Assembly (NCBI RefSeq): GCF_021917145.1
Contig: NC_061080.1
Span: 10,367,631 to 10,431,630 of the forward strand
From: Hypomesus transpacificus
Taxonomy: Eukaryota > Chordata > Actinopteri > Osmeriformes > Osmeridae
Length of the DNA stretch: 64,000 bases
Direction of reading: 5' to 3'
Shown here: in pieces, positions 1 through 64,000 of the stretch
How positions within the stretch are numbered: the stretch's first letter is position 1
Layout: each line of letters starts with the position of its first letter
The notes under the pieces: model-generated
The model's database searches: none
What the model was told of the DNA's origin: nothing
What the model saw: the letters and a program-made list of their open reading frames with translations, nothing else
Program-made: the position numbers and the translations under genes

Positions 1-66
1 CCTACACATACTACACACCCTACATACACCCCTACTTCCCCTCCTCACCTTCTTGTCGTCTGTCAG

Positions 67-2855
<2,789 letters not shown>

Positions 2856-4075
2856 CACACACTAACACACACACACACACAAACACACACATGCCATCTG
2901 ACTCACACACACACACACACCATCTGACACACACATGTTGTCTGAGACACACACACACACAGACCATCTAGTGCAGCCTGGCCCAGGCTGGGACTGAAAC
3001 TCCAGTCGGTATGACGATGATGGAGTCGGCAGCAACGACAGCTGGACGCTCTGCGGGACGCTCTGTGGGGTCTGATGTCAGAACTGTCCAGACTCTCTGG
3101 AGAGAAGTATGTCTGCGAGGTCAGACTGAGACCTCTGTTGTCTTCAAACAGGCTGTGAGGAGCGAGGATCATCTGTAGAGCTAATCTCTTTCTACCTCTG
3201 TCACACACTCTCACTTTCACATTTACTCTCTATCTCTCTGTACCTCACTCACACTCTCCCAATCTCTCTTTCTGTCACTACCTCTCTCCCAATCTTTTAT
3301 TGATGTGGTGAATGTGTGAATAAGGAAGCGACAGGGCAGGGTGTGTCGCTAGAGGCGGTTGCCTCTAGGGTGTGTTGGTTGCAATCTTTGCTCTTGGGTT
3401 AAGGACAAATTTATTTTCTGCAACCAACCAGGAGCAGTGGCATCTGTTTCACTTCCTGTTGACTTCCTGTTGTGCCAAGCAAAGCCTTTCTATTGGCTCA
3501 AACCACTTCTTCTTCTCATCCTCATATCTGTCTTCTTCTGTCCTTCTAGTCCTCATATTTCTGTCTTTTGTTTTAACCGTTCCATGAGATTCTCCCAGTG
3601 CATCTTAAAGGGTGTTTTTCTCTTAAATAAAAGGCCAGGTAAAGAGGAATACTCTGGAAGGAAGATCTGGATCTTTAAGTTTTCAGTTTAAGGTTAAATA
3701 ATTTGTCTCGCTTGTCCATTTGTTTACCATGGAAGGGATGCTGGTGCACTTGGCCCAGGGGATTGTGCTCACCTGGGTTAGGACTGCTCCTCTGTACAAC
3801 ATGGTATAGGGCTAGTGTGCTTGTTTGTAACTAATGTTCCTGGCCATATTCTTTTTTTAATCGTTAAAGAAAATCTTCTGTCAGTGTGCAATATACTGGT
3901 CAAATTGTTGGGTTGTAGTTGTGTGTTAATATGATTAATATTTGATTAAATTAAATCTTTATTTTTTACATTTTGATTAAATGTTGCACTTGAAAGGAAT
4001 TCTAGAACTTTCTGCGCTGGTATTCTGTTCTCTAAGATGAAAACATGCCAATAAAGTTTTTATTTAAGATTATAA
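2856..4075 (+). other. bfar: BFAR 3' UTR
   Basis: No coding features follow the stop. The segment starts with CA-rich tracts and runs through unique sequence to an AATAAA at 4050-4055 followed by a T-rich stretch. An earlier AATAAA lies at 3626-3631. The exact cleavage site is inferred. Confidence 0.6.
4050..4055 (+). terminator. bfar: Canonical poly(A) signal AATAAA
   Basis: AATAAA with a T-rich downstream stretch, in the right orientation about 1.2 kb after the BFAR stop. The competing signal at 3626 could give a shorter transcript. Confidence 0.55.
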
Positions 4076-4312
4076 TCCCTCAGTTATTTATTATTGGTTG
4101 TTACATATGTAACAAGCACAACAATCGCTCTTGTGTCTGAACCAAATCTATACACAGCTAGGTGAATTACCCAAGTTACTCAAAACATTAGGGAATATAT
4201 ATGCCTCTATTTTCCTTATTTTGTGAAGCTGGGGTGAGGGTATGGACATCAGTTCGGGTTTTATTTTATTGGCCTGCCGCCTACTGTCTTTTGTTGACTT
4301 TTGGGTTTAATA

Positions 4313-4333
4313 CATGGGCGTATCTAGCCCTAT

Positions 4334-4370
<37 letters not shown>

Positions 4371-4620
4371 CTGGAGCCCCCCAAAACTTTTGTTAGCCCC
4401 CACCCCCCAAACATTTTAATAAAAATATTTTAAATCTAAATTTGTTAATTTCTTTTCCTAAAACCCACTAGAGGAAACTATTTAAAAGGATATTTTCAAA
4501 ATGTTATTCTGGGGGAACACCCCCCTCAGACCCCCCTAGTTTTGCTGGGTCACAAGAAAAATAATATGTTTTATCTAGGGGCTTAGCCCCCCCAAAAGTA
4601 GGAACCTAGATTCGCCCCTG
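4313..4620. mobile_element. Short hAT-type MITE with a 35-base poly-G run
   Basis: The 308-bp element is flanked by the direct repeat GTTTAATA at 4305-4312 and 4621-4628, an 8-bp duplication as made by hAT transposases. Its ends are CATGGGCGTATCTAG and, on the other strand, CAGGGGCGAATCTAG. Inside lie two copies of a palindromic GGGGGCT/AGCCCCC motif and an uninterrupted run of 35 G (4336-4370). There is no coding capacity. It sits between the arms of an older inverted repeat (4250-4285 and 4629-4660). Confidence 0.8.
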
Positions 4621-4660
4621 GTTTAATAGTGTAGGCGGCCGGCCTCACTCCCGAACTGTA

Positions 4661-5423
4661 GAAGCCTAGCGGTTAACATGAACGTTGGTTGCAATCTTTA
4701 ATTAAACGCTAAAGATAAGCATCAATGGGAATGACTCTGTTTTAAATGACAGTTTAAAACTGTGTCAAACTTTAGCACGCCAGAAATTCTGTGGTAAATT
4801 GTTGCTCCCCCGTCAGGTCAGTGTTAAAGGAACGTTTGGTTAAGCAACAAAACAGGCTAGGCCTACGGTTAGTTTTGCAGCATAAGTTGCCGTATTAACT
4901 GAGCTTGAACAATGTTCAACTGGCTTTTACGGAGCCGAACCAATTTGAAATGAGTCAGACAAACGTAGCCTACATAAACCTGGCTTATTTGGTTCAAATA
5001 GCTTTATGGAACAGGCCTCAGGTAAACTAGGAAAATACATCAGAGTTGTCCTATAATAACAATGCCTGGTAAACTGTACACTGCCTCAGCCTCCAGTGTG
5101 GTGGAAAACTATTTAAACTGTCCGATAGCAGACAAATCACATTGATGGGTGTGAGTGATCTATCACTTGCTATAAATAATGCCAAAATGCATCATTATAC
5201 TTCTTTAAATATGTAATATTGGGTTCAATACAAGAGGATATCAAATGTAAATAGGGGGGAACTATAATCACTGGTAAATCTTGATGTTGTTTACATCCGG
5301 CATTAATTGGGCTACGTACCGGAAACGGAAAAAATAGCTTGGACTAGCTAGTTGAGTTGTTAGTAGAGTAGAGTTAGTTAGTTAGGAAGCTTAAGGGCCA
5401 TATCCGTTGAGCAAAGTTCGAAA
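4661..5423. other. Intergenic, no recognised feature
   Basis: I see no open coding segment or clear repeat here. The last 150 bases (ACATCCGGC, TACCGGAAACGG) occupy the position of a promoter for the zinc-finger unit that follows, but no conserved block is recognised. Confidence 0.4.
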
Positions 5424-5592
5424 ATGTCCAAATGTATATGTGAGACACTATCAATATAGCGGTGGAGATTATCGGTGAAGTTGAAATAACGGTTCTTGTG
5501 TAGGCTACAAAGAAGAAATCTAATTCCACGGAGGAGAGGGTACGGCTACTACGGTTGTTATACTCAACTCGAGATCAAGCTACACCGAACAG
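5424..5592 (+). pseudogene. Decayed exon 1 of the zinc-finger family (Z1 unit)
   Basis: This starts ATGTCCAAA and ends ACACCGAACAG|GTTTGAT, matching both ends of the cluster's exon 1. In between, recognisable pieces (GAGATTATCGGTG, AAAGAAGAAATC, GAGATCAAGCTACACCGAACAG) are separated by indels and an in-frame TAG eleven codons after the ATG. The exon is 169 nt instead of 193 and cannot encode the domain. The donor site is still present. Confidence 0.75.
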
Positions 5593-6022
5593 GTTTGATA
5601 TCGAGATATATTTGTCTCCATATTATTATGTGCAACAATCTGTGTGTAAATGTATAATCTGTAAATCGAAAAATACTCAATACGAAAAAAAACATTTAAC
5701 TCACAAAAACATTAGCAAATATTAAACGGATGTGCGAATGTAGCCTACAAACACAAAAAAATATGGCCATATGAGAGAGACGTTTAAAATTGTCGCCATC
5801 AAAAATGACATTCATATGATGTAAGGTCTAGTTACCCGCGTGACACACACAGTAGTTATGGCTACTTTTTACTTGTCAGAGTACTAAGTTAAAGCCCACA
5901 CTTCTTTACTTTAATTTGAGTGTAGTCAATGTAGTCAGTACCTCTATCTACGTAGACCTACATTTCAGATGTCATGAGACATAAAAGGCATCTAACTGTT
6001 GTCTTGCCTTTTCTGTCCCCAG

Positions 6023-6173
6023 AAGTGCAGCAGCTCTCTCTCTCGGAGCCCCCACAGATTAAAGAGGAACAGGAGCTGTGGACCAGTCAGGAGGAGATCT
6101 GCTCCAAGGACTGCAGTCTGAAACTGCAGATTCTCTAGATTTACCAAAGGAGTTTTATGGTTTTAGCGTCAAC
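6023..6173 (+). pseudogene. Frameshifted 5' half of the Z1 fused exon
   Basis: The segment begins after the acceptor TCTGTCCCCAG and encodes the EVQQLSLSEPPQIKEEQELW segment. Close to the TSQEE codons the paralogues' GAGGAAGAGCTG is replaced by GAGGAGATCTG, one base shorter, so the frame is broken relative to the downstream MSKLN part. It may still be transcribed as 5' UTR of Z1. Confidence 0.7.
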
Positions 6174-8235
6174 ATGTCTAAATTAAACATGATCAGAATT
6201 TTTTTACGTGAGAGACTAACAATGGCGGCGTTGGAGATTTTCGAGGTCGTTGAAGTAATGTTTGCTGAGTGCCAAGACGAAATCTCTCGTTCCAAGGAGG
6301 AGAATGCGCGGCTACAACGGCTGTTGGATGTTGTCAGTCAACCTAATATCACGTTACACAGAACAGGTTTGATATTCAGACATTCATGTTATCATCTTCT
6401 GTGTGTAGAATTGTTGTCATGTAAGAAGAGGGTAGCTAAATTAGAAAGGTTGGTTCATGCTGCTGGGCACTCATGCTGAGTTAGCAATACATGAACTATA
6501 TTCAGGACCAACTTTCTTCTGGACAGGGATGTTTAGATTTACATTAATGCATTTAGCAGACGCTTTTATCCAAAGCGACTTCCAAGGGAGAGCTTTTCAA
6601 AAGAGCATAGGTCACTGATCATAACAACGAGGTAGTCCTAAACATTGCGAGCAGCCAAAACATGATGGATACATTGTGAAAAACCAAATAAGTGCCAAAG
6701 GGAAGAACCATAAGAGCATGTTGTTAACATGAACCGCTATAAGTGCAAGAGTGTACCTGTAGAAGAACAATCAACAGTAAAATATTTCACAGCAAGTACA
6801 AAAGTTTAAATCTGTTAAAACTAACCAACAAGAGCAACAAGTCTCTCAATAATAGTAATTGTGATCCTGGAGGAAACTAACATCAGGTCCACCCAAGCAG
6901 TCCTAAGTGCCCCTGTACTCAGATCCAATCATAGTCTTCTTGAGGCAGATTCCCTCCATGTGTAATATAAGGTCCACTTTACACCTATACCCTGCAAAGA
7001 GCACCTTAATGTATACAGACAGTTTGGTTTCAATTTGTATGTTTTTAGCTGACAACGATGTTAAAATACAGAATGATGACAAGTAGGTAAACTTATGTTT
7101 TCTTCTGTCCCTAGATATGCAGCAGTTCTCTCTCCCGGAGCCCCCACAGATTAAAGAGGAACAGGAGCTGTGGACCAGTCAGGAGGAAGAGCAGCTCCAA
7201 GGATTGCAGTCTGAAACTACAAACTCCATCTTTACTTCTCTCTGTGTGAAACATGATTCTGTTCAGGAGAGTTCCTCTGAACGTTCACATATAAACCAGA
7301 CTTTTAAAGTAGAGGACAGAGAAGGAGACTTTCTACCCACCAACACAACTGAGGAGCAAATCAAAGCAGAGCCTCAGGTACAAGACTATGCAGCACCAGA
7401 ACCAGGCAGTGACTCTCAGCCTGTCTCTGTTGTAGCACCAGACTGTCCTGCAGCTCAGAGTTTGGAGGAGGAACATGGAGGAGTGCTGCTTCTACAGAAC
7501 AGAACACAGAACAATGAGGCTCTTCCAGGGGACAATAGACCACAGGGAAGTCACAGAGTAAAAACAAGACATCAGTGTCAACAATGTAACAAAACGTTTA
7601 GTCTGAAATCCAGTTTGGTTCGTCATATGAGGATGCACACACGAGATATACCCTATCAATATCAACATGGCAGCAAACAGTTTGCTCATAAGTTATGTCT
7701 GGTTGACCACGTGAAGACACACACAGGAGAGAAATCATATCAGTGTCAGGAATGTCGCAAAAGATTTAGCTTGAAGAGTCAATTGGTTGTGCACATGAGG
7801 ACACACACCGGAGAGAAACCATTTCAGTGTCAGGAATGTAACAAAAGATTTAGCATGAAATGTACTTTGGTTCGTCATATGAGGATGCACACAGGAAAAA
7901 AACCCAATCAATGTCAACAATGTAGCCAACAGTTTGCTAGTAATTTTTGTCTGGTTGACCATATGAGGATACACACAGGAGAGAAGCCATTACACTGTCA
8001 GGAATGTTTCAAAATATTTAACTTTAAGAGTCATTTGATTATGCACATGAGGACACACACAGGAGAGAAACCTTATCAGTGTCAGGAATGTAACAAAAGA
8101 TTTAGCGTGAAATGTACCTTGGTTCGTCACATGAAGACACACACAGGAGAGAAACCATATCAGTGTCAGGAATGTAAAAAATGTTTTAGCCAAAAGTCTA
8201 GTCTAGTTACACATATGATGACCCACAGGATGTAA
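6174..8235 (+). CDS. C2H2 zinc-finger gene Z1, 8 fingers
   Basis: Two exons, 6174-6366 (193 nt) and 7115-8235 (1121 nt), join in phase 1 to a 437-residue frame. The start at 6174 (MSKLNMIRIF) is chosen because it gives exactly the 193-nt exon length of the paralogues. An in-frame ATG at 6078 is possible too. The first exon holds the MSK...ERL..AALEIF...SKEE..RLQRLLDVV motif, probably a coiled coil. The second has PPQIKEEQELWTSQEEEQLQGLQSE, an acidic spacer with VKVEDREGD and two IK.EP motifs resembling SUMO sites, then eight finger units with TGEKP linkers. Finger 2 has lost both cysteines (YQYQHGSKQF). It is predicted to be a nuclear DNA-binding protein. It is the only member on the + strand and its upstream exons are broken. 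Function and target are unknown. Confidence 0.85.
6534..6910 (-). mobile_element. L2-like LINE 3' end
   Basis: The segment opens with the reverse complement of the shared fish LINE/SINE tail (TTTAGCAGACGCTTTTATCC) and runs through the same 3' UTR that follows the LINE reverse-transcriptase fragment at 42169-42994. It is 5'-truncated and lies in the Z1 intron. Confidence 0.75.
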
Positions 8236-8765
8236 ACCTTAGCAGTGTCAGGAATGTAACTAACCTTTCAGTCACAAGTCTCATTTGTTTCAACATGTTC
8301 ATTCTTGTTTGAGATATCTTGTAATATTGGGTGTGCCTGCCTTTGGCAAGGCGCCACTAGGGATGGCAATCATTCTAGTTTTAATAGTATTACTATGTTA
8401 CTGATACTGCTTGTCATCCAATACTTGTACAAGTATTGATAATTAATTCATTATAAACTTTTGTATTGTCAGGTAAGACCATTCAAGTATAATAATATGC
8501 TGAACACATGCTGTGCCCAGTAAGTAAATGTACTATGGATACTATCTGTGTATGTGTGCCCCAGGGTATAGAAGCCACTCTGTAACCTACACACTGCATT
8601 CATTCGACCACCAAATGGTGTTGATGGTTTATTAAGTCCCGGGCTGGCTACTAATAAATCTGGTCAACTTTTCTCTGACTTTGTTCATTGATTCTCGGCC
8701 ATTTGATTTTTTATTTTGACCTCCTTGTTTTCTGTGACGGTACCCTGCACAGGAGGACAGCTGTA
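8236..8765. other. Z1 3' flank
   Basis: After the TAA at 8233-8235 there are a few degenerate finger codons (CAGTGTCAGGAATGTAAC at about 8241), then AT-rich sequence with no recognised gene. GGTGTGCCTGCCTTTGGCAAGG (8330-8351) resembles a sequence at 12739-12770 and probably marks a shared dispersed repeat. Confidence 0.45.
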
Positions 8766-8990
8766 ACATCCTCAAAGGCTCATGGGTAATCAACTGTTAC
8801 ATCCTCAAGGGCTCATGGGTAATCAACTGTTACATCCTCAAAGGCTCATGGGTAATCAACTGTTACATCCTCAAGGGCTCATGGGTAATCAACTGTTACA
8901 TCCTCAAAGGCTCATGGGTAATCAATTGTTACATCCTCAAGGGCTCATGGGTAATCAACGGTAACATCCTCAAGGGCTCCTGGGTAATCA
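8766..8990. repeat. 33-bp tandem repeat, about 7 units
   Basis: The unit is built from ACATCCTCAAAGGCTCATGG plus GTAATCAACTGTT. Units alternate AAAGGCTC and AAGGGCTC, which suggests that the array grew by 66-bp steps. The unit length is a multiple of three, so it gives a spurious 60-residue frame. Confidence 0.95.
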
Positions 8991-9009
8991 ACATAGACTT
9001 ATATATTAA

Positions 9010-9115
9010 TAGACACAGTTAGATTTTTCTTCTTAGATGGCGTCCCCATTGATTTCGATGAAAAGTGCTCAGTGGCGCAGTGAGGCAAGCGAGAGCGCGA
9101 ACTCAAGATCTTACT
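9010..9115 (+). repeat. Fragment of a dispersed repeat (also at 15.6-18.0 and 44.6 kb)
   Basis: It shares AGATGGCGTCCCCATTGAT, AAAAGTGCTCAGTGGCGCAG and GTGAGGCAAGCGAGAGCGCG with the longer copies at 44597-45170 and, inverted, at 17840-17962. The ends are not defined here. Confidence 0.65.
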
Positions 9116-9487
9116 GGCATCACATAGGAGACCGTAGAGTTTACAATGAAGAAGGACACATCAGTGTTCAGACCTTCATCATTTCAGGCAGATTTGTTTT
9201 TATGTAACCATAACTACCATTGAATTTCGAGACCGTTGTGTCTGCACATTCTCATGTACAATGAATTCAATAAGTTTGCTGGTAAATGTCAAAGTGTTAA
9301 AGTTGTGCACAATGTTAGTGTTGTGCATTGTAGTGTACTTACAAAATGCCAATTCGATACAGTCTTACTGTATCGAATTCAGTCAGGACACATACATTTA
9401 ACAACCTTTAAAATTGAAATAGTAGCCCTCTACCAAAGGTAACAGTATCTAAGGTGTAAAGTAACGGTATCTAAACCCTAACGGTAA

Positions 9488-9547
9488 ATTGTTTGTTACA
9501 TTGTTGACACTGAAAAGGTTTCTCTCCTGTGTGTGTTCTCATATGTT
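9488..9547 (-). pseudogene. Orphan zinc-finger fragment
   Basis: Read on the minus strand, about 60 bases encode HMRTHTGEKPFQCQQCNKQF, that is one inter-finger linker and the cysteine half of a finger. No finger precedes or follows it, so it is a relic of a deleted family member or a displaced piece. Confidence 0.8.
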
Positions 9548-9654
9548 CTCAGGCCTATCCAAACATGAGCATAATGACAACACAAAATAACACAACAGCC
9601 TACCGTTATAATATTTAGTGATTTATTCATTACTTGAATTTCAACGTTAACCTA

Positions 9655-9846
9655 GGGGAGTCAGGTGGCTGAACGGTGAGGGAATCGGGCTGGTAATCTG
9701 AAGGTTGTCAGTTCCATTCCCGGCCGAGCCAAATGACGTTGTGTCCTTGGGCAAGGCACTTCACCCTACTTGCCTTGGGGGAATGTTCCTGTACTTCCTG
9801 TAAGTCGCTCTGGATAAGACCGTCTGCTAAATCACTAAGTGTAAAT
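9655..9846 (+). mobile_element. tRNA-derived SINE with L2-like tail
   Basis: The head has tRNA-like A box (GTGGCTGAACGG) and B box (GGTTGTCAGTTCCATTCC) segments, a body (GACGTTGTGTCCTTGGGCAAGG), and ends in GTAAGTCGCTCTGGATAAGA...GTCTGCTAAAT, the tail shared with the L2-like LINEs of this window. A second copy lies at 40500-40682. It is not a functional tRNA gene because the head lacks a clean cloverleaf. Confidence 0.85.
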
Positions 9847-10139
9847 CTAACTTCACCTAATTTCAACGTTAACCTCACCTAATGAGATGGGTGGGCACAA
9901 GTCCACTCTTGGTTTAATTTTGGAGACCACCACTCGCAGATCAACCTCCACGTTCAGTCGCAAAATGTATTTATTTTTAAGGTACGTGAGTGCCGACTCA
10001 AAAAAAGAAAGTGCTGGCTATTTCGCACAACTAGCCTAAGTATTGTCAACAGCAACAGTAGCCTACAGCTGCCTTGGATAGCTGTGGGTATTCCATCTCC
10101 ACTGAAATCCAAAACTCAGCCAGTGTCTTGGTATTAAAC

Positions 10140-10367
10140 ACTGCCTTTAACGTTCGGTCGCTTCACAGTATTTAAAGTGGAAGGTAACGGTATCTAAGGT
10201 GGAAGGTAACGGTATCTAAGGTGGAAGGTGCTCCTTGCTTGGCACCAGCACATACAACAAGGGAGGAAGCAAAGCATATAAATACCCGCTGGACAGGAAA
10301 TTAATACAAACTTACGTAATTTCTCATTACATAAATCAAACAGGTCTTCTGGCATAAAATTAAGCAA
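10140..10367 (-). other. Conserved 3' block of the Z2 unit, separated by an insertion
   Basis: This block recurs behind the finger exons: two to four tandem copies of about 21 bp (GGTGGAAGGTAACGGTATCTAA), then GTGCTCCTTGCTTGGCACCAGCACATACAA, CATATAAATACCC and CTGGACAGGAAAT. In other units it runs directly into the stop codon. Here about 950 bp (10368-11315) were inserted between CATAAAATTA and the finger exon. Confidence 0.75.
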
Positions 10368-10573
10368 TAAGCCCATTATCTGTTTTGCGCTGATTTTAGA
10401 ACAGGTAAGGGAGTTTTAGCCACACCGAGAAGCAGGGCTTATTGCTTTTCTAAAACTGTTACTGCAAATATTTGATATGGTTTCATAAATAAAGAAAACT
10501 AAATTTAAGAAACAAAATAGTTTAATAAACTGTCATTCTTCCGCCACTACAAAGTATAGTTCATACATAAATC

Positions 10574-10741
10574 TTAGCCACGCAACTGCCTTGCCTCTGC
10601 CAACGCTTCGATTTCAGCCTCTGTCTTCTCTGCATGCCTGGCCTTTTTAAACTCTTTCTCCTCCATTCTGTCAATAGTCTCCCACCACTTGTCAAACGTT
10701 AGCCCACCCAGCAAATCAAAATTCACAACAAATTCTGCCAT
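10574..10741 (-). CDS. 55-residue charged open frame of unknown function
   Basis: An ATG at 10741 opens a frame of 55 codons ending in TAA (10574-10576). It starts MAEFVVNFDLLGGLTFDKWW and continues with an acidic/basic helix-like stretch (ETIDRMEEKEFKKARHAEKTE, then AEIEALAEARQLRG). The composition (charged, two adjacent Trp, coiled-coil-like) looks like real protein and not random frame. I do not recognise the family. It lies inside the inserted segment 10447-11315, and a MITE has been inserted exactly at its start codon, so it is probably a gene fragment of that older element. Whether it is expressed cannot be judged. Confidence 0.4.
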   Translation of the reverse strand: MAEFVVNFDLLGGLTFDKWWETIDRMEEKEFKKARHAEKTEAEIEALAEARQLRG

Positions 10742-10745
10742 TCTC

Positions 10746-11126
10746 TAGCCTGACGTTGTCATACTCATAATTCTAGTCAGAATATGAGTCTGAAAACTCT
10801 CCGCTGGGCTGTGACTACCGGGCGTGTTTCAACCAAACTCGTAAAACAAATGCCTCTTCGCTCAATTGGATAGACCTACAACCAATCAGAGCAACATAAT
10901 ATGTTGTTTGTTGAAAACGAATTCAACCCAAGCGCTCTTTCGTGACGTTGTTGATTACGTTACTGTTGATCATCTGTCCATCATCGTATAAAGCCCGCCC
11001 TGGCAATTTCATTGGTCCGTCCCGAGTCTGGTTTTCTGTAGTTGTCCCCAATACGAGATTCTCCATCCCAACTTCCCGAACAAATCTTTTAGTGGGCGGG
11101 GAGAAGTTGGGCTAGCAGCCAGGCTA
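10746..11126. mobile_element. 381-bp MITE, 9-bp target duplication (TAGCCTG family, short copy)
   Basis: The element is flanked by the direct repeat GCCATTCTC (10737-10745 and 11127-11135). Its ends are TAGCCTGACGTTGTC and, on the other strand, TAGCCTGGCTGCTAGCC. Both termini match the 782-bp element at 56281-57062, of which this is an internal-deletion form without coding sequence. The 9-bp duplication is what Mutator-type transposases make. Confidence 0.8.
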
Positions 11127-11331
11127 GCCATTCTCTGTACGACTAGGTTGATTACTACCTTGTAACATCTTTTTTTATTTGAAATATTCGATGTGCAGTA
11201 ATATGGGACGTTGTAATAGAATGTTATGAGGACAACTTGAAAGGTAATACTGGAATTTACAATAGCATGGAACACGATATAAGCAATCACAATCAAGTAT
11301 CGGAACAACCAGTTTTAGAAAATTACATCAT

Positions 11332-14300
11332 TCAAACTATGGTTTCTCTCCTGTGTGTTTTTCTCATGTGCCTAACAAGATTACTTTTGTAAGCAAATCG
11401 GTCGTCACATTGTTGACACTGAAAAGGTTTCTCTCCTGTGTGTATTACCATGTGACGAACATGATGACTTTTCTGAGCAAATTGTTTGTTACATTGTTGA
11501 CACTGAAAAGGTTTCTCTCCTGTGTGTATTTTCATGTGACTAACAAGATAACTTTCATGAGCAAATTGTTTGTAACATTGTTGACACTGAAAAGGCTTCT
11601 CTCCTGTGTGATTTCTAATGTGCCTAGCAAGATTACTTTCATGAGCAAATTGTTTGTTACATTGTTCACACTGAAAAGGTTTCTCTCCTGTGTGTCTTCT
11701 CATGTGAGTAACAAGAACACTTTTGTAAGCAAATCGGTCTTCGCATTGTTGACACTGAAAAGGTTTCTCTCCTGTGTGTCTTATCATGTGACAAACAAGA
11801 TGACCTTTCTGAGCAAATTGTTTGTAACATTGTTGACACTGAAAAGGCTTCTCTCCTGTGTGATTTCTAATGTGCCTAGCAAGATTACTTTCATGAGCAA
11901 ATTGTTTGTTACATTGTTGACACTGAAAAGGTTTTTCTCCTGTGTGTGTTCTCATGTGACTAACAAAATTTACTCTTTGAGCAAATAGTTTGTTACATTG
12001 TTGACACTGAAAAGGTTTCTCTCCTGTGTGTATTCTCATGTGATTAACAAGATGACCTTTCTGAGCAAATTGTTTGTTACATTGTTGACATTGAAAACGT
12101 TTTTCCCCTGTGTGTCTTCTCATGTGACCTACAAGACTACTTTTGCCAGCAAATCGGTCGTCACATTGTTGACACTGATGAGGCTTCTCTATGTGACTTC
12201 CCTGTGGTCTATTGTCCCTTGAAAGAGCCTCATTATTTTGTGTTCTGTTCTGTAAAAGCATCACTCCTCCATTTTCCTCCTCCTCCAAAGTCTGAGCTGC
12301 AGGACAGTCTGCAGCTACAACAGAGAGGGGCTGAGAGTCACTGCCTGGTTCTGGTGCTGCACAGTTTTGTCCATCAGGCTCTGCTTTGATTTGCTCCTCA
12401 GTTGTGTTGGTGGGTAGAGAGTCTCCTTCTCTGTTTTCCACTTTAACAGTCTGGTGAAGATGTGAACATTCAGAGGAGTCCTCCTGATCAGAGTCATGTT
12501 TCACACTGAGAGAAGTGAATATGGAGTTTGTAGTTTCAGACTGCAGTCCTTGGAGCTGCTCTTCCTCCTGACTGGTCCACAGCTCCAGTTCCTCTTTAAT
12601 CTGTGGGGGCTCCGGGAGAGAGAGCTGCTGCACATCTAGAGGAAGGAGAACAATTATATTTAGCCACCATTATTTAGCAATTTAACATTTAAAACCAAAC
12701 ATTGTGAAATGGAAGGGATTTTCCAAATCAAATGTATTTGGGTGTGCTCATGCCTTCGGCAAGCACAACCATTGTTCTCTCACATATATTATTATTGTTT
12801 ATTTTTACCCCCTAAGGATCAGTCAATATTTGGACTATATAGACAACGCCTGTGTCAAAATGTTCGTCTTGGTCTCAATTGCGTTGCTTGTATTTTTATT
12901 TACGTTCCGTTGCACAGTTTAGGAGGTTACAAAGTTTTTGTGGCAAAAAGTGCCTTTAGTCACGAAGGGTACTCAGTGCTAGCTACGTCACCACGTCAGC
13001 ACACGTTAGCAACGACGCATGGATTGATGTGCTGTTGCACAGCGAGTATCGTGCCGTGGTGTACTAGCAGCACATGTACATTTAAGCAAATCAAGACTTG
13101 CATGTACTGTAAGTAATGTCAAATTAAATAATGTATTTAAACTCAAGCTTGTGTGGTGCGTTGCTGTCTTCAATGCCACAGCCTAAACTTTATGTCAAAA
13201 GAAACATTTTTATTTCTGGTGCTTTTAAACAATCTCCTCAGTGACGTTTGGCTAGTAACAGCAGCTAGCTTGCTCGTAGCAAACTTCTTTTGACTTAGCC
13301 ATTTCCCCCTAAATTAATGTCAAACTTGTTTACGTTTTTGGGGGCATCTTTTCAGTTAGCAGACGGTACTGTTTGAATCATGATTCCATCTAAAATACTG
13401 CTGGTGACAACGTTGTTACAGTAGCTTGTTTCAAAGGGGGTTCGCTTGTTTCAAATGGGGTTCTTGAGTAGGCTAAATGCTTGAAAATATCACTTAATGG
13501 GAAAAACTTAAGGGGACGGACCCACCCGCAAGCGAGAACACCCTACAATTTCCCCAGAAATTGTACCCTCTCTAGTTTGTCTTATTTTGTAAGTCACAGA
13601 GGGTTTCACTTATGGCTTAGATTGGCACCTATAACCCACCTGAACTCTCAAGGAAGACAAGGAAAACATGTTAGAAACCTGGGGAGGAGCAGCTGGGTGA
13701 GGGCTCCCCTCCTCCAGAGACGGTTGGTGACAGAGATGCAGAGAAGGCTGGAGACAGTTAAGTAAGAGTGGAGAATATATGGTAGGGTCCACCTTCTGTG
13801 ATTCCAACATGGAAGGAACGGAGGCTAAGATGGGTGCTGACCACCTCGGTCAAGGAGCGGTCTGTATTTACAGGGTTAGTCAGGGAACAGTCTGTATTTA
13901 CAGGGTTAGTCAGGGAACAGTCTGTATCTACCAGCCATTTCACAGAGGTCCCATTAGAGGATCACTGTAAATCCGACCTGAGTTAATCTGAGCGATCATC
14001 TTCATCCTTTGATGAACCATGTCTATCCTGACGAAGGTCTCTTCCAGGATAGGGAGGCCTCACAAAGTGATCTCATAGGCTACAGCCTTCAGTCACCAGA
14101 TCTCAGCTCATTCTAAAACCCAGGTGATCATGTGACCCCCTCCGCATTCTAGACACAACAGAGTATAACATGAAGGTATGAATATCAGACCTATTCGTTG
14201 TAGCTTGATCTCAGGTTGAGTAACAACGTCCAACAGCCGTTGTAGCCGTGCACTCTCCTCCTTGGAACGAGAGATGTCTTCCTGGTACCCTGCAAATGGT

Positions 14301-15420
14301 TTCTCAGCGGCCCAGTAAATCTTCAAAGCTGCTGTTGTCAGTATTTCACCAAAAAGTTCTCTTATCACATTTAATTGAGACATTCTGATGTTTAAAAACG
14401 TGGATTCTTTAAATCTAGGATCTGTAGTTTCAGACTGCAGTCCTTGGAGCAGCTCTTCCTCCTGACTGGTCCACAGCTCCTGTTCCTCTTTAATCTGTGG
14501 GAGCTCCGAGAGAGGGAATTGCTGCACATCTAAGGGGAAAAGAACAGTTATATTTAGACACCACTATTTTGAGATAGAAACCATGTGATCAGTTTTGAGG
14601 AGTACACTTGATGTTGTCAAGAAGGGCTGGTTGTTTTTCTGACGTGGTCGGCTGAGACTGATATATTTTTAGGGCAAGATATCAAACAGCAACCAATTAG
14701 CAATAAAATAATGTATCCTAGATAGTGATCTCAGGACTCTGATCCGAACAGGCCGGTTGATATTAAACAATGTAAAGTCCCAGTAGATTGACTAATATTT
14801 AAACGGGGTACAACTATAGGCAGAAAACAAGGGGGACACAAACCCCCATCCTGGTAAAAATAGGACTTGTCCCCCCCCTATAAATCACTCTAAACATAAG
14901 GACATTTAAATAATATTATTAATATACATTTAACTAATTACAATGTATGTCTTACAGCAGTAATTTTGAAGTCACCTTCGGGAATTGCTCTTGAGACAAT
15001 GTCCCCCCAAAATTCATGGCAGATTTTCGCCACTGGGTACAACTCCACTCCGCCCTTCCTTGACGTTCGATTCAATACGTTTGCAAGCTCGTGGCAGCGT
15101 TCCACGAAGTCTATAACAAAAGCATTTGGCTCAAGGGCTACATTGAAACCAACACGCTAGTTATTTGGCCATTGGTTGGAGCCAGCCTTGGACAAAAAAT
15201 ATGTTGCATTCTGACTGTCCACCCTACCTGTTCGTTGTATCTTGATCTCCGGTGGAGTAACAATGTCCAACAATCGTTTAAGCCGCGCGCTCTCCTCCTT
15301 GGAATTATAGATTTCTTCTTGGAACTCAGCAAACGTTTTTTCAAAGGCCCCGAAAATCTCCAAAGCTGCAGTTGTTAGTCTCTCACGGATAAATTCTCTG
15401 AACAAATCACATTTTGACAT
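11332..15420 (-). CDS. C2H2 zinc-finger gene Z2, 10 fingers
   Basis: Exon 1 is 15420-15228 (MSKCDLFREFIRERLTTAAL...; 193 nt, donor CAG|GTAGGG). The finger exon is 12635-11332 (acceptor CTAG|ATGTGCAG). Joined in phase 1 they give 498 residues. An optional symmetric exon at 14529-14191 would extend this to 611. The finger exon has the PPQIKEE(L)ELWTSQEEEQLQGLQSE segment, an acidic spacer with IKAEP and VKVENREGD, and ten C2H2 units. Fingers 4 and 7 are near-identical. An extra A in the final AAAAA run shifts the frame eight codons before the usual end, so the last finger reads HMRKTH (H-x4-H) and the tail is RRETIV instead of TGEKP. It is presumed to be a nuclear DNA-binding protein. A 3.5-kb hAT element lies 127 bp upstream of its start codon. 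Confidence 0.85.
12741..13590. other. Insertion in the Z2 finger-exon upstream intron
   Basis: Compared with the other units, where this intron runs from GTGAAATGGAAGGGATT directly to AAGTCACAGAGG, about 850 bp are extra here. The segment contains CAGCACACGTTAGCAACGACGC, also found near 53350. No coding potential or clear termini are seen. Confidence 0.5.
13610..13935. repeat. Intronic retroposon relic plus 30-bp minisatellite (Z2 unit)
   Basis: The first 150 bp are an inverted, diverged copy of the retroposon 3' end at 26430-26540 (shared: accaaccgtctctggagga, read on -). About three units of a 30-bp repeat follow (TTTACAGGGTTAGTCAGGGA plus ACAGTCTGTA). Both parts recur at 38390, 52795, 60490 and 62260, so they were present before unit duplication. 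Confidence 0.8.
14191..14529 (-). CDS. Symmetric fused middle exon of Z2
   Basis: This open 339-nt exon (acceptor TTAG|ATGTGCAG, donor ATAG|GTCTGA) begins like a finger exon (VQQFPLSELPQIKEEQELW) and ends like exon 1 (MSQLNVIRELFGEILTTAAL...LLDVVTQPEIKLQRI). Because it is flanked by phase-1 introns, it can be included or skipped without changing the frame, and its internal ATG could act as an alternative start. Equivalents lie at 54557-54898, 62977-63318 and, broken, at 6023-6366. Whether it is spliced into mature transcripts is not known from sequence. Confidence 0.7.
14815..15035. mobile_element. Small hAT-type MITE, 221 bp
   Basis: It is flanked by the direct repeat GGTACAAC (14807-14814 and 15036-15043). 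The ends are weakly inverted (TATAGGCAGAAAA against CAGTGGCGAAAA). Other units (32765, 63625) have an uninterrupted GGGGTACAACTCCACTCC at this site, which confirms the insertion. Confidence 0.7.
15228..15420 (-). CDS. Z2 exon 1
   Basis: 64 codons plus one base. It has the family N-terminal motif MSK..LFREFIRERLTTAALEIF, then FAEFQEEIYNSKEESARLKR and LLDIVTPPEIKIQRT. Heptad-like spacing suggests a coiled coil that could mediate dimerisation; this is inference. Confidence 0.85.
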
Positions 15421-15589
15421 CTTGGTGGGGTAAAAGCGATACTCTGCCCAAAGAGGTTAGCTATTAGCACCTGGGTCCTTCCTAAGGGTTACAAAGTAGC
15501 GACGCACAACTCCTGTCGAAGGGAAACAACATCGAGCTTCCGTTTACTTCCGGGTAGTGATGGGCTGCTCGGTACTAAGGTGTCGATAC

Positions 15590-15958
15590 TGTTCCGACCA
15601 AGCCCCCACCCCTCGCCCCTCGGCTTGAAGCAACGGCCCCGGTGGATGTAGGTGGTATTGCATTACGGTTATGTTTCCAACTCTTCCGGTCGTTTTTATT
15701 CTATTAACTCCAGCCACCATTTACAAAACTATCTCCCCCAATAATTTTTGTTGGATTCTCGAACCTGGCTCATACTATTAGCTTTTTCATAGAATAATTT
15801 TTCCCGATTTTTGCTAAGTTTGAGACTAATCCGAAATGGGTAAACTAGCACCCCATTCATTTGCTTATGTCAATAAAAGTTGCCTGCAAATGTGCTCGCG
15901 GATACTAACAGGGAACGAGCACAAAAGTTCACATTGGCCGATAGCCGATTTACATTGA
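15590..15958 (-). repeat. Dispersed repeat, first half (split copy)
   Basis: In reverse orientation this matches 44805-45150 (for example GCAAGCCCCCACCCCTCGC and the AACGACCGGAAGAG stretch). The other half lies at 17760-17962, so a 1.8-kb segment including the 16156-16872 element separates them. Confidence 0.7.
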
Positions 15959-16155
15959 GCTGAATGGGTCATAGACTTATATTGAATGAGCACAGGGAGA
16001 AATGGCTTGAGTTGCCTGCCTTGTTGTAGCAAGTTTAGCAAATCGTTATCACACATACATGAAATGTTGTTAATATAGTTTATTCCCGTTATTTAAAAAC
16101 GAATTAGATTTTTCGTAAAAACGTTCATGACATGATGGCAAATACGTTATGTTTA

Positions 16156-16872
16156 GGCCGAATCCCAATACTCCCCCTTACCCCTTCCCCTTCCCCTTAG
16201 TTTGGCGCATTCCCGTGAGAGCTAGTGGTGTCCCAATACTCTTTTGGAGCTAGGGGAAGGGCTAAGACTAAGGGGTATACACCCCTTAAAACCAAGTAAG
16301 ATCGGGAGCTTACTTGAAACCTAGGGCTATGTGAAAACTGCGTGACCGGCAACAATGGCGACCAAATCATCCAGAGAGTCCGATAAATGTAATATTTTCG
16401 GCTTAATTAATTGATAAAAGAATTATGACAGTCTTGTTTTGTGTTATATACAGTCATGAACATATATATTTGCAACCATTTTCCTAATTGAAACGTTTAA
16501 AAAAATTGCTAGTTTGGTACGCTAATGTTACAGTTCTGAATTGCACAACAGTCCCGCATTTCTTTGACTAGCATGTCTACAGTTCTAAGTAAACTCCATT
16601 AGCAGCGAATTTCGTTTAATATCAGTGCATAACACTACTTGCTTTGGAGATATCGATACGTGCTAGATGACATACCTGTAACCAAGTGGCGTCCCATTTC
16701 CTAGGGCTATGTAGCACTTACCCCTTACTTTTGAGGGCCAAGGGCTAGGGGTAAATTAAGGGGAAGGGGTAAGGGAAAGGGGTAAGGGGTAAATTAAGGG
16801 GAAGGGGTAAGGGGAAGTTGTAAGGGGAAGGGGTAAGGGGTAAGGGGTAAGGGGGAGTATTGGGATTCGGCC
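16156..16872. mobile_element. TA-flanked element with 26-bp inverted ends
   Basis: The ends GGCCGAATCCCAATACTCCC and the inverse GGGAGTATTGGGATTCGGCC are perfect inverted repeats that extend into CTTA-rich sequence. A TA dinucleotide flanks each side (16154-16155, 16873-16874). The right part is a GGGGTAAGGGGAAGG purine-rich array. No transposase remains. Confidence 0.75.
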
Positions 16873-17759
16873 TAAGCGCGAGCATAGATTGTTGACATGT
16901 CTATCTGGAGCAAAGACGAAGATTAATACTTTAACTGTTAACCACAATAGGAAATGATATATATTTAAATAATGTTAGTCTTGCCTTCAGAAGCTTTTGT
17001 TAAACACACCCATTATTTTTTTTTTTGATCATGCCAAACTGCTTTTGTGGGACAATGAAGGTCCTCAGTGACTATGTTTCACCCCCACTTACATCTGATG
17101 GTAATGTCTTGTAGCCTATATGGTTCTATGAATATGCCCCTTTCAAAGGCAAATGTTCAATAAAGTATATTTTAGACACACTTCTCGAGCTTTTATTTAT
17201 TACATTATCAACACGTCTTGTTAGATCACGTTATATCTATTAATAGACGTTTGGTTTACTAGGTTGAACATATAAAACACAGGTCGCATTTTGACACTGA
17301 TGTGAAATTGAAGGCAGTGTGAATTTCGTGGCATTTCGTTTGAATACAAAGTTGACAGTAAGCTATGGTAAGTCTGCATTATGGAAGATTTTGGTTACCA
17401 AAATAACTAAGCTTTCTTTGCCTGGCGAGAACAACGACGGAGCTGTTCATGTTAACAGTTTATTTCATCCGATACAATGCGTTGGAAATCATACTCATAT
17501 CACGAAGAAAAAAAGCAACATATGTGATGAGTTCCATCTAGAATAGCCCTATATTTAGCCCTATAGCCTATTTCTAAAAAACAAGTAGAAAGAATACCAT
17601 ACAGTGACAGAATACATTTCCGTTAAGTTTGCATCATGTCTCTGATTCTTATCGGACTTTCTACCCATAGATTCTGCCTTAGCTCACACGCTCGTAACCA
17701 TATAAATCTATGCTCGCGACTGGTTGTCGCAAAGTATGACGTGTACAGCTAGTTGCAAG

Positions 17760-17962
17760 CGTGCACGAGGTCTCGGAGCAAGGGAAAAAAAGAGCCACTG
17801 TTTAAAGCTAGACCGGAAGACACGGAAGTGGAAATATGGCCGCACCCGGTCTCGCGCTCTCGCTTGCCTCACTGCGCCACTGAGCACTTTTCATAGAAAT
17901 TAATGGGGACGCCATCTTGGAAGACAAAAGTAGCTTGCTCTAGTTATATTAACTCTATGGTT
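17760..17962 (-). repeat. Dispersed repeat, second half (split copy)
   Basis: In reverse orientation this matches 44597-44790, including CTTCCAAGATGGCGTCCCC and GCTCAGTGGCGCAGTGAGG. It is continuous with 15590-15958 if the intervening DNA is removed. Confidence 0.7.
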
Positions 17963-18333
17963 CAGACACATTCAACACTCACTGCATCGGAACAACGTTT
18001 CGAGACGGGTTTAAAAACACTCCCGGTCACGTGTCAAATTGATTCGAAACGTTTTGTGACGTGATTTTGAACGAAACCTGTCTCGTACTTGCCAAAAGAC
18101 TCTGACGTGTCGGGGTATAAAATTAGGCGGCAGAGCCACAAAGGTTTTGAATGCGTGAGACAATGGCGTGAAATAAGTGCCAGGACATGGAGCGCTCTGT
18201 AAAAGAATATCTGTGTACTTGTAGAAAAGATTTGTAACTTGTAAAAAAAAGTTTGGTGTCTCTGTAGAAGGAGGCGGGATCACCGCTCCCAAAACCATCT
18301 CTAAGCCGAACAAATATAGAAAAGTGAGATCCT

Positions 18334-18688
18334 CAAGGATCACAATGATTCTTGCTTAGAGACTTGTTGCTCTTGTGGTTAGTGGTAACTGAGTTACATT
18401 TTTGTACTCGCTGTGATATATTGTTTTTAATTTTGCTTGTTTTTCCACAGGTACACTTGCACTTATAGTGGTTCATGTTGTTTAATTGTAACTTGTTTAA
18501 CTACATGCTCTTATGGTTCTTCACTTTGGCACTTATTTTGGTTGTTCACAATATGTGCTTCATGTTTTGGCTACTCGCAATGTTTTGGGGCTATATTGTT
18601 GTTATTATCAGTGACCTATGCACTTTGTAAAGCTCTCTCTTGGAAGTCACTTTGGATAAAAGCGTCTGTTAAATGAATAAATGTAATG
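18334..18688 (+). mobile_element. L2-like LINE 3' end
   Basis: It starts GGATCACAATGATTCTTGC and ends GGATAAAAGCGTCTGTTAAATGAATAAATG. The sequence is collinear with the 3' UTR at 42700-42992. It is truncated, with no coding part. Confidence 0.75.
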
Positions 18689-19033
18689 AGACGTTATATA
18701 CAACCTATAAATGAATATGTAACCACTGTATACTAAGTTTATCGTCTCAAACAGTTCGGAAATTATATATGGGCTTAATTGAATTGTTAGAATGAAAGTT
18801 CTCTCCCATATTCGATACCACACTATCTGCATTGCAGGACGGCAATACTTCCGTTCAAGCACAAGGATCCTTAACATCAAGATGTGGAATTAGCTATAAG
18901 AATGTTAGTCATGCCATATTCATAGTTGCCAGCAGATGTCGCTGTTGAGTAAAGGTTTCGAGCGTTTCAAAGGCCCGACTCCAATGTTTCAATTGTCTCG
19001 GTGTTTCGAAAAGCCTCGATTTGCCCATCACTA

Positions 19034-19092
19034 CTTCCGGGAAGGCTAGTCTTGAGAGGTGCATAGATGCGTCGTTTACTGAACCAATGCAT
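19034..19092 (-). promoter_or_regulatory. Displaced upstream block of Z2 exon 1
   Basis: CTTCCGGGAAGGCTAGTCTTG and GTCGTTTACTGAACCAATGC match the block 100-150 bp upstream of exon 1 in the other units, for example 24070-24130. It is now 3.5 kb from Z2 exon 1 because of the hAT insertion. It continues after the next MITE at 19677-19745. Confidence 0.6.
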
Positions 19093-19094
19093 TA

Positions 19095-19674
19095 GGTGTG
19101 TTTGACATGGACTGACTTCATGCAGCGCTGCAGCCGGCTGCAGGCGGCTGACTTGAAACAGTGAATTCTGGTTAGACTTTTTGTCCGACTTGAGTCGGCG
19201 CCGAGACTAGGTCACTGTGACGTAGCCATCAAAGTACCGTGAGATCGATTCGAGAACTGCCGGCTGTGTAGCCGAGCGCATTTTCTCAAGAGCAACTGCA
19301 CGGGTTCTAATGACGACACAGCTATTTCATGATTTGCCAGACTCACACACGACAACGTTGACGCGTGTTTTGTCATTATTCCGACACCTTCAATTTTGCC
19401 AATGCTCAAATCCGGACCAAACTGTTTAATTAAATAAAAAATGTGTTGAAGAAAGGGTTTTAGTCCGTCTCTTCACTAACCGAAAGACTAAGTTTAATTA
19501 TAGAGGAAGTAAAGTAAGCAAACAGCGCTTGATCGGCCATAACTGACATCAATGCAGAAAACCACGAGAACCTGGAATATCCGACTTCACAGAGGCGTTT
19601 TCAACTCCTCCCCGACTGCAAGCGGGTACTATCGCCCGTCGTTTCATGCAGCCACAGTGCATATCGAACGCACC
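19095..19674. mobile_element. TA-flanked MITE, 580 bp
   Basis: Ends GGTGTGTTTGACATGGACTG and, inverted, GGTGCGTTCGATATGCACTG, with TA on both sides (an AT duplication is also possible). The paralogous empty site reads ACGCATTGTCAACAACTATC. Similar CTTCATGCAGCG palindromic ends occur inside 41060-41180. Confidence 0.7.
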
Positions 19675-20089
19675 TAATGTCAACAACTATCAGCTAATGT
19701 CCATAGATCTATATTTCAAACGGTGGAGTGTAGAAATGAGACTACCTCCATTTGAAAAAATCGTTCCTCCTGAGCCCAAATTGTGCAGTGCACCAATATC
19801 GGTCCGGGTATGTCGATTCACACTTTGTCTTTTCCCTTCTCAATTCTCAGAGGTGATCAGTCTGTTAGATTAGATACCTGTTTTAGATGGGTATGCTTTT
19901 CATCTACAGGGACAGTCTGGCCGTTTATAAACCAATACAATGATGCTGGTGATGTATGTTAATGAGATCATTATATATAACAAGTTTCATCTACACATCA
20001 GTCTTCCTCAGGCATCTAGGGACATCTGTCATTTAACCTTTCAAAGCATATTTTAGAAAATATCTTCTCTTTCTTCCACCTTTCAAAAC

Positions 20090-20326
20090 TAATGGTATTT
20101 AAGGTGGAAAGTAACGGTATCTAAGGTGGAAGGTAACGGTATCTAAGGTGGAAGGTAATGGTATCTAAGGTGGAAGGTGCTCCTTGCTTGGCACCAGCAC
20201 TATACAACAAGGGAGGAAGCAAAGCATATAAATACCCACTGGACAGGAAATCAATTCAAACTCATATAATTTCACCTTAAGTTAAACCAAACTGGTCTAC
20301 TGGCATAAAACATTGCCTCATTTATA
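20090..20326 (-). other. Conserved 3' block of the Z3 unit
   Basis: Four roughly 21-bp GGTGGAAGGTAACGGTATCTAA copies, then GTGCTCCTTGCTTGGCACC and the CATATAAATACCCACTGG segment, running directly into the Z3 stop. In transcript direction it is the 3' UTR or 3' flank. Confidence 0.75.
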
Positions 20327-23300
20327 CTATTGTTTCTCTCCTGTGTGTTTTTTCATGTGACGAACAAGATAACCTTTCTGAGCAAATCGTTTGTTACATT
20401 GTCGACACTGAAACAGTTTCTCTATGTGTTTTCTAATGTGAGCAACAAGACCACATTTGTGAGCAAATCGTTCGTCACATTGTTGACACTGAAACGGTTT
20501 CTCTCCTGTGTGTCTTCTCATGTGTTGACGAAGATTACCTTTGTCAGCAAATTGTCTGTTACATTTTTGACACTGAAAAGGTTTCTCTCCTGTGTGTGTT
20601 CTTATGTGACTAACAAGATTAACTTTCTGAGTAAATTGTTTGTTACATTGCTGACACTGAAAAGGTTTCTCTCCTGTGTGTGTTCTCATGTGACAAACAA
20701 GATGACCTTTCTGAGCAAATCGTTTGTTACATTGTTGACATTGAAAAGGTTTCTTTCCTGTGTGTGTTCTCATGTGCATAATCAAATGATATTCAGATAT
20801 AGAAGTTTTGTTACATTGTTGACACTGATGTATTGTTTTTACTCTGTGACTTCCCTGTGGTCTATTGTCCCTTGGAAGACCCTCGTTGTTCTGTGTTCTG
20901 TTCTGTAAAAGCAGCACTCCTCCATGTTCCTCCTCCAAACTCTGAGCTGCAGGACAGTCTGCAGCTACAACAGAGAGGGGCTGAGAGTCACTGCCTGATT
21001 CTGGTGCTGCAGAGTCTTGTCCATCAGTCTCTGCTTTAATTTGCTCCTCAGTTGTGTTGGTGGATAGAGAGTCTCCTTCTCTGTCCTCCACTTTAACAAT
21101 CTGGAAAAGATGTGAACATTCAGAGGAGCCCTCCTGGTCAAAATCATGTTCCACACTGAGAGAAGTGCAGATGTAGTCTTTAGTTTCAGACTGCAGTCCT
21201 TGGAGCTGCTCTTCCTCCTGACTGGTCCACAGCTCCTGTTCCTCTTTAATCTGTGGGGGCTCTGGGGGAGAGACCTCTTGCACTTCAGGGGGAAGAAAAG
21301 GCAAGACAACAGTTAGATGCAGCCTAACATGTCTGACAGATAGAAACCATGTGATCAGGTGTGAAGAGCACACTGGATGGTGTCAAAAAGGGATGGCTGT
21401 TTTTCTGAGACTCTGCTATGTTTTTTAGGGCAAGATGTCAAACAGCCATCCCAGAGACCAATTAGCAATAAAATAATGTATCTTAGTAGATAGTGATCTC
21501 AGGACTCTGATCCGAACAGACCGATCCAGCCTGTTTGACCTTTTATCTTAGAAAGTGTGTGTGTGTGTGTGTGTGTGTGGGGGGAGTGTAAACTAAGTAA
21601 ATAGCTTTTCCTCATGCTTTTAACAAAGGTAGCACATCACAAATACGTTGAGTGTACTTGCTGTTCCGACTCGATCTTGAAATGGTGTACATCAATGGAA
21701 GCACAAGAATCGTAGCTTTTCAATGATGTATGGCATGCTAGAGTATGTATGTATGGAGTATGTATGGAGTGCTAAACGTTGTGTGACGTAGGGTGTTAAT
21801 TTGTCTATAGACCAATTATCACCCTACGTCACACAACTGTCGAGCAGGCTCAACTGCGCATGTCGGTTGCAAAAGGCGAACTTCTCCCCGGTCTATTACA
21901 CTTGGAGTGTCGATCAGGTCATCATATATCTCTGGCCACTGCATTGCAGGGCTAGATATTAACTTGTTTAGGGCTCTTGGCCTTTGGACAAATACATTTA
22001 CGTTTCACATTTCTATGCACAAAAGTCACTTTACCCCGATACCCTTAAATAGCCTGACCAAGTGATCGGGCAAAACTAGCCTGGCTAATGGAGGTCGCTT
22101 TCTCAGGCAAATGACGAATGAAACAGGCTCGGTTAAAGAAATCCGAGATGCTGGCTATCTTCATCAGGATCGTATCTACATTGGGCAGTCTCCTCCCTGA
22201 CGTTTCTGTTATAGAATGGAGTGAAATACAACATTGTGCACACTGCCAGTGAGCGAGTCTGACTGAGGCTAACGTCAAAACAATGTAACGGGGACGCAGG
22301 CTCACTCAGATTGCCAGTTTAAACAAATCAGAAAAATAATCAGACCAGCTGGCTAAAAGCAGAATTCCCATATCTCTTGAAAGTTGCCCTGCTTGACTTT
22401 TAGATGTAGAATTGACTGTAAAATTATGAACTTAGTGACATGCCGTGAAGACATGGTTGCCGCTCGACCATGCAGTCTGTAGCGGGTGACATTCTCACTC
22501 AAATTTCAAGACTTTCGTGACCCAAATCAAAATTCTGATGCGACAGATAGATGGGTAATCGCTTTCTCTCAAACGCTGTCCTCCTCGACCTTTTTGGTCT
22601 TTTTAAATCTAACTATTTGTATGATCCATGTGGTCCTTTTGCCATTTAAAATGCTATCCTTTCCCGGTTTTCTGCAACCACATTCCGCGCGCATCCTGAA
22701 TGTTTACAAACAAATAATTAGTCAATAGATGGTTTTCACCGACGTCACGTTCTGGGCGGTAACCCGGATGCGCGGCCATTGTGGAGGTACTCGGTGTAAA
22801 CAAACTGAACGGAGTGCATGGAGTATTGTGCGCTTTGAATACTTTAAGTGAATATAGCCATGTCTAAACAACCGAAAAGCTCATCAAATCGCGTCCAAGA
22901 TGCAAAGGCATTGAGGGAAGGACTCTGACCACAAGAAAAGGCACAATATTTCGAGAAATTACGATTTATTGGCGTAGATCCCTACGAGTTAGATCCCTCT
23001 TCTTGGATCCGTGACAACCCGATGATTCGTCCTTCAGTTGCATATCCCGATATAGTCAACAACCTGGTTTTCTCGCCGAGCCCATACACAGCGGAAGACC
23101 TTAAATCCTACAAAGATTTGAAGGCCTATAACCAGATGGTGTGTGGATGGGTGAGGGAGACGCAGTAACAAGTTAATGCTATCAACGGCCGTTGTGTTTT
23201 GAAGGCCAAAGTAAGTAATGCAATAACGTCATTAACCCACTTAACCTTAACTGTATGATATCATTGCGATACTCAAGGTGTAGCAAAGTGACTCTCAAAC

Positions 23301-23945
23301 GTGTTTTTTCCCTTGCAGATCTTGGTTGAGCATTGCCAACCACAAGTACCTCCTTTCCTTTGATAATCTCTGGTTTTCCTGTCCCTGGTTTTTAATAACT
23401 TTTGGAAGTCGCTAATATTCCAAATGTTTTTCTCGATCTGCCCTATTGGTACAACCTGAAACACGGCAATAATTAACCATTTTCCTTGACGATGTTCGGT
23501 ATATACTTCAGTGTCTGTGCTTTGTTGTGATGCGGAGTGCCTCCAATATGGCGACTTCTGGTCTGATGACGTGTCGTGAAAACCCCTTTGCAACCTCGTG
23601 GCGGCGTCCCACAAAGTTTAACAGGGGTGGGCAAACTTGTTAGCACAAGAAGGGCCACAATGAAACCAATAGAATCTATAAGCTAGTTATTTGGCGGTTG
23701 GTTGAAGCAAGCCTTGACCCAAAATATGTTGCGTTGTTACTGTCCACCCTACCTGTTCGTTGTATCTCGATCTCCGGTAGAGTAACAATGTCCAACAAAC
23801 GTTTGAGCCGCGCGCTCTCCTCCTTCGAATTATAGACTTCTTCTTGTAACTCAGAAAACGTTTTTTCAACGGCCCCGAAAATCTCCAAAGCTGCCGTTGT
23901 TAGTCTCTCACAGATAAATCCTCTAAGCAAATCTAATTTTGACAT
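20327..23945 (-). CDS. C2H2 zinc-finger gene Z3, 6 fingers
   Basis: Exon 1 is 23945-23753 (MSKLDLLRGFICERLTTAAL...; 193 nt). The finger exon is 21282-20327. Joined they give 382 residues. In this copy the usual acceptor CAG before AAGTGCAG has become CTG, so the next AG three bases further is the likely acceptor, removing one codon but keeping frame. The exon has PPQIKEEQELWTSQEEEQLQGLQSE, the VKVEDREGD spacer and six fingers. Finger 1 has Ser instead of the core Phe (CNKTSISEYHL), and the linker between fingers 5 and 6 is shortened to HIEKLFQC. The protein ends TGEKQ. No middle exon is seen. Intron 1 contains a 60-bp palindrome and a decayed exon of another gene family. Confidence 0.85.
21778..21837. 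repeat. 60-bp near-perfect palindrome
   Basis: GTTGTGTGACGTAGGGTG is followed by a 24-base, itself nearly palindromic centre (AATT.GTCTATAGAC.AATT) and the exact inverse CACCCTACGTCACACAAC. It could be a solo fold-back element or an extruding hairpin. Confidence 0.9.
22860..23210 (+). pseudogene. Decayed first exon of a multicopy SWIM/YqaJ-like gene
   Basis: From ATG at 22860 the frame MSKQPKSSSNRVQDAKALRE breaks at a TGA, then continues in frame with GVDPYELDPSSWIRDNP, YPDIVN.LVFSPSPYTAEDL and AYNQMVCGWVRE, followed by TAA and a donor AAA|GTAAGT at 23211. This N-terminal pattern is one I associate with large multicopy fish and invertebrate proteins carrying a SWIM zinc finger and a YqaJ-type exonuclease. 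That assignment is from memory. Two stops and the absence of following exons make it a relic. It lies in Z3 intron 1 on the opposite strand. Confidence 0.6.
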
Positions 23946-24615
23946 GTTGGTGGAGTAAAACTGATAGTCTGCACAACGAAAATAACTATTAGCACCTGGG
24001 TTATTACTTAGTGTTAAAAAGTAGCGACCCACGCCTGCTGTCGGAGGTGAACAACGTCGAGCTTCTGTCTACTTCCGGGAAGGCTAGTCTCGGGAAGGGC
24101 ATAGCTGTGTCGTTTACTGAACCAACGCATTGTCAATCACTATCAGCTAATGTCCATAGATTTCAAACGGTGGAGTGTAGAAATAAGACAACCTCCATTA
24201 AAAAATGAATGTCGTTCTTCCTGAGCCCGAGTTGTGATTTCAACCAGTACAGTGTTACACCCATATCGGTCCGGGACACCATTAAATATATTTTAAAGTA
24301 AAAGCTGTAGTCATCCAATTTATGTTTTATTAAAATTACCAGACCGTAAAAAATGATAAAGGCCATCGCTTTTAAGTTATCAAAGCAACAGGCAATTACA
24401 GCATGTATGGCCAAATGTTGACCAAATAATAATCTGTCAGTTGTATTGAAATCTAAAAAACATATGAAAAAATACCAATGGAACAACTCAATATTTGATG
24501 AATGCGATATGATATTATGAAGCAGTTATAAAGCACACTTTTCACATGTTGTCTTTTCCCTTCTCTAGTCTCAAAAGGTGATCAGTCTGATTAAATACCT
24601 TTCGATGGGTATGCT
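23946..24615 (-). promoter_or_regulatory. Upstream block of Z3 exon 1
   Basis: This is conserved between units: AGCTTCTG, the ETS-like CTACTTCCGGGAAGG (24070-24084), GTCGTTTACTGAACCAACGCATTG, then CCATAGATTTCAAACGGTGG, ATATCGGTCCGGG and GTCCTTTCCC-like tracts. GC-rich and TATA-less, it fits a housekeeping-type promoter. Promoter activity is inferred from position and conservation. Confidence 0.5.
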
Positions 24616-24800
24616 TTTTGTCTCAGAATCAGAAAAGGTTTTAATCGCCAGGAAAATTTACACGGACAAGGAATTTACTTTTTCCGTGTAGGAGGCTGCA
24701 TACACATGTAAGAGTAAATCTTAAATAAGTGGTGTAAGTTTAAACAAGTCTAACTATACTATACAAAAGGTGCAAAGTCTGAAGGGACTACAATAAATAA
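24616..24800. repeat. Dispersed repeat fragment shared with 58295-58470
   Basis: TCAGAATCAGAAAAGGTTTTAAT, TTTACACGGACAAGGAATTTAC and AAACAAGTCTAACTATACTATAC recur at the same place of the Z7 unit and not in the Z4 or Z5 units, which groups the Z3 and Z7 units. Confidence 0.6.
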
Positions 24801-24999
24801 TTTCCATTAATGAAGTAAGAAACAACTTGGCTGAAAAGAAAGTTCCAGTGAAACGTTTTAATGTTCAAAATATACACTACTGTAATACAGACCATCTTCC
24901 CTACCATCTCTTTCTATTGTTTAGTATCATCTACACATCAGTCTTCCTCAGGCCTCTAGGGAGATCTGTCATTCTACCTTCCAAAATATTTTTGACATG

Positions 25000-26069
25000 A
25001 AATGCATTTTTGACATGAAATGCATGACAAACGCAGGTGCATTATCTGTCTGAATTATTCTTTATGTTGCATACGGATTTAATCTACCATTTTTTAGCAA
25101 ATGGCTTTCTCCTGCTACTTGACTTCAGCCACCTCTCTAGTGCTGACAATGGTTCATAGGCCTACTGCTGAAGCTCTGGGCCTGCTGTTGAAATAAGGAA
25201 AGGCGTGAGAATATGAGACTGCTGCAGACATCTTATTTTGGGCACTGAAGGCTCCTTCGCAGTTGGCAGAGCTGATTCTGACCTAGGAACAGTAGCCTAA
25301 TCTTAAATTGTATTGATAAAATAAAATAAAAAAGTGTTTTCTGCTCAGAATGGAATTGAAGCTTTTTTGCATTCATCTCTTTGTGCCGTAAAAATCAAGT
25401 TGATCTTTTAGTGACACAAAGCGATAGAGGCAGTGTAGCGTTTTACCTTCCCTAGCGACAAAAAATCTAGCGACGAGCGTCAAATCTAGCGACTTTCCGT
25501 TACTTTGGCAATGTCCGTTTTCATTGTTGAGCAGCAGTAAAATAACTGTCTGTTGTCATAGCAGCCAATCATGTTAACTCGCAGTCAAACGACGGTGCGT
25601 CATTGAAATCTGCGCTAAATGTATTATTTGCCTCTAACTCAGTCACAGGCGAGTGAAATCAAACAATTTACTATCCATTGGCTAATTAAAGATAATTTTT
25701 AGTCGCCCAGCGTGAAATTTGGTCGCATATGCAAGTGATTGGATGTAAACCTGGGATGTGTGCTTGCCTATGTGTGTATCACATGTAACTTTTAAATTTT
25801 AATTATAGCTTATGTTCACATTGCCCAGCTAGATGTTACAAATAAAGTAAACCTGTTACTGTATATTGTTAGTATTATTATTATTATAGTTCCGTTGCTG
25901 TATATTGTTACTGTTATAGTTTTTATTACTAGTTGGAGACAACGGGGGACTGGCTGTTTTCATCCTTATTCGTATAAGTATAACCTACTTTAGAGTTCTT
26001 TCCCCTGGAACAGATTTCATGTTCCAACTGAGGGGGGCTGTCGTTGTTTTGGTGTGTGGGGCTGCATCA
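25000..26069. other. Unclassified insertion upstream of the Z4 3' end
   Basis: Unique-looking AT-rich sequence replaces the usual 3' block of the unit. TCTAGCGACAAAAAATCTAGCGAC motifs at 25455-25495 look like a repeat end. No gene is recognised. Confidence 0.35.
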
Positions 26070-26640
26070 AATACCCTTTTTGCTCTGTTAAATTGCTGCA
26101 CTAGTCCACACTTGACCGGTGGGGATCTCATTCTATTTTGACTGTAACTGTTAGCTGCTCCTGGCATTCTCTAATCCCTGCTCTCCTCTCTGTCCCCCCC
26201 CCACACATTCCCTGTGGTGTGGGGGGTTTGAGCTGTCAGGACCTGCTTGGTCGTCGGTCTGCCAACGCTGAACCAGGTCGTCACCCGGAATCCAGTCTCC
26301 ATGACGGCCAACAGCGAGTTTCCCGGTCCCATCCAACGTCTATAAAGCCGAACAATGGATTTTGGTGTTTCAAAACCCATTGACACTGTATGACTATGTT
26401 TAGCTTGTGTTCTGCTCCTCTCTCTTACCAACCGTCTCTGGAGGAGGGGATCCCTCTCTGAATTGCTCCTCCCAAGGTTTCTTCCATTTTTTCTCCCGGT
26501 GGGAGTTTTTCTGGGAGTTTTCCTTGTCTTCCTTGAGGGTTTAGGTTGGTTGAGGGGCAGTTCTATGGGCGCATGTGAAGCCCTCTGTGACATGCTTGCG
26601 TGTAAAAAGGGCTATACAAATAAATTTGATTTGATTTGAT
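26070..26640 (+). mobile_element. Non-LTR retroposon 3' end with GATTT tail
   Basis: CAAGGTTTCTTCCATTTTTTCTCCC, GGGAGTTTTTCTGGGAGTTTTCC, AAAAAGGGCTATACAAATAAA and a terminal TTTGATTTGATTTGAT. This is a common fish retroposon 3' UTR, and its diverged inverted relics lie in all intronic minisatellite blocks of the cluster. The 5' border is uncertain. Confidence 0.75.
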
Positions 26641-26758
26641 TGCATATGCCATATTGCAATTACAAAAACTACAAAAACGCATTGTAGAGGGTTGTTATAG
26701 AATTTCTCATTAGATAAACCAAACTGGTGTTCTTGCATAAAACATTACATCATTCACA

Positions 26759-28653
26759 CTATGGTGTCTTTCCGGTATTGTTTCTCATGTGACGGACAAG
26801 ATTACCTTTGAGAGCAAATCGTTTGTTACATTGTTGACACTGAAAAGCTTTCTCTCCTGTGTGTGTTTTCATGTGACTTACAAGAGTATTTTTGTGAGGA
26901 AATCGTTTGTTACATTGTTGACACTGAAAAGGTCTCTCTCCTGTGTGACTTCTCATGTGTTTAAGAAGATTACCTTTGAGAGAAAAGCATTTGTTACATT
27001 GTTGACACTGAAAAGGTTTCTCTCCTGTGTGTGTTCTCATGTGCGAAATCAAATGAGATTCAGATAAACAAGTTCTGTTACATTGTTGACACTGATGTCT
27101 TGTTTTTCCTGTGTGACTTCCCTGTGGTCTATTGTCCCTTGGAAGAGCCTCATTGTTTTGTGTTCTGTTCTGTAAAAGCAGCACTCCTCCATGTTCCTCC
27201 TCCAAACTCTGAGCTGCAGGACAGTCTGGTGCTACAACAGAGAGGGGCTGAGAATCACTGACTGGTTCTGGTGCTGCAGAGCGTTGTACATAAGGCTCTG
27301 CTTTGATTTCCTCCTCAGTTGTGTTGGTGGGTAGAGAGTCTCCTTCTCTGTCCTCCACTTTAACAGTCTGGTCAAGATGTGAACATTCAAAGGAACCATC
27401 CTGATAAGAATAATGTTCCACACTGAGAGAAGTGAATATGGAGTCTGTAGTTTCAGACTGCAGTCCTTGGAGCTGCTCTTCCTCCTGACTGGTCCACAGC
27501 TCCTGTTCCTCTTTAATCTGTGGGGGCTCCGGGAAAGAGAGCTGCTGCACTTCTGGGAGAAGAAGAGGCAAGACAACAGTTAGATGCAGCCTTACATGTC
27601 TGGCAGATAGAAACCATGTGATCAGGTGTGAGGAAAACACTGGATGGTGTCAAGAAGGGATGTTTGTTTTTCTGACGTGGTCGGCTGAGACTATGCTACA
27701 CGTATTTTCATGGCAAGATATCAAACAGCTATCTGAGATACCAATTACCAATACAATAATGTATCCTAGTAGATAGATATGTTAGGTTATGTTAGGATCA
27801 CAATGACTCTTTTTGAGAGACTTGATGCTTAGTTATAACGGATTTAAACTATTGTAGGCCTACTCGCTGTGAAATATCTTACTGTTGATTGTTATTCTAC
27901 AGGTACACTCTTGCACTTTTTTAGTTTAATGTTGTTTAACTGTAACTTGTTTAACTGCATGCTCTTACGGTTCTTTCCTTTGGCACTTATTTTTTTCACA
28001 ATGAATACTTCATGTTTTGGCTGCTTGCAATGTTTGGGGCTACCTCGTTGTTATGATCAGTGACCTATGCTCTTTTGTAAAACTCTCTTTTGGAATTCGC
28101 TTTTGATAAAAGCGTTTGCTAAATGCATAAATGGTAATGTAAGTTATCTCAGGACACTGATCCAAACAGAACTGTTGATATTAAACAATGTAGGGTCCCA
28201 GTAGATTGAGTAGATTGACAATAATATGTACACGAGGTCCAACCCCCCCCCCCCCCCACCCCCCTCCTTCCTGGACGTTGGATCAATACGTTGCAACCTC
28301 GTTGCAACTTCGTGGCAACGTTCCACTAAGTCTATAAGAGGGGTGTTCACACTTTTTAGTTTAAGGGCTACATTGAAACCAATAGATTCTATGAGCTAGT
28401 TATTTGCCGTTGGTTGGACCTTAGCCAAAGCATATGTTGCGTTCGAACTGTTCACACTACCTGTTCGTTGTATCTTAATCTCCGGTTGAGTAACAATGTC
28501 CAACAATCGTTTGAGCCGCGCGATCTCCTCCTTGGAATTATTGATTTCGTCTTGGAACTCAGCAAACGTTTTTTCAACGGCCCCGAAAATCTCCAAAGTT
28601 GCCGTTGTTAGTGTCTCACGGATACATTCTATAAACAAATTTAGTTTGGACAT
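26759..28653 (-). CDS. C2H2 zinc-finger gene Z4, 4 fingers
   Basis: Exon 1 is 28653-28461 (MSKLNLFIECIRETLTTATL...; 193 nt). The finger exon is 27552-26759 (acceptor CCCAG|AAGTGCAG). They join to 328 residues. The PPQIKEEQELW segment and the acidic spacer with VKVEDREGD are intact. Four finger units follow. Finger 1 has Cys in place of the core Phe (CNRTCLSESHL), and the last has lost its final histidine (HMRNNTGKTP), so perhaps only two or three are canonical. It is the shortest array of the cluster. A retroposon and unclassified DNA have replaced most of its 3' block. Confidence 0.85.
27795..28142 (+). mobile_element. L2-like LINE 3' end in Z4 intron
   Basis: GGATCACAATGACTC through GATAAAAGCGTTTGCTAAATGC, collinear with the other L2-like 3' ends of the window. 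Confidence 0.75.
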
Positions 28654-29560
28654 TTTGGTGGATTAAAGGTTATACTCTGCACAAGTTAACACGGTTAGCT
28701 ATTAGCATCTGGGTCCTTCCTTAGTGTTAAAAAGTAGCGACGCACACCTCCTGTCGGATGTCAACAACATCGAGCTTCTGTTGACTTCCGGGCAGGCTAG
28801 TCTCGGGAAGCGCATAGCCAGAGAAACAGGCTCTGGCATAGCTGCGTCGTTTACTGAACCAAAGCATTGTCAACAACTATCAGCTAATATCCATAGATTT
28901 CAAACGGTGGAGTGTAAAAATTAGACAACCTCCATAAAAAAATCTGTCATTCTTCCTGAGCCCAAGTTGGGTTTTCAAACAGTAGTGTTACACCAATATC
29001 GGTCCGGGTATATATTGACAGGGGCCACCATTAAAATATATTTCAAAGTAAAAGCAATAGTCATCCAATTTATGTTTTATTAAAGGTAAATTAAAGTTAC
29101 CAGATCGTCCAAAAATATATAGGCTATTGCTTATAAGTTATCAAAGCAACAGGCAACTAAGGTATTTATAGTCAAATGTTGACCAATTAGTAATCTGTCA
29201 GTTATATTGAAATGTCCTAAAGATATGAAAAAATACTAATGGAACAACTCAATATTTGATTAATCCGATATTATATTAAGAAGCAGTTCTAAAGCACGAT
29301 TCACGTTGTCCTTTCCCTTCTCTATTCTCAGAAGGTGATCAGTCTGATTAGATACCTGTTCTAGATGGGTAGGCTATACTTTTCATCTACAGGGACAACA
29401 AGAAATAATTTGCATTTAATGAAGTAAGAAACAACTTGGCTAATAGACAGAAAGAGCCAGTAAAATCTTTTAATGTTCAAAATGCATCTTCAATTCAAAC
29501 TCTTTCTATTGTTAAGTGTCATCTAAACATCAGCTTCCACTCTAGGGAGATCTGACATTC
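28654..29560 (-). promoter_or_regulatory. Upstream block of Z4 exon 1
   Basis: The same order of motifs as in the Z3 unit: GACTTCCGGGCAGG at 28783, GTCGTTTACTGAACCAAAGC, TTCAAACGGTGG, ATATCGGTCCGGG, TTGACCAATTAGTAATCTGTC and TCTATTCTCAGAAGGTGATC. It has an extra GAAACAGGCTCTGGCATAGC not present in other units. Promoter role is inferred. Confidence 0.5.
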
Positions 29561-29870
29561 AACCTTTCAAAATTTTTTTTAGATATTTTTCAAATCTTTA
29601 CAAACCTTTTTCCCCCCCAAAACCTTTTATTCTTAGATTTTTTTTCTAAATTATTTTTCGAAAACAATTTTTCAACCTTTCAAATTTTTTATTTATGTTC
29701 CACCTTTCAAATGTTTGTATTACACACTTTTTTTCCCCCCAAAACCTTTTATTTATTCGTTGATTTTTAAAATAGATTATTTAAGAAAAAACTTTTTCAA
29801 CCTTTAAAAACCTTTAGAATTTTTTTTATTTTCCACCTTTCAAATCTTTTTTCACGCACAAAGAAACACA
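29560..29870. repeat. T-rich low-complexity array
   Basis: Irregular repeats of AACCTTTCAAA, CCTTTT and TTTTTT. Similar arrays lie at 34320-34500, 50590-50770, 51110-51210 and 58510-58700, always between a unit's upstream block and the next 3' block. Confidence 0.7.
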
Positions 29871-29899
29871 TGGAGAGGAGAACAGAACGGAGAACAGAA

Positions 29900-30362
29900 C
29901 AGTCTTTTACACTGAGAACATAGGAGGAACATATTTCCCTGGAGGCCTGTGGAAAGTGCCCCCCCCCCTCTGTATATTACAGTCTGCCAGACAGTCTTCA
30001 ACTGTACGGTGAATCACGATGCCCAATGTATAACCATTTCTAGAAAAGTGGCCTGCTGAGAATGCTGGTAGATTTTCACAATATAAAATATCTAAAAAAG
30101 TATTGTGAAGGTATCGTATCGAATTTAATGGTATCGGTATCGAATCCAAAGAGGAAGGTGACGGTATCAAAGGTGGAAGGAAACAGTATTTAAGGTGGAA
30201 ACTGTAACGGTATCTAAGGTAGAAGGTGCTCCTTGCTTGGCACCAGCACATACAACAAGGGAGGAAACAAAGCATATAAATACCCACTGGACAGGAAATC
30301 AATTCAAACACATAATTTCTCATTAGATAAACCAAACTGGTCTTCTGGCGTAAAACATTAAA
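29900..30362 (-). other. 3' flank of Z5 unit
   Basis: It contains the recurrent block ACACTGAGAACA...TTTCCCTGGAGGCCTG (also at 36280, 50875, 58770 and 58985), then the GGTGGAA tandem repeats and GTGCTCCTTGCTTGGCACC, leading into the Z5 stop codon. Confidence 0.65.
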
Positions 30363-33168
30363 TCATTCACACTGTTGTTTCTCTCCTGTGTGTTTTTTCA
30401 TGTGACGAACAAGATTACCTTTGAGAGCAAATATTTTGTTACATTGTTGACACTGAAAAGGATTCTCGCCTGTGTGTCTTTTCATGTGACTTACAAGAGT
30501 ATTTTTGTAAGAAAATCGTTTGTTACATTGTTGACACTGAAAAGGTCTCTCTCCAGTGTGTGTTCTTATGTGTTGAAGAAGATTACCTTTGAGAGAAAAG
30601 CATTTGTTACATTGTTGACACTGAAAAGGTTTCTCTCCTGTGTGTCTTGTCATGTGTTTAAGAAGATTACCTTTGAGAGAAAATCTTTTTTTACATTGTT
30701 GACACTGAAAAGGTTTCTCTCCTGTGTGTGTTCTCATGTGCGAAATCAAATGAGATTCAGATGTAAAAGTTCTGTTACATTGTTGACACTGATGTCTTGT
30801 TTTTACTCTGTGACTTCCCTGTGGTCTATTGTCCCTTGGAAGAGCCTCATTGTTTTGTGTTCTGTTCTGTAAAAGCAGCACTCCTCCATGTTCCTCCTCC
30901 AAACTCTGAGCTGCAGGACAGTCTGGAGCTACAACAGAGAGGGGCTGTGAGTCACCGCTTGGTTCTGGTGCAGCAGAGTCTTGTACATGAGGCTGTACTT
31001 TGATTTGCTCCTCAGTTGTGTTGATAAGAAGAGAGTCTCCTTCTCTGTCCTCCACTTTAACAGTCTGGTCAACATTTGAACATTCAAAGGAACCCTCCTC
31101 ATCAGAATAATGTTCCACACTGAGAGAAGTGAATATGGAGTCTGTAGTTTCAGACTGCAGTCCTTGGTGCTGCTCTTCCTCCTGACTGGTCCACAGCTCC
31201 TGTTCCTCTTTTATCTGTTGGGGCTCCGGGAGAGAGAGCTGCTGCACTTCTGGGGACAGAAGATGCAAGACAACAGTTAGATGCAGCCTAACATGTCTGG
31301 CAGATAGAAACCATGTGATCAGTTTTGAGGAAAACACTGGATGATGTCAAGAAGGGCTGGTTATTTTTCTGAAGTGGTCGGCTGAGACTTATACACATGT
31401 TGTTTAGGGCAAGATATCAAACAGTAATGGTGTCAAAGGAGGGATTTGTGAAGTAATGATAACGATAACTATACTGCTAATCAATGCTGCTATACCATTC
31501 ACTACCTCAAGTATATACAATTTTGCTTTATACTAAAACATATATCCAATTGTTATCAACTGATTTAATAAACAACAGATGGGATTATGCAACCGGATGC
31601 TTCTGTGTAGTAAGATCGTACTAAAATGTAACTTTGGTGTGTGAGCAAGAATGCCGAGATCAGGCAAACTGACTTGGGAGGCAAGTTTGTGATGTTCGGG
31701 GACTGGTGTGAGCACAAAGGAAGTATTCAGCTCATGGGAATAAAGTGTCAACTTGGGAGATAAGGTGATGCTTGGACTGTAACTCTTCTCTGCTTCAGGA
31801 CGAGTCAGACTGGCTGGTCTGTTTATCTTTGGATATACAACCCCTGTTCTAGTCCCCATTCCCCTGGAGACCCTGCCCCCCCTGCACTACCTTCTCCCTC
31901 CTGCCCATGGCTCATGGATGGTCCACCCTTCGGGCAGCTGAGAGGAAATGGTCCAAAGACAGTCTGGACTTTGATGAGTATCACTCCCTCCTCTAATAAT
32001 TCTTTGCTCACATAATTGGTGCTAAAACCCACTATTTCCTGAACAAAATTAACTCTGCCTCAAACTCCCACAAACTTTTCTCTACCTTCTCCTCCATTCT
32101 TAACCCACCTTCCCCCCTGACAGCAGACAACTTCTCCTCCTTCTTTGAGGAAAAAGTTGCCGACATTAGCAGTTGGTTCCCTAAACCCACCTTTCCTACC
32201 CTCTCACTCTCTATGACTGACCCAACTAAATGTCTAAAGTCTTTCTCTCCCCTGTCCGAAGCAGAGATCTCTGACCTCATTCTCTCGCGTCGCCGCACCT
32301 CCTGTCCCCTCGATCCATTCCCCTCTCCTCTCTTTCAAACCATCTCTCCCTCCATCATAACTTATATTCTCCATGTCCTTAACTCTTCTCTTACTTCCAG
32401 CACTTTCCCCTCTGCCTTCAAACAGGCCAGAGTTACCCCTCTACTCAAAAAACCTCCCTTAACCCAGCCGTCCTTCGTTTGATCTATCCTGTGACTCTGT
32501 TTCTGTGAAGATGCTTTTGCATCATCGACTGATTCACTGCACTAGACTAAGGACATCCTGATGTGTTGTTTTCATTGTGTATTCAGTATTTGTGGTCCGG
32601 TATTTAACCATGTATCATTCTCCACTACCCAGTTTGACACTCCGTGACAAGACCTATTAGCAATTAAATAATGTATCCTAGTAGAAAATGATCTCAGGAC
32701 TCTGATCTGAACAGACGGGTTGATATTAAACAATGTAGGTCCCAGTAGATTGATAGTAATATTCACACGGGGTACAACTCCACTCCCCACTTCCTGTTCT
32801 TGGATTCAATAGTTTGCAACCTCGTGGCGGCGTTCCACGAAGTCTATGACAGGGGTGGGCAAACGTTTTGGCTCAAGGGCTACATTGAAACCAAAACACT
32901 CTATAAGCTAGTTATTTAGCGTCTGGTTGGACCAAGCCTAGGCCAAAATATGTTGCGTTCTAACTGTCCACCTACTTGTTCGTTGTATATTGATCTCCGG
33001 TGGAGTAACAATGTCCAACAATTGTTTGAGCCGCGCGCTCTCCTCCTTGGAATTATGGATTTCTTCTTGGAACTCAGCAAACGTTTTTTCAACGGCCGCG
33101 AAAATCTCCAAAGCTGCAGTTGTTAGTCTCTCACGGATAAATTCTCTAAACAAATTTTGTTTTGACAT
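30363..33168 (-). CDS. C2H2 zinc-finger gene Z5, 5 fingers
   Basis: Exon 1 is 33168-32976 (MSKQNLFREFIRERLTTAAL...; 193 nt, donor ACAA|GTAGGT instead of ACAG|GTAGGG). The finger exon is 31249-30363. Joined they give 359 residues, with the boundary codon changed from Glu to Lys. The segment PEPQQIKEEQELWTSQEEEQ and the spacer with VKVEDREGD precede five canonical C2H2 fingers. Fingers 2 and 3 share the helix SLKGNLL, and fingers 2-5 resemble Z4 fingers 2-4, so Z4 and Z5 are sister copies. The C-terminus reads through to TGEKQQCE. The intron holds an L2-like coding fragment. Confidence 0.85.
31870..32482 (+). pseudogene. L2-like LINE ORF2 fragment (linker and RT start)
   Basis: The translation reads LRAAERKWSKDS...YHSLL, then (after stops) GAKTHYFLNKI, SSFFEEKVADIS, FSPLSEAEISDLILS and ARVTPLLKKPPL, the region just before and at the start of a non-LTR reverse transcriptase. 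There are stops near 32000, and the frame ends where the RT domain should continue. It lies in the Z5 intron in opposite orientation. Confidence 0.8.
32976..33168 (-). CDS. Z5 exon 1
   Basis: 64 codons plus one base, with the family pattern MSK..LFREFIRERLTTAALEIF, FAEFQEEIHNSKEESARLKQ and LLDIVTPPEINIQRT. The last exon base is A instead of G. Confidence 0.85.
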
Positions 33169-33600
33169 TTTGGTGGAGTAAAAGTTATACTCTGCACAAA
33201 GAGGTTAGCTATTAGAACCTGGGTTCTTCCTTAATGTTTGAAAGTAGCGATGCACAACTACTGTCGGATGTCAACAACATCGAGCTTCTGTTTACTTCCG
33301 GGCAGGCTAGTCTCGGGAAGCGCATAGCTGCGTCGTTTACTGAACCAACGCATTGTCCACAACTATCAGCTAATGTCCATAGATTTCAAACGGTGGAGTG
33401 TAGAAATCAGACAACCTCCATAAAAATTATCTGTCGTTCTTCCTGAGCCCGAGTTATGTTTTCAGACAGTACAGTGTTACACCAATATTGGTCCGGGTAT
33501 ATCGTTGCAGGGGCCACCATTAAACATATTTCCAAGTAAAAGCTGTAGTTATCCAACTTATGTTCTATAAAAGTTACCAGATCGTCAAAAAAAATATAGG
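33169..33600 (-). promoter_or_regulatory. Upstream block of Z5 exon 1
   Basis: It contains TTTACTTCCGGGCAGG at 33291-33306, GTCGTTTACTGAACCAACGC, TTCAAACGGTGGAGTG and ATTGGTCCGGG in the order seen in the other units. The ETS-like ACTTCCGG is intact. Role inferred. Confidence 0.5.
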
Positions 33601-33621
33601 CTATCGATTTTAAGATTCCTG

Positions 33622-33890
33622 TATCAGATTCAAGACCCTGGTACTGACCTTCCGAGCGGTCAATGGGACTGCACCCGACTACATCAACTACATCTTGTTT
33701 AATTACATTATCTTAAGGTTCTTCCCTTTGACACTTATTTTGGTTGTTCACAATGTATGCTTCATGTTTTGGCTAGCCATAATGTTTGGGACTATCTCGT
33801 TGTTATGATCAGTGACCTATGCACTTTTGTAAAACTCTCTCTTGGAAGTCGCTTTGGATAAAAGTGTCTGCTAAATGAATAAATGTAAGT
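33622..33890 (+). mobile_element. L2-like LINE fragment, internally deleted
   Basis: TATCAGATTCAAGACCCTGG and GACTGCACCCGACTACATC (RT C-terminal codons) join directly to the 3' UTR (TTTGGCTAGCCATAATG... GGATAAAAGTGTCTGCTAAATG). It interrupts the conserved upstream block, which resumes at TTATCAAAGCAACAGGC. Confidence 0.75.
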
Positions 33891-34554
33891 TATCAAAGCA
33901 ACAGGCAACTACAGCAATTATGGTCAAATGTTGACCAATTAGTAATCTGTCAGTTGTATTGAAATGTACTGCACAAAAATACAAATGGGACAACTCAATA
34001 TTTGATGAATCCAATATTATATTATGAAGCAGTTCTAAAGCACGATTCACACCTTGTCCTTTCCCTTCTCTATTCTCAGAGGTTTGATTAGATACCTGTT
34101 CTAGATGGGTATGCATTTCATCTACAGGGACTACAATAAATAATTAGCATTAATGAAGTAAGATACAACTTGGCTAGTAAGAAAGTTCCAGTAAAACGTT
34201 TTAATGTTGAAAATATAGACAACTGTAATACAGACTATCTTCACTAAAAACTCTTTCTATTGTTTAGTATCATCTACACATCAGCTTCCCCAGGCCTCTA
34301 GGGAGATCTGTCATTCAACCTTTCAAAATATTTTTTTGAAAATGTTTTTCAAAACCATTTTTTCCAAAACGTTTTATTCATAGATTTTTTTATAAATTAT
34401 TTGTCGAAAACATTTTTTCAACCTTTCAAAATTTATTATTTTCCAGAAGAAGAAGATCCTCAGGCTTCCAGGGAGATCTGTCATTCAACCTTTCAAAAAA
34501 AATGTTGGAAAAAAAGTAGATAAAAGCATTTTGTTCCGGCTCATGTAAATGATT

Positions 34555-34665
34555 TTGGAATGACTATTTCTTCCTAGGGAAGAAGCAAAGCACATAAAAA
34601 CCCACTGGACAGGAAATAGTTCAAACACATAATTTCTCATTAGATAAACCAAACCGGTGTTCTGT
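34555..34665 (-). other. Orphan 3' block without a zinc-finger exon
   Basis: AGAAGCAAAGCACATAAAAACCC, ACTGGACAGGAAATAG and TTTCTCATTAGATAAACCAAAC are the end of the unit 3' block, but instead of a finger exon there is unrelated sequence from 34665. It marks a unit whose gene was deleted. Confidence 0.7.
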
Positions 34666-35505
34666 CGGAGTTATGGACAGTCCCCATGCGGGTTGAAAGT
34701 GATTCTTGCGAGTGCATCACAGTGTATGTCAATAAGCAGGGCCTCACATGTTAAGTTTGCACAGGGCCTCTTACCCCCCCTCCCCGGCGATGGCTCTGAT
34801 GGCATTACGTCACTGAAAAAGGGACAATTGGGGCCAAAAGTCATAGAACTTTACAACTGTAATAGGCCAGTAGGTTTATTTTAAAAGTTCAGGGGTGGAG
34901 ATTTGTTGGATACATAAGTTACAAGGATACAACAAAGATAAAGGGAATCAGATTGTTCCCGGAAATCTTCTCATTGTTTAAGGTGTGTTGAGCTGAATTA
35001 AACTACTGCATGTATCAAGACCTGCTCCGGTGTTCCAGAGAATTCAGTTCCCCATTTCCCCCTTCCTTGAGCGTGTGAGAAATCATGACGTTTTCTCTTG
35101 TTGCTTGGTTGAGCTGAATGTGATTTATATAATTGCATCTTAGCTTATTGTGTACTCCACCTACTTTCAATGAGCATACGGTACATTTCTTGATGTTGGT
35201 TAGTTAATTTGCACTCAAATACAGGATGTTGAATATAGTAAGCTGAATTGCTCAATCGTTTTCAGAGTTTGTAACAGCTAGTGCTAATCTGTCTACTGCA
35301 GCCTACAGTAGTCTACATCACTAAGGTATCCAAATTTATTTAAACTCACAATGCCTAGTTCTTTGTGAACATTGTCTTGTTCAAACGGTTGTTTAAATTT
35401 TAGTTTATTGTTATACATTTTATTACTGTGTGTGTGTCGTTTTTAACACACAACCTTACGTTTGTTGCAGGCACAAATAAACTAATGTGCTGTACGATAA
35501 CATTT
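34666..35505. other. Intergenic, no recognised gene
   Basis: AT-rich sequence with no long credible frame. The short frame at 34657-34884 lacks any recognisable motif. Confidence 0.4.
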
Positions 35506-36185
35506 ACATTACATTTACATTTATTCATTTAGCAGACGCTTTTATCGACTTAAGCGACTTCCAAGAGAGAGCTTTGCAAAGTGCAAAGGTCACTGATAAT
35601 AACAAGATCGCCCCAAAGCATTGCGGGTAGCCAAAAACAAGAAGCACACATTGTGAACAACCAAAAAATAAGTGCCAAAGGGAAGAGCCATAAGAGCATG
35701 TGGTTAAGCAAGTTACAATTAAACAACATGAATCTCTAAGTGCAAGTGTACCTGTAAAAAAAGCAAGCAACAGTAAAAATTTAAATACGATTAACTAAAA
35801 TAGAATATTTTGCAGCGAATACAACAGTTTAAATCAGTTACCACTAACCAACAAGAGCAACAAGTCTGTAAGCAAGAGTCATTGTGATCCTTGAGGAAAC
35901 TAGCATTGGGTTCAGCAAACCATTTCTAAGTACCGTTGTACTCCCGGAACAAGTGGGTCTTGAGCCTTCTCTTGAAGGTGGAGAGACAGTCTGTGTCTCT
36001 GATGGAGGTGGGGAGTTGATTCCACAACTGGGGGGCCAGGCAGTAGAAGATCTTTTCTTGGGACCGGGCGGTCTTGAGCGGTGGGACCACCAGGCGGTTG
36101 TCTGAAGAAGACGGTAGGTGGCAGGTGGGGTTGTAAGGCTGCAGGAGAGACTTGATGTAGCAGGAGAGACTTGAGGTAGGCAAGT
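35506..36185 (-). pseudogene. L2-like LINE 3' end with RT C-terminus
   Basis: On the minus strand the C-terminal reverse-transcriptase codons SLLQPYNPTCHLPSSSDNRL, VVPPLKTARSQEK, APQLWNQLPTSIRDTD and LKTHLFREYNGT (36183-35926) are followed by the 3' UTR and the reversed tail ATTTAGCAGACGC at 35528. It is 5'-truncated and parallels 42440-42992. Confidence 0.85.
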
Positions 36186-36239
36186 CAGTGTTATAATTTT
36201 AGGATACTCATCTTTCATTTATTATTTTACAGTGATCAT

Positions 36240-36741
36240 GATGTGTAACAAGCTTCATCTATACACCAGTTGTTTACACTGAGAACACAGGGGGAACTGA
36301 TTTCCCTGGAGGCCTGAGAAAGGTGGTTCTGCCCCTGTATATAACAATCTAGCAATGTATAAAGCAGTAGTGATGCTGTTGATGTATGTTAATGTGATCA
36401 TTATGAGGGGAACAGATTTACCTGGAGGCCTGAGAAAAGAAGTTCCCCCCTCCTAAGTTAAGTTTCATCTACACATCAGACTTTCTCAGGTTTACTAGGG
36501 AAATCTGTAATTCAACATTTCAAACTTTTTTTCAAAACTGCTTTTATCAACATTTTGGTAAATACGTTGGAAGGTAATTGTATCTAAGGTGGAAGGTGCT
36601 ACTTGCTTGGCACCAGCACATACAACAAGGGAGGAAGCGAAGCATATGAATACCCACAGGACAGTAATGCAATTCAAACATTTCATTTCTCATTAGATAA
36701 ACCAAACTGGTCTTCTGTCATAAAACATTACATCATTCACG
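36240..36741 (-). other. 3' flank of Z6 unit
   Basis: Two diverged copies of the ACACTGAGAACACAGGGGGAAC / TTCCCTGGAGGCCTGAG block, one GGTGGAAGGT unit, and CTTGCTTGGCACCAGCAC before the Z6 stop. Confidence 0.65.
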
Positions 36742-38276
36742 CTATGGTTTCTCGCCTGTGTGTTTTCTCATGTGACTAACAAGATTACTTTTGTGAGCAA
36801 ATTCTTTGTTACATTGTTGACACTGAAAAGGTTTCTCTCCTGTGTGTGTTCTAATGTGACTAACAAGATTACCTTTGTGGGCAAATCGTTTGTTACATTG
36901 TTGACACTGAAAAGGTTTCTCTCCTGTGTGTGTTCTCATATGACGAACAAGAACCCTTTTTTGAGCAAATCCTTTGTTACAATGTTGACACTGAAAAGGT
37001 TTCTCTCCTGTGTGTGTTCTCACATGATCATCAAATTTATATTTTTGAGCAAATCGTTTGTTACATTGTTGACACTGAAAAAGATTCTCTTCTGTGTGTG
37101 TTCTCATGTGACTAACAAAATTACCTTTGTGAGCAAATCGTTTGTTACATTGTTGACACTGAAAAGGTTTCTCTGCTGTGTGTGTTCTCATGTGACGAAC
37201 AAGAACCCTTTTTTGAGCAAATACTTTGTTACATTGTTGACACTGAAAAGGTTTCTCTCCTGTGTGTTTTCTCATGTGACTAACAAGATTTCCCTTGTCA
37301 GCAAATTGTTTGTTACATTGTTCACACTGAAAAGGTTTCTCTCCTGTGTGTGTTCTCATGTGTTTAAGAAGATTACCTTTGAGAGTACATCGTTTGTTAC
37401 AATGTGGACACTGGAAAGGTTTCTCTCCTGAGTGTGTTCTCACGTGATCAAAAAATTTATATTTCTGAGAAAATCGTTTGTTACATTGTCGACATTGAAA
37501 AGGTTTTTCTCCTGTGTGTTTTCTCATGTGAATAACAAGATTACCTTTGTCAGCAAATCGTTTGTTACATTGTTGACACTGAAAAGGTTTCTCTCCTGTG
37601 TGTGTTCTCATGTGTTTAAGAAGATTACCTTTGAGAGCACATCGTTTGTTACATTGTGGACACTGGAAAGGTTTTTCTCCTGAGTGAGTTCTCAAGTGAT
37701 CAACAAGATGACATTTCTGAGCAAATTGTTTGTTACAGTGTTGACACTGAAAATGTTTCTCTCCTTTGTGTGTTGTCATGTGTGTTCTCATGTGCATAAT
37801 AAAATAAGATTCAGATATAAAAGTTTTGTTACATTGTTGACACTGATGTATTGTTTTTCCTGTGTGACTTCCCTGTGGTATATTGTCTCCTGGAAGAGCC
37901 TCATTGTTTTGTGTTCTGTTCTGTAAAAGCAGCACTCCTCCATGTTCCTCCTCCTCCAAACTCTGAGCTGCAGGACAGTCTGGAGCTACAACAGAGATGG
38001 GCTGAGAGTCACTGTCTGGTTCTGCTTTGATTTGCTTCTCAGTTGTGTTGGTAAGTACCGAGTCTCCTTCTCTGTCCTCCACTTTAACAGTCTGGTCAAC
38101 ATGTGAACATTCAGAGGAGCCCTCCTGATCAGAGTCATGATTCGCACTGAGAGAAGTGAATATGGATTCTTTAGTTTCAGACTGAAGTCCTTGGACCTGC
38201 TCTTCCTCCTGACTGGTCCACAGCTCCTGTTCCTCTTTAATCTTTGGGGGCTCCGGTAGAGAGCGCTGCTGCACAT
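36742..38276 (-). CDS. C2H2 zinc-finger gene Z6, 13 fingers (large exon)
   Basis: The finger exon is 38276-36742 (acceptor CTAG|ATGTGCAG), about 511 codons without interruption. It begins VQQRSLPEPPKIKEEQELW, has a shortened acidic spacer (VKVEDREGD, IKAEPDSD), then thirteen C2H2 units, the longest array here. Fingers repeat in threes: fingers 8-10 and 11-13 share the order QKRV, HKGN, and 3-5 and 6-7 share LKGN, DKGN. Finger 1 is followed by an extra MTTHKGEKH. Fingers 3 and 6 have Cys for the core Phe. The only family exon 1 upstream (45594-45778) has lost its start codon. An ATG at 38313, in the intron but in frame, could start a 523-residue protein without the N-terminal domain. It may be a functional variant or a gene on the way to loss. 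Confidence 0.8.
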
Positions 38277-38389
38277 CTAGGGGAAGGAGAACAGATATTT
38301 TGCAATCCAACATGTTTGACAGCTAAAAATATGCCATTCAAAATCAAAACCTGTCAAATGGAAATGTTATTAGTCATCTTTTTCAAGTC

Positions 38390-38850
38390 ACAGAGAGCTT
38401 CACATATGGGCTTAGATTGGCACCTATAACCCACCTGAACTCTCAAGGAAGAAAAGGAAAACATGTTAGAAACTTGGGGAGGAGCAGCTGGGTGAGGGCT
38501 CCCCTCCTCCAGAGACGGTTGATGACAGAGATGCAGAGAAAGCTGGAGACAGTTAAGTAAGAGTGGAGAATATGTGGTAGGGTCTACCTTCTGTGACTCC
38601 AACATGGAGGGAACAGAGGCTAAGATGGGTGCTGACCACCTCAAGGAGCAGTCTGTATTTACAGGGTTAGTCAGGGAACAGTCTGTATTTACAGGGTTAG
38701 TCAGGGAACAGTCTGTATTTACAGGGTTAGTCAGGGAACAGTCTGTATTTACAGGGTTAGTCAGGGAACAGTCTGTATTTACAGAGTTAGTCAGGGAACA
38801 GTCTGGGTTTACATGGTTAGTCAGGGAACAGTCTGTATTTACCAGCCATT
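38390..38850. repeat. Intronic retroposon relic plus 30-bp minisatellite (Z6 unit)
   Basis: The relic (38400-38575) precedes about seven 30-bp units of TTTACAGGGTTAGTCAGGGA plus ACAGTCTGTA, the later ones diverged (TTTACAGAGTTAG, TTTACATGGTTAG). Confidence 0.85.
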
Positions 38851-39018
38851 TCACAAAGTTCCCATTAGAGGATCACTATAAATCTGACCTAAAACCTGAG
38901 TTAGTCTGAGTGATCATCTTCATCCTTTGATGAACCATGTCTATCCTGATGATGGTCTCATAATGCTACGGCCTTCACAGTCACCAGATCTCAGCTCATT
39001 CCAACACCCAAGTGATCA

Positions 39019-39138
39019 TGCCAGGAACCTCGGGGTTACCATGGACGAGCCCTCCCTCACAGCCTTTCTTTCTCAATGTCCTTAACTCTTCTCTTACTTC
39101 CGGCACCTTCCCCTCTGCCTTCAAACAGGCCAGACTTA
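39019..39138 (+). pseudogene. L2-like LINE fragment, left part
   Basis: CCAGGAACCTCGGGGTTACCATGG (RNLGVTMD) joins by an internal deletion to CTTCTCTTACTTCCGGCACC...TTCAAACAGGCCAGACTTA. It continues after the 955-bp inserted element at 40094. Confidence 0.8.
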
Positions 39139-40093
39139 TATGGAGTTAGATTAGTTTCATAATTCAAACAAACAAATGCAACACGATTCAAACAAACTTA
39201 ACACGATCCAAACAAACGTAACACGATTCATACAAACATAACACGAATCAAACAAACAAACGTAACACGATTCAAACAAACGTAACACGATTCACAAATG
39301 TATTTCGTGATTCACAAATGTAAAGCGATTCACAAATAAATGACCCTATTACATTCGTTTGCAACCTGACAAACACAAGTTACAAATCCCTGCATTCGTT
39401 GGTGTGAATCCTTGCATTCGTTCGTGTGGATTTTTGGAACTTTCCTGACGCGCTTTGATCCACAAATGCATTTTTTCTAAAAGATATCCTCAGCAGCCTA
39501 TCAGATCGTCTCTTCCAATTTTAGCCAATCACATTAACGTGTCTATGTGGACTTCAACAACCTGCCATAATGACGGACATCGTCTCCTTCAGATCACGAG
39601 CAATGTCGTCTGGTAGCATGTAGGTGAAATATTGCTTGTTAATCTTATTAAACCGATGATCATACCTGATTAAATATTGTTGAGAATGGCAGGATTCATG
39701 TTTAGTCATTTTCCGTGTTTCCTAGGCTAACGCAGAGCCCGTCTACCCACATTAGACATTCTCCGGTGATTGGCTAAAATTGGAGACATCTGATAGGCTG
39801 CAGAGGATATCTTTTAGAAAAAATGCATTTGTGGATCAAAGCGCGTCAGGAAAGTTCCAAAAATCCACACGAACGAATGCAAGGATTCACACCAACGAAT
39901 GCAGGGATTTGTAACTTGTGTTTGTCAGGTTGCAAACGAATGTAATAGGGTCATTTATTTGTGAATCGTGTTACGTTTGTTTGAATCGTGTTATGTTTGT
40001 ATGAATCGTGTTGCGTTTGTTTGGATCGTGTTAAGTTTGTTTGAATCGTGTTGCGTTTGTTTGTTTGAATTATGAAACTAATCTAACTCCATA
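39139..40093. mobile_element. 955-bp fold-back DNA element with about 390-bp inverted repeats
   Basis: It begins TATGGAGTTAGATTAG and ends with the exact inverse CTAATCTAACTCCATA. The inverted arms extend to about 39530 and 39770. GACTTA flanks both sides (39133-39138, 40094-40099), and the LINE reads through when it is removed. Each arm contains tandem ACACGATTCAAACAAACGTA-type units. The 240-bp centre has no coding frame. A 6-bp duplication and TATGG ends are compatible with the IS3EU or Dada type, which I offer only as a guess. Confidence 0.85.
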
Positions 40094-40345
40094 GACTTAC
40101 CCCTCTACTCAAAAAACCCTCACTTAACCCTGCTGTCCTCCAAAACTACAGACCAGTATCACTGCTACCCTTCTTTTCAAAAACAATTGAACGCGCTGTA
40201 GATAACCATCAAACTTTCTCTCTCACAACCCCTCTCTCAACAACCTGCATGACCCCAACCAAATTAGGCTTCAAGACACAGAAACTGCCCTCCTGTCATT
40301 CACCACTGCCCTCCAGTCTGCCAGAGCGGCTAATGTTGTGGAGAA
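40094..40345 (+). pseudogene. L2-like LINE fragment, right part (RT domain)
   Basis: TPLLKK(P)SLNPAVLQNYRPVS LLPFFSKTIERAV is readable, the first RT blocks, with frameshifts afterwards. It is continuous with 39019-39138 before the insertion. Confidence 0.8.
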
Positions 40346-40499
40346 AAGGTTGTAATTATGACAACACAAAATCAGCCGCATTTGGCTGGTGGCGGGTGCT
40401 AATTTCCATCCCTGATTTACATAATTGAAAAATGACCTTTTAATAATCTTTTTTACTTTTATATGCTATATTACTGAAAACCAGATGCAAAGCTTTTGA

Positions 40500-40682
40500 C
40501 TAAGAGTCAGATGGCTGAGCGGTTAGGGAGTCGGCCTAGTAATCAGAAGGTTGCCGGATCGATTCCCCGCCGCGCCACATGATGTTGTGTCCACTTCACC
40601 CTACTTGCCTCGGGGGGTATGTCCCTGTACTTACTGTAAGTCGCTCTGGATAAGAGCGTCTGCCAAATGACTAAATGTAAAT
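40500..40682 (+). mobile_element. tRNA-derived SINE with L2-like tail, second copy
   Basis: Head GATGGCTGAGCGGTTAGGGA and GGTTGCCGGATCGATTCC (A and B boxes), body ATGATGTTGTGTCC, tail GTAAGTCGCTCTGGATAAGA GCGTCTGCCAAATG. It is closer to a tRNA than the copy at 9655. Confidence 0.85.
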
Positions 40683-40816
40683 GATTAGGATGGCCACTAA
40701 TATGTAGAAGATATTAAGCCCAAAGTGCAAATCTGGATAATCAGGGGCTGAGGGCAAGAGAAGATTATGTGTACCGTAATTTCCGGATTATAAACCGCGC
40801 CTTTTGCTGCATTTTT

Positions 40817-42994
40817 AACCTTGGGGTTACCATGGATGACGAGCTCTCCCTCATGGCCCACATTGCAGCAGTCTCACGGTCTTGTAGATTCACCCTCTAC
40901 AACAGGGGTCGGCAACAGGCGGCCCGCGGGCCAATTGTGGCCCGCCAGCGATTTTATTTGGCCCGTCAAAATATTTCCAATGATATATTTTTTATAACGT
41001 TTTTTTCCCCGTCGACTTTTATTTTGAAACCGGAAACTGGGTATGGTGTCATTAGATGTTGTCGACTTCATGCAGCGCCGGCGTCGCCTGCAGCCCGGTT
41101 GACTTGAAGTAACCAATGGCATTCTCAGCTTCAAGGCAGCCGGCTGTCGGCGCTGCCGTCGCTGCATGAAGTCGAATACACTTATTGACTTTTCTGAAGT
41201 ATTTTTTTGCCATGTCATCGCTACCATATGATCGCTACACCTCACGGCTGACAGATCGCCTGATGTGAAAGCACAGTTATGGTTAGTAATCATGGGCAGC
41301 GCTCTCTATGGCAGCGCTAGGAAGGGGCTAGCAGGTGCTTCAGCACCCCCAAGAAAGACCAAAGCACCCCGATAGCACCCCCCACGACATTGCTTATTAA
41401 TTTATAGTTTCAGGCCCGGAATGGCCATCGGGAGAATAGGGAGAATTCACGGTGGGCCGCTTTGCCCGCTTATAAATTGGGCCAGAAGATCGCCTGCTTT
41501 CTCTTTGTTTTTTTCACACACCGAATAACAGGATATGCCTTAAGTTTGTTAAGTTACTGTGTGACTGAAAAGTAAGCTAATAGGCTACATTGTGTTTTAA
41601 TCTAATTAAGCGCATGATCAGACCGTGCATTAAAAAGTGCAGTTCAGTTGTCGCGCATGTTTCTCAAACACAAACCATAATTTATTGTTGTGGAGGGAGT
41701 TAGCTAGATTAAGCTGAAGCGAAAAAAATAAAATGGAAGGGATAAGATCCCAGGAGGAACTGAAAAAGCCAGGTAAAAAATTAAATTTTTGCTCGCATTA
41801 ATGTGAAGTTCCGATTTCACCTCACATTAAAACCTTGACTAGGTCCTAGTAATCCTATTCTCACTTGATGACAGTATTTATGTGCACCAACGATGACGAC
41901 CCACCACGTTGGGATGACAGTGACGACCATGTTGATACAGTTCGTTAACAGACCACCAATGGGCTCATGCACATGGTTTATTATCGTTAGCTATTTGTAG
42001 TAGACCTACCCATTCTCCATATAGGCCTAGTTGTTGCGAGTGCACGTATCGCAAGGGCACCTATCGCAGCGTCTAAATAGGCAGTAACCCAGACTCTGGC
42101 CCGCCGTCTAGTGGCGAGGAAAAATACTGGCCCGTGGCCCAAGTTACTTGCCGACCCCTGCTCTACAACATCCGGAAGATCAGGAGATACCTGTCTGAGC
42201 ACTCCACTTAGCTGCTAGTCCAAGCACTGGTCCTCTCCAAGTTAGACTACTGCAACTCGCTGCTCGCTGGTCTCCCAGCATGTGCAACCCGCCCTCTTCA
42301 GAGGATTCAGAACGCAGCGGCCCGCCTGGTCTACAATCTACCCAGATGCTCCCATGTTACCCCGCTCCTCATCTCTCTCCACTGGCTACCCATCAACACC
42401 GGTATCAGATTCAAGACCCTGATACTGAACTTCCCAGCGGTGAGCGGGACTGCACCCGACTACATCAAGTCTCTCCTGCAGCCTTACACCCCCACCCATC
42501 ACCTACGGTCTTCTTCAGACAACCGCCTGGTGGTCCCACCGCTCAAGACCGCCCGGTCCCAACACAAGCTTTTCTCCTGCCGGGCCCCCCAATGGTGGAA
42601 CCAGCTCCCCACCTCCATCAGGGACACTGCCTGTCTCCCCACCTTCAAGAAAAGGCTCAAGACGCACTTGTTCCGGGAGTACAACGGCACTTAGGAATGC
42701 TTGGCTGGACGTGATGTTAGTTTCCTACTCGCTGTGAAATATTTTACTGTTGATTGTTCTTCTACAGGTACAGTCCTGCACTTTTTGTGGTTCATGTTGT
42801 TTTAATTTGTAACTTTGGGTCTTCCCTTTTGGCACTAGTTTAGTTTTTTCACAATGTATGCTTCATGTTTTGGCTATTTGCAATGTTTGGGACTACCTCG
42901 TTGTTATGATCAGTGACCTATGCTCTTTTGTAAAGCTCTCTCTTGGAAGTCGCTTTGGATAAAAGCGTCTGCTAAATGCATAAATGTAAATGTA
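40817..42994 (+). pseudogene. L2-like LINE, RT C-terminus and 3' UTR
   Basis: 5'-truncated copy with ATTTTT on both sides (40811-40816, 42995-43000). Coding starts NLGVTMDDELSLMAHIAAVS and is broken at 40902 by a hAT element. It resumes at 42169 with YLSEHST, LVQALVLSKLDYCNSLLAGL, RIQNAAARLVYNLPR, PLLISLHWLPI, APDYIKSLLQPYTPTHHL and LKTHLFREYNGT, ending near 42694. The 3' UTR ends in GGATAAAAGCGTCTGCTAAATGC. There are some frameshifts, and it is inactive. Confidence 0.9.
40903..42160. mobile_element. hAT-type element inside the LINE, 1258 bp
   Basis: Ends CAGGGGTCGGCAA and, inverted, CAGGGGTCGGCAA, with the 8-bp repeat CTCTACAA on both sides (40895-40902, 42161-42168). Inside is a palindromic segment (CGACTTCATGCAGCG at 41070 and its inverse near 41170) like the MITE ends at 19095. 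No transposase frame is seen. Confidence 0.85.
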
Positions 42995-43489
42995 ATTTTT
43001 CGACCCTGCGGTTTATATAACGGTGCGGCTAATCTATAGATTTTAACAGCTAACGGCTATTACAGCTTCCTCAAGCAGCCATCTCTTTCCCGACAACTAA
43101 TTACATATGGTAAATAAACATTAAAAACACCTGCGGTTCATAGTCCAGTGCGGCTTATATATGTACACATCATTCAATTTAGCTGCTGCGGCTTATACAA
43201 CGGTGCACCTTATAGTCCAAAAATTACGGTATATGCCATAAGATCCATAAGAAAACTACAAGGCCAAGCTATCAAGAGGCCCAAATTTACGGCCCTATGC
43301 CCAGGAACCTAGTGCAGCTGGCCTTCAAAATCTGAGCAGGCCCAAAAAAAAAAAAAATGTTTTCTATGCAACTGTAATCTAAAGCTCCTGGAGTAAGAGA
43401 CCAATGGTGTCGGACATGCATAATGCATCTGTGACAAACAATATTGTACCAATAGCAAAATTACAGAAAATAATAAGGTTTTTTTAATT

Positions 43490-44250
43490 AGTGGTGGGCA
43501 TAGATTTTTATTTTTTTATCTAGATTAATATCACTGTAGTTAATTCCACCGAAGGCATTCCGAATATGTGTGCTACCCAAATAATGAGTAATGAGTAATG
43601 AAATAATGAGTTTCCAAAATGCATCACAAACTGCTTGAGAAAGCTGTTCTACTATGATAATTGGTGATGAAAATAAATTAATGTTCGATAACATGTACTT
43701 GTGTTTATTAAATTAGTTAGCTTGGCTGATAGAGCTGTGCTGACGGGCTTGGCTCAGTTGCACTCAAACATCGTAGTTTGACAACGACTCTTCCCCTGCG
43801 CTACATCAGTACTTGGCCCGGCATATACCGCACTAGCTAAGGGATGCTTTGCGTTTAGGTGGTATTTGAGACTGGAAGAACTCCTACAGTAAACTAATTC
43901 CGCATCGCACAAGGTGCTAACAACCTTAGTCTTGTCGAGGTTTCCACTGCGCTCTGATGATTTGCATGTTAAACAAACAATATTTTTAATTTGTCGTACA
44001 TTGTAAGAGATACTAAATACCATCGGCATTCGGTTATAACAGGACTGGTGATACGAGTCTTATTATTAGTAGGCTATTAGCGGCTGAATCTGCAATGTCC
44101 AGCAGTCATTGAGTCAGATTGCAAAAAATGTTCGTACGTGTTTATTGTGTTTTTTTTAAGCGTTTCAAAGTTCGATTAGTCGATTTTTAGACGTTTTAGT
44201 CAAGTCTTGGTCGACCACAGAAAATCTTAGTCGGGGACAGTCCTAGAATT
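43490..44250 (-). pseudogene. hAT transposase BED-finger fragment
   Basis: The minus-strand frame at 44029-43754 contains NLDKTKVVSTLCDAELVYCR, then SSSSLKYHLNAKHPL, the C..C...H...H pattern of a BED zinc finger at the N-terminus of a hAT transposase. It stops before the catalytic domain. Flanking GGTGGGCATAGATTTT and AGTCGGGGACAG look like the element's degenerate ends. Confidence 0.65.
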
Positions 44251-44317
44251 TGCGCAACAGGCAAGGGATCCACCTGAACAATAAATATACTATAATATAC
44301 TATATAAATATACTATA

Positions 44318-44401
44318 TATATATATATATATATATGTGTCAGATCCACAACCGAGTTATCTCTACACACTGTAGAGATAACTCGGTTGTGGATCTGACA
44401 C
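44318..44401. repeat. Perfect 31-bp inverted repeat with 3-base loop beside a (TA)n run
   Basis: GTGTCAGATCCACAACCGAG TTATCTCTACA (44337-44367) is followed by CAC and the exact inverse (44371-44401). A (TA)n tract precedes it. The RNA would form a 31-bp stem. No similar sequence is seen elsewhere in the window. Confidence 0.9.
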
Positions 44402-44596
44402 TGCATGCGTAGTCCAGGCTATGGCTAACTCTCATATCCAGCTGTTTTTTAACCCTCGACCATACTAGGTTCAGAAATGACAGGTGGATGATGTAAAAAC
44501 AGCAGATCATATTAAACATTTATTGGTGCGTTTATTAATTACTACAATTTCACAGCAGTTATTCAACATTAACCAGCAGATATAGCCTACCCGCTG

Positions 44597-45170
44597 CCAT
44601 AGAGTTAATATAACTAGAGTAAGCTACTTTTGTCTTCCAAGATGGCGTCCCCATTCATTTCTATGAAAAGTGCTCAGTGGCGGAGTGAGGCAAGCGAGAT
44701 CGCGAGACCGGACGCGGCCATCTTTCCACTTCCGTGTCTTCCTGTCTAACTTTAAACAGTGGCTTTTTTTTCCCTAGCTCCGAGAGCTCATGTAAATCAG
44801 CTATCGGCCAATGTGAACTATTGTGCTCGTGCCCTGTTAGTATCCGCCAGCACATTTGCAGGCAACTTTCATTGACTAAGCAAATAAATGGGTTGCTAGT
44901 TTACCCATTTCGGATTGGTTTCAAACTTAGCAGAAATCGGGAAAAATTATTATATGAAAAAGCTAGTAGTATGAGCCAGGTTCGAGAATCAAACAAAAAT
45001 GATCGGGGAGATAGTTTTTGTAAATGTTGAATGGAGTTAATAGAATAAAAACGACCGGAAGAGTCGGAAACCTAACCGTACATGCAATACCACCTACATC
45101 CACCGGGGCTGTTGCTTCAAGCCGAGGAGCGAGGGGTGGGGGCTTGCCCGCTGCACACCTCCCCGACCGT
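44597..45170 (+). repeat. Dispersed repeat, most complete copy
   Basis: It runs from AGTTAATATAACTAGAGTAAGC through AGATGGCGTCCCC, ACTTCCGTGTCTTCC, GCTATCGGCCAATGTGAAC and ATCGGGAAAAATTATT to GAGGGGTGGGGGCTTGCCC. Collinear with 17962-17760 plus 15958-15590 (inverted). It has no coding motif. Class unknown. Confidence 0.7.
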
Positions 45171-45560
45171 TGCCTTAGTAGGCCTATACAGGCGTCACAG
45201 CTGGTCTTTTTAAGCCGTGTCCGTTCTTATAATCGCCTTTCTATGGGTATTCTGTAACATTTTGCTAGCTTAATTTAGCCGTATGTTAATTTCGTTTCTT
45301 TCATTGTTTTACATGGTGTTTCCTTTTTATTCATGGTCAACATGCTTAAATGTATGACATTTTCATTTGTTTTAGCATTCGGTGACTGGCTGCACGGTGC
45401 TAAATGAATTTTGTATGACGTGTTCATCACCAGTGAAATAAATGGTTGGAGCCGAAGATAGCCTACGTGTCGTAAATGACACAACGCATGAGTAGAAAAC
45501 CCCTACACCTTGCCGAAGGACACAACGTCATTTGGCACAGCCACCTGATTCCCCCCCGAC
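45171..45560. other. No gene; SINE fragment at 45495-45545
   Basis: Mostly unique sequence. ACACCTTGCCGAAGGACACAACGTCATTTGG with CCACCTGATTCCC is an inverted piece of the tRNA-derived SINE (compare 9660-9750). Confidence 0.5.
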
Positions 45561-45593
45561 TCCCCGCTTGACAGTTCTAACTGTCCACCCTAC

Positions 45594-45778
45594 CTGTTCG
45601 GTGTATCTTGATCTCCGGTGGAGTAACAATGTCCAACAATCGATTGAGCCGCGTGCTTTTCTCCTTGGAATTATACATTTCTTCTTGGAACTCAGCAAAC
45701 GCTTTTTCAACGGCCGCGAAAATCTCCAAAGCTGACGTTCTTAGTCTTTCACGGATAAAAACAAAGTCGTTTTTAAAT
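45594..45778 (-). pseudogene. Exon 1 of the Z6 unit, start codon lost
   Basis: The frame FIRERLRTSALEIFAAVEKA, FAEFQEEMYNSKEKSTRLNR and LLDIVTPPEIKIHRT with donor CAG|GTAGGG is intact. The 5' end reads AATTTAAAAACG where other copies have AATGTCAAAA, and the exon is eight bases shorter. The ATG is gone and no other in-frame ATG lies before it. It is the only family exon 1 upstream of Z6. Confidence 0.75.
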
Positions 45779-46010
45779 TTTGGTGGAGTAAAAATGATAT
45801 TCTGCACAACGAGGTTAGCTATTAGCACCTGGGTGCTTCGTGTTAAATATTAGAGAACTCGGATGTGAACAATATCAGGCTTCTGTTTACTTCCGGGCAG
45901 GCCAGCGTTATCGGGAGGTGCATAGCTGCGTCGTTTACTGAACCAACGCATTGCCAACAACTATCTGCTAATGTCCATAGATTTCAAACGGTGGAGTGTA
46001 GAAACTATGG
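45779..46010 (-). promoter_or_regulatory. Upstream block of Z6 exon 1
   Basis: TTTACTTCCGGGCAGG at 45887-45902, GTCGTTTACTGAACCAACGC and TTCAAACGGTGGAGTG as in the other units, then interrupted by unrelated DNA at about 46010. Confidence 0.45.
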
Positions 46011-46134
46011 AACGACCAGTATTAAATAAATAAGTAAATAAATAGATAAATACCTACGTAAATAAATATGGCTATGAAATAAACTATAAAATTAAAAAAA
46101 AGATGGCAATAAATATATAAATATAGCATTATAT

Positions 46135-46486
46135 TATTATATAGGGTGAGTTCAGGTAATGTGGGACATCAGGTAAAGTGGGACAGCTATGCATTTTTAT
46201 GATTTAATATGTACAAAACCGACATCCAATCACCAGAGCTGATCTTGACTCATAAATACAACACTTCTAGTCACTATGCAGTGGTTTTTATTTGTCTGAC
46301 ATCAACTGAGTATTATATAGGGTGAGTTCAGGTAATGTGGGACATCAGGTAAAGTGGGACAGCTATGCATTTTTATGATTTAATATGTACAAAACCGACA
46401 TCCAATCACCAGAGCTGATCTTGACTCATAAATACAACACTTCTAGTCACTATGCAGTGGTTTTTATTTGTCTGACATCAACTGAG
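46135..46486. repeat. Perfect 176-bp tandem duplication
   Basis: 46135-46310 and 46311-46486 read the same base for base. The unit includes the left end of the TA-flanked element (GGGTGAGTTCAGG). Confidence 0.9.
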
Positions 46487-47392
46487 TATGCATGATCTGG
46501 CTTGACAGGAGGTCCGTACAGAAAAAGGCATCGAAAGTTCAGCGGCATATGACTTTCTATTTCTCAATGATAAGGCTGGCAAAGGAATTTAAATTAAGTT
46601 ACAATGCGTACTATTTCAACATAATGAAGGGTGTTAACCACTGATTGAAAAACACACAAAAATGTGTAAAATATTGCTTTGTTAGAAGAAGAAAAAACGT
46701 TTTATGTGACTGTCCCACATTACCTGATCATGCCAGGTAATGTGGGACAGCATTTTTCAGGTAAAGTGGGACATCTAGTAATTATGTGTTTATGCTATAA
46801 AAGTAATTTAATTCGACAGTTCTCAAATGTTTAATACCAATGCACCATACTGCAATTAAGTTCCCAACTAAATAACAACTTACACTGTCATCAAACCAGC
46901 GCTCTCAGACTTGTAAGCGTGACCGCTAACGCTAGTCCAACAAAATGCTAACGAAGTGGGACTAGCTAGCTAGCACATAGACTGCAGATCACTAAGGTTC
47001 AGTTACACTTTATGCCTATTGTATAAGTCAAACCCCACAACTAAATGAATCTTGCGACACCCTTGCACCTAGCATTGTTGTATATAAATACATTATTATT
47101 ATATTAGCATTTAGCAGACTATAGGTTGACAGACGATAACTGTCCCACTTTAGCCTACTAGACAAGCTGTCCCACATTACCTGAAAATGCTGCCTGAGTG
47201 AGAGAGGGGGTCATGTTATGTTTGTAATTGTGTAGATTCTATAATATTGTGTATTCCCATTTCATTCCAACATGAAAATGTTCCTAAGGCCTAAAACGAT
47301 TTACAAAAACACCACTGGGGCGAGTTAACAGTTATTTTGTAAGTCTATTGGAGCCTCTACCAAAAAGTGTCCCACATGACCTGAAATCACCG
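46144..47392. mobile_element. TA-flanked element rich in GTGGGACA motifs
   Basis: The left end GGGTGAGTTCAGGTAATGTG and the right end (inverted) CGGTGATTTCAGGTCATGTG are related, with TA on both sides (46142, 47393). At least nine copies of CAGGTAA(T/A)GTGGGACA or its inverse are spread inside, in both orientations. No transposase frame is recognised. Confidence 0.65.
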
Positions 47393-47394
47393 TA

Positions 47395-47830
47395 GCTGAA
47401 TCCATTTACCGACATCAATAAATACATACATTTATTCATTTCAAAATGACGTTTGGACTTGTATTTCCTAATGCCACATTTATTTATTTTTTGAGACGTT
47501 AATCCAGTTTGATACGTTCATTTAGATTGAAGTATGGCCGTTAAATGCCATCTATAGATACAGACTTTATTATTCCCATCATGAAGGGCAATTTATTTGA
47601 GAAGCTTGCACACACACACACACACCAACAAATCTGTTGGATCTAATGTATGTAATCAAGTGGTGGGGATACAGAACTGTACATCATTTGGTCCAATGTT
47701 CTGTAGTGTTAGTGTCATTTATTGCTATATGGCATATCTTTATATAAACTGTATATATCACAGTGAATATGTATATATCACATGCATTGTGTACATCCAA
47801 TAGAGCCAGGGCCCTCTCAGGTAGAGCTAG
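47395..47830. other. No recognised gene
   Basis: AT-rich, with short CA repeat ACACACACACACACACC at about 47610. Short frames have no motif. Confidence 0.4.
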
Positions 47831-47894
47831 AAGGAGGAAGAAGTGTGGAAGCACAGAAAGAATGAAAAGAAAGTTACAGTGATGATGAGGATGA

Positions 47895-48045
47895 GAGATG
47901 CATGGTGGAAGAAGACAGAAGTCATAAAAAGGAGGATGACACAGGTTTGTGGCCAGCAGATTTGACTGACAGGGACAGGGAGGCTTTTGTGAGGGCACTG
48001 GCCAGCAGAGATGATAATGATGATGTACACATGCAGACTTGCATG
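47895..48045 (+). pseudogene. Possible transposase N-terminal fragment
   Basis: The frame has KKEDDTGLWPADLTDRDREA FVRALASRD, whose (D)xGLWPxxLTDxxRE pattern resembles the segment before the TTF-type finger in hAT/ZMYM-like proteins. Only about 40 residues are readable. The segment is followed by CCTGGGGTCGCCCCTG (48226-48241), a hAT-like end, directly before GTTGACCA of the unit's upstream block. Confidence 0.35.
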
Positions 48046-49004
48046 AACAAATCACCAGCAGTAAATATTGTGCTAGTAATAGTATTGAACTACAAGAAGC
48101 AAAACAGTTGCAAGCCTTTAATTAGTTATGTAAAGCTTTTGATGGGACAGTTAGGTCCTTTATCTGTGGGGACAGCAGCTGCACAGAGGGGGCCCAATTA
48201 GAATTTTTTGTCATGGGGCCCAAAATTCCTGGGGTCGCCCCTGGTTGACCAAAGAGTAATCTGTCAGTTGTATTGAATTTTATTTTGTTTAAATCTACAG
48301 AACACATGAAAAAGTACCAATGGAACAACTCAATATTTGATGAATCTGATATTATGAAGCAGTTCTTAAGCACGATTCACATTGTCCCTTCTCTATTCTC
48401 AAAAAGTGATCAGCCTGATTAGATACCCGTTCTAGATGGGTATGCTTTTCATCTACAGGGACTACAATCAGAGTTGGGGTAGTTACAAAAAAAAAGTTAT
48501 ATATTACACATTACTAGAAAAAGTTATATATTACACATTACTAGTTAAAATGCTTTACTTTACTAGATTACTCACTGCTGAAAGGAACTAGTTACACTAC
48601 TAGTTACATTACTTTTGGACCTCACCTGAGATGCGCTATAACTTACTTGCCAAATAACAATATATGTACCATATATACATGCCCAAATCAACTCAAATTA
48701 TTATTATAATGAGGACATACACAAGATCTCTCTTTCATGCTTTTTAATACAACAATGCTGACAGTTGTGAACATCAAGTTGTCAAGCATAACAAGGCTAC
48801 AGTACTATACACCAAAAGCATACAGAATGATGTGTTTGAGGCAGATATTTGACAGATCTGGTAATACATTTAAAAAAGAGCTGATTTCAGTGTCAACCTT
48901 TTGGAATCTTAAGAACCTAGTGACAGTAAACTCCACAATAAAGTTCTATTATTTGCTCATTCATTTGATCCAATGAATTCCCTAAAGAGACTTGTGATTG
49001 TTAT

Positions 49005-49734
49005 TAGAGCTGTCAAACAATTAAAATATTTAATTAATCGCATTAATGTCATAGTTAACTCCGAATTAATCTCAATTAATCGCACATTTTTATCTATTCT
49101 AAATGTCCCTTGATTTCTTTTTGATCCATTATTTTTTCAAATTTTAATGCTCTTACCAACATGGAAAAGTGGTTCGGATTGCTTCGTGCAAATGTTTTTT
49201 TTTAAATTGGCTTTGACAAGCGGGCGAGAATTCGCATCAGCTGTGTGCTTGGCCATCAAAGTGGTATTTTAGACTGGACGACGTGCTGCGATGATAGCTC
49301 AGTTCACAACGACATAACACACTGATCACTTTGGTTTTGTCAATGGAACCATTTGGCAACCTTTTAAAAGTAAACTTTCCATTCAGAATCTTATTGGCAT
49401 CCATTCTGGCGTCTGGCGCTGGCAATCCACTCAAAACGTTACGTTAGCCTACTACCAGAGAATTCCTAATATCCGTAAACGGGCTCTGCTACTACTCTTT
49501 AGCCGGCTCGCAAGCCCAAACAAGTGTGTGTGGCGTGCCTGTTGTTTTGTTTCCGGTCTAGCTAGATCCGGTGTGGTATTGTAGTTTTTCTAACGTCAGT
49601 TGTTGTTGCAACAGCATGTGAAAAAAACTACAAAGTTTGCTAGGTCAAAAAGAGCGTTAATCGCGCAATAAAAAAAATTACGCCGTTAATTTGGGTTTGC
49701 GTTAACGCCGTTAATAACGCGTTTAACTGACAGC
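49005..49734. mobile_element. Nested hAT element, 730 bp
   Basis: Ends TAGAGCTGTCAAAC and GTTTAACTGACAGC (inverted), flanked by ATTGTTAT (48997-49004, 49735-49742). The interior has AATTAATCGCATTAA repeats. A minus-strand frame at 49434-49237 carries SIDKTKVISVLCRCELSYHR, then STSSSLKYHF, a degenerate BED finger. Confidence 0.85.
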
Positions 49735-50008
49735 ATTGTTATATGATATAATGTCAAATCCTGGAACCACTGAGTTGAAAATAAAATCCTGGTAACATCC
49801 ATGTATTTCCTGCCTTAACAATTCAACTAGCATCATCAAAATGCAATTTACAATACGACATCATAACTCATAACACTCAACTATATATGCTACTACAAGC
49901 CTGTTTAACTCTGATTTGGTAACCTGCTGTTGGAAGTCCAGTTGTGGCTGCTTGGCTGGTGTCGCCAACTGCAAACTTTTATCAGCATCAGTGTCACTCC
50001 GTTGATCT

Positions 50009-50194
50009 TTAGCTACTAACCTGGAGTTGAAGATGTTTTAAAAGATTAGAAGTTGTGTTTGCGGCGGTAGAGAGGTGTTTTTGGCCTGGGCACAATGTAC
50101 ATTGTACAGTTAAGTTTTTGCCCTTTTTCGCTGCTAAAACAAAGTAATGTGCATATCTCCATCCCTCAAAAAACGTCCTAAGGGGCTCTGCCAT
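50009..50194 (-). pseudogene. BED zinc-finger start of a hAT transposase
   Basis: MAEPLRTFFEGWRYAHYFVL, then KGKNLTVQCTLCPGQKHLST and NTTSNLLKHL: C-x2-C with a following SNLLKHL, as in the DNA-binding BED finger of hAT transposases. Ends after 61 codons; the catalytic part is deleted. Confidence 0.7.
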
Positions 50195-50429
50195 TATGTT
50201 TTCGCCTCTTGAATTTTGAGGTGAAAGTGACGAGTGTTACGCAAACACACGTACTGTAGAGGGGAATTTGATTTATTTATTCCCCCCCCCGATATGCAGA
50301 GTTGGTGTTATCGTAACTGTAACAGTAACGCGATACATTACTACGTTACAGACAAATGTAATATTATTAAAGTAACGCATTACTTGTAATATTATTACAA
50401 GTAACGCGTTACACCCAACACTGACTACA

Positions 50430-51438
50430 ATACATAATTTGTATTAATGAAATAAGAAACAACTTGCCTAATAAGAAAGTGCCAGTAAAACCTTTTAATG
50501 TTCAAAGTACAGACTACTGTAATACAGATTATTCATTACAAACTCTTTCCATTGTTAAGTGTCATCTACACATCAACGTCTTTAGGCCTCTAGGGAAATC
50601 TGTCATTCAACCTTTCAAAACATTTTTAAGAAAAAACATTTTTCCAAACATTTTTACAACTTTTAAAAACTTTTTTTCAAAACCTTTTAATTAATTCGAT
50701 TTTTTTATAAATTCTTTTTCGAAAACCTTTTTTCAACCTTTCGAAAAAAAAGTTTTCCACGATTCAAAACTTTTTTTCCCCACATAGTGTTAAGAGGAGA
50801 GAGAAGAGGGGAGAACAGAGAAGCCTAAAACAGAGTAGAGTAAAGCAAAATAGAGTACAATAGAGTTTTTTACACTGAGAACACAGGGGGAACTGATTTC
50901 CCTGGAGGCCTGAGGAAAGTGCTTCCCCCCTGTACATTAGAGTCTGGTCATTTGTACAACAATAGAGTGATACTGGTGATATATGTTACTGTGATCATTA
51001 TGAGTGGAACAGATTTACCCAGAGACTTGGGAAAAAGAGGTCCCCCCCTCCTATGTTAAGTATCACTTACACATCAGTCTCTCTTAGGCCTCTAGGGAAA
51101 TCTGTAATTCAACATTTCAAAACATTTAAAAATATATATTTTTCAAAACCTTTTAAAAACCTTTGGAAACTAAATTTTCAAAACTTTATCAACATTTCGA
51201 AAATATCTAAGGTGGAAGGTAACGGTATCTAAGGTGGAAGGTAACGGTATTTAAGGTGGAAGGTAACAGTATCTAAGGTGGAAGGTGTTCCTTGCTTGGC
51301 TCCAGGACATACAACAGGGAGGGGGCAAATCATATAAATACCCACTGGACAGGAAATCAATTCAAACTTATATATTGTACCATTTCTCATTAGATGAACC
51401 AAACTGGTCTTCTGGCATAAAAAATTACATCATTTAGA
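50430..51438 (-). other. Unit border and 3' flank of Z7
   Basis: It contains the end of the Z6-unit upstream block, the T-rich array (50590-50770), the ACACTGAGAACACAGGGGG / TTCCCTGGAGGCCTGAGG block, then four GGTGGAAGGTAACGGTATCTAA units and CTTGCTTGGC before the Z7 stop. Confidence 0.65.
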
Positions 51439-54400
51439 CTATGGTTTCTCTCCTGTGTGTATTGTCATGTGACGAACAAGATTACCTTTCTGAAAAAATT
51501 GTTTATTACATTGTGGACACTGAAACGGTTTCTCTCCTGTGTGTATTGTCATGTGACTAACAAGATTAAATCTCCAAGTAAATTGTTTGTTGCATTGTGG
51601 ACACTGAAAAGGTTTCTCTCCTGTGTGTGTTCTCATGTGACCAACTACAGTACTTTTGTGAGGAAATCGTTTGTTACATTGAGGACACTGAAAAGGTTTC
51701 TCTCCTGTGTGTGTTCTCATGTGACCATTAAGAGTACTTTTGTCAGCAAATCGTTTGTTACATTGTTGACACTGAAAAGGTTTCTCTCCTGTGTGTGTTC
51801 TCATGTGACTAACAAAATTTACTCTTTGAGCAAATAGTTTGTTACATTGTTGACACTGAAAAGGTTTGTCTCCTGTGTGTATTCTCATGTGACGAACAAT
51901 ACTTACTTTTTGAGCAAACAGTTTGTTACATTGTTGACACTGAAAAGGTTTCTCTCCTGTGTGTCTTCTCATGTGACTAACAAGAGTACTTTTGTGAGAA
52001 AATAGTCTGTTACATTGTTGACACTGAAAAGGTTTCTCTCCTGTGTGTGTTCTCATGTGAGTAACAAGATTACATTTCTTAGAAAATTGTTTGTTACAAT
52101 GTTTACACTGAAAAGGTTTCTCTCCTGTGTGTGTTCTCATGTGCAAAATAAAAGGAGATTCAGATATGAAAGTTTTGTTACATTGTTGACACTGATGTAT
52201 TGTTTTTCCTGTGTGACTTCCCTGTGGTCTATTGTACCTTGGAAGAGCCTCATTGTTTTGTGTTCTGTTCTGTAAAAGCATCACTCCTCCATGTTCCTCC
52301 TCCTCCTCCAGACTCAGAGCTGCAGGACAGTCTGCAGCTACAACAGAGAGGGGCTGAGAGTCACTGCCTGGTTCTGGTGCTGCATAGTTTTGTACATGAG
52401 GCTCTGCTTTGATTTGCTTCTCAGTTGTGTTGGTAGGTAGAGAGTTTTCTTCTCTGTTCTCCACTTTAACAGTTTGGTGAAGATGTGAACATTCAGAGGA
52501 GCCCTCCTGATCAGAATAATGTTCCACACTGAGAGAAGTGAATATGGAGTCTGTAGTTTCAGACTGCAGTCCTTGGAGCTGGTCTTTCTCCTGACTGGTC
52601 CACAGCTCCTGTTTCTCTTTTATCTGTGGGGGCTCTGTAAGAGAGAGCTGCTGCACATCTAGAGGAAAGAGAACAGTTTTATTAACCCACCATTACTTTG
52701 AAATCTTACATGTTTGACAACAAAAAATATGCCATTTACACCCAAACACTGTGAAATGGAAGGGATTAATCAAATGTATTTAGTCTTCTTTTTTAAGTCA
52801 CAGAGGACTTCACATATGGGCCTAGATTGGCACCTATAACCCACCTGATCTCTCAAGGAAGACAGGGAAAACATGTTAGAAACTTGGGGAGGAGCAGCTG
52901 GGTGAGGGCTCCCCTCCTCCAGAGACGGTTGGTGACAGAGATGCAGAGAAAGCTGGAGACAGTTAATTAAGTAAGTAAGTACTTAAGAGTTAAGTACTTA
53001 CTGTAAGTCGCTCTGGATAAGAGTGTCTGCTAAATGACTAAATGTAAGAGTGGAGAATATATGGTAGGGTCCACTTTCTGTGACTGTATTTACAGGGTTA
53101 GTCAGGGAACAGTCTGTATTTACAGGGTTAGTCAGGGAACAGTCTGCAGTGTTTCCCACATATAGTATAATTTGTGGCGGTGTGCCACAGAATTAACACC
53201 GGCCGGCACATACTGCGTTTCGTTATTTTAATTTTAACGCTATCTAAAACACGCGGCGTATTCGTTCAGCTGCATTTCCTTTCCCTGCTCTCCCACCGTC
53301 TCTCTGTCACTCACGCATCTCTCACATACACACACACACAGTCACAACGTCAGCACACGATAGCAACGACGCTATGCGATATCAGCGAGCCTTCAGCATT
53401 AGTACTGTAGCTAAAACTCTAGGAAAGTTTAGGCTACTTGTCGCTAGGTACCTACAACCATGTCTTAATCTGCTAGATAAGTGGGTTCGTCTTTGTTGTT
53501 TTGGTGAGCTGTCTCACGAGCCCTACTTACCCGACGTCATGGTGCCGACCAGCTAAATAGTTATTTAGCACTAGCGTTGCTACCTGCATATATGCAGAAA
53601 TTGTTTACAATATTTTCAAGTCCAACCAGTGCTGCTCAAGCAGAAAGACAGGGTCAGGGAAAGAAAGAGATAGATTTGTTAGGCACTTAAGAAAGATTAG
53701 GAGAGAAGGACAGCATCCAACATAATACATATTTATCAATAAATAAAAAGTGCTGTGTAACGAATTATACCCCCCCCCCCCCCCCCCAGTCAGACACAGG
53801 GCCACCCCCCCCCCCCCTATCACTGTAAACCCGACCTGAGTTAGTCTGAGTGATCATCTTCATCCTTTGATGAACCATCTCTATCCTCATGATGGTCTCT
53901 TCCAGGATAGGGAGGCCTCACAAAGTGATGTCATAATGTTACGGCCTTCACAGTCACCAGATCTCAGCTCATTCTAACACCCAGGTGATCATGTGACCCC
54001 CCCTCCTCGACAGCATAATTCTAGACACAGCAGAGTATAGTGCCGACCAGCTAAATAGTTATTTAGCACTAGCGTTGCTACCTGCATATATGCAGAAATT
54101 GTTTACAATATTTTCAAGTCCAACCAGTGCTGCTCAAGCAGAAAGACAGGGTCAGGGAAAGAAAGAGATAGATTTGTTAGGCACTTAAGAAAGATTAGGA
54201 GAGAAGGACAGCATCCAACATAATACATATTTATCAATAAATAAAAAGTGCTGTGTAACAAATTATACCCCCCCCCCCCCCCCCAGTCAGACACAGGGCC
54301 ACCCCCCCCCCTATCACTGTAAACCCGACCTGAGTTAGTCTGAGTGATCATCTTCATCCTTTGATGAACCATCTCTATCCTCATGATGGTCTCTTCCAGG

Positions 54401-57400
54401 ATAGGGAGGCCTCACAAAGTGATGTCATAATGTTACGGCCTTCACAGTCACCAGATCTCAGCTCATTCTAACACCCAGGTGATCATGTGACCCCCCCTCC
54501 TCGACAGCATAATTCTAGACACAGCAGAGTATAACATGAAGGTATGAATATCAGACCTATTCGTTGTAGCTTGATCTCAGGTTGAGTAAAAATATCCAAC
54601 AGCCGTTGTAGCTGCACGCTCTCTTCCTTGGAACGAGAGATTTCTTCCTGGTACCCTGCAAACGGTTTATCAACGGCCCAGTAAATCTTCAAAGTTGCTG
54701 TTGTCAGTATTTCACCAAAAAGTTCTCTCATCACATTTAATTGAGTTATTCTGGCGTTTAAAAACTTGGACTCTTCGGTAAATATAGGATCTGTAGTTTC
54801 AGACTGCAGTCCTTGGAGCAGCTCTTCCTCCTGACTGGTCCACAGCTCCTGTTCCTCTTTAATCTGTGGGGGCTCCAGGAGAGAGAGCTGCTGCACATCT
54901 AAGGGAAAGAGAACAGTTATATTTAGCCACCATTATTTTGGGATAGAAACCATTTTAACTGTGCAAGTCACCTTGTCACAGGTAGACTTATTGAGGACCC
55001 TACACTGTTTAGTGAGGGTGGTTTGGCGCATTCTACTTGAACTCCCCTCGCCGACCAACGCATGCTTCGCGTTGAGGTGGTATAGGTTACTTTAGGCTGG
55101 TATTGCTTCTGTGAAACGATAACATTCAGTCATTTAGCATTCAGTCATTTAGCAGACGCTCTTATCTAGAGCGATAACGTCTTCCCGCAGAGTGTGCATA
55201 TCACTTTGGTTTTATTGGATGTTGCATCTCAGTTTTTTTGGAACACAAACTTCTCATCCAGAAGTTGCAGATGAAAGGTGAAATTGTGGGTATATTACGT
55301 AAAATGCGTTAAACAAAAATAACGAATTAATCCTGTAATTTTATCATAACGCGTTAACACGTTATTTTTCACAGCCCTAAAAATTTGACATCTGGAAAAT
55401 AAAATACATTTAAGACATGTTGTCTCATAGTCTACTACGATATCCTTCTCCATAATATTCAAATCTCACTCAAACATACTTCAGATACTTTATCAACCAC
55501 AGATTGATCTTAATATTGAACAAGACAGTTTCTATTTTGTTGAACTCAGTCAGCTGCTGGCTTCTTTTGCGAGTCTTGTTAGTAGAGTCTTGTTAGTAGA
55601 GTCTTGTTAGTAGAGTCTTGTTAGACAAGACTTGTAGTCTTGTCTGCCATTTGTTACAGGAGCGCAGCTGCTGCTGAGGCTAAAGGCCGATCTATACTTC
55701 TCCAACTCCGTTACGGACAGACGCACGCACGGAGTCGGACGGATTGGTTGACTTTATACTACTCCGACGGCTCTGCGTGCTGAAAGCAATTCACCGCCAG
55801 AACAGTAGATGGCGCTGCACTGCGATGCTAGCTAGGTTATTGAAAAGTCGGAGCAAATGTACAAATTAGCCGTTTCATCAATAAAATAAGCACATTTTCA
55901 ACAACTACACTAACCGTTTTCTTTCGCCTCCCCTTTCGAATTCAGATTTCAAATTACTAGACAAAAAATGATATCCTGAAGAAAGTGGATTTTGAGGGGT
56001 ATAGCTCCATAGACCTCCATTCATTCTGCACTCACTCGTTAGCGCCCTCACATGGAACTGCAACCAGTTCAGAACCCGGAAGTTTCCCGAGAGTGGCAGT
56101 TCTCTCCATAGACATGGTTCTCTCTACAGAAGCAAAATCCAAATTTAGCGGAAGTACGTAGGAGGGCAGAGCCAGGTAGCTTAAGATGAGGATGCACGCG
56201 CAATTAGCTTGACTACTTAAATCTGACTTGAATTAGTAGGACTGCGTGAGCTGAAATTGTCCTTTATGGCACCGCTTTAGTAGCCTGATGTTGTCATACT
56301 CATAATTCTGGTCAGAATATGAGTCTGAGAACTCTCCGTTGGGCTTTGACTACAGGGCGTGTTTCAAACGAGCCTGGAAAACAAATGCCTCTTCGCTCAA
56401 TTGGATAGATCTACAACCAATCAGAGCAACAGAGTATGTGACGTAGCCTATGTTAAGCACCGCATAGTTGTTGTCAACAGAACTAAACTACAAGCAGACT
56501 TGAAGTATGCTTGAAGAATGAATACAAACGATTTTTGCCGGTGTTGTAAAATTAATTTAAGGGTAGGGAGAGTACTTGTTCACACGGTCAACCTTTTTGA
56601 GCGAAACAATAAAGGGCAATGCATATACGAACAAGTTCTCCGTTTAGGATTACAACTCCATCGGGGCCAGCTGATAAATTAAACTTTTACCGAATCCCGT
56701 AGGAAGGACGGCAAAAACATATTTTCCATTTACAAATGCCTTGATTGCGTCTCTCTGTTCCTCTTTCAAAATTAATGCGCTGTCGATGTCTTCTAAAACA
56801 GACTCGATGGCAGAATCATAACATCCCAGATCTCCAGCGGTAGCCATGTTTGTTCAAAACGAATTCAACTTAAACGCTCTTTTGTGACGTGGGTGATTAC
56901 GTTACTGTTGATCATCTGTCCATCATCCTATAAAGCCCGCCCGGCAATTTAATTGGTTCGCCCTGGTTTTCTGTAGTTGGTCCCCAATACGAGACCCTCC
57001 AGACCCAACTTCCCGACCAAATTTTTTTTGGGCGGGGAGAAGTTGGGCTGGCAGCCAGGCTACCGCTTTAGCCCCGCTTGACTAATTAAACTTATTCAAG
57101 TCTGGTTTAGGTTTAGATTTTTTGAGCGGCCTTTATGAAACAGGCCCCCGGGCCTTACGTTCTATACTGATCTGTTATTGTTTACGTTCCAAAAAAGGTC
57201 TTGGTGGGCAAACTTTTTGGCTCATGGGCTACATTGAACTTTTAAACCATAGACTATAAGGTAGTTATTTGGCGGTTGGTTGGACCAAGCCTTGGCCAAA
57301 AATATGTTGCGTTCTAACTGTCCACCCTACCTGTTCGGTGTATCTTGATCTCCGGCGGAGAAACAATGTCCAACAATCGTTTGAGCCGCGCGCTCTCCTC

Positions 57401-57523
57401 ATTGGAATTATATATTTCTTCTTGGAACTCAGCAAACGTTTTTTCAACGGCTGCAAAAATCTCCAAAGCTGCCGTTGATAGTCTCTCACGGACAAATCCT
57501 CTAAACAATTCTAGTTTTGACAT
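51439..57523 (-). CDS. C2H2 zinc-finger gene Z7, 9 fingers
   Basis: Exon 1 is 57523-57331 (MSKLELFRGFVRERLSTAAL...; 193 nt). The finger exon is 52658-51439. Joined in phase 1 they give 470 residues. The symmetric middle exon 54898-54557 would add 114 codons. The finger exon has VQQLSLTEPPQIKEKQELW, the acidic spacer (VKVENREENS, IKAEPHV) and nine C2H2 fingers, all with both Cys and both His. Predicted contact residues at helix positions -1, 2, 3 and 6 differ between fingers, for example Q,V,N,S in finger 5 and W,F,N,S in finger 8. Finger 5 is identical in DNA to finger 3 of Z2. A complete-looking gene, presumably a nuclear DNA-binding protein with unknown target. Confidence 0.85.
52795..53146. 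repeat. Intronic retroposon relic plus 30-bp minisatellite (Z7 unit)
   Basis: The relic is interrupted at 52970-53048 by a SINE tail piece (ACTGTAAGTCGCTCTGGATA AGAGTGTCTGC). Only two 30-bp units remain (53085-53146). Confidence 0.75.
53148..53541. mobile_element. Probable hAT-like insertion
   Basis: CAGTGTTTCCCACATATAG at 53148 is a typical hAT-type end and abruptly ends the minisatellite. The right end is not clear (CTATCACTG at 53818 is possible). CGTCAGCACACGATAGCAACGACG recurs at 12990-13016. No transposase. Confidence 0.4.
53542..54531. repeat. Tandem duplication, about 495-bp units
   Basis: Copy A (53542-54039) and copy B (54040-54531) share GTGCCGACCAGCTAAATAG through CTAGACACAGCAGAGTATA. 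Main differences are the lengths of two poly-C runs (53768-53790 and 53806-53818 in A, shorter in B) and a few substitutions. Confidence 0.9.
54557..54898 (-). CDS. Symmetric fused middle exon of Z7
   Basis: 342 nt, open, acceptor TTAG|ATGTGCAG, donor ATAG|GTCTGA. VQQLSLLEPPQIKEEQELW is followed by TDPIFTEESKFLNARITQLN and FGEILTTATLKIYWAVDKPF, then LLDIFTQPEIKLQRI. The internal MSQLN start of other copies is ITQLN here, so it cannot serve as an alternative start. Confidence 0.7.
55010..55380 (-). pseudogene. hAT remnant with BED-finger codons
   Basis: On the minus strand YHLNAKHALVG is readable near 55050-55080, as in the BED fragment at 43830. The right end reads AACACGTTATTTTTCACAGCCCTA. 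Part of an L2-like tail (CATTTAGCAGACGCTCTTATC) is inserted at 55133-55170. Confidence 0.55.
55381..56280. other. Intergenic, no recognised gene
   Basis: It contains four units of AGTCTTGTTAGTAGAG (55574-55625) and CTCCGTTACGGACAGACGCACG-type sequence near 55706, which resembles a transposon end. No coding frame of note. Confidence 0.4.
56518..56682 (+). pseudogene. Truncated Cys-rich protein of the transposon
   Basis: 54 codons from ATG: MNTNDFCRCCKINLRVGRVL, then VNLFERNNKGQCIYEQVLRL and GLQLH before running into sequence antisense to the helicase frame. FCRCC followed by NLFE and a GLQL segment resembles the start of a ZAD- or THAP-like zinc-binding domain. That likeness is tentative. The 3' part is deleted. 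Confidence 0.5.
56650..56847 (-). pseudogene. Truncated RecQ-like helicase start of the transposon
   Basis: 65 codons from ATG at 56847. DSAIESVLEDIDSALILKEE is followed by QRDAIKAFVNGKYVFAVLPT and GFGKSLIYQLAP. The Q-motif-like EEQRDAI and the Walker A PTGFGKS followed by LIYQL are the signature of RecQ-family helicase motif I. It ends a few codons later at the deletion junction, so no ATPase activity is possible. Confidence 0.7.
57331..57523 (-). CDS. Z7 exon 1
   Basis: 64 codons plus one base. MSKLELFRGFVRERLSTAAL, FAEFQEEIYNSNEESARLKR and LLDIVSPPEIKIHRT; donor CAG|GTAGGG. Confidence 0.85.
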
Positions 57524-58290
57524 TTTAGTGGAGTAAAAGGGATACTCTGCACAACGAGGTTAGCTATTAGCTAACCTGGGTCCTTCCTTAGTGTAAAAAA
57601 GTAGCGACGTCTAACTCCTGTCGGATGTGAACAACATCGAGGTTCTGTTTACTTCCTGGCAGGCTATACTTGGGAGGTGCATAGCTTCGTCGTTCACTGA
57701 ACCAACGCATTGTCAACAACTATCAGCTAATGTCCATAGATTTCAAACGGTGGAGTGTTGAAATGAGACAACCTCCATTTAAAAAAATCTGTCGTTCTTC
57801 CTGAGCCCGAGTTGTGTTTTCAGACAGTACAGTGTTACACCAATATTGGTCCGGGTATATCGTGACAGGGGCTTTTGGAGCCAGAAAGGGTTACGTTTAT
57901 TGTTTTTATTTGTAGTTATGGAATTTTGAATTTTTGGCTTTACAGGGGCCATCATTGAATATATTTCAAAGTAAAAGCTCCAATTTATATTTCATTAAAG
58001 TTAAATTAAAGTTACCAGATCGCCCAAAAATATGTAGGCTATCGCTTTTAAGTTATCAAAGCAACAGGCAACTAGAGCTTTTATGGCAAAATGTTGACCA
58101 ATTAGTAATCTGTCAGTTGTATTGAAATCTAAAGAACATATGAAAACATACTAATGGAACAACTCAATACTTGATGAATGTGATATGCTATTATGAAGTA
58201 GTTATAAAGCACTTTTCACATGTTTACCTTTCCCTTCTCTATTCTCAGAAGTTGATCAGTCTGATTAGATACCTGTTTCAGATGGGTATG
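57524..58290 (-). promoter_or_regulatory. Upstream block of Z7 exon 1
   Basis: As in other units, but the ETS-like ACTTCCGGG has become ACTTCCTGG (57650-57658). GTCGTTCACTGAACCAACGC, TTCAAACGGTGGAGTG and ATTGGTCCGGG are conserved, as is TTGACCAATTAGTAATCTGTC further upstream. Confidence 0.45.
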
Positions 58291-58294
58291 CTTT

Positions 58295-59270
58295 TCATAT
58301 CAGAATCAGAAAGGGTTTTAATTTCCATGAAAGTTTACACAGACAAGGAATTTACTGTGGCAGGAGGGTGCGTAAATTCAACATATTGGGGTAAATCTTA
58401 AATAAGTGGTGTAAGTTTAAACAAGTCTAACTATACTATACAAAAGGTGCAGAGACTAAAGGGACTACAATAAATAATTTGAATTAATGAAGTAAAAAAC
58501 AACTTGGTTGACCTATAGAAACGTTTTCCAAAACGTTTTTAAAACCTTTTGAAAACGTTTTTATTCAAAACTTAAAACCTTTAAAACCTTTTTTTCAAAA
58601 CATTTTATTGATAGATTTTTTTAATGAAGTACTTTTTCAACATTTCAAAAGATATTATTTTCCACCTTTCAAAACCTTTTTTCCACAGTGTAAGAAGAGG
58701 AGAACAGAGAAGCCTATAACAGAGTAGAGTAAAGCAGAGCAGAGTAAAATAGAGAACAGTAGTTTTTTACACTGAGAACACAGGGGGAACAGATTTCCCT
58801 GGAGGCCTGAAAAAAAGGTTTTGGAAGGTTGAAAAAGAAATTACAATAAAAAAGGTCATAAAAGGTTTAAATATGTACTGTACACATTATTGATGCAAAC
58901 CCATTTTTTAAAATAATTTATTTTCAACATTTCAAAACTTTTTGTAGAAAATATTTGTTAAATATTTGACATTAGTCTTTTACACTGAGAACACAGGGGG
59001 AACAGATTTCCCTGGAGGCCTGATGAAAGTGGTTCCCCCCTGTATATTACCGGTGGATGATTTTGTACGCAATACAGTTATGCTGGTGATTTTTGTCACT
59101 GTGATCATTACGTGTAACAAGTTTATTCAGTCTTTTACACTAAGAACACAGGGAAATATTTTCCTGTAGGCCTGAGGAAAATATCCCCCCCCTATAAATT
59201 ACAATCTGGACATTTATATAGCAAAGAGTGATGCTGTTGATGTATGTATATGTTCAGAATTTTTTTTTCA
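58295..59270. other. Unit border between Z7 and Z8
   Basis: It holds the repeat shared with 24616 (58295-58470), a T-rich array (58510-58700), and three copies of the ACACTGAGAACACAGGGGG / CCCTGGAGGCCTGA block (58770, 58985, 59137). No gene. Confidence 0.6.
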
Positions 59271-59478
59271 ACCTTTCGAAACCTTTTCGAAAATATCTAA
59301 AGTGGAAGGTAACGGTATCTAAGGTGGAAGGTGCTCCTTGCTTGGCACCAGCACATACAACAAGGGAGGAAGTAAAGCATATAAATACCCACTGGACAGG
59401 AAATCAATTCAAACTCGTATAATTTCTCAATAGATAAACCAAACTGGTCTACTGGCATAAAACATTACATCATTCACA

Positions 59479-60359
59479 CTATGGTTTCTCTCCTGTGTGT
59501 TTTCTCATGTGACCAACAATACTTTTTTTGTCAGCATATTGTTTGTCACATTGTTGACACTGAAAAGGTTTCTCTCCTGTGTGTGTTCTCATGTGACCAA
59601 CAACACTACCTTTGTGAGCAAATCGTTTGTTACATTGTGGACACTGGAAAGGTTTCTCTCCTGTGTGTGTTCTCATGTGACCAACAACACTACCTTTGTA
59701 AGCAAATCGTTTGTTACATTGTTGACAATGGAAAGGTTTCTCTCCTGAGTGTGTTCTCATGTGACCAACAAGATTACATTTCTGAGCAAATTGTTTGTTA
59801 CATTTTTGACACTGAAAAGGTTTCTTTCCTGTGTGTGTTCTCATGTGCATAATCAAAAAAGATTCAGATATAAAAGTTTTGTTACATTGTTGACACTGAT
59901 GTATTGTTTTTCCTGTGTGACTTCCCTGTGGTCTATTGTCCCTTGGAAGAGCCTCATTGTTTTGTGTTCTGTTCTGTAAAAGCAGCACTCCTCCATGTTC
60001 CTCCTCCTCCAAACTCTGAGCTGCAGGACAGTCTGGAGCTACAACAGAGAGGGGCTGAGAGTCACTGCCTGGTTCTGGTGCTGCATAGTCTTGTACATGA
60101 GGCTCTTCGTTGATTTGCTCCTCAGTTGTGTTGGTGGGTAGAGAGTCTCCTTCTCTGTCCTCCACTTTAACAGTCTGGACAAAATCTGAACATTTAGAGG
60201 AGCTCTCCAGATCAGAATAATGTTCCACACTGAGAGAAGTGAATATGGTGTCTGTAGTTTCAGACTGCAGTCCTTGGAGCTGGTCTTTCTCCTGACTGGT
60301 CCACAGTTCCTGTTCCTCTTTAATCTGTGGGGGCTCCGGGCGAGAGAGCTGCTGCACAT
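59479..60359 (-). CDS. C2H2 zinc-finger exon Z8, 5 fingers (copy A)
   Basis: The finger exon has acceptor CTAG|ATGTGCAG (exon start 60359) and 293 codons before the stop. VQQLSRPEPPQIKEEQELW, acidic spacer (VKVEDREGD, INEEPHV, where the usual IKAEP is lost), then five fingers with contact residues such as Q,C,N,G; Y,G,S,G; H,G,S,G; D,K,S,G. The last finger has Tyr for the core Phe. Between this exon and the upstream copy there is no separate exon 1, so a transcript would need the exon 1 or middle exon at 63-64 kb and would have to skip the Z9 finger exon. Spliced to a 193-nt exon 1 it would make 357 residues. Confidence 0.8.
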
Positions 60360-60489
60360 CTAGAGGAAAGAGAACAGTTATATTAACCCACCATTACTTT
60401 GCAATCTTACATGTTTGACAACAAAAAATATGCCATTTACACCCAAACACTGTGAAATGGAAGGGATTAATCAAATGTAATTAGTCTTC

Positions 60490-60990
60490 TTTTTTAAGTC
60501 AAAGAGGGCTTCACATATGGGCCTAGATTGGCACCTGTAACCCACCTGAACTCTCAAGGAAGACAAAGAAAACATGTTAGAAACCTGGGGAGGAGCAGCT
60601 GGGAGAGGGCTCCCCTCCTCCAGAGACGGTTGGTGACAGAGATGCAGAAAAGGCTGGAGATAATTAAGTAAGAGTGGAGAACATGTGGTAGGGTCCACCT
60701 TCTGTGATTCCAACATGGAAGGAACGGTTTGGCTTATGGAGGCTAAGATGTTAACCACCTTGGTCTAGGAGCGGTCTGTATTTACAGGGTTAGTCAGGGA
60801 ACAGTCTTTTTTTACAGCGTTAGTCAGGGAACAGTCTGTGTTTACAGGGTTAGTCAGGGAACAGTCTGTATTCACAGGGTTAGTCAGGGAACAGTCTATA
60901 TTTACAGGGTTAGTCAGGGAACAGTTTGTATTTACAGGGTTAGTCAGGGAACAGTCTGTATTCACAGGGTTAGTAAGGGAACAGTCTGTG
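60490..60990. repeat. Retroposon relic plus 30-bp minisatellite (copy A)
   Basis: Relic 60500-60670, then seven or eight 30-bp units (60775-60990), with individual variants such as TTTTTTTACAGCGTTAG. Confidence 0.85.
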
Positions 60991-61248
60991 TCTCAGCTCA
61001 ACACCCAAGTGATCATGTGACCCCCATCCTAGACACAGCAACCTTTCGAAACCTTTTCGAAAATATCTAAAGTGGAAGGTAACGGTATCTAAGGTGGAAG
61101 GTGCTCCTTGCTTGGCACCAGCACATACAACAAGGGAGGAAGTAAAGCATATAAATACCCACTGGACAGGAAATCAATTCAAACTCGTATAATTTCTCAA
61201 TAGATAAACCAAACTGGTCTACTGGCATAAAACATTACATCATTCACA

Positions 61249-62129
61249 CTATGGTTTCTCTCCTGTGTGTTTTCTCATGTGACCAACAATACTTTTTTTG
61301 TCAGCATATTGTTTGTCACATTGTTGACACTGAAAAGGTTTCTCTCCTGTGTGTGTTCTCATGTGACCAACAACACTACCTTTGTGAGCAAATCGTTTGT
61401 TACATTGTGGACACTGGAAAGGTTTCTCTCCTGTGTGTGTTCTCATGTGACCAACAACACTACCTTTGTAAGCAAATCGTTTGTTACATTGTTGACAATG
61501 GAAAGGTTTCTCTCCTGAGTGTGTTCTCATGTGACCAACAAGATTACATTTCTGAGCAAATTGTTTGTTACATTTTTGACACTGAAAAGGTTTCTTTCCT
61601 GTGTGTGTTCTCATGTGCATAATCAAAAAAGATTCAGATATAAAAGTTTTGTTACATTGTTGACACTGATGTATTGTTTTTCCTGTGTGACTTCCCTGTG
61701 GTCTATTGTCCCTTGGAAGAGCCTCATTGTTTTGTGTTCTGTTCTGTAAAAGCAGCACTCCTCCATGTTCCTCCTCCTCCAAACTCTGAGCTGCAGGACA
61801 GTCTGGAGCTACAACAGAGAGGGGCTGAGAGTCACTGCCTGGTTCTGGTGCTGCATAGTCTTGTACATGAGGCTCTTCGTTGATTTGCTCCTCAGTTGTG
61901 TTGGTGGGTAGAGAGTCTCCTTCTCTGTCCTCCACTTTAACAGTCTGGACAAAATCTGAACATTTAGAGGAGCTCTCCAGATCAGAATAATGTTCCACAC
62001 TGAGAGAAGTGAATATGGTGTCTGTAGTTTCAGACTGCAGTCCTTGGAGCTGGTCTTTCTCCTGACTGGTCCACAGTTCCTGTTCCTCTTTAATCTGTGG
62101 GGGCTCCGGGCGAGAGAGCTGCTGCACAT
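61249..62129 (-). CDS. C2H2 zinc-finger exon Z9, 5 fingers (copy B)
   Basis: Same sequence as Z8. This copy is the nearest to the middle exon (63318-62977) and exon 1 (ends 63828), so it is the more likely to be expressed: 193 + 881 nt gives 357 residues without, and 471 with, the middle exon. Confidence 0.8.
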
Positions 62130-62259
62130 CTAGAGGAAAGAGAACAGTTATATTAACCCACCATTACTTTGCAATCTTACATGTTTGACAACAAAAAATA
62201 TGCCATTTACACCCAAACACTGTGAAATGGAAGGGATTAATCAAATGTAATTAGTCTTC

Positions 62260-62760
62260 TTTTTTAAGTCAAAGAGGGCTTCACATATGGGCCTAGATTG
62301 GCACCTGTAACCCACCTGAACTCTCAAGGAAGACAAAGAAAACATGTTAGAAACCTGGGGAGGAGCAGCTGGGAGAGGGCTCCCCTCCTCCAGAGACGGT
62401 TGGTGACAGAGATGCAGAAAAGGCTGGAGATAATTAAGTAAGAGTGGAGAACATGTGGTAGGGTCCACCTTCTGTGATTCCAACATGGAAGGAACGGTTT
62501 GGCTTATGGAGGCTAAGATGTTAACCACCTTGGTCTAGGAGCGGTCTGTATTTACAGGGTTAGTCAGGGAACAGTCTTTTTTTACAGCGTTAGTCAGGGA
62601 ACAGTCTGTGTTTACAGGGTTAGTCAGGGAACAGTCTGTATTCACAGGGTTAGTCAGGGAACAGTCTATATTTACAGGGTTAGTCAGGGAACAGTTTGTA
62701 TTTACAGGGTTAGTCAGGGAACAGTCTGTATTCACAGGGTTAGTAAGGGAACAGTCTGTG
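62260..62760. repeat. Retroposon relic plus 30-bp minisatellite (copy B)
   Basis: Identical to 60490-60990. Confidence 0.85.
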
Positions 62761-62793
62761 TCTCAGCTCAACACCCAAGTGATCATGTGACCC

Positions 62794-62948
62794 CCATCCT
62801 AGACACAGCAGCATTCTAGACACAGCAGCGTTCTAGACACAGCAGCGTTCTAGACACAGCAGCGTTCTAGACACAGCAGCGTTCTAGACACAGCAGCATT
62901 ATAGACACAGCAGCATTTCAGACACAGCAGCATTCTAGACACAGCAGA
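62794..62948. repeat. 17-bp tandem repeat, about 8 units
   Basis: Units of GCGTTCTAGACACAGCA with small variants (GCATTCTAG, GCATTATAG, GCATTTCAG). In other units a single TTCTAGACACAGCAGAG lies at this position, so the array expanded from one copy. Confidence 0.95.
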
Positions 62949-62976
62949 GTATAACATGAAGGTATGAACATCAAAC

Positions 62977-63318
62977 CTGTTTGTTGTAGCTTGATCTCAG
63001 GTTGAGTAACAACGTCCAACAGCCGTTGTAGCCATGCGCTCTCCTCCTTGGAACGAGAGATTTCTTCCTGGTACACTGCAAGCGGTTTCTCAGAAGCCCA
63101 GTAAATCTTCAAAGCTGCCGTTGTCAGTATTTCACCACAAAGTTCTCTTATCACATTTAATTGAGACATTCTGATGTTTAAAAACTTAGACTCCTCTGTA
63201 AATCTAGGATCTGTAGTTTCAGACTGCAGTCCTTTGAGCAACTCTTCCTCCTGACTGGTCCACATCTCCTGTTCCTCTTTATTCTGTGGGGGCTCTGGGA
63301 GAGAGAGCTGCTGCACTT
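62977..63318 (-). CDS. Symmetric fused middle exon of Z8/Z9
   Basis: 342 nt, acceptor CCCAG|AAGTGCAG, donor ACAG|GTTTGA. EVQQLSLPEPPQNKEEQEMW, SKFLNIRMSQLNVIRELCGE, LTTAALKIYWASEKPLAVYQ and LLDVVTQPEIKLQQT. Open and phase 1-1. The internal MSQLN could start translation. Confidence 0.7.
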
Positions 63319-63827
63319 CTGGGGGAAGAAGAGGCAAGACAACAGTTAGATGCAGCCTAACATGTCTGGCAGATAGAAACCATGTGATCAGGTGTGAGGA
63401 GCACACTGGATGGTCTCAAGAAGGGCTGGTTGTTTTTCTGACGTGGTCAGCTGAGACTCTCTTTCACATGTTTTCTAAGGCAAGATACCAAAAAGCCATC
63501 ACATAGACCAAGCAATTAAATAATGTATCCTAGTAAATAGTGATCTCAGGACTATGATCTGAACAGACCGGTTGATATTAAACAATGTCAGTCCCAGCAG
63601 ATTGACAGTAATATTTACACGGGGTACAACTCCACTCCCCCTTTCCTGGACGTTGGATTCAATAGTTTGCAACCTCGTGGCGGCGTTCCACGAAGTCTAT
63701 AACAGGGATGGGCAAACTTTTTGGCTCAAAGGGTACATTAAAACCAAAAGATTCTAAGATAGTTTTTGGCGGTTGTTAGGAGCTAGCCTTGGCCAAATAT
63801 ATGTGGCGATCTAACTGTTTAGCCTAC

Positions 63828-64000
63828 CTATTCGGTGTATCTTGATCTCCGGTGGAGTAACAATGTCCAACAATTGTTTGAGCCGCGCGCTCTCCTCCTT
63901 GGAATTATACATTTCTTCTTGGAACTCAGCAAACGTTTTTTCAACGACCGCGAAAATCTCCAAAGCTGCCGTTGATAGTCTCTCACGGATAAATCCTCTA
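63828..64000 (-). CDS. Exon 1 of the last unit, cut by the window end
   Basis: The donor ATAG|GTAGGC lies at 63827. The frame reads FIRERLSTAALEIF, VVEKTFAEFQEEMYNSKEES, ARLKQLLDIVTPPEIKIHRI. By the constant 193-nt length the ATG should lie 20 bases beyond the window. Confidence 0.8.
   Translation of the reverse strand, partial: EDLSVRDYQRQLWRFSRSLKKRLLSSKKKCIIPRRRARGSNNCWTLLLHRRSRYTE

Follow-up and report, generated by a model that had tools for sequence, protein, structure and literature searches.

MITEs are short, numerous, near-identical elements that arise by internal deletion of a parent, and the target duplication of Kolobok transposons is TTAA. The AcademH lineage was reportedly defined by Kojima in 2020, in Mob DNA 11:15, under a title that is said to place it in animals and fungi. 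In the excerpted text of PMC10045372, AcademH elements encode a helicase and have target duplications of 9 or 10 bp, AcademX elements encode a nuclease and have duplications of 3 or 4 bp, and these lengths are related to the encoded helicase or nuclease. AcademH, as a lineage of the Academ superfamily, is also covered in the excerpt of PMC10799480, "RecQ Helicase in Academ" had already been named in 2013 (PMC3627910), and Academ is present in zebrafish, medaka, and stickleback (PMC4746887, in part). A RecQ helicase was also described in KolobokH, a DDD/E transposon (PMC9587614, in part).

We analyzed a repeat in a stretch of 64,000 nucleotides of Hypomesus transpacificus DNA (the window), which sits on contig C21 of a 437-Mb assembly, and the whole assembly was searched. 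The data showed that the repeat is very probably a MITE-like, internally deleted member of AcademH, a presumably trans-mobilised derivative of a parent of about 8 kb with a helicase and a transposase. The features are given below, those of the main element first.

56272..56280, no strand: 9-bp target-site duplication CCGCTTTAG, left copy
56281..57062, no strand: non-autonomous, internally deleted DNA transposon of 782 bp, very probably AcademH-type (from genome copies and parent alignment)
56281..56287, plus strand: left terminal inverted repeat TAGCCTG, 7 bp
56281..56660, plus strand: left arm, 92% identity to the transposase-start end of the full-length C8 element
56518..56682, plus strand: surviving part of the transposase N-terminus (MNTNDFCRCCK..NLFE..), open over 54 codons
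56650..56847, minus strand: surviving part of the helicase N-terminus, motif I (Walker A) included, open over 65 codons
56658..56660, no strand: deletion joint with CCA as 3-bp microhomology, where the full element has about 7.2 kb more
56658..57062, minus strand: right arm, 95% identity to the helicase-start end of the full-length C8 element
57056..57062, minus strand: right terminal inverted repeat CAGGCTA (inward reading TAGCCTG)
57063..57071, no strand: 9-bp target-site duplication CCGCTTTAG, right copy
10746..11126, no strand: third form, 381 bp long, derived by deletion from a parent of the same kind, with the 9-bp duplication GCCATTCTC on both sides

The first-pass annotation had described inverted ends TAGCCTG and a 9-bp target duplication, and both were exact, the ends TAGCCTG...CAGGCTA at 56281 and 57062 and CCGCTTTAG on the two flanks at 56272-56280 and 57063-57071. 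The left TAGCCTG continues ACG in all 19 other copies examined. The two coding starts that had been noticed were also present. The Cys-rich frame, which enters from the left, reads MNTNDFCRCCKINLRV..NLFE.. from 56518 on the plus strand and matches the parent to about 56660, with joint sequence beyond, up to 56682. The RecQ-like motif I, PTGFGKSLIYQL, enters from the right in a minus-strand frame of 65 codons that contains LPTGFGKSLIYQL and agrees with the parent between 56847 and about 56658. The inward orientation of the two genes stood, but "head to head" did not, as the arrangement is convergent, tail to tail. The Cys-rich start had no Pfam family match. The 65-aa helicase start matched Pfam DEAD at 8.8e-06, with 26 bits, exactly the cut-off; its best PDB match was an "ATP-dependent DNA helicase" (3.7e-4), followed by helicase Q1 (0.0014). 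Among the 24 distinct PDB sequences that it matched, weakly, up to an E value of 0.1, most were helicase Q1, Q4, Q5, or Bloom, two were XPBII, and the best two were named just "ATP-dependent DNA helicase". The gene starts in the short copies would be remnants without a function of their own.

Elsewhere in the window, the frames between 7087 and 63415 include a repeated series with ..PEPPQIKEEQELWTSQEEEQLQGLQSET.., among them the similar pair 59385-60393 and 61155-62163; we take this series to be a zinc-finger gene cluster.

Copies in the genome were sought with the 782-bp element as a query. Scoring of 40 of the 1778 first-look candidates gave 46 matching pieces, and 40 of these, the window copy included, span all 782 bases at 96-100% identity. 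Among the 20 best-scoring of the 40 scored (L001-L020), the 9-bp flanking duplications were exact in 17, had one mismatch in L003, and were not found at L017 and L019; exact duplications in so many further copies, which the annotation had suggested looking for, show that the terminal ends and the duplication are not due to chance. These 20 copies diverged by 0.26-1.15% from their own majority sequence, which suggests recent amplification, and they are possibly younger than the remainder because they were selected as best-scoring. With the helicase start as query there were at least 150 matches among 1541 candidates, and with the Cys-rich start at least 150 among 608, the two lists overlapping. 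An empty-site test, in which the joined flanks were compared with the window, gave no copy across the joint, and right-flank repeats alone matched. The left flank contains another repeat, a separate one of about 200 bp at about 55916-56116, which adjoins the left side of the element and matched at least 39 other places in the genome at 88-96% identity (40 of 1952 candidates scored). Loci L007 and L033 have sequence of other copies on both flanks, at the same site CAATACGAG, and L019 has it on the right flank only; this shared site is perhaps a self-insertion hot spot.

Next to the short copies, the genome was searched with the recQ_fam profile. Scoring of 49 of 1015 candidates gave 53 matches, none above the model cut-off, including five host RecQ loci, many short copies, and a few others; the five loci are taken as host RecQ genes on their exon pattern. 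One of six candidates fetched, L048, proved to be the parent, an element of 7990 bp at C8:12384057-12392046 (L048, L054, L055) that is flanked on both sides by the duplication GGCAGACAG. Its ends aligned with positions 378-782 of the window element at 95.4% and with positions 1-380 at 92%, and on an 8151-bp stretch containing the full C8 element the window arms mapped to 469 and 7684. Because the two alignments overlap by CCA, the window form represents a single deletion, which removed about 7.2 kb and whose two sides share 3 bp at the joint. The annotation had proposed an internal-deletion form of a longer element with a single junction near 56660; the longer element was found in full, and its alignment located the junction at 56658-56660.

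The C8 element has a RecQ-family helicase reading inward from one end and a transposase reading inward from the other, the latter in several open segments with the Cys-rich protein at the N-terminus and a DUF6589 part. Its pieces matched Pfam DEAD (1.8e-11), Helicase_C (2.7e-12), and, for the longest transposase piece, DUF6589 (4.6e-20), and the score for DUF6589 was 1.3e-24 when the transposase segments were joined; the recQ_fam score was 6.9e-15. Pfam gave no family for one helicase piece and three transposase pieces (the Cys-rich piece and two others), and two C8 pieces had sub-threshold Pfam matches only. A stop lies within the first coding segment of the helicase frame, so that C8 looks damaged and the full-length copies found here include no intact autonomous one. 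As a DNA query, 1041 bp of the parent interior matched three places (3 of 3 candidates scored), namely C8 itself, C374 (67%), and C1 (68%); C8 is the sole copy with its own interior at the sensitivity of this search. As for the other candidates fetched, L053 was rejected as a full-length element and is a copy of a longer deletion form, and L050 was rejected as parent and is a fragment resembling the C374 family. L049, L051, and L052 had no match to the window element and look, by eye, like ordinary DEAD-box genes; L051 and L052 reached at most 35-37% identity over 68 residues with the C374 helicase.

A second full-length family was located at C374:884286-891565 (L046, L047), where an element of 7280 bp starts with TAGCCTGG, ends with CCAGGCTA, and is flanked on both sides by the duplication GCTATGCTT; the duplications are thus exact at both full-length elements. 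Its plan is the same as that of C8: the helicase enters from one end, the transposase pieces from the opposite one. Pfam matches were DEAD (1.8e-15), Helicase_C (1.1e-19), and DUF6589 (3.5e-11); a second transposase piece matched DUF6589 below the cut-off (7.5e-06), and six further transposase pieces had no Pfam match. The recQ_fam score was 3.8e-26, and the first helicase part matched RecQ-type PDB chains with E values down to 2.5e-09 (1oyw_A). For all four helicase pieces scanned from C8 and C374, recQ_fam was the best NCBIfam match, in each case far under the whole-protein cut-off. All eight C374 transposase pieces matched C8, at 31-74% identity, and C1 holds a C374-like fragment with helicase and DUF6589 pieces. 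A tRNA-Leu gene lies about 180 bases from the left end of the C374 element (L046 25-287). The full element with a RecQ-type helicase that the annotation had anticipated therefore occurs in this genome in two families, and the interiors hold both helicase and DUF6589 transposase regions, the C8 helicase with its stop. As DEAD and Helicase_C are present in both full-length elements, the helicase is not a one-off captured exon, and no full-length interior without it was found.

We also analyzed copies with other breakpoints. The loci L033-L040, picked for their longer open frames, were rejected as full-length copies and constitute a second deletion form, 836-890 bp in the seven loci with both ends located; the 9-bp duplications were exact in six and had one mismatch in one, and the ends of L038 were not located. 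The helicase frame of this form extends in L034 and L053 to ..NPVAIVVSPF, presumably helicase motif Ia. On the 8151-bp stretch of the parent the joints lie at 524/7677 in the L034 form and at 280/7900 in the 381-bp form, so the breakpoints of both forms differ from those of the window form.

The transposase was investigated through DUF6589, which we take to be the Academ transposase core; the literature searched contained no mention of DUF6589. The genome search gave six candidates and matches at five places, all above the cut-off: C374, C8, C1, C6, and C369. The C6 and C369 matches fall within long open frames, and the recQ_fam matches listed include none near them. The C6 frame (L056:660-5159, 1500 codons) scored 27.7 bits, just above the cut-off of 27, and DUF6589 was its only Pfam match. 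By eye, its stretch EEADTRIL...FTGCDTTSAF is presumably XPG-like and its tail is rich in Cys, both being features of the Academ lineage with a nuclease; the frame perhaps encodes a nuclease-bearing Academ protein. BLASTP of this frame against the C8 or C374 transposase was not significant (best E value 0.19), so that the link between them stands on one weak profile match. The blocks SIIFDN / FDN(F/L)DF-Y, GGDRLTEGN, and DLHLEHLNN are common to C8 and C374 and are, by eye, candidates to hold the DDE residues.

A new cut-and-paste superfamily with a RecQ helicase, separate from Academ, would agree with the non-significant BLASTP result and the weak profile match between the C8 and C374 transposases and the Academ-like 1500-aa frame. 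Such a superfamily is nevertheless improbable: a helicase together with a 9- or 10-bp duplication is the printed description of AcademH (PMC10045372, in excerpt), and a RecQ helicase in Academ was reported earlier (PMC3627910, in excerpt). It was rejected mainly on these two sources, with DUF6589 as weak support, and they also leave without support the view of the first-pass annotation that no standard cut-and-paste superfamily is defined by a RecQ helicase and that the element could form a class of its own. No paper naming the family was found in the literature searched, mostly by terms other than the end sequence, and the family may well be described.

Membership in KolobokH, or in another Kolobok lineage carrying a RecQ helicase, has very little to recommend it: a RecQ helicase in a DDD/E transposon is a likeness, but the 9-bp duplications of varying sequence contradict the TTAA of Kolobok, the transposase here matches DUF6589, and KolobokH was rejected on duplication length. 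That an unrelated MITE took up fragments of two host genes, one of them RecQ, is equally hard to credit, for although the window copy has gene starts only, C8 contradicts capture by enclosing the two gene regions within the same ends, the diverged C374 element shows the same arrangement, and the five host RecQ loci, assigned by exon pattern, are located elsewhere.

For a deletion derivative of AcademH, a single loss of about 7.2 kb, closed at the 3-bp CCA, would account for the 380 bp and the 405 bp that remain of the two ends. The transposase of full-length copies would still recognise both ends of the short copies and may have mobilised them in trans through cuts staggered by 9 bp; the helicase, also supplied in trans, could aid strand opening or processing in transposition. 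From the sequences we infer that the transposase of the parent recently moved the short copies in trans by cut and paste, with a 9-bp stagger. It is a tentative and rather doubtful further idea that the self-encoded RecQ helicase is essential to transposition, for example in opening the ends or the target or in setting the 9-bp stagger, and that the near-identical short copies show this system to have worked recently in the genome. A parent has now been identified for an abundant short repeat with nearly identical best copies, two full-length helicase-bearing Academ-like elements are added, and the natural deletion forms give a hint of the minimum of end sequence needed for movement.

Compared with AcademX, the likeness is that the DUF6589 profile weakly matches its presumed member here, L056 (27.7 bits), whereas AcademX encodes a nuclease instead of a helicase and duplicates 3 or 4 bp (PMC10045372, in excerpt). 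Duplications of the AcademH length were found in window-type, longer-form, and full-length copies, and both full-length elements encode the helicase together with a transposase; in duplication length and in encoding a helicase they do not differ from AcademH as described in print. Unlike the AcademH elements that encode a helicase, the window copy is internally deleted and has no gene left complete: both parent ends are kept, the interior is lost, and the copies are many. Against MITEs in general, 782 bp is long, and both gene-start frames are still visible. The element appears to be a new example of a described kind, not a new transposon class.
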